A stretch of 64,000 bases of DNA from assembly GCF_027942865.1 (NCBI RefSeq), contig NC_134524.1, positions 22,745,536 through 22,809,535 of the forward strand, given 5' to 3'. The DNA is from Odontesthes bonariensis. Its lineage: Eukaryota > Chordata > Actinopteri > Atheriniformes > Atherinopsidae. Positions 1 to 64,000 of the stretch are shown here, in pieces. Positions within the stretch are counted from its first letter, which is position 1; each line of letters starts with the position of its first letter. Below the pieces are notes generated by a model. The model had not been told where the DNA came from, searched no databases, and was given only the letters and a program-made list of their open reading frames with translations. Position numbers and translations under genes: made by a program.

Positions 1-820
1 CAAAGGGCGTGGTGATGTTCCTCCCTGGAAGGGCAACAGGCTGTGGAAGCTGAAGGCTGCGTTCTAGCAGGTCAGACCCAAAACGGCTCCTCTGGAAAAC
101 TCCTTCATCACTTTCGCAGCCAAAAGCACCAACATCCACCATCGTGAATCGATAACGTGCATCGCATGTAGCCATCAGCACGATGGAGTGTGCACCTTTG
201 TAATTGTAGTAGTCACTACCAGCATTCGGTGGAGCTGTCAAAGTCACGTGCTTTCCATCGATGCTGCCCACACAATTCGGGAAGTTCCACATCCTCCAGA
301 AGTCTCGGGAAATGTGCTCCCATTCGTCTCCTTTTGGAAGCGCAACAAACTCTTGTCTCAGCGCCAACCATATAGCTCTGCACACCTCTGTGACGATATT
401 ACAAACGGTTGAAGTTCCTAGTTTGTAACTAGCAGCGACCGCCGTCTGACTGCTGCCTGATGCCAGGATCCTCAGTGTGCACGCAAGCCTCTCTTCCAAA
501 CTCACAGGGCTGCGATGTGTGCGCCTATGATTAATGAATGGCTTGATGCGACGAATCAACTCGTCGAAATGGTGAGCAGACATTCGGAAGTACCCAAAGT
601 GCTTCTGCTCGTCCATCGTCCTCATTGGCAGAACAAGGACAAAGAACTCACCAGTCTCTTCTCTGTTCTGGTGCAAAGGACAAACATTCCACCTTCTCTT
701 CTGTTTTTGCCGCAGCCGCTTAGCTCTGAGATACATATACAGTTCTACACCCAGAGTAAATTCATTCCGCATCCGCATCAGATGTGCCAGCCTCTGCTGA
801 CGTGACACCACAGGTGGCAT
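1..820 (-). CDS. PIF/Harbinger (HARBI1-like) transposase, C-terminus cut by the window edge
   Basis: An open minus-strand frame runs from ATG at 820 off the left edge (273 codons). DDE transposases of this family cut and insert Harbinger elements, usually with a Myb/SANT partner. Visible landmarks in order are an Arg-rich N-terminus with the RRWNVCPLHQNREETGEF block typical of the family, a helix-turn-helix stretch (SLEERLACTLRILASGS followed by a TAVAASYKLGTSTV segment), then the catalytic region with GSIDGKHV (first Asp), a DYYNYKGAHSIVLMA segment and DVGAFGCESD (second Asp). The final catalytic residue would lie outside the window. No stop or frameshift was found in the visible part, suggesting a fairly young copy or a conserved HARBI1-like gene. 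About 230 bp upstream (821-1055) shows no recognisable exon. The terminal repeats cannot be located, so transposon versus domesticated gene is undecided. Confidence 0.85.
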   Translation of the reverse strand, partial: MPPVVSRQQRLAHLMRMRNEFTLGVELYMYLRAKRLRQKQKRRWNVCPLHQNREETGEFFVLVLPMRTMDEQKHFGYFRMSAHHFDELIRRIKPFINHRRTHRSPVSLEERLACTLRILASGSSQTAVAASYKLGTSTVCNIVTEVCRAIWLALRQEFVALPKGDEWEHISRDFWRMWNFPNCVGSIDGKHVTLTAPPNAGSDYYNYKGAHSIVLMATCDARYRFTMVDVGAFGCESDEGVFQRSRFGSDLLERSLQLPQPVALPGRNITTPF

Positions 821-1055
821 TGTGTATGCTTTCTTCGTATGCTTTTCTTCGTCCGGTTCTTCAGCTTGTTTCCTCAACAGTGATGCCCACTGGTCTGGAG
901 AGAACTGCAAATGTGACGCATATTCGGCGCAAACTGCGCTTATGAGCTGAAGGAACTGTGAAGGGGCTGGCCCTTTCGATGACGTCATTAATGGTTCTCG
1001 AGCCAGAACAGTTGCGCGGTTGCGCCAAGTAAGAATCAGGCTTCACAAATTGTCA

Positions 1056-1910
1056 ATGCAGGTGGAGGGAGGGGGTCGGGTGTTGAGGGGAGACCCATTG
1101 TACGTGATGGGTGTGATAATGGGTGCTTTTCAAACCTGCAGTAAAAGTTGTTCAGGTCATCAGCCAGTCTGGGATTATCATCAGGGTGGGGGGATGGTTT
1201 CTTGTAGTTGGAGACCTGTTGCAGACCTTTCCAAACTGATGCAGGATCATTTGAAGCTAAATGATTTTTTAGCTTCTCACTTTTGGCTACATTTATTTCC
1301 TTAGACAGTTTGTTCCTGGCCTGCTTGTACAGATCCCGGTCCCCACTCCTGTAGGCCTCCTCTTTGGCTTAGCGTAGCTTCCTAAGATTAGGAGTGAACC
1401 AAGGTTTGCTGTTATTGTAAGTGCAGAAGGTCTTGGTTTGCACACAGATGTCCTCGCAAAAACTGATATATGATGTTACAGTGTCAGTGAGGTCATTGAG
1501 GTCTGTAGCTGCGGCTACAAAAACACTCCAGGTGGTGCAGTCAAAGCAAGTCTGCAGCTCCAGCTTGGATTCCGTTGTCCAGTTCTTAACGAAAAGAGTC
1601 CTAGAGCTGCCCGTGAAACGGTGCGGTAGGCATCTTTTAAAATGGTGTAACAGTGGTCCAAAGTGTCTTTGTCCCTGGTGGGAATCTTGATATGCTGTCT
1701 GTATTTAGGGAGTTCCTTACTGAGATTAGCGCTGTTAAAATCCCCAACAATAATGGCCAGAGATGGTTTTTCTCAATGTCTGTTATCCGATCAGCCAGTT
1801 GTTGTAACGCGTCTACTACGCAAGCTTGTGGCGGGATGTAAACACCGACTATAACAAAAGTACAGCAACTATCCCCCAGAAGGACACAAACACCACCACG
1901 CTCAGCCATT
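1056..1910 (-). mobile_element. L2-like LINE relic, endonuclease and linker part
   Basis: Minus-strand translation in several frames gives pieces of a Jockey-superfamily (L2-like) LINE. One reads MAERGGVCVLLGDSC..FVIVGVYIPPQ, the APE endonuclease core. Downstream come a DTLDHCYTI-like segment, a CEDICVQTKTFCTYNNSKPWFT segment and an SVWKGLQQ segment that normally sit between endonuclease and reverse transcriptase. Frames shift repeatedly and stops occur, so it is dead. It abuts the Harbinger sequence on the left and the TIR element at 1928 on the right. Confidence 0.65.
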
Positions 1911-1927
1911 CACATGTCTAAAGGCGG

Positions 1928-2593
1928 TAGCATGGTTGCCGCGTCTGTCACGGCGGTGTCGCACCGTGACGTCAAAATGACGTTTCAGGCCTGGCGCTTC
2001 CCTTGAAAAGACGGCGCAGCGCGTTGTCGTGCACCAGTCGATTTTTGTAACTTGGCGGCGCCGAGCACAACGAACCGGATGGACCAATGTGAGACCAGGC
2101 TCAGTGAGGAGGTGCGTTTGTACAGGCAGCTGTACGAAACTGCAGTGAAACAGCACAGGGAGCACGTAAACTCCCAAAACTGCTGCACAGAGATTGGCAG
2201 AACTTTGGGGAAAGAGGGAGAGTTCTGTAAGAATGTGTGGAAGAAGCTACGGGACAGATACGTGAAGGCAAAGAAGAGGGCAGAGACTATGTTGATGCCG
2301 GGGGCTTCAAACCTTCACCTCTTTTAACTGAATTAAAAAATCAAAATGATCCGAAAACTGCAGCAGTATCATTAATTACAGTATTCTTGCTCTTGACAGC
2401 GGCATTGTTTTCTTCTCCACTTTCCTGGTTGTAGAGTAGAGGTAACCTTCACGTAGCAGCGCCACCTCTGTGACGGAGAAAATTGCAACTACTGGCGCGC
2501 AACGACTTGCACCACTATATAGGGTCCTATGGCGGGCACGAACTCGTGACGTCATCAACACCGCTCGCGCGAGCAGACGCGGCAACCATGCTA
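1928..2593. mobile_element. Small TIR DNA element carrying a MADF-like ORF
   Basis: The sequence TAGCATGGTTGCCGCGTCTG at 1928-1947 has its exact reverse complement at 2574-2593. If the outer TA is read as a duplicated target, the TIR is GCATGGTTGCCGCGTCTG with a TA target site, as seen in ISL2EU-like/Harbinger-related and Tc1-type elements. At about 666 bp it is too short for a transposase but contains one ORF with a MADF/Myb-like domain. It lies at the edge of the L2 relic. The superfamily call is inference from the TA and the accessory ORF. Confidence 0.75.
2052..2327 (+). CDS. MADF/Myb-SANT-like DNA-binding ORF inside a TIR element
   Basis: A 91-codon frame begins MAAPSTTNRMDQCETRLSEE and includes YRQLYETAVKQHRE and VWKKLRDRYVKAKKRAE. 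This pattern (acidic helix, tyrosine/leucine helix, then a Trp-x2-LR-Arg-x-basic recognition helix) matches MADF/Myb-SANT domains that accompany Harbinger-type transposases and bind terminal repeats. The tail after about residue 80 (LMPGASNLHLF) looks unrelated and the frame ends soon after. The C-terminus is therefore probably truncated or spliced: a GT donor is not obvious. It sits centrally between the two TIRs. It may be an accessory gene of the element or a remnant. Confidence 0.55.
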   Translation: MAAPSTTNRMDQCETRLSEEVRLYRQLYETAVKQHREHVNSQNCCTEIGRTLGKEGEFCKNVWKKLRDRYVKAKKRAETMLMPGASNLHLF

Positions 2594-3160
2594 GAGCCTT
2601 AAGGCTGACCTGTTCTGCTGTGTCACAACACAGGTTGGTGCCAACATTTGGCTGTAATAAAGAGAATTCTTTTTTTTTTTAAATAAATAAATCGTAGGCC
2701 ACAAGAAAATTGACTCAAAACCTGCTGCTATTTAGTTTCTAGCTTTATACTCATCTGGGACAGCGATGCTATCGAACCAGACGGGTCAAAGCTGCCAAAA
2801 GGACGTGTTGGCAGCCCACCGGTCCCTTTGCTCCTTCTTCTGTCCATTGCTGTGCACACAGCAGACAGCAGGTTCGACTGTCTTATTCTATTTGTCAGAC
2901 ACTTCACATACTTTATTTATCAAAGACTTTTCTCAAGTAACAACGGGGAATGAACGATGACACGGTTGCGTGTGGAAGGAAACTTTTAATACAAAAATAG
3001 ACACAAAGCTGCTTCACAAATGACAAAGTATTTCACAGAGCAAACACAATGCTGTTTTCAGAGAAAAAGAAGCTGACCATCTTCTGTGTGGTTGACAAAG
3101 TGACGTTTGTTCAAGTCTGTTCAAGCAGAGGATGTTTGAGCTCACAATGTATCAAATCAA
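2594..3160. other. No gene recognised
   Basis: This stretch holds a T-run followed by AAATAAATAAAT at about 2670-2690 and otherwise unique-looking AT-moderate sequence. Small frames here show no domain or splice context. Confidence 0.5.
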
Positions 3161-3161
3161 A

Positions 3162-3240
3162 TCAAATTTATTTGTATAGCACATTTCATGTACAAAACAA
3201 TTCAATAGAATAGAATAGAATAGATAGAATAGAACTACTT
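3162..3240. repeat. LINE/SINE 3' tail fragment plus (TAGAA)n
   Basis: An AAATTTATTTGTATAGCACA box at about 3162-3183, typical of the 3' tail of fish LINEs and SINEs, is followed by a short TAGAA pentamer array at about 3209-3235. The pentamer array abuts the 3' end of the L2 LINE and may be its own tail microsatellite. Confidence 0.6.
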
Positions 3241-3353
3241 TATTCATCCCAGCTGGGAAATTGTTTTGCAGTAGCAGCGTACAGACAGTAAAAATAGAAA
3301 TAAGAATAGAATAGAAGTTATGCAGTTATGGTATTGAGATACCATAATGACAC

Positions 3354-6300
3354 TTAACTATTATTGTACAGAGTGATGGCATGTGGCAGGACAGATTTCC
3401 TGTATCTGTCCCTTCGACAGCGGAGCTGAAGCAGTCTGTGTGAGAAGGTGCTCCGCTGTCTGTCCACTGTGTGGTGGAGAGGGTGCTGTATGTTGTCCAT
3501 GATAGCTAACAGCTTCTTCCGTGTCCTCCTCTCCACCACGGTTTCCAGTGACTCTAATTTTTGTCCCAGTACAGAGCCAGCTTTCCTGATGATTTTGTCC
3601 AGTCTGTTAGAGTCGCTGGCTCTGATGCTGCTTCCCCAACACACAGCAGCAAAGAAAATGGCACCGGCAACAACACTGTGGTAGAAGGTCTCCAACATCC
3701 TGCTGCACACATTGAAGGATCTCAGCTTCCTTAGAAAATAAAGTCTGCTCATCCCCTTCTTGCACACAGCGTCAGTGTTGGATGCCCAGTCCAGTCTGTT
3801 GCCGATCACCACTCCCAGGTATTTGTAGTCCTCCACCTCCTCCACCACCTCCCCCTTGATTTTCAGTGGGTGTGAAGGCGTCCTCTTCTTCCTCCTGAAG
3901 TCGATCACCATCTCTCTGGTCTTGCTGACGTTCAGCCTCAGGTGATTCTGTTCAGACCACTCCACAAAGTTGTCCACCAGTGTCCTGTACTCCCCCTCCT
4001 CTCCATCTCTTATACACCCGACAACAGCTGAGTCATCAGAAAACTTCTGTAGGTGACATGACTCAGAGTTGTACTGGAGATCAGTGGTGTATAAGGTAAA
4101 GAGAAAAGGAGAAAGCACGGTTCCCTGTGGAGCTCCTACGTCACTGACCACCACATCAGACAGGACACTGCCCAGACGGACAGACTGTGGCCTGCCTGTC
4201 AGGTAGTCAGTAACCCAGGAGATCACTGAGTTGTGGACACCCATCCCCCGCAGCTTCTCACCCAGTAGCAGGGGCTGGATGGTGTTGAAGGCACTCGAGA
4301 AATCAAAGAATGTGATTCTCACAGGCTGCGGCTACACGGAAACGTTTTTCACTGTAAACGATACTTTTTCTTATCGTTTCGCTGTCGCGGCCACACGGAG
4401 CCGGCGTTCCCACTACCCCAAAACGATAGTTTTTGAAAACGGGTTCCAGAGTGGGAAAGTTTGAAAACGGCCTCGTTTCGTTTCCATTGTTACAGCTAAA
4501 ACGTTTTTGCGTCAGTCACACGTTGACGCTGGGAGCCAATTTTAACACTTCTCTATTGTCTCACAGCGTGGCGTGACACAGTGGCGTGTGTATTGCATCG
4601 TTTCATCGTTTTCATCCGTTCTCGTCTGGACAGCAGCGCGTTTCCGTGTGGTCGCAAGAATTTTCGTACCCGTTTTCAAAAAAAAACTTGTTTCGTTTTC
4701 GTGTAGCCGTAGCCACAGTGTCTCCTCCACCATCCAGGTGCATGTGGGCTCGTTGCAGCAGGTAGATGACAGCATCATGAACTCCCAAGTGGGGCTGGTA
4801 GGCAAATTGTAGGGGGTCTAGAAACGTCATCACCTGAGGCCTCAGCTGGGCTAGGACCAGTCTCTCCATGACCTTCATCACATGAGATGTGAGAGCGACC
4901 GGTCTGTAGTCCTCTGGATCGGATGACCTAGACTTCTTGGGGACAGGAACCACGTGTGACGTCTTCCACAGCAACGGGACTCTCTCCTGTCTCAAGCTCA
5001 GGTTGTACAGATGTACCAGTACAGGAGACAGCTGGCTGGCACAGGTCCTCAGGATCCATGGTGTGATGCCGTCAGGGCCTGCAGCCTTCCCCTGGTGTAG
5101 TCTATCCAGCTGCCTCTTAACCTGGCCTGTAGTCACCGTTAGCTGGGGGCTGGTGTTGTTGTCCGCAGTGGAGGAGGGGGAGGAGGTGTGTGTGTGTGTG
5201 TGGGGGGGGGGGGCAGATGGAGAGATGGCGTGCAGGAGAATGCCGGTAGGTGGGTTGAGCAACTTGGGACAGTGTGGATGTGTGGGGGGATGGGGGTGGC
5301 AGGAGGTGAGCTAAACCTGTTAAAAAACTGGTTAAACTGGTTTGCCCTGTCCAGACTCCCTGATGTCTGCGTGTCCTTCCCCTTCATCCCAGTTATGTGT
5401 TTCATTCCAGTCCACACATCTCTCACACAGTTCTGCTCGAGTTTGGACTCAAGCCTCCTCCTGTAGTTGTCCCTGCATGTCCTCAGTGTCTCTTTGAGTT
5501 CACGCTGCACTCTCCTCTGCTCCTCTCTGTCTCCAGACCTGAAAGCCATCTTCTTTCTGTTTAGAAGTGCCTTCAGCTCACTGGTAATCCAGGGTTTATT
5601 GTTGGAGAAGCAGCGCACGGTCCGGGCTGGCGTGACGGTGTCCTCACAGAATCTGATGTAGTCTGTGATGCAGTCAGTCATATTGTCGATGTCCTCCCCA
5701 TGAGGCTCACAGAGTGCATCCCAGTCTGTTGACCCAAAGCAGTCCTGCAGTGCCTCAGCTGCCTCCTGTGTACACCTCCTCACTGTCCTGGTGCGCACGG
5801 GCTGCCTACTCACAAGAGGGACACACCTGGGAGTCATCCTGACCAAGTTGTGGTCAGACCTGTCGAGGGGGGGAAGGGCTGTGGCGCAGTATTCATCCTT
5901 GGCATTAGCATACAGGAGATAAAGTGTTTTGTTTACCCTGGTGGGACAGTCAACATACTGCTGGAAGTTGTTTAGAGTTTTGTCTAGTGAGGCATGGTTA
6001 AAGTCCCCTGTGATGATCATGAAAGCGTCCGGGTGTTGAGTCTGGAGTTTGGCAGCGGTCGAGCTGATGACGTCACAGGCCGCCGCAGCCAGAAGTTCAA
6101 TGTCCGGGGTACAGATCAGTTCCTTCACATGACCGGGATTGCACCACCTCTCACTCACATAAAGTGCAATCCCGCCACCCTTCTTCTTCCGACTCTTGGA
6201 AAAGTCTCTGTCACCCCGCACCAAAGAAAATCCAGGGACCTCCACGCTGTAGTCCGGAATGAGCGAGCGCAGCCAACTTTCCGTGAAGCAGAAGATGCTG

Positions 6301-6641
6301 CACTCCCTGTACTCCTTCTGGGTCCTCACCAGCACCGTGAGCTCGTCCGTCTTATTTCCCAAAAACCTCACGTTCCCCACAATAACCGCTGGTACCGCTG
6401 GTTTGTGCCATCTCCTCTTCACCCTCCGTTTAACTCCAGACCTGCAACCCCGGCGTCTCCTCCGAATCTCCTCTGGGATCACAGGCCTGTCTCCGGGCAG
6501 CAGCACAGGCCCACACAGCGCAATCAGCTGTTCACGCGTGTAAACAATGCCGCTGCTCCGTTCGGCCAGGTTCTCCGTTACAAAGAGTAGAAAAAGTAAC
6601 AAAAGAACGCGAAGAACAGCGACCAAACCTCGTCCAGCCAT
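3354..6641 (-). pseudogene. L2 LINE ORF2 (endonuclease plus reverse transcriptase), disrupted
   Basis: Reading 6641 to 3354, the first frame (500 codons) shows a hydrophobic start, then the APE endonuclease: FCFTESWL, KKGGGIALYVSERWCNPGHV, ITGDFNHASLDKTL and PLDRSDHNLV. The linker SVRDVWTGMKHITG-like segment follows, then a Pro/Thr/His-rich low-complexity tail. A second frame, shifted at the poly-G, carries reverse transcriptase blocks GKAAGPDGITPWIL, DPEDYRPVALTSHVMKVMERL and DPLQFAYQ. After the MITE the frame resumes with FFDFSSAFNTI, GAPQGTVLSPFLF, the FSDD catalytic box and the C-terminal KKGMSRLYFLRKLRSFNV block. The catalytic box is intact, but the frameshift, endonuclease deletion and insertion make the copy inactive. 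Confidence 0.87.
4325..4713. mobile_element. MITE inserted in the L2 reverse transcriptase
   Basis: The left end GCTGCGGCTACACGGAAACG and the right end (reverse complement beginning GCTACGGCTACACGAAAACG) are near-perfect inverted repeats. Both sides carry CACAG (4320-4324 and 4714-4718), a candidate 5 bp target duplication. Without the insert the L2 frame reads straight through (GGDTV then RITFFDFSSAF), which proves it arrived after the LINE. No coding capacity. The superfamily is not certain. Confidence 0.8.
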
Positions 6642-6814
6642 TGTGTAAAGCTTTGCTGGTTGTTTGTGTTATTTCCACTAGAATTCAACTAAGTTAACAA
6701 CAAAAAAAGAACACAGATTACAAACACGACGGGAGCTGCGTCTGCAGGCAGCCAGCTGTGCCAGCGCCATCTTGAAAAGATGGTTTACATAAAGATGCTT
6801 TACATAAAATAAAA

Positions 6815-7195
6815 GCATTGCAGCAGGGAGTGGAAGAAGCATTAGAAATACATAAAAGAATATAAAGAGAAACAAATAAAATAATTTAAATGAATTTAAA
6901 AACAAGCAACAGTCCAGATAAATTAAAAGATATTGTGCACATTTCATGCATAGACACACGAGAAAAGACATTTATTTTCTCATGCATGCCATGCATGAAA
7001 TCTGCACGGTATATTTTAACTTATCTAGGCTGTTGCTTGTTTTTAAATTCATTTAAATGATTTCATTTGTTTCTCTTTATATTCTTTTATGTATTTTTAA
7101 TGCTTCTTCCATTACCTACTGCAATATGTGAAGCACGTTGAATTGTTTGTACATGAAATGTGCAATATAAATAAATTTTATTTTATTTTATTTGA
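6815..7195. repeat. Foldback repeat (about 105 bp arms) with LINE-like tail
   Basis: The arm 6815-6921 is the near-perfect reverse complement of 7020-7124 (shared landmarks GGAAGAAGCATTA, AATATAAAGAGAAACAAAT, AACAAGCAACAG). The roughly 100 bp between them is itself palindromic (GTGCACATTTCATGCAT against ATGCATGAAATCTGCAC), so the whole stretch can fold into one hairpin. Downstream to 7195 is an AT-rich tail ending in TTTTATTTTATTTTA, similar to LINE 3' tails. No ORF of interest. Confidence 0.75.
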
Positions 7196-7319
7196 TAAAG
7201 TATTAACAAAGTGTCACGTTGCTCAGTGTAAAATAATACATATTAGCTTATTCATCATCTTTGCTGCTGGAATATTGACGTTCCTGGCCACTGAATCAGC
7301 GAGAAGGGTCAGGCTGCAG

Positions 7320-7364
7320 ACCGGAAGCGAATGTACCGGAAGTGAGTGTACCGGAAGCAGGTAT
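7320..7364 (+). promoter_or_regulatory. Three tandem ACCGGAAG (ETS-like) sites at the head of the KDZ element
   Basis: ACCGGAAG occurs at 7320, 7335 and 7350, exactly 15 bp apart, forming a short tandem array. ACCGGAAGTG at 7335 is a textbook ETS/GABPA motif. A further inverted copy (GCTTCCGGT) lies at about 13736-13744. They could be promoter sites for the gene starting at 7740, subterminal transposase-binding repeats, or both. Regulatory role is inference. Confidence 0.45.
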
Positions 7365-7574
7365 TTTTCGTTCCCCCCAAGTGATACGCCACTCTGGTTC
7401 CCCCATTTGAACTGTGGAGACGACGAGGTGAGTAAAAGTCGAGTGACAACAACTTTCTTTGTTTCAAGAAACAGAAATAGTCTTTATTTATTATTACGTT
7501 ACGTTGCAGTTATATTAATTTTAAGGACTCGGGTTTTTTTTTTACTTTTGGCTAGTCTTTAGCGTTGTTATCGT

Positions 7575-7697
7575 ATCGATAGTGCTCACTTAAATGTGCC
7601 ATTTTTCGGATCGATAGTGCTCACTTAAATGTGCCATTTTTCGGATCGATAGTGCTCACTTAAATGTGCCATTTTTCGGATCGATAGTGCTCACTTA
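7575..7697. repeat. 35 bp tandem repeat, 3.5 copies
   Basis: The unit begins ATCGATAGTGCTCACTTAAA and ends CCATTTTTCGG. Copies start at 7575, 7610, 7645 and 7680 (partial) and are essentially identical. The array lies just upstream of the first recognised exon (7740), between it and the ETS-like array. Confidence 0.95.
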
Positions 7698-7739
7698 TAA
7701 TTTTGTTTGACTTATTATGACATTATTTGTCTCTTACAG

Positions 7740-10700
7740 ATGCATGTTTCGATAACAACCTCCGGCACTGTGCCCAAAATTGAACGCTGCACGACTTGTT
7801 GCGACCAGTTTCACTGCCCTATGTGCCTACGATTTAAACCAACAAGATTGTCCAAGCTGCAGACGCACTTCGAGTCACATAAAAAAAGTGGCATTTTATT
7901 TAAAGGTAAGCATAATGTATTTGTCTGTGTGTTTGTACTCATGATTACTGAAGCCCAGAGTGAACGTGGTACGTAAAAACTTTTTTTTTGATGGTTTTCT
8001 CGAGATAACGAGATAATTATGTCGTTATCGCGAGAAAACAATGATCGTTTTCTCGAGATAACGAGTTAATTTAGCGATGGTTTTCGAGACCACTTTTCCT
8101 CCCCAGTCCGCCCCGGTTTATATGTGTTTATATGTATTTCTGGCAAATTTGTACCCATTTTTACCCCCCTTTCATTGAGTAAGGCAAGGCAAGTTTATTT
8201 GTATAGCACAATTCAACTACAAGGCGATTCAAAGTGCTTTACAGATAGATTAAAACAGAAATAAAAAGCATGATTTAAATTTTAATCAAAAAAGGAAGAA
8301 ATAAGAACAATAGATAAAATCAGTAGTTAAAATGTGATTACGTTTTGAAACTCAAGCTTCAGATTTGGAGCTTTATTCAAATTCAGCTGAAAATAGGTGT
8401 GTCTTCAACCTGGACTTAAACACACTGAGTGTTTCAGCTGATCTGAGGCTTTCTGGGAGTTTGTTCCAGACATGTGGAGCATAGAAGCTGAATGCAGCTT
8501 CTCCATGTCTGGTTCTGACTCTGGGAACTGATAAAAGACCGGATCCAGATGAGCTGAGGGGTCTGGAAGGTTCATACTGGGTCAGGAGGTCACTGATGTA
8601 TTCTGGTCCAGGACCATTCAGAGCTTTATAGACCAGCATCAGAACCTGACTGGAAGGTGTCATAGCAGTTATTTTGTTTTAAAAAGTAATTAAGCTGTTG
8701 AAAAACCGCCTTTTCAATGATCTTACTTAAAAATGGGAGATTTGAGATAGGCCTGTAGTTGTTCATTTGTGTCTTGTCAAGATTGTCCTTCTTCAGCAGA
8801 GGTTTGATTCCAGCTGTTTTTAGTGGCTCTGGAAACACACCCGACATTAAAGACAAGTTCGCGATCAGTAACAGGTCTGACTCCAAAACCTTTAAGACCC
8901 TTATGAAAAAAGCTGTTGGCAGGATGTCTAAACAGCAAGAGGAGGAGTTCAGCTGACGTAAGATGTCCTCCAGGTCTTTGCTGTGGAATGTGGAGCGTTT
9001 GTGTAACAATTCTGCTTGTGAAAATGCACAAAGCAAATCCCGCTGGTGTGACGAGCATTTAGTTTTTTTATCGAGATAACGAGTTATTTATCTCGAGAAA
9101 ACGATAACGGCACCTCTCGTGCATCATTCGGTAACCATGGAGACGGCCTGGTCCCCTCAGCTGGTTACCGATGAAGTTGACTATATCAACAGGATCACTG
9201 AGGTGTAAACGCCTATTGCGCTGCAGTCGAGCCGGCCGTCTCCTTAAACGACGCGGGCTGATATGAAAGTTATCTCTCCAAGAAAAACAAATTGCGAACA
9301 CATAAAACACATATAAACAGGGGCGGACTGGGGAGAAAAAGTGGCCTCGAAAACCATCGGTAAATGATCTCGTTAACCATCCAAAAAAAAGTTGATATGC
9401 ACCACGTCCGCTCTGTGCTTCCGTAGTGAAGAACATCTGACACCTCACTCTTCTGTGTGTCTTACTGTTCTGAAACGATGTTTATGATGTACAGTTTTAG
9501 ACAGTCACTTTCAAAAAAAGAAAAAGTTTAGAATCAGATTCTCTGCTCTGCGAGTCAAAATGTATGAGTTATGTGAGACAAATCAATAGCAGAAAATGAA
9601 AAGTTTGTACTTACTTATTTGTCATTGGTCTCTAACTAAGACGGGTTTTTTTGTGTGTTTTTTGCATGATTTTATTCTAGATAAAATAATCTGCAGATGT
9701 GGATTGACCTGCAGAGATTCAGGACACTATCATTGCCCTTTGTGCAGTAAAACTGTATTGAGAAGGCCAGACATGACAAGACACTTGGAGACTTGCAGGG
9801 GTCCCATGACTGCCGCCTCTCCAGAACAGGCCTCTCCTCCCACCCACCATGCTGCAGCTGCAGTGTCCTCCTCGGTTTTGTCCTTACAGCACGTCTCCTC
9901 TTCCACCTCAGCTTCAGCAGAGCAACAAAGCTCAACGGCCACACCTCTATCCACGCTCCCGCAAGCCACAGTCTCCACCTCTCAAGATTGGGCCGCTTCT
10001 GAGGAAGATAAAGCTGCAGTGTCCTTCTTGGTTTTACCTGCTGCCACAGAGGCTGGAGGTCCAAGATTATCCCGGAAAAAAAAACAATGCCCTCATTGCA
10101 GCTACACGTTCTACAAAAAAAACATGGTCAAACATATCCAGAGAAAACACAGCAGAAAATCAAAGGACATACCAATTAAGGATTGCTTCAGGAGTGTCTG
10201 CGTAGATGCTACCAATGGCATTTTTGCAGTGCAGAAAAAGAGGCGTTATATTTCTGTGCCCATATATGTGCAGAAAAAAACCTGGGGCCGTGTTCATAAC
10301 ATAGAGTGTGAGTTACAGGAATGCAGGCAGTGCCATCTTATGGCAGTTAGAAGTGGATTGGCATCGCCGCACTGTGACCACGTTCGTTCACTGGACTACT
10401 GTTCTGAAACGGCAACCGAGGAAGTCCTCAAAGAGGAAGTGTTGTCTGAGATGGTGGCGCTGAAAGTTTTCGGAGAGGCACAAAAGAAAACCTGCCTGAA
10501 TAGACAAAGATATGCCAAAGCAACTCATGTGCCTCTGTGTGTGCAAGTATCCCTTCAAGAGAGCCAGAATCACTTTTTCTTTTCTATCCACGAGCCGTCT
10601 ATAAATCACTACTGTCGCCTGGGGAGGGTCATGGTGTCTTACAGCAGAGCAGCGAACACTTGGCGTTGTCCTTGCGCCAAACCGAGTATGTCATGTGCGC

Positions 10701-12517
10701 ACAAAAATCTAAGTAAGTGGCACTTATTCCAGACAAACCGGGACGTCTTCAGAGCTGAGGCAGCCAGAACTGCACCAGAAAAGCACCAGAACACTGGCTA
10801 TCCGCCACCCGATGATACTTTGGGGCGGCTCGTGAAATACTTGCACAGTAATAAAAAAATCCCCGCTGAGCTACCAGATGACCTCATGAAGCCAAAGGCC
10901 CTGAGCGATCATCTGACAGAGTTGCACCCAACAGAGACCGTTTGCACAAACTGTCCGGGGCCGGTGCATCTTCAAAACTCATCAAGAATCACAGAAAAAG
11001 CCGAGATCATCACCATGAATGGCATACTTGAAAGTAAGATATTTATATTTCATCCTTTATGATAGGTTTTCAATTCTTAAAGAATGCATTAAGTTGATTA
11101 TTAAGGATTCGAGCCCGAGGCCGACTTGTGCGGTAGCTTGGGTCCCTTTTGTAACAACTTGCAGTTCTTGAATTCATGTTTTCTTTGTTCTAGATGTTTC
11201 AACCTATTACCGGTGTTGTCCACAATGCCAAATGGTGTACAGGTACCAAGAGTGGAAGGACGGCCTTCACAACTTTGATGACCATACCATATTGACCCTT
11301 GAGTTATGTCTATATGTAAGACGCAATTTGCAGGTGTGTATGTACAATAAAATTTCCTTTGATTTAAAAATTAGGGCTGGGCAAGTTAACTCGTTATTAT
11401 CGCGTAAACGCATTAATTATATAACGTTTGTTTGTTTTAAAACATTTCGGGGGGCTTTTGTGCCTTTTAATGGATAGGAAAATTCAGAGAGACAGGAAGC
11501 AGGGGGGCAGAGAGAGGGGGAACGACACGCAGCACAGGGCCGTCCCTTACGGGACTATAGCCTCTTGTACGTGGGGCACCTGCTCAAACCACTACACTAA
11601 AAGCTATACACTACTTTTGGATTCATTTTTGGATTCTGCGTACAAATGCGATTAATCGTGATTAATCAGGGAAATCATGTGATTAATTAGATTAAAAATT
11701 TGAATAGTTGCCCAGCCATAATAAAAATGTCTTCTGTTGGTTGAATAATTCTGAGTAACTTTTACTTAGCTTTTTTTTTTTTTTTTTAACCAAAAATATA
11801 TATTTATGCTTCTCTCTTTCTTTCTTCCAGAACAATATCTCTGTGTCGGAAGTGATTAACTCACTTGAGAGCCTGAGGAAAGTCAAATTTCCAGCCAGAG
11901 ACACTCTCCTTCATGCCTACTGCCACTTTGAGGCATTAACACGTCACAACTACTCTTACTACTGTCTGTGCTGTGGCTTCTTCCCACCAGTAGTACAGAT
12001 GGACCTACACAAAAAAGGAGTCTTCAACTTACCTGGTAAGCCTGTGGATGTGTGCATGTATGTGGATGGGGGTATAGAATGTGTATACATAACAAAGCTT
12101 ACAAACACCTTGTTTTGTTTTTTTTCTGTTAGTGAGTGACAAACGAGAACCCTCTGAGAACTTCACTGGTGTCGTGGACATCAAAACGTTCTGGGATTCA
12201 GTTCAACTGGAGATGATCGCTCGTGGATTTTTCCCAAGTACTGATATGCTCAGACTATCTACAGTTGAAGTTACCTTTATTTGATGATGCCACGGAACAG
12301 CTTTATCAATATTTTGTATTGTCTTTGTTGTTGTTTTTTCTAGGTCGTGCCAAAAACATCTTTGCTGTGAATCCTAGCTTTGAGCATTGGAGGCCGTGGA
12401 TAGGGAAAGATGCAGAGTTGAACGCAGAGTCCTCCACTGAAGCTAAAGTTGGAGTGTCAGAGGACCGGCTTTTTGATGAGCTGTCCAAACAGAAGGTGTG
12501 TGTGCGCGTGTGTGTGC

Positions 12518-12561
<44 letters not shown>

Positions 12562-13234
12562 AAAGTGTGTGAATGTGACTGCCTTGAAAGAAGCCACCAC
12601 ACCCATTTCTTTCCAGTGTCCCAACTTTTATGGTACAACACCTAGAGTGCATGAACTGAAAATTTCTGAATAGTCACGTGTGTAATCCTATTGTTTTTGT
12701 CATCATAAAAATAAAAGTAGCATAACGCTCTTGTCAGAGAAACACTAAGAACATTCAGTGACATTGCACTGACAGGAATTGCTTTTCAGCTCACTTACAG
12801 ATTAATGCTACATGGAGACGGGTCCCTTTCAGTTTTTATTGCATGTATTTACAATTTTTATTTTGTGTATTACCAAAAGATCTCGACAGTGCGCAAGTGG
12901 TGCAGGGCATTGAATCTGGAGAGTGAAGGATCACGGATGGATCTTGTTGTCCGGCTTGCGGTGGAAATGAACACGAGGCACTCCTATGACCACTTCTTCC
13001 CAAAGATTTGGGGAGCATGTGGTAAGGCTTACTCGTACAGTAGGTGATATTAACTTTGAGATGAATTATTTGTACGTTTACTAATAACTTCTTCTTTTTT
13101 TTTTTTTTTCATTTAAAGGTGGATGGTCAGTGATCTTGTGCCCCCATGGAGTTGTTTACAGTTTAAAATTCAACTTACGGGCTCAATACTGGTGTAAAAT
13201 AATGAATGTTTTGAATAGGCCAATAGTGTTTTAA
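7740..13234 (+). CDS. KDZ-transposase-like zinc-finger/SWIM protein (HMGXB3-like), truncated before the catalytic domain
   Basis: Eight exons join in frame: 7740-7905, 9681-11033, 11194-11333, 11831-12035, 12133-12237, 12344-12495, 12880-13021, 13119-13234 (792 codons, GT-AG throughout). The start is the first ATG after an AG acceptor, so an upstream exon is possible. Domains: C2H2 finger (C26, C29, H43, H47), C2HC finger (C74-C94), Ser/Thr/Ala-rich linker, C2H2 finger (C192-H212), a Cys-rich module (about 265-296), a SWIM-type motif CPC-x6-CAH (C385-H396), further CxC modules (CTNCPGP, RCCPQC, YYCLCCG), and a SAP-like helix pair (708-735). The last exon opens with GGWSVILCPHGVVYSLKFNL, the start of the KDZ transposase fold, then diverges and stops 18 codons later. 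No catalytic Asp follows. The family assignment comes from recall of HMGXB3/Zisupton proteins. The intact frame argues for recent origin or selection. Confidence 0.72.
7946..9427. mobile_element. TIR element in KDZ intron, interrupted by an L2
   Basis: The left segment (about 7946-8000, CAGAGTGAACGTGG then a T-run and GATGGTTTT) is mirrored at about 9375-9427. The inner segment CCTCCCCAGTCCGCCCC (about 8098-8114) is mirrored near 9321-9337. Several CTCGAGATAACGAG palindromes occur near both ends. An L2 fragment occupies 8178-9056. With the insert removed, about 600 bp remain. No coding capacity of its own was recognised. Confidence 0.6.
8178..9056 (-). mobile_element. L2-like LINE fragment with internal deletion
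   Basis: Minus strand. The 9036-8626 frame holds reverse-transcriptase blocks (SSSCCLDILPTAFF, MNNYRPISNLPFLSKIIEKAVFQQL). The 8663-8373 frame holds the C-terminal block (LVYKALNGPGPEYISDLL, RTRHGEAAFSFYAPHVWNKL). The catalytic middle is missing, so an internal deletion joins them. The 3' end has the TTTATTTGTATAGCACAATT box. The same family inserted at 16440-17153. Confidence 0.85.
11443..11600 (-). mobile_element. tRNA-derived SINE, diverged and deleted
   Basis: The minus strand matches the SINEs at 33930 and 45085 in the TTTGAGCAGG, CCCCACGTACAAGAGGCTATAG and CTGCTTCCTGTCTCTCT stretches. The B-box segment is missing and the head is incomplete. It lies in a KDZ intron. Confidence 0.65.
12496..12560. 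repeat. (TG)n microsatellite at a splice donor
   Basis: An interrupted TG/CG array starts at the first intron base after exon 12344-12495, so the donor GTGTGT is the repeat itself. Length change could shift donor use. Confidence 0.95.
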
Positions 13235-13869
13235 GGGGATCAGAACAGCTGTACATCTAGTCTCCGATGATTATCCTATGTAACAAGGTTTAATTGGGCT
13301 TGGGTATAATTCCACAAAATTACGAGAATAGTCAGGTGGAACTTTTGTTTTCTTTTTCTGTTTCTGTACATTCTTTTATTTGTGACAAAAGTCACGGCGC
13401 CGCCAAAACTCTTCCTCTTTTTTTGTGATGTTCGGTGAGGAAAGGTGAGCTCCCATTTTGTCTTTTATATTTGGCATTTTATTTTGTCAGGGATGCTCCA
13501 TGTTTTACTTTTTTGTGCTAATGTTTCCCTAGCTAGCTAATGTTTGCGTGATTGTAATCGCCGCTCTTTCTTTGTAATGTTCGGTGAGGAAAGGTGGAAG
13601 GAAATAAAGACCTTCGAAAGAGCAGCGGTGCGGTCTCCATTAACCTTAACACAATGCAGAGGTTTCATTCCGGGTACACCTATAAGTGGTCGTAACGTTT
13701 AAACATTTAACGTTTAAAAACGTCTAAAAATATGTGCTTCCGGTACACTCGCTTTTATTTTGAAAGGCTTTGAATCGACTCCCGGTCCGCACAGTGCATG
13801 GAAACTTTGTTCATGTGTTCTGTGTTCCCGTTGAAAACTGACTTTTCTTTGCTTTTTTTTTTTCCAATA
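13235..13869. other. Post-KDZ region with a direct repeat, no gene
   Basis: ATGTTCGGTGAGGAAAGGTG occurs at 13428-13447 and again at about 13578-13597, about 150 bp apart. A GGAAATAAAG box follows the second copy. The presumed right inverted end of the KDZ element lies at about 13735-13753. No ORF with a recognisable domain was found. Confidence 0.6.
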
Positions 13870-14230
13870 AAAGGGGACTTAAAGACTCAATTAAGCGTAA
13901 AGCTGTTTTTCTGTTCTGCAAGGGGCAGCAAGCAAACTGCATCTTTCTCTAGGAAACTCATTCTAATGAATCTGATGTCAAGTTTTGGTCCCAACAATGG
14001 GGTGACAAAATCCTCTTCAGTCATGGCACAAACCGTTCAGCTGGAGTTGCCATTAGTTTCCACAGATGCCCTGGTAAGATCCTGTGGAACAAGGTGGACA
14101 AGGATGGACATTGGGTTGCTTGTGTTCTGAATATTGACAACATCCTCATTATTCTGGTTAATATTTATGGGTACAATAATGATCCAAATAATCCAACTTA
14201 ATACAAAATGTCCTACTGATCATCTAGTGG

Positions 14231-14817
14231 AGTGATACTCACTATTTTTTTCACAAGAGCCACATTGGCAGCAAAATCAAGGGAAGAGCCACTTTCATGA
14301 CAACATACTAAGTCCCCTTTTGCAAATATGCATTTCTACATATAAAACATCCCACAAAAAAAGAAACGACACGGAAGCTGGCATGCATATCCTTGACTTT
14401 CTTCGTGTTATATTTGTAGTTTGTTGTTGTAATCTTAGTGAGACATTCAAGATGAGCATGGTTTTTGTGCTGGTTTTGCCCTTTTTTAATTAAAACCGAT
14501 CCATTGTGCCTGCATCTCGCGCTGGCTAAAGGAGCTAGCGTGCTCTGCGGTCAAGTGTGACGAAGGTTTAAGCGGGCTGCGTTGCCAGGTTTAACAGAGT
14601 GCCCCCTTTAGGAAACACCATTAAGCGTTAATACTTAATAAAAATACTTAATACTACAAAAACGCAAACTTAATAAAAAAATACTTAATACTGTGCAGTA
14701 TTTGCTGTGTGTTATTTGAAAAAAATGTATTGTTATTGTTACCATATTGTTATAAGCTACTATGCGAGTGTGAGCCGCCAATTAAAGCTTGAGGAGCCGC
14801 GCAATGAGTTCCTCTGA
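14231..14817. mobile_element. hAT element inside the L1-like LINE
   Basis: An exact 8 bp duplication TCTAGTGG flanks it (14223-14230 and 14818-14825), the hAT signature. The ends AGTGATACTCAC and reverse-complemented CAGAGGAACTCA are imperfect inverted repeats. It splits the LINE between its NIYGYNND and GGDF endonuclease motifs. It is 587 bp with no transposase. Confidence 0.8.
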
Positions 14818-16439
14818 TCTAGTGGTTGGAGGTGATTTTTAATCTAACCCTGATGAATGGATAGATGGCCTTCTCTTAAAAGTCTTGAAGGCCATCTATC
14901 CGATGGCCTTCAAGTGTAAAAAGTGTAAAAACCCTATCATAGAAAACTTTACTAACGGCAACAAATTGATAGATATCTGGAGAACCTTGAATAAAGATAT
15001 CAAACAATTTACTTGGCACAAACCCAATGGTCAAATTAGATCACGCATCACGCAGTATGTCACATAGACCGTGGTCTCTAATTGTCCTTTGAGTGATCAT
15101 TGTACTGTTAATCTGAGACTAAAAAACAAAGATCCAAGTAATAAATTTAAAGATTATTGGTAATCTAATTCCCAATTGCTAAGGAATCTGGAATACTGTA
15201 ACTCAATTAAAAAACTAATTTTGGATATTAAAAAGGATGACACTATTAGCACATCAATATCTGAATGGGAATTTCGAAAAAATTCTCAATCTCATTTAGT
15301 AAAAAACTAAACAAGCGAAAGAGAGAAGAAGAAACAAATGTGGTTAAAGAACTTGCGAATCTTTTATAGCAAGTTAGATTGGACTGAGGAAGAAAAAGAA
15401 AGAATGAATAACCTGCAGTCCCAACTAGCTGTGATGTATTTGAACAAAGCCAAGGGCTCCTATGTGAGGTCCAGAGCCAGATGGATAGAAGAAGGAGACA
15501 AAAATACAGCCTATTTTTTCCAACCTTAAAAAACACAGACAAGAACATAATTCAATCTGTAGTTCTAAAACTAAACGCATTTCAAATGAAGTTTTTAAGT
15601 TTTATAGTAACCTTTACAAATCCTCGTACTCAGAGCAAAATGTCACATCCTTTGTTTGACAAAATCAAGAATTTAATTCCGGTAATTGATGATAACTAAA
15701 AATATTTGTGATGAAAATTTGACTATCAATGAATTTCATCTCGCTATTAAAAACATGGCGTCTGATCGATCACCAATAACAACAAACTTCTATAAACACT
15801 TTTGGGAAGATATCAAATTCATACTGTCTCAAGCTTTAGTTGAACGCATTAATCAAAAAGAGCTCATGGAAACAATGAAACAAGGGGTAATAAAATTGAT
15901 TCCAAAACCCGGAAAAGATAAGAAAAATTTAAGCAACCGTAGACCTATAACACTATTAAATACGAACTACGAGATATTTACAAAAGTCTTGGCTACGATT
16001 AAAAACAGGTTTCTCTAAATTAATTAGCCCAACACAATCAGGATTTCTCAAAGGAAGGTCGATCCATAATAATATCCGTCTGGTTCTGGATCTTATTGAT
16101 TACAATCATCTCATTAGGGATGATGGTTTTATGCTGTTCCTGGACTTCCGCAAAGCATTTGACTCAATTGAACATGCTGTCATCATTAACACACTTAAAC
16201 CTTTTGGGTTTGGTAATGTGTTTCTTGATATAATTGCAATGTTACACACTGATATTAACAGTTGTGTTTCTCTCTCAGAAGGTACAGGTTCCAGATTCAG
16301 GGTAGAAAGAGGCAAAATTTCACCTCTTTTATTCATTATAGCCACTGAGATACTACCTATTACTGCTGTTTTAAATTCAAACATTGAAGGTTTAGACATA
16401 AACAACCACAAATTGATAATAAGTCAGCTTGCTGATGAT

Positions 16440-17153
16440 AAGGCAAGGCAATGTAAGTTTATTTATACAGCACAATTCAACTACAAGGCAATTCAAAGTG
16501 CTTTACAGAGACATTAAAACAGTAGAAATAAAAAGCACGATTTAAATTTTAAACAAAAAAGAAAGAAATAAGAACAATAGATAGAATCAGATCAAATCAG
16601 TAGTTAAAATGTGATTAAGTTTTGAGCTTTATTCAAATGCAGCTGAGAATAGGTGTGTCTTCAACCTGGACTTAAACACACTGAGTGTTTCAGCTGATCT
16701 GAGGCTTTCTGGGAGTTTGTTCCAGACATGTGGAGCATAGAAGCTGAATGCAGCTCCTCCATGTCTGGTTCTGACTCTGGGAACTGATAAAAGACCGGAT
16801 CCAGATGAGCTGAGGGGTCTGGAAGGTTCATACTGGGTCAGGAGGTCACTGATGCATTCTGGTCCAGGACCATTCAGAGCTTTATAGAGCAGCATCAGAA
16901 CTTTAAAGTCTATCCTCTGATGGACAGGCAGCCGGTGTAAAGACCTCAGGCTGGACTGATATGGTCCACTTTTTTTGGCCTTAGTGAGGACTCGAGCAGC
17001 AGAGTTCTGAATGAGCTGCAGTTGTCTAACTGACTTTTTAGGTACACCTGTAAAGATGCTGTTACAGTAATCAAGCCTACTGGAGATGAATGCAGGGACT
17101 GGTTTTTCCAGGTCCTGCTGACAGATCAGATCCTTCAACCTTGATATACATAG
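16440..17153 (-). mobile_element. L2-like LINE 3' fragment inserted in the L1-like RT
   Basis: The minus-strand frame 17207-16629 encodes the L2 RT C-terminus (FISSRLDYCNSIFTGVPKKS, LQLIQNSAARVLTKAKKSGP, HRLPVHQRIDFKVLMLLYKA, VPRVRTRHGGAAFSFYAPHV). The 3' tail with TTTATTTATACAGCACAATT is at about 16450. It splits the L1-like RT right after its LADD box. It is 5' truncated near 17150, usual for LINEs. The frame is uninterrupted, so it is young relative to its host. Confidence 0.88.
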
Positions 17154-19279
17154 ATACAACAATCTTTCTAAGAAATAAGGATCAAATTCCATTAGACTTA
17201 GAAACAATAAAGTTTTTTTCTGAGGCCTCAGGTTTGCACCTGAATCTGGACAAATGTGAACTTATGAGTATCCATAACTGTTCCGATTCTTCGTTGTATG
17301 ATATGCCTGTCAAAAAGGAGACTAGATATCTAGGGATTTGGATAACTAAATGTGAAGAAGTTAGTGAAAAAAAGAATATGCAAAATACTATTGACAAGTG
17401 CGAAAAAACTATAATAATTGGCTAGAAAGAGACTTAACGCTATTCGGTAGAACCATGTTAACCAAGGTTGAATCATTACCCAGATTGATTTATGCAGCAT
17501 ACATACTATAATTCTAGCCGTCCCACCTAGAATTATAAAAGAAATCAATAGAATAAACTTTCATATGGAAGAATAAGCATCACTACATCAAAAACGGAGA
17601 TTTGATAAAGGATTATGAGGATGGTGGTTTAATAGCAATTGATTTTGAAATTATGAATGGAATATTGAAGATTAAATGGCTTTGTTGTTTCTTAAGAAAT
17701 CATGGTAAGATATGGTTCTCGCTACCTTCTCTTGTTTTTAACAAAGTTGGAGGTATTGATTTTCTATTAGTACATGATTTTGAAATTTCAAAACTGCCCA
17801 TAAAACTATCCAAATTTCATCAACAGCTTTTGTTAAATTGTTTAACTGATGTTCAAGCATAATTTCAGCCCTCATAATGTACCATTGTGGAATAATCGGG
17901 TAAAAGAGTAGAAGGAAGTCTATGTTTAAGGAAGACTGGATCACTAAACAAATTTGGTCTGTTAGACACATAATGGATGATAATGGAAACATAGTTGAAT
18001 TGAATTATTTTAACGCTAAATATAGCATGAGTTGTTCCAGTGAGACTTATAGGAAAGTCAAACAGAATATCCCACAACTCTTTAGCCAATCAATAAAGAA
18101 CAATATCTTGAACATTCCAACTCCAAATTTACAGAAAATAAAGTTAGATGATTTGGACCTAGTAAGTGAAAAATGTAACAATACATTTTTCAGACAGTAT
18201 TCAGTAAACACCTTATATAGCAAAAAGCTCATTCATTCTCAGAGATTGTAACAAATCTGAAAAATCAATTAGGACCAAATACTTCAAATTCCCAGTTCCC
18301 CCAAAATGTAAAGAAATTCATTTAAAAAACATAAACAACATCTATCCCTAAAATGAATTTTTAAAAAGATTTCAATTTGTTGTAGAAAACTGTTGTAATT
18401 GCAAAACAAAGTTCCATAAACACGGATTTCTGTTTTTTTTTCAAAACATCCAAGTAGGCGTATTCCTCAAAGATAAAAAAAAAAAACAGAGTTCTTGGTA
18501 AATAACCTCATCATCATCACTAAATATTATATTCACAAGTGTCGATATGCCAAATCCCCACCTTCACTGCTTGCATTAAAAAATTATATATCTGTTACAA
18601 AAATGTCTGAAACATATAAATAATCCCCATGCAGATAAATTATACACTCATAGCAAATCTTAACCTGTCCTAACCCCCCTGTAACTGTTCAGAATTGACT
18701 TACCTTTTCTTTTCTCGTTTTTTATTATTTAATATCCCTTTTTTTTAATCTTGTGCATCTAAGATCTTTCAATATTTAAAATATTTATTTTTCAATAGTT
18801 AAAAAAAACACAAACTGTCCGCGTTGCTGGTCAACGGAGTCGAACGTCCGCAGATGGCTGCCATCTTACCACAGGCGGGCGCCATCTTACCACAGGCAGC
18901 TCTCGCCGACAACATTGTTGATGGTGAAACATTCAAGACATAACTTGCTTAATTCTCAAACGTTTAGGTTATTATAGACATCAAAGTAGTAAGCTAATTA
19001 TCACACTACAGACGAAGTCCATATTTAGTTTTTAAAATAAAAACGTAAATATTTCACATTTATTTGCCCCATGACTCAACTTTATTTATCCCTTGGGATG
19101 AGTCCCCAGTAGCTCCAAACACACACATAGGATCTCTATAAATCTAATATGATCTATATGCAACTACAATCTATTATGTAACTATATATAACTCTATAAT
19201 CTACATGTAACTATATATAAACTATGTTTTCTATAAGCAGACGGCCCAACTTCACAGGTACCCAGGGACCCACATTGGG

Positions 19280-20852
19280 CTAATGCCCTTTGAAAAGGAT
19301 TGTTTTGTTGAACTTCTGTCGCATGTTGTCACTCTGTAAGCTAAGTGTAGTCAGTTTTGCTATGCGATGTAGCCTTAACTTCAAAAATAGGGACACAACT
19401 AATGTCAGCAGCATATGGTGGTGATTGTCTATGCCATACTGCGTTTCATCAATGTGCTCCCCGAGCGCAAACACATCCTCTGACCCAATCCTCTTCCGTA
19501 CAATGTATACGACCTCCTGCAGCTTAGATAGATAAGTACTTTATTCATCCCAAATTGGGAAATTATTTTGTTGCAGCAGCATACATTATAAAGCTATGTA
19601 AACAATTAAAGTAAAAACAAGCAAATAAAATAAAAAATAGTGAATAAACATTAGCTATATACAAATCTACAGAATGAAGAGCTTTTTTTTGTTATTGTTT
19701 TTTTAGGAGAGACTTCAAGCCTATTGAGCTTGAAGTTCTCTTCCAGCCAGAGGGGAGGTGTTGTAGATGGTGATGGCTGCTGGTAGGAAGGATTTCCTGA
19801 AACGGTCCTTGTGACAGTGGAGCTGGATGAGCCTGTTGGAAAAGGAGCTCTGCTGTCCAACCAGCAGCTGCTGGAGAGGATGGGTGGGGTTATCCATGAT
19901 GGATAACAGTTTGTTCAGTGTCCTCCTCTCCACCACCGATTCAAATGAGTCCAGTTTGCAGCCGATGACAGAACCAGCCTTCTTAATAAGTTTATTAAGC
20001 CTGCTGGTGTCACCGGCTCTGATGAACATCTCCAACAACTCGCTGCACACGTTGAAGGATCTCAGCTTCCTCAGAAAATAGAGTCGGCTCATCCCCTTCT
20101 TGACAGCATCGGTGTTGGTCCTCCAGTTCAGTCCGTTGTCCAGGTGCACTCCCAGGTACTTGTAGTCCACCACTGCAACGTCCTCTCCCAGAACGCACAG
20201 AGGCTTTGGAGCCGTCCTCCTCCTTCTGAAGTCAACGACCATCTCTCTGGTCTTTGCCACATTCAGAAGCAGGTGATTTCTGCCAGAACAATCCACAAAA
20301 TCCTCCACCAGCGCTCTGTACTCCCCCTCCTGTCCATCCCTTATACACCCAACAACTGCAGAGGCATCCGAATACTTCTGCAAGTGGCATGACTCTGAGT
20401 TGTATTTAAAGTCTGTGGTGTACAAGGTAAACAGGAAAGGAGATGAGATGGCTTGATGGGCTGCGATCGTTTGAAACTGGCCGATGCCTGCCGAATGACC
20501 CACTCTGCTGACCCGACAACCCTCACTGTTCCCTCTGAGGGAATCACCAGGCCTCCGTTGTTTCTTAGAGATAGCAGGTGGGAACTCTGGTCCTACATGG
20601 CAGATGCAGCGTCCGTCACCAGGCTGGCACAACAAATCCTGAAATTGAGTCAGGAATTAAATAACAATAGAAATAAATAAGCATGGGGAAATTAAATTGA
20701 CTTTGGTCAGCCTTTACCTGAAATGTACACAAGAGCATTGAAGCGGATGGGAAGGTAGTTGTGATGGTGTACTAGTGCAGGAAGTTCAGCAGAGGACATA
20801 TCAACAGCTGACAGGTCTGTAGAGGCGTCGATGACTGCTGGTAGGCTCTCCG
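19280..20852 (-). pseudogene. C-terminal remnant of a P/THAP9-like transposase, split by an L2
   Basis: Minus strand: a segment reading ELPALVHHHNYLPIRFNALVYIS (about 20845-20718) ends at a GTAAAG donor. After an intron, NNGGLVIPSEGTVRVVGSAE (about 20565-20500) follows. The L2 then interrupts, and beyond it LQEVVYIVRKRIGSEDVFAL through LKLRLHRIAKLTTLSLQ to SDNMRQKFNKTILFKGH and a stop at 19280. A TAG stop interrupts the second exon (at about 20594). The layout of a GGL-x-P-S motif followed by a basic KLRLH...K-x-LF-x-GH tail resembles P/THAP9 C-termini. Confidence 0.58.
19525..20447 (-). mobile_element. L2-like LINE 3' fragment inside the P-like element
   Basis: The frame 20447 to about 19740 encodes SPFLFTLYTTDFKYNSESCH through the RT C-terminus (KKGMSRLYFLRKLRSFNV). 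The catalytic box reads YSDA instead of xxDD, so the second Asp is lost. The 3' end with CTTTATTCATCCCAAATTGG lies at about 19540. It is 5' truncated inside the RT. It is close to the LINE at 3222-6780 but a separate copy. Confidence 0.88.
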
Positions 20853-20854
20853 TC

Positions 20855-22443
20855 TCATCTTGTGCTGTAACGCGACAGCATGTTGTTCTTGGCCCTCCTC
20901 TCTCTCCTCAAGGCATTGTTCTTCTCCCGCTGCAGTTTCCTCAGCCTCGCTATGGTTTGTTCCAACTTGGCTTTCATAGCCTTGGGAGAAGCGGGTAACG
21001 CATAAGAGTGGTCAGCGGCCAGTAGCTCGCGTTGCCGCAGGAGCCTCAACCTCCTTAATGGTTTCATTTTCCTCTCTGCAGCGGCTCCCTGATGTTTTGA
21101 CAAAAATACACAAATGACAGCAATACAGAAATTACTAACTTAGCCTCTTCAACAATGCAATCTTCACTTAGAAATTCTGTAAGCCTGAATACATTTTTAG
21201 GTTCTACATTATTCCTGAACTGAAAACCCAACAGCATATTTTTGAGGGTAGTTTCAATGTTCACACATGTGCGTGTGTCTAATATTACAAGCCACATGAT
21301 GCTCTCATTAGTTTGTGACATTCAATATGCAAATACTCACATCGTCAGGCATCAGGCTGTCTTCCGCTCTTCTTGAAGTGGCAGTGGTTCTTATTGCTAC
21401 CGACTAACAGAAAGAAGTTTTATACACCACATTTTAGAACTTGCAGAAACAAACAAAATAATAAGTGTTACATTAACCCCTTAATTTATATAGCTGTATA
21501 TAAAAAAAAAATTTTGTGTGTGTTTTAGCCTTTAAGTAGATGGTAAATAATGCTGTGATTATTAATTTCACCTTTGCACAAAAAATAAATAGAAATTTTG
21601 AAATGTTGCAAATTTGCGTTTGGCATGTTTGGTATGTAATTTGGTATGTTGCTTATTTGCAACACCAGGCATAATGGTCAATAATAAGATAACAACAACA
21701 CAGTCATATAACAGAGAAAAAACAATGTTTTTTATTCACCTTTTTTTTTTTTTTTTACATATTAATTTATATAAATCTACAACAGGAAATAAGTCCGTCA
21801 CTTTGCGGTCCCACTAGAAACAAGTGCTTGTCGAAGGTTCCTAGGTCAGTAGTGAATATGGACTAACCGGCATTGGGGGAATAAAGATGCTAGGCGTTAA
21901 GGGGTTAAATATGTATATTTATACTCACATTTATATAATCACTGTTATAGAGCTAAAAATGAATGATACACATACCCTTTGAAGATGAGCTGGAAAGCTG
22001 AAAATGGTTGGCACAACACCATCTTTAATTCGGACAGTCTGCCCGGTCCGGTCAAAGTCCTCGGCCTTGAAGTGGTCACTGCAGATCAGTGTCCGGTCAT
22101 TGGCAACAAAACCGTCCCTTCTTAAAGCAACTTCCCACTTCCACCTCCTATCTCCCATTTTGGGAAACCTTTCGGGGGGGGGAAAGTGAGAAATGTACCC
22201 AGATGTAATTATCATTATAATAGCAAGGACACTGTATGCATGTGTATTCTAAGAATAAGATAACCAAACAATTTTTAAACATTCAGTGATTATGTTAACA
22301 ATCAGGAATTGTATTGTACATGATTATCCTGAAAATAAATCATAATTTTGTAATAACACTTACAGGTGAAAGGTGACCCCTCGAGCTCTTGTTTCGAGAC
22401 AACGGCGGTTAACACAGCCATAGGCGGCACAAACGTCCGGCAT
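20855..22443 (-). CDS. THAP-domain, coiled-coil protein (N-terminal half of a P-type transposase)
   Basis: Four exons on the minus strand join in frame: 22443-22364, 22168-21976, 21403-21341, 21088-20855 (189 residues, GT-AG, phases 2, 0, 0). The THAP zinc finger covers residues 1-85: C5-x4-C10, then C56-x2-H59, with the invariant P29, W36, F60 and P80 (VPTIF box). THAP domains bind DNA, and in P transposase and THAP9 they recognise internal sites near the ends. A basic coiled coil follows (AMKAKLEQTIARLRKLQREK), the P-type dimerisation zipper. The ORF then stops at a point where the RNase H catalytic core should begin: the next bases, in another frame, encode C-terminal transposase sequence, so the stop comes from a deletion junction. 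It could act as a repressor like internally deleted P elements. That is inference. Confidence 0.78.
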
Positions 22444-22854
22444 CTCAAGAATATTTATCTCAACAATTTCCTATAGAAATCATAGTAAAAGATGTTTTTA
22501 ACAAACCGACCAGAAAGAAAATCATGTGTAAATGTCGTGTGTAACATAGTTAAATAGTGTGTGTATTATATTGACAAGAAAGCTAATTCTGCCCTGCTCC
22601 CAAAATGACTTGGTAGCTGTAGTAGATAGTGTAGCTAGCTAACTTTGGTACACAACTAAACAATTTAGGTCATTTTTTCGAGGAGAAAAAGCCGCAATTT
22701 CAACATATTCAATCATCCAGAATTATTACCACGGCAATTACGTTTGTTAGAAAACTAACAGTGTCAAATCGTCGAGATTTCTGCGAGATAAGAGTAAATA
22801 GCGTCAGAGCAGATCACTTGCCTGTGGTAAGATGGCCGACTTGTGCGGACGTTC

Positions 22855-23533
22855 TAAACTCAGACGTAACACATCTAGCCACTAATTGAATGCCATTCAA
22901 TACATATCTACGGTTACGACAAAAAATTAAAAACCCAACTCACAGTGCACGGAATCAGCAGCAGAGCTACAACCAGAGAATGTGGACGGGCTCTGCTACA
23001 ACGTAAAAGCTCGTCTGAAGAAGGTGGGACTTGAACTAACGGCCCAATAGAAATGTAATATTTCTTTGACGTCATCGGTGCTGCATTCGCGAGTCGCGGG
23101 AAAAAGCCACATTTACACAGGCGTTCACAAAGAAACGAATCGTGTCAATCAGAATTCGAAGTATTTAAGAGATTCACTTATTAATAGTGAAACGTCATGT
23201 TATACACAAGGTATAACAAACTATTTTTAATATGTCCGATGAGCTCGCAAATGTTTTCACTTTGCTTCATGAACTATTTTGTTGAAAACATCTCTATGCT
23301 GTGCTTTGTAGAACCTCATTGAAGGTTCCAGCGGTCCAGGTGTGTGCCTGCGTTGTTTCACTGCAGTTCAACTGACATAAACTGGGCTGACTTCTAACCA
23401 GCTAATGCTAAACCTCCCACTTCATAATCAGGGCTTTGCTTGTAGCCGGCTACTTTAATAATGATTATTATTTTTAATAATATGAGCGGCTCCTTATCAG
23501 GCCACTGCAGAGCTATCGTTTGAATCAGATGTG
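22855..23533. other. No gene recognised
   Basis: Mixed sequence without a domain-bearing frame. CpG-containing stretches at about 23070-23100 (CGCGAGTCGCGG) are noted but no promoter can be assigned. Confidence 0.4.
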
Positions 23534-23542
23534 GTGGAGGAG

Positions 23543-24036
23543 ACGACGCTGAAGTTGGCATCCGATTCGCGAATTAAACGGGTGGGCATAAAGGGCCATT
23601 TCACTGCATTTTTTGCATTTTGATCGACCAAAACAAGGTCCTGTATGGAAACTACAATAGTTACACTGCTCAAATCTGGATGGAATTATTCTAAAGAGGT
23701 TGCAGATTCATTAAAACCTTGTTTGGGATTTGTGAAACCTTTTTCTGATTTGTGAAAATGCAGAATATGGCCATTTTACTGCTTTTTTTTGCATTCTGAT
23801 CACCCTGAACTGGGTCCTGTATGGAAACTAAAATCTGGATGGAGGTTTTAATGAATCTATAGCCTCTTTAGAACAATTATATCCAGATTTGAGCAGTCTA
23901 ATTAATGTCGTTTTCATAGAGGACCTTGTTTTGGTCCACCAAAATGCAAAAAAAAAGGAGTGAAATGGCCCTTTATGCCCACCCCTTTAATTTGCGAATC
24001 GGAGGCTGGCGAATCGGATGCCAACTTCAGCGTCGT
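23543..24036. mobile_element. Foldback element, about 180 bp arms, candidate 9 bp target duplication
   Basis: 23543-23718 pairs with 23844-24036 as a long inverted repeat (landmarks ACGACGCTGAAGTTGGCATC, GGGTGGGCATAAAGGGCCAT, CAAAACAAGGTCCT). Flanks are GTGGAGGAG (23534-23542) and GTGGCGGAG (24037-24045), 8 of 9 identical, which suggests a Mutator-like 9 bp duplication. The loop holds a third, direct partial copy (GTCCTGTATGGAAACTA). No coding capacity. Confidence 0.8.
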
Positions 24037-26477
24037 GTGGCGGAGGGAAACAGCGAAAACATGCAGGGCAGTGGGTCCTCCTGAGGACCAGAATTGGGAA
24101 ACACTGGTCTAAAAGATTACAGGACACTGGCTCATTTTGCAGGTTGCCAAATTGGGGCACCATAATTCACAAATCTTTCAGACTACTTTTGGTGACCGTA
24201 CACAGAGAAGTTAGGGCTATTCCACTGCTACAAACATTCCGATCGAACACGGTGCGTTTACAGGGATATCTTCAGAAAAATGCCAATCTCAGCGGACAGT
24301 TTTGGGGGGGTAGTTTTATTCATTCAAGTTCTTACTGTTTACTGGGAATTACACACATCAGCATAGTGGGATAATGGCAAAAACAAGCACTTTGACTCTG
24401 CAGCTGCTTCCTGTTTGCCAGTTGATGAATTCTCACTGGGTACTGAATCAAATCCAAACTCTTTTGTTATATTTTCCTGTTCCCTCTGTCAGCGTTAACT
24501 CAGACACTCAACACCACAAACTGCAAACAGGCCAAAAACAGAAACACCAACTCTTCAGTTTTTTTTTTTATTTATTATCCTTTATGTACTTCAAAGCAGC
24601 TCTTCCCTTTGACACATACATGACATGTCAGTTTCTGATCAGCTGCTTTTCTGCACAGCAGTTCCTGACAGGACAACGTGCACGTGTATCTTAATGGATC
24701 AGACAGCTGTTCTGTGGGTTTGGGTGTTGACCAGTCTTTTGCCGCCCGGGCTGCTTCGTACAGTGTAAACAAGTATGCGAGCGGACCTCCGGCGCTTCTG
24801 ATCTCTGCTGATTACTTCGAGAACGCACTTACTTATAGTCAAATAAAAACATCTGTATTTATGTACACGTCAACATTTTTCACACGCGTTTCCAAAATTC
24901 AACCGAAATCCATTTGCAAATATAAAGAACTGCCTACACAGAAAGAGTAGACTAGTAAAATGTGAAAAGTAAAAACTGAACAGAAACAAGAAAAATGGGT
25001 TTCCAACCTTTTTAAAGAAAGATTCCCTCAGCTCTGAACTCAACCCGCAGACTTTTATATCCCAAATAATGGGCTTTTTGTGCTTATTTGTGTCCATGTA
25101 TGCTTGCAGTACAATTCATCTAAACACCCTTAAAATAAAAAACGTTATTTGGTATGTATGGAAGTCCACAGACTCGGCTTCAAGTCCCCTTAAACCACAA
25201 ATTGCTTTTTGTGATGTATACGAAACTTGTTGGAAACAAAAGTGAAACAACTCCCAAAGCATTGTGCAGCACATTCCTTTAATGTAGATTATTTCCTTTA
25301 GGTTGATCAGTTAGTTTAAGAGCAGCACAGACGTGGAAAGGAAATAGTGTCCGACTTTAGTGTCCGACTTTCGCGGTGAAATTTGAGTTTGCAGAGCGTT
25401 TAACAAAACTTATGGAGCCAATGGAGATGTTCATGAACTTTAGCACGCCTCTTTGAGTTAAGTGTCGGCAAAGGCGGCCACATCTAATCTAGATCAGAGC
25501 TGAGGACTGCGATTTGTCCTGCTCTTTTCTTTTCTTCTAACAAATTCATGCGAAAAGTGCCTTTCTGTCTCAACAAGAGGCCTAAGCAACCTAATATTAC
25601 TGAGTTGCAGTCATGTCTTACAGTATGAGCTGCAGCCCTATTTTCGTTTCACTGTACATTTCAACATTCAGATAGTAGAGGAGGGCTTGTTGGTTATTAT
25701 GAGATAGCCCAAGCAGGTAGAGCCTCGTGAGCTTGGAAGTGAAAAAGACACTTCAAAGAACAACTAAAACCTACATTTGGTTTCTTTATGCGCGTAACAA
25801 AAATATATAAACGGAGGTGAAAAGGGAGGCATGTAAAATGGCTTCTCTTTGTCCTTGAATTGACACAACCAAATACAAACTGTCAGCACTGATGGCCCGG
25901 TTTAACTCGCGAGTGTCATGGTTGGCACTCTAAACAGAATATCTTACATAAATGACCCTCATCAAACTAGAGAAAGCAGCAGAAAAAGCTGCAAGGAGGA
26001 GCAGCAAATCAATCCGCAACAGCTTTAAAAATGACTCATCTCTTAAATTAAAAGATTTTTTTTCTTTTGTTACGGACGGCTACGCAGGCTAAACCAGCTA
26101 CGAACTCTGGAAACTGTCCCTCGTCCCATTTAACAGCTCATTTGGTCCTCAATTTGGAGCCTGCTCTCCTTAAGCAGGGCATAGATGAAAAAAATAAATA
26201 TATATATTTATATATATTCATATAATTTTGCCATTGCAGCTGTATTCAAGTTAAGTGGCTAAATTCTGTGCAGATAGGATTGTAACCGACTCTCGGTTGT
26301 TATTAGATTAAAACATAGTCTTCTTAAAGCCCAACTCCATTAAAAAAAAGTTCTCAACCTGGTTTAAATGGTCACAAGAAAACTAGCCATCAATGCTATG
26401 GATGGGAATTTCTGTTGAGAAAAGAAAAGCTGGACTGTACCCATAATTTTCACGTGCAGTGAGGAACAACTACTGCA

Positions 26478-26612
26478 CAGTGGCTAGCAGCTAGCAGCCA
26501 GGACTCTGGCTAGCAGCCAGCTCAGTGGCTAGAAGCTAGCAGCCAGCACTCTGGCTAGCAGCTAGCAGCCAGCACTCTGGCTAGCAGCTAGCTCAGTGCC
26601 TAGTTCAGCCTT
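26478..26612. repeat. GCTAGC-rich minisatellite
   Basis: Units of roughly 25-45 bp built from GGCTAGCAGCTAGCAGCCAG and CACTCTG or CTCAGT repeat irregularly about four times. Confidence 0.85.
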
Positions 26613-27694
26613 GGCTAAGACTGCAGGTGTTTGCTACTACCTGTAGGGCCTTAGCCCAACTGAACAGTCAGGAGCTAGCCGCAAGCAGAGAGGCCCAAAC
26701 GAGAATGTGCCAACTGCTGCTTGAGTACAGTGGTCGGCATATTCATGGAAGAAGACACATCTTTAGTCCTACCCAATTCAATTTAAAACCATGACAGCCC
26801 TGGCAAAAACTTTCAAATTTACAATTCGAAGGGACAGAGATGAGCTTTTGAGCGATTGATAACTGCTGGATTGGGGCTTTAAGTAAAATCACATAGTGAC
26901 AGAGCACACAGTGCAAATGAAATGCATATAATACAACAAAACACATAATGTGTATCAGTGTTCACTGTTTCTAAATCACAAATGGTAAATCACTTATATC
27001 CCTTTACATAGTTATGTCTGAAAACGCCACTTACATGATGAATTGCCATCAACTCCCAACATCACTGCTGACTGGTGCTTAATGACATTTTAGGAAATAT
27101 TGAAGAGAGCTGGCCATTATAAAGGCATCCGACAGTCTAAGAGAATTCAATTCAAAACCACTGGTCATGCTCCACATCAGCGGACTGAGCATTTCTCAGC
27201 ATTAATCAGGGCACCAGTTTATGACACTACAGTGAAAAGCATGTCCCGTAAAAGATGCGACTCCTTTCCAGTGCTGCAGCTGCAGGAGAAACGCCTCAGC
27301 ACGTGGCTAAGTGTCAGCCTTTCAGAGTCTGCAACCCATAAGCACATCATACACGACGCACACATTTGACCTGCGTGGAAGTGTGACAGTTTGGGTGTCA
27401 GAACTGACTGAAAGGAAAAGCATTTGTCACTTTGTGCGCTCCATTAAAAATGATACAAATGTGCATATTATAGTATTCTGTAAAAGTCAGGCATTGTTTG
27501 TTGTCAAAACCACGAAAAGCCTGCGTGGAAACGAAGGGAAAAAAAAAACAAAAACAAAAAAACAAGTTAGCTTATGCTGTTACAATACTTGCTCTTCATG
27601 CAGTGTCTTTTCCCACCGTGGCACCAAACACGGCTCATAATGGCACGGCACAACTTCATAACCAACTGTCTCAGCCTCTGAAAACTACAATGGG

Positions 27695-27901
27695 TTTATT
27701 ATTATTTTTTTTATTTAGCTAGTTGATCTAAGGCTCATCCCACTTCGTTTTCTGCTGATTGGGGTAAAACATGATCATAAAATATGTCTGCTGATGAAAC
27801 ATTGATAGGTTAAAATCGTAGAGAATGCAAATAGTATTTTTTTGGTCAGTTTACTTCACTTGTCATTACTATTCAAAATAAAGGTAAATCTAGTATTTAT
27901 T
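27695..27901 (-). terminator. Candidate usp12 polyadenylation signals
   Basis: Two AATAAA hexamers on the minus strand (27901-27896 and 27700-27695) lie 0.8-1.0 kb after the usp12 stop. They are the first canonical signals I noticed downstream. Use of more distal sites is possible, as usp12 3' UTRs are long in other vertebrates. Confidence 0.3.
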
Positions 27902-28717
27902 ATTAAATTAAAAACTTAAAATTACGAGCCGTGCTCATCGGTCAGAGATTCAGTCTATTAGATTGGTGAACACCGGCTGGAGGTTTGAGTTAACACTCCG
28001 CCTTACGTTACTAGCACCACATCGTGATGTGAAAGCTCTGCAAAAATGCACGACTGCGCTGTGTTCAGTGTACACATTCAAACTGTCAATGACGAAATAA
28101 AGGTGGTGTTTGTCCACGGTCAAGAGAACTTTCCGGAGAGTGTCAACACGATTGCTGTATGTTATTGCAAAGCTAAGAAAAACTTTACAACCTCTGTGAA
28201 AAAAGCTAAGTTAGCATGGTATAATATTTCTGCACGCCAAAATAAAACAACAACAAAAAAAAAACGCTATATAAGACTGTGATGACACCCTTGGTAACCG
28301 TGACAACGAGGCCCGCCATCGTCTGACAACAAGTTGCTTAAGTGTCTGCGCGCCTGTCGACAGTCCCAAACTGCTTCCCCCTTGGACGCCACGCACGCGG
28401 CGATGTCAGCCTCTTGGATTGGCGGCGCCGTTCCTCCCTGCTGATGCCACAGTGCAAAGCGAGTGTGGCAGAATGAGTCGTTTTTGTATATTAAGGTGCC
28501 TGTTGCAGTGTGGACTCAGAGGATTTGGAATCCAGGAGGCTGCCACGCAACCTGCACACGTCTCAACCCGTCCCAGTGGCGCTCCAGTGCAAAGCTCCGC
28601 CTACGGGGAAGAAATCCTGGATACCTATGTGAGCGTACTGGGTGGAACCGGTGGCTGCCAGAAGCCCCTCTCCCTCTGTTGAGTGGACAGTCTGTTGGGC
28701 ATTTACCACTGGCTGGT

Positions 28718-31700
28718 TCAGTCTCTGGACTGGTAGAACAGGATGTATCCCGACTCGGAGTTCTTGGAAATGTCTGATGTCAGACCGTAGAACTCTTCGA
28801 TCGCCTGCGCATCGATTTTCTACGAGAAAAGAACACAGAGGTTAAAACAGACAAAATCAGGGGTGTTGTATCATTCTCCAGGGCTTTGTGTTACAGTTTG
28901 GATCAACTTCTGTAACATAGTTCACCATTGTTGAGAGGGGAAATGAATATCTTTTAAAGGACAGTTCTGTCCGGGTACTCTGGTTTCCTCCCACCGCCCA
29001 AAAGCATGTCAGGTTAAAGGGATAGTTCTCCTCTTTTCACACGAAGCTGTATGACATCCCATACTAGCAATATCGTTTATGAACATTTTCTTGCCCCCCC
29101 GCTACTTTCTGTGAGCCGAGTTCCAGCCTCGTTTTGGCGTTGACGAAGGTAGTCCGGCTAGTTGGCTGGGGCCGCAAAAATAAAGCATTTTGCTTCTCAA
29201 AACAATATGCGTTCAAAAGAGCACCGTGCTGTGTAGACCGCGCAGACCGAAGTGCAGACCGAAGTGCAGACCGAAGTGCAGACCAAAGTGCAGACCAAAG
29301 TGCAGACCAAAGTGCAGACCAAAGTGCAGACCGAGCAGTAAACACCGTAACAGGTGCAGCTATCGTCAGGTGGCAGCAGGCAGTGATACGAAGGAAGAGA
29401 AAATAGCGCCAAGCGATTGGGAGGTCTGACTTTTTCTGGATGAACGATTTTGATGCAAATGTATTACTCTTTTGAACGCATATTATTTTGAGAAGCAAAA
29501 TGTTTTTTTTGTGTTCTTTAAAGAAAAGACCGGGCTTAACCCAGAAAGATGAGTGTATAAATGCTGTGCGATGCGACTGTAAATTCAGACTGGGAAGAAC
29601 TCGTGTTTATTCCTTTTTCCCCAATAAACTTGATTTCTGACTCTAGCTTTTCTTTTTTTTCTTTTTTTCTCTTTAGCACCGAACTTAGCCAGGATTTTGT
29701 CCTTGTGACGGCCAACTCATGGTTTTGGCAAATACAGATGATTACAATTCAGGGTATGTGTTGATCTGGATGATGGCCTTGGACATTCCTCAAACTCTGG
29801 CTGTGGTTTTCCGGCAACGTGATCTCCAAAGCGAAGTACAGCACCTAGTTAAAGGTTGGTTTGAAATGCCACTCTACAGCAACAGCCTGCACCTGGAATT
29901 TGTTGCCCTCTTGTCTCCAAAATAATTGTGTTTAAGGGATATTTCGAACTGCCAACAGCAGTCAGAGCCTTCTTGGTTTGGAGATTCAGGAAGGAAATTC
30001 TAATAGGGAGCTGAGCGAAGAGCCAACAGAAAATGACCCTACAAGAGGGAATTTATTCCATCTAAAACAACTCAAAAATTCATCTTACTCTTTTCACTAA
30101 TGTCACCATTTTTTCAAGTGAAGAACATCTGTGTTGTACTGCATGAGTGCATGTACGATAGCTGCCCAGTGCACCTACCACTGCGACTTAAAATACCAAC
30201 AGCGTCATCAAACGAGACTGAGGAACGGCCTGAAAAAGCCCAAAAGTATATATAGTATATATTGCAAAAGCAATGCCCAGCAGTAAGCTATCCAACAAGT
30301 CTAACGACTTCTGACAGATTCAGCCGTTCATGCAGCGACGGGGAGATGTTCTTCAGTTGAACTAAATCAGAAGTATATCTTGCTCCAATAGCTATGAAAT
30401 TCCCGACTTGTTTTAGACGGTGAAAATGTGCTCTTTTGTTTTTCCTTCTTCTGAGCAGCTGTTAGCTCTTCGGTTAGAATTCTCCAAACCGAGAGCGCTC
30501 TGACTGCCGTCTACTGCAGGAAGCTGCACCAGCTGCTCAGAACTACCCCACACGACCCCAGCCCCTCCTCCAAAAAGGTGAAACGTACATCCAGGTATTC
30601 TGAGGAATTTAGATCAATTTCCTTCAAGGAGTTTACTGCCATGTCAGTCCTTGTACCGTTATATTTATGCAGTTTTTTCTTCTTCTTTTTTTTTTTTCAA
30701 ATCTGTGAATAACAGTACATCTCCTCACAAAGCCTCTTTTCAAAACAAACATTCATAGATTCATTTTCCTTTTCGCTAAGCGGGTCACTGTTTCTTATTT
30801 GGTGCAGCGGTTTACTGGACTAAACAGGAAGACATTTGAGACGAAAACAAACTGAAAAAGTGCACTTTTAGGTTGGTGGTAAAAAAAAACAGAAGGGGCT
30901 ACAGCTTTAGAAAAACTGAAGTAGCTTCAGTTCCAGGTGCAAAAAAAAAAGAGAAAGAGAGAAAAAGCAGTGAGACTGGGAGGCCAAGTAAATCTCCACA
31001 AATACCATTAAAATGATAAGTTAGTGTTTCTGCTCTGCAAATTCAGCAGAATCTCGCAGAACAGATGTCTGAGCGGGCTTCTATCCAATATAGTGGAAAA
31101 ATACTGTGTGCTGGTGGTGGGATCAGTTTTTTAAACATTGGTCCCTGATGTCTGTGACTGAGCTGTTTTCTCTGCATTCAGGCATTCAGATTCAACTCAT
31201 CACAACCAGTGACAATCAAGGCTCTTCAACATCGTCCTTCAGCTTCCTGAACCAGCAACCTCGCTGAATTTGCAACTTAACTAACGGACATAGTTGACTT
31301 CCCATAATTTGAAACAGATCTGTCCTGGATGAGTTTGCTGCTGATGTCACAGATTCGAAAAGACTCCAACAAGGGAGATTCTGATTGGTCTATAAGGCAA
31401 ACACACAGCTGAAGTGCTGAGATACCACCGTTAGCTAGCAACGTAGCATTTGGGCAGACTGTGCTGCGACGGTCACCTGTGCGAGTCACACTCCTGAAGT
31501 CAAAGGAGTAGTGACAATAATGTCCTTCTGAAACAGAACAGTAGCAGAAAATGTACAACATTTAAAAGTATAAACGGGATGTAGTCTCTTAAGTCACATC
31601 AGGAACTAAATTAATGGATATTTAGGATCTAATTTTGATCATTTCTGTGTAAGTCTTGCATTACAGTGAGTTAAGTTATTCCTGAGTTGGTCTACTAAAA

Positions 31701-34700
31701 GGTATGGTAATGGTAACCTTTTATGGTAACATTTTATTTCAAGCAAGAAGCATCCTGTGCATCTTCTACATTTCTAAAGAAAACGCAATAACAACATCTG
31801 ACAACATCTGTATATGTTCAGTTCTTTCTACTGTGCCGTTTGGTCAGGTTTTTTATAGGCAACCCCCTAAGACATTAGCTGTAAAGTTTTAACTTAAGAG
31901 ACACAAAAGTACCACTTTGTAGGATCAAAAGCGTCGAGCTGAGAAATAAGACGTATGTTTCCCTCCATCAGTAACATCTAATTAAAACTATGTGAAAAAT
32001 ACCTACATCTAAGCTACAACAGAAATCATTTGTCTTTAAATATAGACTTCTTCCACCAGCAAAACTGAAAGGCTGCTTGACCGAAAGGAAGCAGCCCGCC
32101 GACTGTTTGACCGTTTCCTGTGTGGACGATGAATAAGCTACGGGGACGGAGGAGGAGGTGGGGGAGGAGGCCAGATCTTCCCATCTGAACTGATGAATGA
32201 TCACGTCAGCACTATCATGACAAACTGCAGCATCTCTGTGTTCTGAGTTTCGTTCGGAGCAAGCTGTGGTGGTTTCCCCTGATGTGTCATCAAAGAAAAA
32301 GAAAAAAAAAAGCGGCTCAGCAGAGTTTTAATTTCCTGTAAATCTAAGTAGGTATGTGGGGGACGAGTGGCGAGTTGAAGTGAGGCCCTGTTGCAGGAAA
32401 TCCAGACACAACACTGGAGGTCAATAGCGGGCAAAGTTTAAGCCTGAGGACAGAAACCGCCAATCTTTGTACGGTGGAAGAAATAAAAAAGGAAGCTCAG
32501 AGTCCATCAAAGCTCTGAGCTGCATACTGAATCATTTGTTATTGTCACACAGACCTCAGATTTAACCTGTCGCAGATGGGTTGGCAGTGCGCGGCTGTCG
32601 GGAGGAGAGAGGAAAGCGACAGATTCTTTTCTCACCTCTACAATGTCGTCGTCGAACAGCAGCCAGAAGCCGTGGCTCTTAACGATGGTGATGTAGTGTC
32701 CGCGGTTGGGACCACTGCAGAGCAAAAACAGAGAGATTTGGAAAGCGGAAGACTGGGAGAGAGTATAAAACAGTGACATAACGTGACGATAGCCGCTCCA
32801 AAATGCTATTTATTTTGGAAAATGTCCGGCAACGAGGGCTCAAAACCCAAGTTTAACTGTTCAAACGGGAAATCTGACACAACTGTACAAATGATTCAGC
32901 GCTATTTGAAACGTGGGCATGACATTGCCCATGTTCGATGACATTCAAATTCATCATATTCTTTCCCGACACGTCAGCTGACTCAGACAGCTGAAATGAA
33001 GCGACACACGTTCAGCGAGGACGATGGCGATCCAGCAGCTTCCGTAAAACATGACATGTTTCAAGCAGACGGCTTTCTATCAGTTACGCAGAGGCTCGAT
33101 CTCCTCCATCCTATATCTGAAGTTTGGGATCTATATTCTAACCTAAAATAAAAAGACTTAAAGCTACATTATGAGACGGGTAGAAGCTGCTGGTGCACGG
33201 CCAAAGTGACTGATGTCTATGGAGATAACCACCGGCCGAGAGGTGATTATTTGCGTTGCAAAACGCTGCAAACACACTGCGGCGGCCCAATATGTGTGAA
33301 GCAAAATTATTTCCGCATCTAATATGAATTCACCAGAACAACACGACACGAAATGATGACTTTCTGGCCCTCTTTTTTTTTTTTTTTCCCCAACATGTGC
33401 TATAAACGAATTCTCTCACACCAACATTAAGGGTACTGCAAAGCTGTAACAGGCCTAAACCAATCAGATCACTGCTCTACAGTGCGTATTTACAGCTGAG
33501 CGAGCAGCAAAGACCTACCTTCCACAGTGTACCACAACAGCAACCAGGTCATACATGCGGTCGGGGTTGGTGGCGTCCCCGGACGTGTTGAAAAGGCGGA
33601 GCTCCAAGGGGAAGACGACGCGATAGGACAGCTTGGTGTAGCGGTGCAGCTGGTCCATGTATTTAAAGCGCTTCAGGTGGAGGGCGAGGATCATGGGCAG
33701 CTTCTTCACCCTCATCCTGAGGGAGAAAAGGTTTTTTTGGTTAAATGACCTCGAGTGGTTTAAAAAAGCGTTCGTGAGGCTTTTTAAACCGAGACACGAA
33801 CGGTGCTGGGTGTGAATGAGTGCCAGGACCCGACTGAAACCAAGCCTTCTTGTCAAATTCACAAAAGCGAGGCTTGTAAAACGCTAATGGATGCTAACTT
33901 GGCGCTCAAAAGTGGTGGCTGTCTGGGGCTGTCTGTGGCGGTCTGTGGCGTAGTGGGTACAGCAGGCGCTCCATGTACAAGAGGCTATAGTCCTCGCTGC
34001 AGCTGGCCCCGGTTCAAGTCCCACATCGGACGGCCCTTTGCTGCATGTTGTTCCCCCTCTCTCTACCCCCTGCTTCCTGTCTGACACTGTCCTTTCTAAT
34101 AAAGGCATAAAAAGCCCCAAATATGGAACCTCCCACCAGATTTATTTTATGGAGAAGGTTTATTTTTCCCTCGAAGTTGAGAAAGAAAAATTTTATAAGA
34201 TCTGGACCAAGTGGACCGAGTATGTAAAACCAATCAGATCTGATTTTATCTGACTATACTCGTTTTTTTTTTTTTGTGTGATATATTGATTGCATGTAGG
34301 GGTGCGCTCCCCAATTCTGTTGTTTTTGTGTTATTACTTCCACCTGGAATGGTTTGGGTCCGTGGGAGAAAGATCCAGAAGGGCAGTATGGACTACGTCA
34401 CTGAATCCTTGGCAAACTGAGTTATTGTACATGTGTAGTGGTGTATGTGAGGGAAATGTACCTCTCTGAATAAAAAGAGAATTTCAAAAGAAAAAAAAAA
34501 GTGGTAGCTGTCATGTATAAAAACACATGGTCACTCGTGACCAGTTAGATCAGACTGGCAGTTCTCAACCCGCCGGTTAGCCACAGAAGTCTGAAAAAGT
34601 AGCGGCCTGGCTCATGTAAAGGGAAGTGACAGAGCAGCGTCCAGCGGTGCCGAGACTGTAAACAACAGACGTCTCAGCGGATCAGCAACCACGACGACTT

Positions 34701-36944
34701 CTCAGAATGTAACAGGAAAGGCCCTGAGCGGTTGCTATAGAGACAGACAACTGATGTGGTTTCGGGGGCCAAACTCCCTCTTTAAAGGAGAACTTTCAGA
34801 TGGCTGTGCTGCTCTTGTAGCTGCGTGCCAGTTATATATACGAAGAAGGGGAACTGCGTACAAACAGAATGGGAGTCCCGACATCAGTATAACAGCACAG
34901 TTTTCTCTTTTTTTTTACTTCACATGGTTAAAAAAAACACTGGTATACTCTCTTAGTCCAGGTGATATCACAAGCATTGCACAGAAATGGGAGAGAGATC
35001 TTGACACGGAGTATATTGAGGATGACTGGCAAGAGGCCATTAAAGTATTTAAATCCTCCACCCAAATGATTGAGACAGACACAGTATAAAATATTAAACC
35101 GTCTACAACTAACTTTACAAACTCAATAAGATGGACCGTCAGGTTTCACCTCTGTGTAACAAGTGTCATAGAGGGGTAGGAACATATTACCATTACATTA
35201 GAAAATGTGTTTTAATTAACTGAATCAATGTTAAAACACCTACTGTCACCTTATGGTATAGGGAAATATTCCAGGTCCTCCCCCATGAAAGACTTAGTGC
35301 AGTTATGAAGGGTAATGAGAGGTACTTTAATGAAATGTGGGCTCCTCTGCTCAACTATCTACCTGACGAATTGACTCAGCTCGTGATGAGGGGCCAGTCT
35401 TCTGTACAATGGCCACGCCCACCTGATATAAATCCGTAAGGGTCTTTTCTTGCAGTTACATGCGACCATATTTAATTATTTTAAGTCTGCTTGATGTATC
35501 ACTGTTTACTCTGTGGGAGGCTGATGTGACTTGGACTACATTAATGGGAGATGTGTATGAATACGAGGAGGGTGCCTGTTTGTACTGTGGGGGCAGATGG
35601 GGGGCAGTTAACTGGAAGATTTGCCTGCTTAGGATAGATGGATGGCAATATTTTACTGTATTTTTTCCATCTTTGTTACTGACATGATGGCAATATGTAT
35701 ATTTTGTGTTTCTGCTGAAAACCAATAAAAATCTTTAAAAAAAACAAACAAAAAAACAACACTGGTGGCACAATGTTAAGATTCTTCTTGTCAGCAAAAT
35801 GCTTCACGCTTCAACGCTTTAGAAATCTAAACGACTTTCTTTCTGACTTTCAGATGCTGTCGATCTGATACCCGATACTTCTGCTTTTGCCCTCCACTCC
35901 GCTCAGCTTCCTCAAATGTTTTAAGGACAAACTAAGGACCATGCTGACATAGAAATATACCCAGTTTTTGAGCTAATATCTCTTTGGGAATCGCCTTGTT
36001 GCTGCAGAAATTTACCATGTTGCGTTTTGCACACAAACACTTGACTATTATGTAGATGAAACTAAAGAAGTGAGAATGAATGATTTGTCTTTTGGGCAAG
36101 CTGCGCGTAGCAAAAAGGGTCTAAAGACACAATTTAAAACGTGTTTTTTTCTACACACAACACTCGTTCATCCCTCCAGTTAGGTACTTTAATCATTTAT
36201 AGGTCAGTTTGAAGAGGTTTAGGTTCAGAAAGCCTGGAGGACTGCTGCTAAAGACCACTTGAAAAGATGACAAGAAAGTCTGGCTGCTCGGAAGCAAAAG
36301 CTAAAGAAATGCTAAAAGTCGAGGCCTTTCTTCCCTCGTCTGGACACAGAATCGTAGAACACATCTGCCCTGCGGCTCCTTCGTCAAACCTTAAGTAACG
36401 AATCAGTAGCTGCTTCACTTCACAGGCAAAGTTTTAGACAGAAGGTGCAGCAGCCTACGATTTTGAGAAAAAATGTGCTGTTTTTTTTATTTTATTCTAT
36501 TCAAGTAGAAAATCATGAAATTGGACGTGGGAATCTTTTATACCATTTAAAGCAGCGATTCAAAGATCTGGCCCATTTAATACTAGCTCACGCAACTAAT
36601 GCATCAGATCTGTTGGACCGATGGTGCTGCTGCTCGCGTCCCTTATAAGGAGACCGACTTTGAAGCTGAAACATCTTCGGTCGGTGGTTCTTAACAACAA
36701 TTTGCTACAAGCATTCTGGCCGAAGAGTAGGGCTGTAGCGATACACTAATCTCACGATACGATACACGATATTCAGCCAATGATACGATTCGAGACACTT
36801 ACATCATTTTCTGAGGGAAAAAAAAGGGACAGTGTGATTTGACATGAACCGTCGCTGATTGGACTGGTGGTCCAACCTTTGTATTACCTTAATGTTCTGT
36901 GTCTTCACTAATTGTAACATCTGACTTATCAATAAAGTTTGCTT

Positions 36945-36975
<31 letters not shown>

Positions 36976-39900
36976 GAATGAAAAAATAAAAATAATTTTT
37001 TTTTAAAGAAATCCGATACTCGCGGCTGAAAAATAGATACTTTATCGGGAAACGGAATATCGATATATATCGCAGTATCGATAAAATTGCTCAGCCCTAC
37101 CTAAGAGCTAACAGTTTTCTTAGCAATTCTAAAAGGAGGCTGCTTGGAGACATTTTCAACCCGCGACACCTGCTCTTGTTGTTCACGGGAGCAGACAACA
37201 TCAGTCCACCGGCGCACATGTTCCATTTGTCAATCGAGAACACTTTAGTCGTACAAACGGAACAAACGGGGGGGGGAAAAAGCAGATGACGCTGCGGTTA
37301 TCAAAATCACAACTTTATTAGAGCAGAGCCACAGTCTGGAAACGCTTTAAGTCGACACGCGGTCTTAATGGGCTGATTTTTATAGAAAAACAGAAAAACC
37401 ATGTGAAGGAGAGCAACTTTACGGGCAATTTTGCTGTATTGACCAACACGCTTTACGTGTTTTTACAAAAATATCCAGAAAAGATGGAGCATCGCAGCAT
37501 GTGTGGAACACCTCGACCCATCTGAGTCCAACTGAGGACGTACATGCAGGAATAATTCAAGCCCCAGCGTTACAGTTTAGAGAAGAACGCTTTTGTCAAT
37601 AATCATCATGCAAATGCGTTTTAGTCAAAAGAAACGGAACAAACTGAAGGCTGAAGAAGGCTGGCAAATGCTCTGAATTGGACTGGGTAAGGAGGAATGC
37701 CCAAACTGCTCAACAAAACGGACAACACTGCACACCCTCTGCCCGCTTACGGACTTTTTCAGCTCCGACTCTGCTCTTGTTCCTAATTTCTTGGGGTGGG
37801 GGGGAATTTAACGATTCTTCGGACGTGGACGATTCTGAATCGATTCACAAACGTCAAATTTCGATTATTTGAATAAAGTAACACAGACGGTTCTAAAATG
37901 CGGAACCAAGAAGCGCGGTACGCGCCACCTCCGGGACAATATGAGGAAAACAAACATGGCTGACCGCAGCTACCCACCTCGCCATGAGATCCGAACAGCT
38001 CCTTCTAATTGAAAAGCAGACGTTTGGAAACACTTCGGCTTCTACAACCTCAGCGACGGAAGCAAACTGGACAAGAGCCACGTTATTATGACGTTTTCAA
38101 GGTGCAGTGCAGGGAAATACGATCCTCCGTGAACACGTCGTGCTTTATTTTGAAAATTAAACGAATGTTCTGTTTCTGCACGCGACTTCCTGTCCCGCTA
38201 CGTTGTGCTCCGGGTGTCTGGCAAAAATAAAATAGAAATAGAAAAATAAAATAGAAGCTGTGACGGAGCTGGTGGAAAGAAAGCACAGTCATTGATTAGA
38301 ATTGACACGTATGGGCTGCCGTACCCTCGCTGCCGTGCGGGAGCGCAGACGCAACACACTCGCATCTGGTGGAATTTAGGGGTTAACTCGATTCCACCCG
38401 ACGTAACTTTCCAGTTTGCACGCATTGCCATTAGTTCAATAAATTTTAACGGAAATGAATTCAACTCTTGTTTCTTATTACAAAATTGCAAGTTATGAAT
38501 GCTTATTCAGTGAGACAAAAAGAAAGGTTGTGAAAAAGTGATCCATCAATAATCCTTTTATAATCGAATCGTAATCGAATCGTGAGGTGCCCCAAGATTT
38601 CCACCCCTACTAATTTCCCGGGTTTTTTTGCGGTCAACAACACACACTGTCACAATCTCTGCAGGCGTCACCCACCTTTTTTGGGCTTCCTGTTTGCTGC
38701 GACACTGCTCGCAGTAATATTTGTATTCACTGCATAGCGTTTCGGTGTTGCTGAAGCCCCTGTTGAGCAGAAACACACAAAGTCATGTCCACAGCTATTT
38801 CAAAGACTGAAAGTTTGCCTGAAAAAATTCAAGACCACTCTTCTTTTCTTCTTTTTTTGTTTTCCTCCCCCTTTTGGAAAATACCTGAGACAGTGCGTGA
38901 TTGACGTGTTCTGCTCCACGTCCACCGACAGATCCAGGAAGTCCTCGTCCTTACTGCTCACCTACAACACAAGCAAAGGTTCACCGAGTCGTACGGTTTC
39001 TCCATTTGAAAAGGATTTGACCAGATGAATTCCAAACAAAACAATTACTGTAAAAAAAAATGTGGAGAATATTGATTCAAATAACTATCCTGTCTTACTG
39101 ACTGTTTCTGTGGCATACATCCGGTCCACGCTACATCTAATGACTTTTAACGAAAAAGACAGTTTGCTTGTGAGACCCTACTAATTAACAGGTTGTTAAT
39201 AAATGTATACATGCATGCATACATATAGACCTAAATTATTTGTCAAATGTAACTTCCTTACATTCTTTACAATAGTATAATGGCATATATACAGTATACA
39301 ACCATTCACAGAATTTTGTAGCCTATTATGTTACAATCAGGCCTCGTTTTTTTGCTTAACATTTGATATTTTGTGTCCTTTGTACACAATGTTGTATACA
39401 AAGTATTTGGAAAAATGTTGTAGAGTTTACCAGAACATATTCAAGTGACAGTTGGATTCTGAAAATGGGCTAAAAATGCAATTTCTTAGCTTCAGTTTCA
39501 GAATATTCATGTCCAAATCAGATGAAAGACTTTAACATGTAAATACATCATATTTTATAAAGGTGAGAAAGTAATTGGTTGCTTCTGAACTGTTTTGTGG
39601 ACAGACGGGAGGAAGGGGGGGGGGGCACATTCCTTTGTTATTCCTATATCGATTTAGTTAGTTGGTAAAAGCATTTGTATTTAGTAGCTGTGTCTTTGAG
39701 CCAACAAAATGTAGTCGATATGAGTAAAATAGGCCTTCGGGCTGCATAAAACAGGACACCATCAGACAAAAAGAGGGTCCATTATGGCTGTTCTGGAAGT
39801 CCACAAAAATAACGGTGTCGAATGATGGTTGGATCCTTTCCAACAGCCCTTTGCAACATCAAATGAAATTGAGAATACTCTCAAGGAAGAGGACACATTA

Positions 39901-42900
39901 TTGAAATCTATCATCGATAACTTCACCAAGAGAATCCACAACGATTCGACTTCAACTTGCACTAGAACGACAGGAAGAAAAAAAAAGTTCAAAGAGCGCT
40001 CGGAACGGCTCGCGATGTGCAGCTACGACATTATCTGCAAAACATGTGGACGCAAAGTTGTGGGATGGGCCCGCATGGCTTCCAGGGACAGTGGGACGGA
40101 TACAGCTGGATGGATTCTGAAGTATAAAAAGAGATTTGCTGCCGGCTCAGATTCTGCCGAATGCAGCGAAGCTGATGGGCGCCGCAGACAGCCGGGTCTA
40201 GCGATGCACCGATACCGATACTGGTTTCGGGCCGATACTATTCTAATATACTCGTACTCGTACTCATTAAAGTTAACTGATACCATGAACAGATACCAAT
40301 TTATTGCATGAAGACCACAATCAGAGGGTGGCTTGTCATTGTTGTTGTATTTTTTTAGATTGGCGGCTAGGGGAGATGCCGAGCTAATCAGGAACAGTGT
40401 GGTTAGGCAAGTGAGACCGAAACCTGTCTTCCAATTCATTGCATTTTTGTTCGTGGTAGAATTATCGGCATCGGTACTCGGTATCAGCAAGTACTCAGAT
40501 CCAAGTACCGGTATCGTATCGGTTTGAAAAAAAGTGGTATCGATGCATCCCTAGCCGGGTCAATCGGCGGCCCCACCCAGCTGCGTTTGCTCAAGACAGA
40601 ACTAAAAGCCTCCTACCATGAGCATGTTTTGTATACATGCTTAACTGTCCTTCCGATCAAGATAGAACGCAGATTTTTCCTAAACAAACCCGAGCTCAAG
40701 CCGACACCTCCTGCCCCAGAGCACTCGAGCCACTTACAGCTTCGCAGTTGAGGCAGCGCGTCTCGTTGGTCAGAGTCCCCTGGAAGATCTCATGGACCCA
40801 GGTCTGCTGCGTCTCCTTTCCTCCGTCCCCTTCTCCTTCACTTCCTCCTCCTCCTCCTCCTCCTCCCCCTCCTCCTCCGTTCTGTACCAGCTTTCCGTTC
40901 TGCTGTCGCTCCTGGCTCTTCTCCTCCTGGAGGAGGTCGGCGATGGTGTTGAGGAGGTAGTTGAGGAATTCGTGGGCATCCTGCTGCATGTAGTTGTCGA
41001 ACAGCTCTGAAAAGACAGAGATGTAGAAACGTGAAGATGCAGAGAGAAATATAAGGATGCATACAGCTGTGAAGATAAATAGAGGAGGAATAGTGAATAT
41101 GGACCAAAAAAAAAGTTCTGAAAGAAAATAAAATAAAATAAACAGGATGTGGTGGGGAAAAAAAAGGATGACGCTTTCCGCTTTCAAATGCTTTCCGCTC
41201 TTTGACTTGGCTGGCAATATTACTTCCTCGGCTGTGTCATTAACTTTTCAGCTGATACCACCCCTTCACCCCTTCTCTTTCCACCTCTCAGCTCTCTGCC
41301 TCATCAGTTTCCCCATCTCCAATCTCAGCGGTGTTTGTTTGGCAGTGAAAGGAAGTTGCTCTAAACCAGCCACTGATGAAAGAACACTTCAGGTTTCCCA
41401 AACATCTGTTGGCGGGTAGACGTTTTCCAGGCGTAATCCAGGAAGTCAGCTGCCCATTCTTGCGCAGCTGTTCTCTGAATGCTCTGCGTCTATGTACGCC
41501 ACAACATGTTCCGGCGTCTCGAAAATCCCTACCGTTTTCTTTTCTCAGCCGTGAAATGAACTTTTTGGGGGGGATCACTCCGACTTTCTTCTTCTGCGTG
41601 GCGATGCTGTTGAACAGGTCGGACAGGCAGGTGAGGAGGGACTCCTTGCGGCGAGGCTGCACCTGGAGAGAAGGAAATGTCTCATTCCATACAGACTTCA
41701 ACCACTTATAAGGCTGTCTTTGCGCACATGATTTGCATAAATTACAGCTCAGGCAGGCTGAGAATATATTTGCTTGTTGACATTTTGCTTATGTTACTAA
41801 GCGGCTCCGCTAATGTCAGCGCTACTGTTCAAATAAGCCTCGTTTCCACTATGCAGTCCGGTACGGGTCAGTACAGAACGGTTCGCTTATTTCAGTGTTT
41901 CCATTACCACGAAAGCGTACCGGTCCCATGGTCCCCGTTACCATTTTTGTAACCCTTCTGCTTGGTGTACCTAGCACACAGGACCGGTTCCAGGCTCTGC
42001 TCTCCGTTGTTGGTGAGGAGGCTGTGCAGCGGGAGCTCGATGGCGCTGTGCGAAACCAAAAAGTTTCCCAGCTGATTGCCGCAAAAATGGCACAGAGTGG
42101 TTTCAACCGGAACGCAAGCCAGTGTCGCATTAAGCTGAAGAAGCTTCGGAGCGATTACCGGCAGATCAAGGACCACAACAGGAGTGTGGTTCGAAATTAT
42201 GGATGCTATTTACGCTTCGGCACGCACTCCACCCACCCCTGAGGGTCCCCTTTGTACACTGGGAATGCAAAAGCTGACCCCAAAGCGACCCGACCCGTAC
42301 CGTACTGACAGTGGAAACGAGGCTATACTGGCACGTGTCACCGTAAGATTCCACTAGAGGCCACAACATCGGCAAACTAAGACCAGGATTTGCAGGATGT
42401 AAGCAAGGGCCATAGTTCAGCAATAAGGAGGTGAGCATATGGTTAAGAAACCCGAAAGATGCAACCCAACACCTTTCCATCCACCACCATGTTGCATCTC
42501 GCACTGGCAGAGAATTTACTTCTAAGGATGTGCATAACCAACCAAAGACACGCAGGATCTGCGAGGTAGACATCATAAACTGGGGATGTGCACAAAGAAT
42601 GGATTAGTCGGAGCGGCGCTCGCGGTCGACTACACCAAAACGAAGTGAAGCATGATGGTATTTTCAGTCAACTGAACGACAAAGTCGAATGCACGTGATG
42701 CGGGATGAAGCTATCTTATCACGGTTCGACCAGCCCGGTGAGGACTCGCTTACCAAACCGTGACAAAAATGTTGAGCTCCAGGAGCATAAAGAGCAGACG
42801 GAGAGATGAAACATGACTGGTTTTTGTTGTTTCTAAATGCTGGAGTGACAGCAAACGACAGGAACAAATAACCACTTCGTTGATTGATTTGTTAAGTTTA

Positions 42901-45900
42901 ATGATGATGTCACGATGACGTCACAGCTGATCGATTTTAACTGGCTTGATGAGTCAACCTTAAAATGCCCATCCCCATCATAAACACGTATTCATAAGCA
43001 GGGACATGCTTGACTTTTGAAGCTTGCATACAGGTCAGCTTCACCTGCACTTTTTATGGACATCAGCCTCGAGACAATTTGCCCGGCTTAGTAAATCTGG
43101 CCCCATGGCTGGCTACGTCTGTGCTGTCATCCAAGTGGCCAAATAACTATTCTAGGTGGAAATGTTTGGTTTTTAATTAAATATCTACATAGGTGTATAG
43201 AGGCCCATTTCCAGAAACTATCACTCCAGTCTTCTAATGGTACATTGTGTGTGCTAATCACCTTAGAAGACTAATGGACTATTAGAAAACCCTTGAAAAC
43301 CCTTGTGCAATTTTGTTAGCACAGCTGAAAACTGTTTTGCTGGTGAGAGAAGCTATAAAACTGGCCTTCCTTTGAGCTAATTGAGTATGTGGAGCATCCC
43401 ATTTGTGGGTTCGATTATACTCTCAAAATGGCCAGAAAAAAAGAGAACTTTCATGTGAAACTCGCCAGTCTATTCTTGTTCTTAGAAATGAAGGCTATTC
43501 CATGCGAAAAAAACAAGTATATTAGAGTCTCTAGTTTGAGAAATAGATGCCTCACAGGTCCTCAACTGGCAAAACGCCAGTGTCAACGTCTACAGTGAAG
43601 AGGCGACTCCGGGATGTTTGGATTAGTACTTGGGATAACGTTGGGTACAGGCTTCTTTTTCCAACCCTGACCCCCATTACTACAGTATCTACGCTTCTTC
43701 TGTTAGCTCAGGGATTATCACCAGGGTCTCAGGTGAATCTGCTTTCAGCTTTACTGCCAAAAAGCAGCTGAGGTAATGCAGCCCAACGGCCATTTTCGAT
43801 AGAGCATCTCTCATCACTTACCTTGTAAGCCAGGACCTTCTCCCTAAACGGCCGACAGAAATACAGAGCCTGCAGCACCGAGTTACAATAGCAGGTGTTG
43901 CCAAACTGAAAGAAAAAAAAGGAGACAAAAAGGATTACATAGAGAAGGCGGTCATTCGTGTGTTTCTGATCGCTATGGCTTCGGTTGACAGCTACTGAAG
44001 GATAGCAGCACTGTAAAACCGGCCTGACATACTTGACACGAGCGAGAATCATTAAATAATCTGACACCATTAGAGCGGCGGTTGTGACCACCTCTAAAGT
44101 AACCGCTGAGTGCTTTTACTGGAAGTTTGGATGCACTCGAAGCCCGTCTACATCACTTCCTGAGGAGCCGTTTTAAGCGGCGAGTGACACTTACGTTGAC
44201 CAATCCAAAGTAGTGTTCGTTCACGGGAAACTGTTCCGGTCCAATCTCCTTTTCCAAGGCAGAGGCATTGGCGCCCTGGAGAAGAGGGGAAACAGGACAC
44301 AGTGTTAACGTTTCACGTGGGACATTTTCACGTCAGCAGACCGATGGTCGTTCCAGGCCGTGACAAATGCGGACGCACTGCTTTTCTGTCCATTACTGTC
44401 CGACTTCTGCAAACACAAGTCAAAATTTCCTTCAGAAAAACTTCCTTTTGCCCTTCATTTCCTCTTCTCAGCTGGAATGTAAACCACCCGTTTGTTGCAG
44501 CAGTCTTTTTCTTTTCTTTTTTTCCCCCTCTGCATTCTCACGTGTCATGGTTTGTGTGAACAGATATTTCACAGCACTTTGACTTTAAAACGAACCTGCG
44601 TTCATCGTTTTTTTTCGAGGATTATTCCAGATGAGTCTCTGCTCGTCGCCACCCAGCTTGAGCTGCCGACTCCAATTACAAGGTTAAGCTTGTGAGAATA
44701 AATTTGGGGACCATTTCGAAAGACATTTGTGTTATTTCTATGCGGGGAAAAACAAAAACTGAGACAAATATCAGCACGACAAGTCTTGGTGTCATTATAA
44801 AGTGTTGTTTAGAGCAAGTTCTCTGGTGTGACCCTTACACTGAGCCAGGGCAGACAGAGACAAAGAGCGATGATGATGATGACGGTAACGATGATGCAGC
44901 TTTTCCCCTCGGGGATGAATGACTACACGAGTGGAGCCGCGCTGTTGGTGCTCATCATCGCACTGCAGCCCGTGCAAAGTCAACACGAGGCATTCGGGCT
45001 CCGTCTGATCTCTCTAACAAACGCGGCCTTCAAGCAGCCCCGGGGCTGGAAGCAAAGTACACAAAAACAGACAGATTTCTTCTTCTTTTATTGGGGGGGG
45101 GGCTTTTAATGCCTTTAAAAGACAGGACAGTTGAAGAGAGACAGGAAGCAGGGGGCAGAGAGAGGGAGAATGACATGCAGCAAAGGGCCGACCGACATTG
45201 GACTCGAACCGGGGCCAGCTGTAGCGAGGACTGCAGCCTCTGTACATGGGGCGCCTGCTCAACCCACTACGCCACCGACCGCCCCAGATTTCTTCTTTTT
45301 CTTCCGAGAGGCAAACGGAGCGGAAGGCGGCAGAAGCGAGGAAGCGAGGAGCACGTTTTGTCGACCGCACGCGTGTCAATGACAGCTTATCTGTGCTAGT
45401 TTGAAGCGACAGCCTTGAAACGAGTCGGTTTCCTGTACTGATGGAAATGAAAGCGAACCGAGCTCGGCAACGAAGGACAGCCTCAAAGACAAAAGCATGC
45501 GTGCAAGCTGGTTTCAAAGCCTTCCTCTGAGTCTGAGCTATTTATCTTATTTGCATTCAGAGCTACAAAGCACAAACAACAACAGGCTATTTAACTTTCT
45601 AAGCACATCTATAAAACATTCGTCAGGCAATGAGCCGTTTGGCTACGTCTACTCTCAGCTAAATGGCCGAGGGTGTGGCACAACCTGAAGCTCCACCGCA
45701 GATGCTAAATGAATCTTGTGGTGCAGCTATCTGCTGTTTCCTGGATAAAGGAGGACATTTCAGTCACAACTTTTGACCCCACGTGAACAGAAAGAGCTAA
45801 AAAAAATTTTTTTAAAATGCCTCCCTGTATCCAAATCTAAATTACACCTGCATCCTGAAATGTGTGAAAACTAAATAAACAAATAAACAAACAAATGCAG

Positions 45901-47944
45901 GCATGTGAACAACAATACTTTGTAATGCTCGTGCAAAATTCCACGACAAATAGTGAGTTATAGTGACCGAACCTTATGAAATTTGTTGTATGACCGAAGG
46001 AGGGGCAACATCAGTGAACGATCAGTGAACTGTCGCAGGTCTTTCAGACTAACGTTTTCATCGGCTTTTCCGGTTTCGTTTTACGCCACTCAGAACAGAC
46101 TGTCCTTCAAAATGAGCAGAAAAGGGGAGGAGGTGATGCCTCGTGTCTGGTAGGCTCGCTCCAAAGAAACCGATTCTCTAATTCAAACCCATCTCGAACG
46201 ATCCACTGCCGCCTCACAAAATCCAGAGGCTGTTTTTTTTTTTTCCCCTGTGGGATGCGACAGGAGTGTTTTGTTCTTCCCTTTTCAGGCAAAACTATTG
46301 TCTTATTTTGATCTAATCAAACTGCAGCGGTTTCCTGGAAATGAGTCACTCGGCCCACCAGGAAACAGGAACCCACTACCTGGGAAAAAAAAAAAAGAGG
46401 AAAAAACTAAGGAAAAACAAACAAACAAAAAAAAAAAATAGCAAATGCATTCCTTCAAAAATCCGTTCTAATTCTGTTTGGGAGCCTCTGTGTCTGCTGC
46501 TCTGCATCATGACCTGAAACCCCCACTTTTACCCAAGACTGAGATCTAATCATACTGGGACATTAGCAGATTCGCATTTAGAAGCTGTTAAAAAAAAAAA
46601 AACATTTTGCGAATCAAGTCTAACCTGACGAAGACTGACTTAGCCCTCGTTTCCAGTCCAACTCGTGCGGCTGACGGCGTCTTCTCAGGTGTGACGTAAC
46701 ATCTAAGGCTGCTGAAACGCCGCACTGTGCCCCGTTTCACCGGGACCCTCTGATTCGGTGACTTTAGCAACCTGGAGTAGTTTTCTTCATGCGAGGAAAA
46801 CAAGTTCTGAGTATTTTGATGAAATAAATTTAGCCGCAGCACTTGAGAAGTGGCTTTGGTGATGCCGTCTGCGTCCCTATGCTAACTAGCCACGTGCTAG
46901 TTTCTTTAAGTTGAACATCTCCGCCTAACTCAAGATCTTGATACTTGTGTTGGCCTTCGATAGGCTTTGCTTAAAGGGATAGTTCGCCTCTTTTGACATG
47001 AAGCTGTATGACATCCCATATTAGCAACATCATTTATGAACATTGACTGACCCCCCGCTGCTTCCTGTGAGACGAGTTCTGGCCTCACAGGAGTTTTGGC
47101 GTTGACGAAGGTAGTCCAGCTAGTTGGCTGGGGCTTAAAAAATAAAGCGTTTTGCTTCTCAAAATTCATAAATGTTCATAAATGATGTTGCTAATATGGG
47201 ATGTCATACAGCTTCATGTCAAAAGAGGCGAACTATCCCTTTAAGATGGTACAGCCGCCGCCCCCGACAGAACATTCTTTTTAGCTGGGACAACTACTTC
47301 TTCTCCTTAATTAAAACCACAAGCAATGTTGCCGACACTGCCATTCTTCAGCAACCCTATGAAACCTAGTGTTTTGCAGCTTTTTGAAAGACTGATTTAG
47401 ATTTGCTTCTTTTTGTTTCATGAACGGAATTCCGTCACCACTTATTATTAATTCACATCTGAGAAATCCCCCCCTTCAAGTAAAATATCTTTCCATTTCC
47501 ATTCGTGCTCTGCCCCACATGAGCCCACAACTGCACTGTAGTGTTGGCATTTCTGAAGGAGAAGCTTGTAAACCTAAGAATGCAGAACATGTGGAAGTCC
47601 AACAACAAACACCACCAATATGGCGGTCGAATATAGATGCCGAAGAGGTTAAACCCTGAATCGTAACACTTGACTCCATCATCGCCCGGCTCCGTTCTGT
47701 GGTTTCATCAGCCAAATTGATTTTTTTCTGAAAGAACAAATGCCTCCCTGTCAGTGATTGGTGGGCTGCCAAAGTGGCAAAGAAAAAAGAAAAAAAAAAA
47801 AAAAAAAAAAAAAAAAACTTGACAGCACCAGCTAATGTTTAGGCTTGTTTGTATTAGTGCCTCCACATTTAAGGTCCTCAAAGTTCACTGTGACGCACAG
47901 ATGATAAACTATCTGGACATGTACTTTCACCTTATAGGTGTTTT

Positions 47945-48018
<74 letters not shown>

Positions 48019-48710
48019 CAGTAGTTGGGCTTTTTCAGATAAAAATAAATAAATAAATTTGAACTGTCAATTCATTTTAAGAACCAAACCCACAGGAAAC
48101 ATTCAGTCTGTATCCCATGACAGGATGTGGTCATTTTTTTTCCCAATAGCTACATAAAAACACGCACCAGTATCAGCTGACTGTGCTGTTTACATGCTCC
48201 CATGATTTATGACTCGTCTTTCGGGTGCATCTGTTAGAAAACGAGCAACTGCGATAACAAGTGTCATCGCTTGGATTCTCATGTGCAAGCAAACGGATTT
48301 GGCCACTAAGTACTAGACAAACTAGCAGGCTAAGCTAGCTGATCTTCGCCTGTTACTATCCTGCCCCTCTCACATCAACAAACCAAAGCTGTCTCGCCAA
48401 CTGACACACACGCCTGGTTTGTACTTAAGCACGGCCCCATTATTACTCCAAACTCGAATTTCTGCAGCGCTAGAGGGCCGCCCAGAACAGTCTGGGCTGT
48501 ACAACTTTCTGGAAACCCTATGTTTTGTTATCATGTTGTTCAGGGAGGTTAGCAAACAGGCTAGCAAAGCAGCTAGCTCAGCGTCCAAGCTCACGAGCCC
48601 GGTCAGCGGACAGCTCCTCGGCACGCTAACACCAGCCGCACAGCCCAATCTGACCTACTTACCATCGTACAAATCGAGGCGATCTTTCGGACTGTCATCA
48701 GTATTTCCAT
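28718..48710 (-). CDS. usp12: Ubiquitin carboxyl-terminal hydrolase 12 (deubiquitinase)
   Basis: Ten coding exons on the minus strand join in frame to 383 residues: 48710-48663, 44275-44195, 43905-43822, 41662-41533, 41006-40738, 38961-38885, 38759-38676, 33716-33519, 32714-32636, 28819-28718. USP12 removes ubiquitin (for example from histones H2A/H2B and signalling receptors) and is activated by WDR48/UAF1 and WDR20. The catalytic Cys is C48 in GNTCYCNS, His is H330 in NRGHYITIV, Asp lies in LLFDDDIVE (345-347). Zinc-finger cysteine pairs are C199/C202 and C246/C249. USP12 rather than USP46 is indicated by the MEILM start, [44 protein letters not shown] and the QSRD end. The length exceeds human USP12 (370) by 13, essentially a run of 12 glycines (158-169). 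Introns carry many transposons. Head-to-head partner is rasl11a. Paralog a or b cannot be decided. Confidence 0.96.
29014..29505. mobile_element. TTAA-type MITE, right end lost, with expanded internal repeat
   Basis: It begins TTAAAGGGATAGTTCTCCTC and follows the other family members at 46971 and 52607 (CGAAGCTGTATGACATCCCA, GGCGTTGACGAAGGTAGTCC, AGTTGGCTGGGGC). Internal inverted segments around GAGAAGCAAAAT flank the 12 bp array. The right TIR was not found near 29505. Located in the last usp12 intron. Confidence 0.65.
29242..29334. repeat. 12 bp tandem repeat, about 8 copies
   Basis: GCAGACCGAAGT repeats from 29242, with GCAGACCAAAGT in the middle copies. It is open in all frames because 12 is a multiple of three, which creates spurious Cys-Arg-Pro-Lys or Ser-Ala-Asp-Arg repeat ORFs. 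The related MITE at 52607 has only single traces of the unit. Confidence 0.95.
33930..34117 (+). mobile_element. tRNA-derived SINE
   Basis: The head TGGCGTAGTGGG (33946-33957) is a pol III A box and GGTTCAAGTCC (34011-34021) a B box. The body continues with CCCTTTGCTGCATG and CTGCTTCCTGTCTGAC and the tail ends with AATAAAGGCATAAAAA. Same family as 45085-45285. It lies in the usp12 intron before exon 33716-33519. Confidence 0.85.
34118..34500 (+). mobile_element. L1-like LINE 3' end
   Basis: A short frame ends [20 protein letters not shown], resembling the C-terminus of fish L1-type ORF2. The noncoding 3' region then ends with AATAAAAAGAGAATTTC and an A-run at about 34488-34500. It is 5' truncated at the SINE. 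Confidence 0.55.
34910..35750 (+). mobile_element. L1-like LINE C-terminal fragment
   Basis: Broken plus-strand frames give [32 protein letters not shown] and [10 protein letters not shown]-like pieces typical of the L1/Tx1 ORF2 C-terminal region. It ends with CCAATAAAAATCTTT and an A-rich tail at about 35727-35750. Separate from the 34118-34500 copy, same orientation. Confidence 0.65.
36728..37099. mobile_element. hAT MITE
   Basis: Ends TAGGGCTG and CAGCCCTA with extended inverted CGATAC/GTATCG motifs. Flanks CCGAAGAG (36720-36727) and CCTAAGAG (37100-37107) match 7 of 8, as expected for a hAT duplication. Internal (AAAT)n at about 36946-36975. Lies in a usp12 intron. Confidence 0.78.
37792..38610. 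mobile_element. hAT-like element, about 0.8 kb
   Basis: The left end TGGGGTGGGGGGGAATTTAA with CGATTC repeats and the right end with TAATCGAATCG then CCACCCCTAC are inverted counterparts. Flanks TAATTTCT (37784-37791) and TAATTTCC (38611-38618) match 7 of 8. No transposase. In the usp12 intron next to exon 38759-38676. Confidence 0.65.
40199..40553. mobile_element. hAT MITE with perfect 8 bp duplication
   Basis: GCCGGGTC flanks both sides (40191-40198, 40554-40561). Ends TAGCGATGCACCGATACCGA and (reverse complement) TAGGGATGCATCGATACCAC are inverted repeats of the common fish hAT type. It is 355 bp and noncoding, in a usp12 intron about 180 bp from the end of exon 41006-40738. Confidence 0.92.
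41836..42324. mobile_element. Harbinger-type TIR element carrying a Myb/SANT-like ORF
   Basis: Ends AGCCTCGTTTCCACT and (reverse complement) AGCCTCGTTTCCACTGTCAG are inverted repeats, and ATA flanks both sides (41833-41835, 42325-42327), fitting a 3 bp target duplication. It is 489 bp and contains one DNA-binding ORF but no transposase. It lies in the usp12 intron between exons 43905-43822 and 41662-41533. Confidence 0.82.
41895..42242 (+). CDS. Myb/SANT-like DNA-binding ORF of a Harbinger-type element
   Basis: The frame contains [40 protein letters not shown] and [20 protein letters not shown]. This matches the trihelix-like Myb/SANT domain (x-Q-C-R-x-K-x-K-K-L-R-x-x-Y) encoded by the second gene of Harbinger elements, which helps the transposase enter the nucleus and bind ends. 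The Trp-rich first helix is missing, so the domain is incomplete at its N-terminus, and the first 30 residues are TIR-derived. Probably a relic, but the core has no stop. Confidence 0.55.
   Translation: MFPLPRKRTGPMVPVTIFVTLLLGVPSTQDRFQALLSVVGEEAVQRELDGAVRNQKVSQLIAAKMAQSGFNRNASQCRIKLKKLRSDYRQIKDHNRSVVRNYGCYLRFGTHSTHP
45085..45285 (-). mobile_element. tRNA-derived SINE with 12 bp target duplication
   Basis: Minus strand: head GGGGCGGTCGGTGGCGTAGT, B box GGTTCGAGTCC (45210-45200), tail ending TTAAAAG. Exact duplication AGATTTCTTCTT at 45073-45084 and 45286-45297 proves retroposition. In usp12 intron 1. Confidence 0.93.
46971..47244. mobile_element. TTAA-flanked MITE with 74 bp perfect TIRs
   Basis: 46971-47044 and 47171-47244 are exact reverse complements, starting TTAAAGGGATAGTTCGCC. 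TTAA at both ends indicates piggyBac/Kolobok-type insertion. In usp12 intron 1. Confidence 0.95.
47780..48017. repeat. Poly-A run and (TA)n(CA)n microsatellite
   Basis: An A-rich run at 47780-47817 and alternating TA then CA from about 47947 to 48017, in usp12 intron 1. Confidence 0.95.
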
Positions 48711-48724
48711 CCGTAAGCCGCCAT
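48698..48724 (-). promoter_or_regulatory. YY1-like motif and 8-codon uORF overlapping the usp12 start
   Basis: On the minus strand CCAACATGGCGGC (48728-48716) fits the YY1 consensus AANATGGCGGC. Its ATG has A at -3 and G at +4 and opens an eight-codon uORF that overlaps the usp12 ATG (48710) out of frame and stops in TGATG, where the ATG is usp12 Met5. If the transcript includes it, initiation at Met1 could be reduced and Met5 used. If transcription starts downstream it is only a YY1 site. Confidence 0.55.
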
Positions 48725-50859
48725 GTTGGACCGAACCCCGATGGTGAAATAACCAGAGCCAATACGGCTGCAGAGTTCCGGAAGGGAGAGCCTGCTGCTC
48801 CTGTCTATCAGTGATGTAAAGTGAGAGGAAACTACAGCTGCAGCTTCCGGTCTAGGATTTCAAACTAATGAAACCCAAGTTTCCATTCGTGTTGGAGGTT
48901 AAATTATTATACTCTGCTTTAAAGACTAATAGTTTTTTTTTCACACTGCATTGAAAATAAAATGCAGTCTATTTTATGCAATAAAAAAATAAATATTTCC
49001 TTAAACACAACAAGATTTGATTAAACAAAACAAACCGAAAAAGAAAAACATGCTATTTTTTTTTTAAAATCTGTTTTTAATTTTCTCTTATTTCATTCTA
49101 TTTATTTTTTCTAGTTTTTTATTTTCTGTGCTGTGTTTTGTGTTTGACAATTTTTTTGCATTGTTGTTCCGTCTTCCCTTTTCTTGTTCTGCGCTCTGAA
49201 ATGTTGTGTTTTGAGTTTGTTATCACCGTTTTGGTTTAGTTGTTAGTTTTTAGTTAGTTAGCTATTTTTTTTGCAATCCTGTTGTGCCTTTTGGAATGTC
49301 ACATTTTGTTATCCTGTTTATTGACGCGTTATCGTTTTGTCTGTTTTGTCACTTTTTAGCAAAATGCTGCGTGCTTTGTGAAATATTACTGTTTTCTTGT
49401 TTGAAAAGGATATTTTCTAATCTTTTGGTGTGGTGTGTAGCACATCAGGACCCCTGTCCTCTGTCCTGCACATGTTTTTAGCTATATGGCTTGAAGTTTC
49501 CACACAGCTGCACAAAGGACATCCAGTCTAATTGATCGTTTTTACATCTATTATATCCACTCAATTTATGGGAAAGTGACATAAACACTGAATCAAAGGG
49601 AACTTTAAAGTATGACTGTAATTAAACTGTGTAGATACTCATTGTGCAGATAAGAAGGAGCAAATATTTTTCATGATTTGGTTTTTCCTTTGGATGTTGC
49701 CCTGTGTCCACTCGGATCTTCAACGTTAAATCCAAAACTAACTCACTAAAGCAAAGCACTCAATTATTACCCAATGTTTTATTTTGAAGATAAAATAATA
49801 TTGTTTCCGGTGTTGCAGTGCGATACCTCTGTCTGACTTCATGGTTTCCTGTCTGTGAGTGTCGCTGACGCACTACTTAGTCGCACTTATGACTTTAGTT
49901 CGATTTTCAACATGAGGACTCGGTGGGCGGAGCTTGCGTGAGACGTCACTATGTATTTCAGTGGACTAATGTGACGATATTGTTTATGTTTATGTTTTTG
50001 TTTATGTTTATGATATTCACTTAGCTACTGTCCTTAAACACAAAATTGAGATAGCCGTGAGTGTTCATTAATGTTATCTTTTATACACATTTGAATTACA
50101 ACTTAAGTCCATAAGAAAGAAATGATCATAAAGCTCGACAAAAAGCTTCTAGAACACACAAGTAAAGGAAATAAATTGTAAATCATTTCGACGATGGCTG
50201 ATATGAACGTATTTCATACAACTTTTAATAATTTAATCGAAGTGAAACTTTTTTTAAAATATTTTTTTATTAGTATTTTGTCACTTGTAAAACAAGAGTC
50301 CATTTTTACATCAGGGTAACTGACTGCTGTCTTTTATAACTCCACATGCATTTTCCTTATTCTTGCACATGCAACGTAAGCAATATTTAAATGCAGGTCC
50401 CTTTCTTGTGAAGGATTATCAAATGTCCTCCACTGCCAACTGAAATTTGGCTGAATAATTTTCATACAAACAGCCAAATGAGTTCACACACTGAGAAATA
50501 TTCTTGTCAGAAAACGCCACAGTAGACAACTGCTGAATGAAGTTGCTCCAAGTTCTTGCAATATTTCATGTCTGTTGGGATCAGTGAGTAGAGGAGCACC
50601 GTGCAGACAGTAGGATGAGTGCACCAGTGGTCTCTCTCTTTTCCTACAATAGTTGGAAATTTTTTGTCTTTTTAAAACAGCAGCAGCAGCAGTTCGTGAC
50701 CCAGTTTAAAACAGGTTTCACCAGCCAAAATTATCGATATCGACAAGAGGTTGTCACATATGACTGAAGAGGCTGGGGTTTATTTAAAACCATCATGGTG
50801 TTACTCCAGATCGGACACAGTTTAAAAGAGGAACATTCTATTGTTGGGGTAAAGTTAAC

Positions 50860-51513
50860 AGTCAGTGGGGTTACATGGCACTGAAAGGATCGGATAATTG
50901 GCTAAATTGCAATAAGATTGAGTTATTAAGTGCATGTAGACACCTTAATCTGACAAGAAATTGGATCGGATCGGACTTCTCGCGATCGGATTAAGACCCC
51001 AAGATAACTTGGTTGAAAGTCAAATTAAACATGTTTGCAGACGGGTGAAGCACGTGGTGAATTAGACTTTGCGTTCTGCGCATGCTCGAGATTTTTTCCC
51101 TGCGGTCGTGAACCGGAAGTTGGAAGAGACGATATTACAATTGTTGTTGTCGCCGTCGGAAAGAAACAAACAACGCGATGGAGAATGCGCCGTTGTGCAT
51201 CGCGTTTGTGCAATAAGCAGCTCACCACAAACGAAATATAGAGGGACGTAGCTTCATCTTGCTCTTCATTCACCATTTTCTCGAATGCCTGAGTTTGTTG
51301 TTGGTTTTGAAGCGGTCAACAGGAAGTGGCTCTGTTAGCAATAGTTGAAATGGGTACAGCGCCACCTATAGTATCGGAGTATGACATGCTTTGTGCCTCT
51401 GATCCGATTCATTCACCGCCATATATCCAAGGATAATTACCCTTGCTCAACTCATTCTTATTGTAATTTAGCCAATAATCCGATCCTTTCAGTGCCATGT
51501 AACCCCACTGACT
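50860..51513. mobile_element. TIR DNA element, about 66 bp ends
   Basis: AGTCAGTGGGGTTACATGGC at the left is repeated inverted at the right, with about 62 of 66 bases matching (CACTGAAAGGATCGGAT and beyond). It is 654 bp. Small internal frames show no transposase. No clear target duplication beyond the repeat, so the superfamily is open. Confidence 0.88.
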
Positions 51514-51671
51514 GAGTGATTGACACTTTTAGCTAAATTAATACATTGTTAACGAGAAGAAGAACAGTCACTTGTGAGGTGCAACAATCATCGTAGAGTC
51601 ATTGTGTAAGGTTATTGCCGCGGTGCCGTCGCAGCCCAAGGGGGCAATGAAATGTTGACTCTTAAGAAAGA

Positions 51672-52157
51672 CCTAAAGACCTCAATATGCTTCTCCGTAG
51701 TCACGGAGAGGCTCTCCGTCCTTTCGAAGTTCTCCGTCGGGATGTCGGATACGCAAGGTAATTCACCTCCCGATCAGTAGGCGTCGCTACGTTAGACGAC
51801 CCAATCTCGCGACGTCTGTCGTGAAAGTCTTTGATTGATTGTTCACTTTCCGGCTCCGTTCCACTCCTCACAGTGAACAATGGTACCCGAGAGAGAAATA
51901 CTGTTGTTGGAGTTGGAGCTTATTGATTTTGAAATGCAAATAATTTTGACCAAATGTTGACCGGCACACGGTAAACTCTTTCAAAAATGGCGGCGTTGTT
52001 GTTCTGAGAGGAAGGCGCTAAACCGGAAAAGTGATTCCGGAAATGATGTTGTTAGCCGACCAATCACAACCCTTGCGGTCTCTGTCGCCTCGACGACTAG
52101 ATAGGAATTTTGGCCGACGCACGCAAGAGACGGAGAGCGTCTCCGGAAAATCAGCCT
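51672..52157. mobile_element. Possible Harbinger-like MITE
   Basis: CTCCGT-rich ends (CACGGAGAGGCTCTCCGTCC on the left, GACGGAGAGCGTCTCCGG on the right) are imperfect inverted repeats, and the right end reads inward as TTAAGGCTGATTTTCCGG, like common fish Harbinger-type MITEs. The left end is diverged and no duplication was seen. Confidence 0.4.
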
Positions 52158-52606
52158 TAACCCAGACTGGTAAAAATTTAGTTGGTTTATTTGTATCATG
52201 GATTCGTCCAGAGAAACAAAGGAATTATAAAGGAATAATCCAGCCACTGGGTCTGAGTCTCTGGAGGAGAAGAGAGATAAGTTCATTCCGGTAGGTGTAG
52301 CCACAGAACATCCAAGGTGTGGTCTTACTAGTTATGGTCGACAAGGTTATTTCGATGGGGATCACTGGTTGTCCTTGACATGTGCTGGAGTCGTATGAGG
52401 CTGAGGTGGGAGAGTAGCAGAGGTACGAAGTCCACAAGGAGTCCTCAGCTGGAGCTGACTCGTACAAAGGAGACTGGTACAGAACACTGGTTGAGCGAGC
52501 CACTTTTCTACCAGCTAGGAAGCACTGGAAAACACAGGCGAAATGGCCGGATTACCACACTATAGGAGCAGGCACCCCGGCAGAGGCTGTGTGCACAAGC
52601 TGGTCC

Positions 52607-53093
52607 TTAAAGGGATAGTTCGCCTCTTTGGACATGAAGCTGTATGACATCCCATATTAGCAATATCATTTATTAAATTTGACTTACCCCCTGCTGCGTC
52701 CTGTGAGCAATATGCTTTCAAAAGAGTAATACATTTGCATCACAAAATCGTCCATCCAGAAAAAGTCAGACCTCACAATCGTTTTGCGCTATTTTCTCTC
52801 CCTTCGCACTGCGTTCAGCCACCTGCTGATAGCCGCACCTGTCACAGTGTTTACTGCTCGGAAGCAGGGGACTGCTCTGTCTGAACTTCGGTCTGCACAG
52901 TTTACACAGCCCATAGTGATACGAAGGTAGAGAGAAAATAGCGCCAAGCGATTGTGAGGTCTGACTTTTTCTGAATGAACGATTTTGTGATGCAAATGTT
53001 TTACTCTTTTGGAACGCATATTGTTTTTTTAAGCAAAACGCTTTATTTTTGTGGCCCCAGCCAACTAGCAAAAGAGGCGAACTATCCCTTTAA
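52607..53093. mobile_element. TTAA-flanked MITE
   Basis: TTAAAGGGATAGTTCGCCTC at 52607 and its inverse ending CTTTAA at 53093. Internal inverted blocks around AAAAAGTCAGACCTCACAAT and GAGAGAAAATAGCGC form a second hairpin. Third member of the family seen at 29014 and 46971. Confidence 0.88.
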
Positions 53094-54430
53094 GAGCTGC
53101 TCAGTGATGAGCAACAGGTGCAACAGCCAGAGAGCCGGAAGAAGCATCCAAAACCACAGGCAATCAGCGCAGCACCATGACAGGGGCTGAAGAAGCCTCT
53201 GACTGAAGACAATCAAACGGCTCTTTGATTACTCTGTCGTGTACAGGGTTTGGAGTGTTGTCCATTGGGTCAGCTCCAGGTGATGTGCAAAATGTTTTAT
53301 CGTTGTTAAAGAAAAAAGAAAACAGCTTTTCTCATGCAACGCTAATTCAATTTGTTGTTTTTTTTTATTTTGTACTTTAATAGATATGTTATAATGATTT
53401 ATAATATAGATTGCCACTCGACACGGTCCTGTACTGATTTACTGCCAGTGATACTGTTTGTCAAGTGTTAGGTGTTTTAGTCTGGGATGCAATAGGTCAA
53501 GCACAAAAAAAAATAAAAATAAAAAACTAATGCTGAGAAGTTTAAAGAGTTCATATCTCCATCTGTTGTAACAGAGTTAAACATGCTCCCTTTAATGCTC
53601 CTGTGCATGTATATTTGGATACGGACAACCTCCCCGCCAAAATAACGGAATGTCGTTTTGAAATCTATGAAAGTGTAAAAATAGATTTGGAATTTTTAAG
53701 TCGATATGTTTTAAGTCGTTAAGTCGATAAAAAAGAGTTCCATAAAATGGACACCGATGGATCCCCATACATTCCCGCACTGCAGAGAGAGACGTGGTGT
53801 TTAAAAGCCACAAAACAAGAGCTTCTATCAGTTAACCTATTTTTCTTTTCTCTGCTTATTTTCTACACACTTCGTCATTTCTTTTGTGGGTTTTGATTTG
53901 GGAGAAAAGTTTATGTCGCGTATCTATGGAAATGTCAGGGCGTCTGAGTCCAGGCTGGGAAGCGGAGCTTCATTTATACTGGTCTCACGGGAATATCAGA
54001 GGGGATGGATCAGAGTCTATATCCCTCCCTCTCATCTTTCTTTCTGCTTTCTATCCGAAGCCAGAGGCATCTGGAACCGCTGCAGACCGGAGTATATTCT
54101 TCTTCTTCTTTTAAGTAGGACTTCAAACGCCAATAATATGCGCTGGATGATGCACCCACGCGGCGGCTGAAAGTCTTAAATCACTCATACTACGAAAAAC
54201 TTTAATCAGGGACTAGGATTTGTGGATACTTATTGGGGTATTTAGGACAAACGACCATTTCTGTCGGCTGCTATAACCAATCCAAGGATACTCTCTTTCC
54301 GAGAATAAACAGCAGGAGCGCTTCAGCCCTCCGCAATATTACGGAGGGATTTTTTTTTCCTCGGGGCGCAGGGATCTGTTGTTATTTTCCCACGGAGAAC
54401 GGAGCCGATCTGAGGGCAGAGGGGAGCTAA

Positions 54431-57400
54431 ATGCGGCTGACTGGCGACCCTGCACCGGGAACCATGAACAGCGGCGGGTCTGGCAACTTTCTGCTGGTCC
54501 CCATACCGGAGTATCCCCTGCTGGACTGCGTGCCCAACAAGACGGTGAAGATTGTGGTGCTGGGGGCGAGCAACGTCGGCAAAACCGGTATGGCTGTGGA
54601 GGGATTTAGGGCTGCAGTTACGCAGTTAACATTTCAAACGGATGCGGGAAAGTTTAAAAGATGGGCTGAAAGTTTATTTGAGGCGTTGAGGGGAATTAAA
54701 ACGTTGGCTCGGGTCGCGAGCATCACGACATAAATAACCAACCTCGTGATTGTCAGGAACAAACCTGCATTATATAAAGAGGGAAAATAGCCTTTAATTG
54801 GGACTGTGTGCTTGAAATGAAATAAAGATGTTGGAAATGGAGTACCAAACCCAACCGGCAGGGGGCGACAATTAACTTTTTTCGTATTGCTATTTTTTTT
54901 TATAGTTCCAGCTAATTTTGATGCTATGCTAATTTTGAAGCTGCGGTCAATATAGAACATTGGTGGAGCATGTAATTAAGAACCTAAGTAATTAACAGAA
55001 GAAACACTCATAAATTTAATGACAACTAATGCTATGTTATAAGTAGTATGAACAAAATGTACTCCAGTGCAAAAAACTAGTAGCCTGTAGCTAGAACATC
55101 CATTTAACGGGGATCATTTTTATTATTTCAGTAAAAAAAAAAAAGATTATTTTTGCCATGTTGTGAGCCATTAAACAGATTTCCTCGAGATAAAGCTCCT
55201 TGTAAAGAAAAAAAACCTGACAACCGAGCAAAAACGCAAATAAAGTTGGATTTAAAGAAACTGACTTAAGTATCCGTGAAGATCAAAAAAAAGTTTTCGC
55301 TTGTTTCATGTAAAATTTCAGACACCCATGATCAGGTTGAGGGTCTTCAGTGGAGTCGGAAACAAATGAGGAAGCCACACTACAATTTGCTATGAGGGAT
55401 TTACAGTTTGCAATGAACTGTGAGAATTATCAAAGACATTAGTGTACAAACACAAAGCAGCAAGTCTTTTTGTCCTATTAGTGGTACAGTAAAAAACCCT
55501 AAAGTTTAAGCAGACAGCTTTATTTATGTAGCGCATTTCTGTAACTCAAAGTGATTTACATGGTAAGAAATGATTTAGAGAAACAGGTGGCAACCGTTAA
55601 ACGGTAGAAAAGGCCGGCTTTTTTTTATTCAGATTTAAAAGTGGTCAGAGTCTGAGCCTTTTCCAGATCAAAATGCTGCCTCGCAGCCTTTGGTTCAAGT
55701 TTCGGGGGAATCAAAAGGCCAAGCCGAGGTGTCTTCAAGGTCATGGATATGGCAAGAGCGCGTCAAGATGTTTTTGAGCCATGGAAAAACCTATATACAA
55801 GCAGAGAGACTATGGAATCAGTGTCAGGATTGTAAAACTTGAGTAATGTGATCATATATCCTGGTTTTCATCGGTGCTCTTGCAAAGGCATTCGTAATGG
55901 ACAGAGTTAGTCTGACGGGCTTGTTTTGACAGCTCTGTAAAGGGGCCATTGTGCAGGAAATAAAGGCACGTGTTAGCCTTTCAGTGTCATTATTCCTCTG
56001 ACTCTAGCAATGTTTTCAAGTGGGAAAAAGGTAGAGGAAGTTATTGGTTTCATGTGGCCATAACAGTGTAAGTATGAGTCTGGGATAACACCAAGTTTGT
56101 CAGCTAGACTCTTAGCTAGCTTTCTTTTTGGGGCCCAAAGACAATTATGCCAGTCCTTTTTCTAGAAATTTTGCTGCATCCAGTCATTATTTGCAGAAAA
56201 CAGATCCCCAAATTAGGGTGAGTAGCACGTATACTCCATTTGTACATAATTTGGTTAGTTATTGTATTATTTATTTAGATTCAGAGATTTAGAGATTGAA
56301 TAATCGTGTTTCCAAAAATGGATCCCTGTGGAACCCCATATGTCATTTCAGTCTCAGTGCTGTGATGTGAAATATCTTCCTACCTACTTCTAAAGTAACA
56401 TGACAACCGACTTGGATGTGGGCTAAGTGGTATGGTCCAACTTCACATTCATTATGAGGCTACTCGAAAAAAATATTTATCCCATGGTGGTCTCGAACCT
56501 TGATGTCATGTTTAAGGGTCCAGTGACTGTTCCCCACCTCCACTCCAGCTGCATTACGATGAGTGGATACCAGATTTCAAACGTAGCCTACTTCTGGTCT
56601 TGGCTACTTCAAGTCATTTCCACATAGCGGGTGCATTAAGACAGTAAGTTAATTAACTGAGATGTGTAGCAGTTATGTCTTTATGAAAAACCGAAGCACG
56701 GTGCTCGTCTAGTGCTGCAATCGCTAAATGCCCTGGAAGCTTTTCGCTGGCAACACAGAGCTTATGTAGGTTTATATTAATGTCATTTCAATCTAAACTT
56801 TAGATGCATTTGAACGATATGGTCCTTAACACCTAATTTCGTCTGCTGGTGCTAAACAACTGTTTAGAATGAACATTTAACTTGAGAGGACTGACTGTTT
56901 TGTGCTGTAACCGAGTAAGTTAGCGAAAGGATTAGAGTTTTTTTGTTGCTGCATATGCACTGGCTGAAGAGGGGGAAAAGAGCTTGCTGTTCACTTGTCT
57001 CCAGCATCTCTACGTGACCTGCCTTCTCTGCAGCAACATGTCGCTCTGACATCTTGTGTGTGATTTGGAAAGTTTTGTTATGCCCATAGCAAGTTGCATC
57101 CCCTCTCTGGCTGTACGCAGACAGAGCCCTCTCCCTGGCAGGGTTATTACGGTGCATTCCATTTCAACTTTGAAGTCAGAATTTCGGAGTTCCCAGTAGG
57201 AAAAACGAACTGGAATGTTCCCTTAGGTCAGACTTGGAATGTCAGAGGAGCTTCACCAGCCAAGAACTCCAAATGCAACATGGCTTCCCTGTGAATACAA
57301 AGTGATGATAAGTGCAATAATACACTGTTTATGCTCATGTTTGTGTTTGATTAAATCATTTGCGCCATGTTAGTGTCGAACCTCCGTCAGTGAACACGTG

Positions 57401-60400
57401 ACTACGGTGTAGGGCTGGGTTCAAATCGAAAGAAAAAAAAAGATTTTACAATTCATATCGATTTTGAACATAGATTCCTAAACTCCTCGAATCGATTCTT
57501 ATTATATGCCATTTTTCGGCATATAATAAGTATTAGGAGCCTCATTGGGTGAGCTTAGTTTCACATGGCTGGCCTTGACGTTGAGCAACAACATTCATGT
57601 CGGGAAGATAGGGAAAACACAGTTGCATTGTCACAGCTGATGTGTGGCAGCATTTTGGATATAGATGATATTCCGGCCGAGAGGACCCTGAAAAAAGCTA
57701 ATCAAAACTTTTATATCTTTACCTGACCAACAGATGGATTTCATTGTTTTGGATTTTTTTCAATTACTTTTGTGCAAACCTCTTTTGTAGCCAAGCCAAA
57801 TTTGCACTGAAACTGAATTATTTGAATAAAACCAGAAATTAGATTGATTTGGAACCCTCTGAACTGGAATTTAATCGATTTGGGAAATCAGTAGCAATGC
57901 TTGGTCTGTGTCGTAATGTCTCGCCTTGCCAGCGAACACAACAATGAGCTAATCCTACGGCGTTTACAACCTCCAGCTGGAATATGGTCAACTAAGGCGT
58001 GACGCCATTGCTTCACACCTGAAGTTCCCTGTTCTAACGCAAATGGATTGCAGCGTTACAGTTTGGAAGTTCAGGAGTAATAGGCAGAGTAAGGATGTTG
58101 TCATCGATAGCTTCTCTCTGATTGTCTCGTTTTGAGGTGCGCAGCCTTCCTCCTTCTCTTATCTGCTGGAACACTCAAGAAACTGCACTGGATACAATGA
58201 TGTAAGATACTAGGCTAAAAGGTTTACAAACAGAAAAGGGGATTCAATGCAAGACGATATGAAAGACATTTTCGCTCCTGAAAGTCTACATCACCATGAA
58301 AACTGTGGATATTTAATCTAGTTGGGTTTGGTTTCACACTGGACTTGGTCCAAGCGCACCAATCGACTTTACACAGCATACGTACGTCCTGTTGTCATCA
58401 CCTCTGTATGTTTGTCTCCTTAATCTGAATGAATTGGATTATTGAATGAATTGGATTATTTTGTAAATAATTATGATTACAATGAATTGAATTCCAATTG
58501 GCTTGAATTGGACTATACTATTTAAGTGCCTTGAGATGACATTTGTTGTATTTGGCGCTATATAAATAAAACTGAATTGAATTGAATTGAAACTTCTCAC
58601 TATTCTGCCTGGAGACAAGCTGAATGCTGAATGTTGCCATGGTAATAATATCATGATGTTATTACTACCAGCAGCACCATCTTTAGGCACAACACTCAAG
58701 ACTGGCTCAAATTTTGTGAAGACATCGAGGGATTCAAGAGATTCTGCTGCTGATTCTAATCAGAAGGCGTGGCATATTTACCACAATTCAGTGTGGACAT
58801 TGGGGATGGATAAAATCAATAGTTCTTTGGCATGAAGAAAATAGCCTCCCATACTTTTTTGATGTACTTAGGTCTGTAGATAAGTTTAGAGCAGATCATG
58901 AATAGCTTTGCTAATGAGAACATGCTAATGTTTGACCAAGTGGACCATCCAACCCAATGATACTACACACAGTGTTGTGGGCAGAGATGTATGCATGCAA
59001 AAAAACATCGCTACAATCCAGACCTAAAAGTAATGGCATCAAGTCTCTGTTTAGGAGATTGTCTGCTTTAACTTCCTGTGACATTGTACAGTTGGTCCAA
59101 AAGTTCGAACTAAACTAGAAATGTTCTCACAGCAGAAAAAAAACAAAAAAAAACGGGACAAGGCGAGGCAGAGGGTTGGGGACACTGCCTGTTCGCCACA
59201 AAGATAACATAGAAAAATAAGAAGATGCAGTTCTAGAAACTGTTCAAAAAGTGCAGGAACATGTCCAAAAAAAAGATCCCTTCGAATTTCGGTAGAGATG
59301 CAAATCTCTGCCCTTTGAACGGGAGCACTGGTTTGGCTGAGGATGTGAATCCTTTTCCAGTTTTCTTTTTTTAACTGTTTGTTTTTCTTCAGACTAGTCC
59401 GTTTTTGGGGGAAAAAATGTATGGAATTAAAAGACTTAACAACTGGCTGAGATAATTTCAGATAACGTATTATCAGATTATTATATTGGTGTCTCGTTTT
59501 AACCGTTTAAAACTTTGGGCTTCGAGTTTTTTTTATTTCTTTAAGCTCATCTCACCAATACTAAGGTCTTGAGGATCAAAACCATTTGTCAGGGAAATGG
59601 GAAATTCCACCAGCACGTGGCAAAAGTATAGTGTTCCATCGACCAGTAGGATGCAGCAGGTTAGTTTTTGAATGCTATAGGAGGGTTCTAACACTGTCGT
59701 GTCATAAAGTGGCTCTGAATATTATGCATTACATGAGCGTTAAACTCCTTCCCCTCCTTTGCATCTCTGACTGATACAATTTGTTTCTTTGCAGCTTTGA
59801 TTGTCAGGTTTCTGACCAAGAGGTTCATTGGAGATTATGAAGCAAACACAGGTGAGTTTCTGTCGGTCTGTCTGCCCTTCGCCTCTGCCAAACACAACCG
59901 TTGCAGAGAAAGGAAAAATCCACTGTTGATCCGGCATTCTCACTCCGTCCATTCATCCATCCACCCGAATCCCCTCTGTCTCTGCAGGAGCGCTCTACTC
60001 CAGAAAGGTCACGCTGGATGGGGAGGAAGTGTCGCTTCAGATCCAGGATACACCCTGTGTGGCACTCCAGGTACCTCATGGAAACAGCAGCCACGTTTCA
60101 CTTGGATTATAAATAGAAAAGTTGGATGTGAACATCAAAACATGATTTGAAAAGCCAAAAGATAAGAAAAAAGTGTCTTCAGACAATTACATAAATATTA
60201 TCTTCTGACAATGCAGCATAGACAGCTGCCATTGAAATGAGTGATGAGCCATTACCGTTGGTATGGTGAGGAACTGGAATTCTCTTGATGCGGCTTTCTT
60301 TCTTCTTTTTTTTTCTTTTTCTTTTTTCCAAATCTTTTGGGCTCAGCTGTTGTACATAAACACACATTCCCTGAAAGACTTGCCAACCTGTTGCTCTTTA

Positions 60401-62493
60401 ACCACGGCACAAGGGAGTACTGGTAACCATAGTTACAGGAGCTTTATTGTTAAAAAAAAAAGAATAGAAAATAGTGTGTAAACTTCCTTGTAGAGTTAGA
60501 ACTGTTTTTGATTGGTGTGCTCGTGTGCTCGTACTGTTTTGAAGCCATTGTGGCCGCCGCCATCTTTATCAATCGAAACAGGAACTTATGAGCAAGTGGC
60601 TGTTCCAACTGAGAACTGTGGAAACTGCCCATTGGGTAGTGGCTTGTTAATCCCAGCGTTGTACCGTTCTACTCGTACTCTGATCGATAGCCTGTTTTAC
60701 TCTAAATGGGGCCACAGTTGACAAAAAGGAACTTTATGCTTTATTGAGGGAGATGTGAAACAAGCAATCAAGTTCATGAAATTATTCTGTAAAAGTTTAC
60801 CAAGATCTCAAATCAAGTAACCCTAACCCTCTGAAAGATGCACAGTCTTTTAGTGTTGGTGCTGAGATTGATTTACCTGACCCTTTCTAAACATGTGCAG
60901 ATATCTATCTCGACTGTGGAGTTCTGAAGGAGCTGATAGCCAGAGACTCGTGAACTAAAGAAGCTAACTAGCTAGTAGCTTCTATACTCGCTGTGATGCT
61001 CTTCTTATGAGAAAATGGTACAGTAAATACAGACGAGTTCTGCGGTATCGTTCATATAGTTCCTTCTGCGCAGTCAGATCTCAGTAATTATGGGGCTAGA
61101 ACTTTTTCTTTCTTCTGGAATTTGACTGAAGCCTATTGCTAGCATTTAAATGGCTAGCTTGAGATAACAAAATGTCCAGATTTCCCATTGATAAAAGCTA
61201 TTTTTGTAAAATGGCTTACATATCTTTTAAGAGTTTTTCCCCATTCATTAGGTTAAAAGATCCTTAGTTAGTATCTCTTTTGTTAATGGTTGCCTAATTT
61301 CCTATCTACATTTTCACTTACACAATCCCCGTTAAAGAAAGAAATGTCAAAAATGGATTTGAAGTAAAAAGAGGAGAAAAGAAAAGGAAGTTAATGAGTG
61401 CAACGTGCCACACAGCTCGCCCTTAGCTACACAAGCAGCCTGTTTACAAAGCCAGACTTCAGAGTTCCTTTCTTACAGTGGGGGAGATAAGGGAGGGTGA
61501 CGAGGTCACTCCCAGCAGAATAGGCCCCCTCTCAGACATTACACAGGAGTGATGTATGGAGGCAAGAAGATGCATGTGTGCAGAGCCAAGAGCTTGAGAA
61601 TTTACTGCTCAGGACTTTTGGCAGTCAAGGTCTTCATCGTGAGCTTCGTCTTTTAATACTTTTGTGTTCAAAATGCAGACACAAAATAGGTTTTTGCTTA
61701 ATAATTATGTGAGAGAAGTATACATAAAGAGCTGGGAAAGAACAAGTATACTCTTCCTGACTCGACGTGTGGGTGGTCTAAAGTCTAAAATAGCTGGTCC
61801 ATACTAACCCATTTGTCTTGGTCAAAAGGCCTCAGTAAAACTGCCCCCACCCGCTTACCCATTTTACCACTGTACATACTAACTGTGTGTCTTTCTGTTT
61901 TTATAGGACGATCCTGAAGGCCTGTACTGCCAGGAGCAGATCAACAGGTCAGGTTGATATCCCATGAATGTGAATTTGAATTGAATTTAATGGCCTCAGC
62001 TAATTTTCTTAAATAATTGGATCCCCCCAGGTCGATCTACTGGGCAGACGGGTATGTGCTGGTATTCTCTATCACAGACCACAACAGCTACCGAACCATC
62101 CAGCCTCTATACCAGCACGTCAGGCGCATTCACCCTTCCGGAAATATACCAGTGATACTGGTCAGTATGTGTTTCCAGTCACATGAACAAATAAAGACCT
62201 CCTCACAAAAGCAATTTCAAAGGGTTTAATATTGGGATTTTCAGTGACTTTTCCTTTGAATTACTGGTTTCAGGTTATGTCTTTTCTTTCAGTGTCTAAG
62301 TCTGTATTGATTCAATAAGCAGTTCAAACATATTATACTCTAATACAGAGCAGACAAGGCACCTGCTAACCTTAATCCTGTAATCTAATCAGTGTTATAA
62401 TCTGTAATCCGCTGCAGGTTGGAAACAAGAGCGATTTGCTCCGAGCCCGACAAGTGCCTGCAGACGAAGGCGAGACGTTAGCAGCTTCTCTAG
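54431..62493 (+). CDS. rasl11a: Ras-like protein family member 11A, 3' end beyond the window
   Basis: Six coding exons join in frame: 54431-54587, 59795-59851, 59988-60070, 61907-61947, 62031-62160, 62418-62493 (181 codons plus one base; the human protein is 242 residues). RASL11A is a small GTPase of the Ras superfamily without a prenylation motif, reported as a nucleolar regulator of rRNA transcription. G1 loop GASNVGKT is residues 45-52, switch region GDYEANTG (65-72), G3 is DTPCV (92-96) where Ras has DTAGQ, so the catalytic Gln is absent as is normal for this subfamily, and G4 is NKSD (159-162). RASL11A over RASL11B is supported by SLQIQDTP, PLYQHVRRIHP and DLLRARQVPADEG. Start is the first in-frame ATG, and Met12 (ACCATGA, 54464) is a second candidate. 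Final exon(s) with the basic C-terminus were not found before 64000. Confidence 0.94.
55505..55600 (-). repeat. L2-like LINE tail fragment
   Basis: CTTTATTTATGTAGCGCATT and AAAGTGATTTACATGG match the 3' tail of the L2 copies at 8178 and 16440. Diverged. In rasl11a intron 1. Confidence 0.5.
57413..57880. mobile_element. Possible hAT element remnant
   Basis: TAGGGCTGGGTTCAAATCGA at 57413 looks like a hAT end, and TTAATCGATTTGGG at about 57870-57885 could be a decayed opposite end. No target duplication identified. Confidence 0.35.
58439..58600 (+). repeat. LINE 3' tail with TTGAA repeats
   Basis: GGCGCTATATAAATAAAACT followed by a GAATT/TTGAA pentamer run is the characteristic end of L2/RTE-type fish LINEs. 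Pentamers also precede it. In rasl11a intron 1. Confidence 0.55.
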
Positions 62494-64000
62494 GTGAGGC
62501 GTGTTCCTGCTGTTTCGTCTTCTTCTGGTCATATTTAGAATTACATTTTATACAGTGATGAAAACAGACCTTTTTTTAATTGTGATCATAACCTTTGAGA
62601 ATAAATGGAAAACGTCTTTTAACTGGAGGCAGTGTTAATTACACCCAGGAGGGACCAGAGAGCAACTACCAGGGACCAAAGAGCTAGCTAACAATGTTCA
62701 GAAAAACACAGGAAAAGAAGCAGAAAACCAAATCTGAAGTCTCTTAAAGTAACACTAGAAATGTTAGCTAATTGTTTGCTCTTTGGCTCCCCCTACAGTT
62801 GTGACACCACCTGTCATAAAAACAAATACCCGTTTGGGCCCTGAACATGCACAGCCATACACGTGACCTGGTCGTCACGTTGAAGAAGCCACAAAGTTGC
62901 TATAAAAGATGACAGCGAATAAACTACCCTGCATGGTGGAAGGGGCTGTGTCGGCAAGGCTATAAACAGAGTAAAAAGTAGTACCGTCAACAACCAGAAA
63001 CAGAACAACCAAAGTCACTCACACGAGCCATAAAAATGAATGAACCGGTCCGGACGTTTCCAGTTAGTTTGGTAATGATGATTTCTTCATATGTTGAAGT
63101 CGGAACTTATTCGGAACAGGTGCTTCCAACTTCCACTGAAAGCTTTAACTCTTTTTCAAAAAAGGTAAAAGCAGATTCAGACTACCAGATTTTCAGGATC
63201 GTGTCATTGGTTACGCTACGCGATCTGGATTTCATCTGGAAGTCATGGTGCGTTCACACTTCCCTAAAAACAAGACACACAAAACAAGATTTCTTTCCAG
63301 ACTTAAACCCAGACTCATGTGACTTTATCTTCCAGCCATGTCTATCAATCACTATGACACAAGAGGTCCTGGTGATTTACCCTATTTGTAAAAAGTTTCT
63401 CTTTACACCTTCTCACTGGAAAGCTCAAAGCGTCACTAATCGCATCTCGTCGCGTGAGCTAGGCTTAAAACCTCCTTGAAACCTGTTGCAAAACAATAGA
63501 AAAAGAAGTGCTTTTGGTTGTTATTTTTGCTGTTTCCGTCATCCTTCAAAATGTGCCATACAAAACATTCATGGAATCATAACAGCTGTTGACGTTGTCA
63601 TATGACAAGAGAGAGAGTAAAAAATACTCTTTCATGAAAGTGTATTTCTGGGTGTTTTGAGTCATCCAACATGAAGGGATCAGGATCAGTTTAATTTCAG
63701 ATTGGTTATTATACTCTGAACTCAGCTTAATAGAGGTTTTTTTACAAGTCATTTTACAAGTGTAATGAGTCAGGTATGCAGCTGTGTTTCGGACGTTACG
63801 TGAGTTGGCCTCTTAATCGTGGCCCAAACCTTTCTGCTCACTTTGAGCCATCTCCGTTTCAGAATCCAGACTCCGTGACTTAAGGTCAATTCCTGTCCCA
63901 AAACCTATTGCCGCCCACTCACTTCCTGTCATGTTGTCCTTGTTAATCAAAAGAATTCCCGTTGGTCTCGCCAGGGCAGAATTTGACAGACATCGATCAA
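62494..64000. other. rasl11a intron, no exon recognised
   Basis: After the GTGAGG donor at 62494 no segment encodes the expected C-terminal block (the G5 region followed by a basic tail). A 147-codon plus frame at 63036-63479 has no recognisable domain. The window ends inside this intron. Confidence 0.6.

Follow-up and report, generated by a model that had tools for sequence, protein, structure and literature searches.

The window analysed here, a stretch of 64,000 nucleotides from the fish Odontesthes bonariensis, contains a long open reading frame that could be read either as a gene or as part of a transposon. Rebuilding the frame from the sequence gave eight coding exons (7740–13234) with GT..AG introns and matching phases, which together comprise 792 codons and end with a TAA at 13232–13234. 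This reproduces the eight in-phase exons and the 792 stop-free codons of a preliminary description, which had seen in them either a very young deletion derivative of a KDZ-type transposon or a DNA-binding protein kept after loss of the transposase. Our analysis indicates that the locus is very probably a non-autonomous KDZ (Zisupton-type) transposon copy, with a protein that most likely serves no role under selection and a frame left open by chance.

Relatives of the window copy were sought elsewhere in the same 945-Mb genome, which was the only fish genome in the comparison. Of the two nearest, one (C1:1098225–1102545, the C1 copy) matches exons 1–2 with 89% identity over 1312 bp and then continues into other DNA, and the other (C17:5369546–5373128, the C17 copy) matches in pieces at 86–91%, its exon 3 being interrupted by a stop and by a gap of 7 bp. 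A third, L084 (G000:C13:9350000–9351800), shares the 5′ region and exon 1 but differs in the DNA that follows. Eight splice sites of the window copy, from the donor of the 5′ untranslated exon at 7430 to the acceptor of exon 4, are also present in these three relatives on other chromosomes, with no match in L084 at the exon 2 acceptor; the comparison ends at the exon 4 acceptor, and exons 5–8 are without a close relative. The gene consists of eight coding exons and one 5′ untranslated exon, and passages in two papers describe Zisupton elements as multi-exonic and flanked by 8-bp duplications (PMC12730594, PMC9297572). A 35-bp tandem repeat lies within the 5′ untranslated intron (7568–7697).

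Decayed relatives are numerous, with at least 64 matches and 57 of 521 candidates scored, a sample that favours copies keeping the N-terminal part because the N-terminal protein served as the query. Apart from the window copy, no full-length copy with exons 7–8 was present among the 7/7 candidates scored (five others gave E values of 1.9–9.9), and none with all of exons 3–8 among 24/24 candidates scored, which yielded weak relatives at C1:3742350, C7, C6, C8 and other places. The 801-bp 5′ part of L084 gave 40 scored places (of 213 candidates), of which at least 34, counting its own place, reach 96%, and a derivative of the L084 type has, by this measure, recently been amplified. Behind exon 1 of this derivative, seen in L084 and the 39 other scored places, comes an open stretch (DSVEDRILQNCRHAAEWAETNKPLL...) that had no Pfam match and may be a captured exon. 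Two relatives on C19, L056 and L057, have open frames of 349 and 348 aa that cover the N-terminal part only (to about aa 415). In L085 (G000:C1:3743500–3745300) the homologue of exon 7 continues in frame into KNNYFLNM..., which we took to resemble a KDZ C-terminal part; there was no Pfam match, and the identity was set aside. Similarly, the tail of the C1 copy beyond its own deletion (L055, oriented, about 2960–3400) contains by eye a GIDCGIFMLM motif like that of Ulp1 peptidases, an identity also set aside since the Pfam Peptidase_C48 match (E 0.072) was below the cut-off.

Table 1. Features of the transposon copy, with positions in the window.
Feature	Position	Strand	Remarks
GAATCAGC	7293–7300	.	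8 bp where the 5′ copy of the target duplication would lie; 3′ partner end missing
5′ terminus of transposon	7301–7322	+	2 mismatches to family pattern GAGAGGNNNCTGGCTGCAGACC
5′ subterminal inverted-repeat arm	7340–7368	+	90% complementary to 13726–13754, 29 nt
5′ untranslated exon region	7396–7429	+	donor GTGAGT at 7430, kept in C1 and L084 copies; left exon boundary not placed
Coding exon 1	7740–7905	+	finger-like Cys/His motif
Insertion in intron 1	7939–9432	.	inverted-repeat arms 7939–7996/9375–9432 and 8059–8129/9305–9375; absent from C1 copy
LINE fragment inside intron 1 insertion	about 8178–8984		between the arms
Coding exon 2	9681–11033	+	finger-like motifs, SWIM-type motif, start of CxC4
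Coding exon 3	11194–11333	+	CxC4
Repeat in intron 3	11366–11724 (limits approximate)	.	absent from C17 copy; many genomic copies
Coding exon 4	11831–12035	+	
Coding exon 5	12133–12237	+	
Coding exon 6	12344–12495	+	donor at edge of GT repeat
Coding exon 7	12880–13021	+	SAP-like, weak
Coding exon 8, family-derived part	13119–13184	+	GWSVILCPHGVVYSLKFNLRA; possible start of KDZ core
3′ terminal noncoding region of element	13185–13272	+	joined to exon 8 by internal deletion; first 50 bases give 16 codons + TAA
MITE in 3′ terminal region	13273–13672	+	ends TGTAACAAGG...TACA; CCTA both sides; empty site in L069
3′ subterminal arm	13726–13796	-	90% to L069 over 71 bp

Judged from sequence, the eight-exon gene is the inside of a transposon, whose 5′ terminus at 7301, 3′ inverted-repeat arm, MITE and nested repeats in introns 1 and 3 do not figure in the preliminary description. 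The ends of the family, obtained by aligning relatives, read GAGAGG...CTGGCTGCAGACC plus the inverse, and of this terminal inverted repeat the window copy has the 5′ end and the subterminal arms only. Both ends were found in three of the 29 oriented rows scanned (L058, L063 and L073, elements of 2.4–2.8 kb), and all three are flanked by target duplications, which agree at 8/8 bases in L058 and L063 (GAAATCTG twice and CATATCTA twice) and at 7/8 in L073 (CATTGTTT/CATCGTTT). An 8-bp duplication is the length given for Zisupton elements in a passage of PMC12730594; it is seen here in the relatives and not in the window copy itself, where the 3′ side is missing. Beyond its 3′ arm, the outer 3′ terminus carried by the relative L069 was not found, and the window copy is therefore probably immobile.

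The encoded protein points to the same family. Its CxC4 cysteine cluster, which Pfam links to KDZ transposases, is a true Pfam match (E 1.7e-8; 34.9 bits, where 26.9 is the cut-off), and nothing else in the Pfam scan of the 792 residues rose above cut-off. Among relatives, Cys/His columns are conserved both in the finger-like motifs and in a SWIM-type motif of the form CxC..CxH (aa 385–396). The SWIM motif and CxC modules of the preliminary description are thus borne out; its C2H2 fingers stand as finger-like motifs with conserved Cys/His columns but without a Pfam match above cut-off, and its SAP-like segment is weak in the window copy (E 0.17) and better in L085 (E 5.9e-4), although both values are below the Pfam cut-off. 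The sole match in a PDB search was a weak one to a finger of CTCF (E 0.019), and a search of NCBIfam gave none above cut-off.

The KDZ transposase domain itself, PF18758, had no Pfam match in the 792 residues or in exons 7–8. The genome contains ten PF18758 places (22/22 candidates scored), of which the window copy is not one and which have no detectable similarity to its protein or DNA. The absence of the domain is what would be expected if a deletion had removed it, and we thus class the window copy as a derivative and not as an intact member. Over a short motif, GWSVILCPHGVV of exon 8 resembles the reading frames of KDZ hits (GLELAVCRHGVL, GVEVAVCRHGVL). For the two best of these frames, 40/500 and 69/500 shuffles were as good, and at three other loci higher scores were obtained outside the KDZ frame, so short matches of this kind are cheap. 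The resemblance is suggestive only, and the earlier statement that the KDZ fold begins in the last exon is not secured by either the Pfam scan or the shuffle test.

The 3′ end of the gene accounts for the lost part. The 88 bp from 13185 to 13272 match the 3′ terminal region of L069 with 83% identity, placing a deletion junction at about 13184/13185 with exon 8 on the left and the noncoding end of the element on the right. Exon 8 (13119–13234 with its tail and the TAA) ends where it does because this internal deletion fused it to the 3′ terminal region of the element, and its last 16 codons derive from the terminal DNA of the element, as the match to L069 indicates. What had been counted as 18 unrelated codons is thus a tail of 16 codons and the transposon's 3′ terminus, which rules out a genuine gene end at exon 8. 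Roughly 0.6 kb separate the junction from the end of the recognisable element, 400 bp of which are a MITE, and no catalytic exon fits into this distance. The deletion derivative of a KDZ-type transposon lacking its catalytic part that had been proposed can therefore be upheld, with its junction located. A catalytic exon further downstream, which was to have overturned that reading if found in transcripts, was sought in the DNA past the junction; that DNA is made up of the 3′ terminal region, the MITE and the 3′ arm, leaving no room for such an exon, which is thereby ruled out. An internal deletion is not peculiar to this copy, since the C1 copy, L084, L058, L063 and L073 are deletion derivatives as well.

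An open frame and eight well-formed exons would fit a copy that is very young and intact only because no time has passed. Its nearest relatives, however, are no closer than 89–91%, and four later insertions lie inside the element, namely a LINE fragment, two repeats and an inverted-repeat element, so that a very young deletion copy, as earlier proposed, is extremely unlikely. The best identity of the intron 3 repeat to other copies is 85% over 270 bp, with 95–98% over the last 125 bp. Compared with 27 relatives over 468 bp, the LINE fragment shows 5 private changes, and compared with 3 relatives over 342 bp it shows 7; the MITE, one of the four insertions, has 13 in 400 bp against 14 relatives, the highest of 15 copies. 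Ages taken from these counts are upper bounds because changes that arose in unsampled source copies are counted as private too. The computed probability that a neutral 792-codon frame stays intact is 0.01–0.28 at 1.1% and 1e-6 to 0.02 at 3.25%, for between 0.15 and 0 indels per substitution. With old nested insertions, an unbroken frame would be unexpected. Survival by chance is easily accommodated only for a recent insertion, and this is the sole observation that speaks for a kept protein.

A protein kept by the host, with a DNA-binding role unrelated to transposition, would fit a 792-codon frame that is open in a single copy, in which exons 3–8 are together nearly unchanged as nowhere else in the two candidate sets (7/7 and 24/24) and whose element has no detected outer 3′ end. 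Between the window and C1 copies 95/466 residues differ, with a dN/dS of 0.57–0.73 by four methods, and against the C17 copy dN/dS is 0.52–0.56 over 219 codons; such pairwise values below 1 count against chance survival, though they include the time as an active transposase. The rest of the substitution pattern argues against a host role. Pooled exon divergence is 225/2061 sites (10.9%) compared to 65/800 (8.1%) in noncoding DNA, a difference toward faster exons (Fisher p 0.027; 0.10 without CpG sites; 0.28 for C1 alone and 0.025 for C17 alone) in which the C1 and C17 comparisons are not independent because they share the window sequence. Polarised by relatives, 25 residue changes are derived in the window copy and 19 in the C1 copy, with 38 unresolved, and at columns conserved to 75% or more there are 15 window-only and 11 C1-only departures. 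Those of the window copy include conserved residues such as H384 and C355. The C1 copy, itself truncated, is also open over the 466 codons it shares with the window copy, which like the dN/dS values weighs against chance survival. None of these comparisons suggests added constraint on the window copy. Domestication is unsupported because the exons differ no less than introns and other noncoding DNA and departures from conserved residues are as frequent as in the truncated sister copy; the last 16 codons, moreover, are accidental sequence. The DNA-binding protein kept after transposase loss that had been envisaged finds no backing here, and we judge a domesticated host gene very unlikely.

A further possibility is that the truncated product turned on its own family; if the protein has a function, a KP-like repressor would be the reading that comes to mind first. 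A trans-acting repressor, selected for a time, would bind element ends and compete with the active enzyme, as the P-element KP and 66-kDa proteins do. Truncation here would leave a product that retains the N-terminal parts rich in Cys/His but is without the catalytic part. According to a passage in PMC7776569, small internally deleted P copies can encode repressors, for example the 207-aa KP. There was also something to repress, since related derivatives moved recently (at least 34/40 scored L084-type places reach 96%). Against this, the excess of synonymous over nonsynonymous change is no more than an active past would leave, and the exons are not slower than noncoding DNA. That a catalytically empty 792-residue zinc-finger/SWIM/CxC4/SAP protein was selected to bind and repress the ends of still-mobile relatives seems to us unlikely, and the repressor selected for a time, modelled on KP, quite unlikely. 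If true, it would to our knowledge be the first such self-limiting product for the KDZ/Zisupton transposon group.

We thus favour the transposon copy that survived by chance. The element starts at 7301 and holds inside it the eight-exon transposase gene. An internal deletion, possibly arising from incomplete repair of the gap left by an excision, joined exon 8 at 13184 to noncoding DNA from the 3′ terminus of the same element, and the remainder of the gene is lost. Lacking a proper 3′ end, the copy would now be immobile. Any transcript of it would encode 792 residues that include zinc-finger, SWIM-type and CxC4 parts but lack a catalytic core, and this predicted protein, though catalytically empty, might yet bind to the ends of transposons. 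The open frame is most likely a chance survival from a fairly recent insertion whose source belonged to a diverged lineage.

The window copy is a genomic relic of an ordinary kind, and nothing to date indicates that the fish makes use of it. It illustrates that an open frame, even one that is long and well spliced, may in a repeat-rich region of a fish genome be the derivative of an internal deletion instead of a gene, and that an apparent gene end can be a transposon's own terminus. The analysis also supplies the ends and duplication length of a KDZ/Zisupton-type family whose derivatives were amplified recently, and the locus is one where retention by selection and survival by chance are separable with orthologues from related fish. 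Directly upstream of the element, the minus strand has open frames (3354–6668) that we take to resemble a LINE endonuclease and reverse transcriptase, and directly downstream the plus strand has open stretches (13953–18251) that look like those of an L1/Tx1-type LINE.

Among known systems, the vertebrate gene HMGXB3 is said to carry KDZ-associated domains and would share KDZ-associated cysteine clusters with the window protein. The window protein differs in having no match to an HMG box in its Pfam scan, and among the papers listed by a literature search none named both HMGXB3 and KDZ. With the fish Zisupton/KDZ transposons the family shares a multi-exon transposase gene, inverted repeats, a CxC4 cluster, a SAP-like segment and, in the relatives, 8-bp duplications, whereas the window copy departs from them in its deleted catalytic part, the outer 3′ terminus that was not found and the lack of a Pfam KDZ domain. 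The P-element KP derives from an unrelated transposase; KP and other repressor-encoding P copies share with the window copy an internal deletion that keeps N-terminal DNA-binding parts, putative here, and removes the catalytic part.
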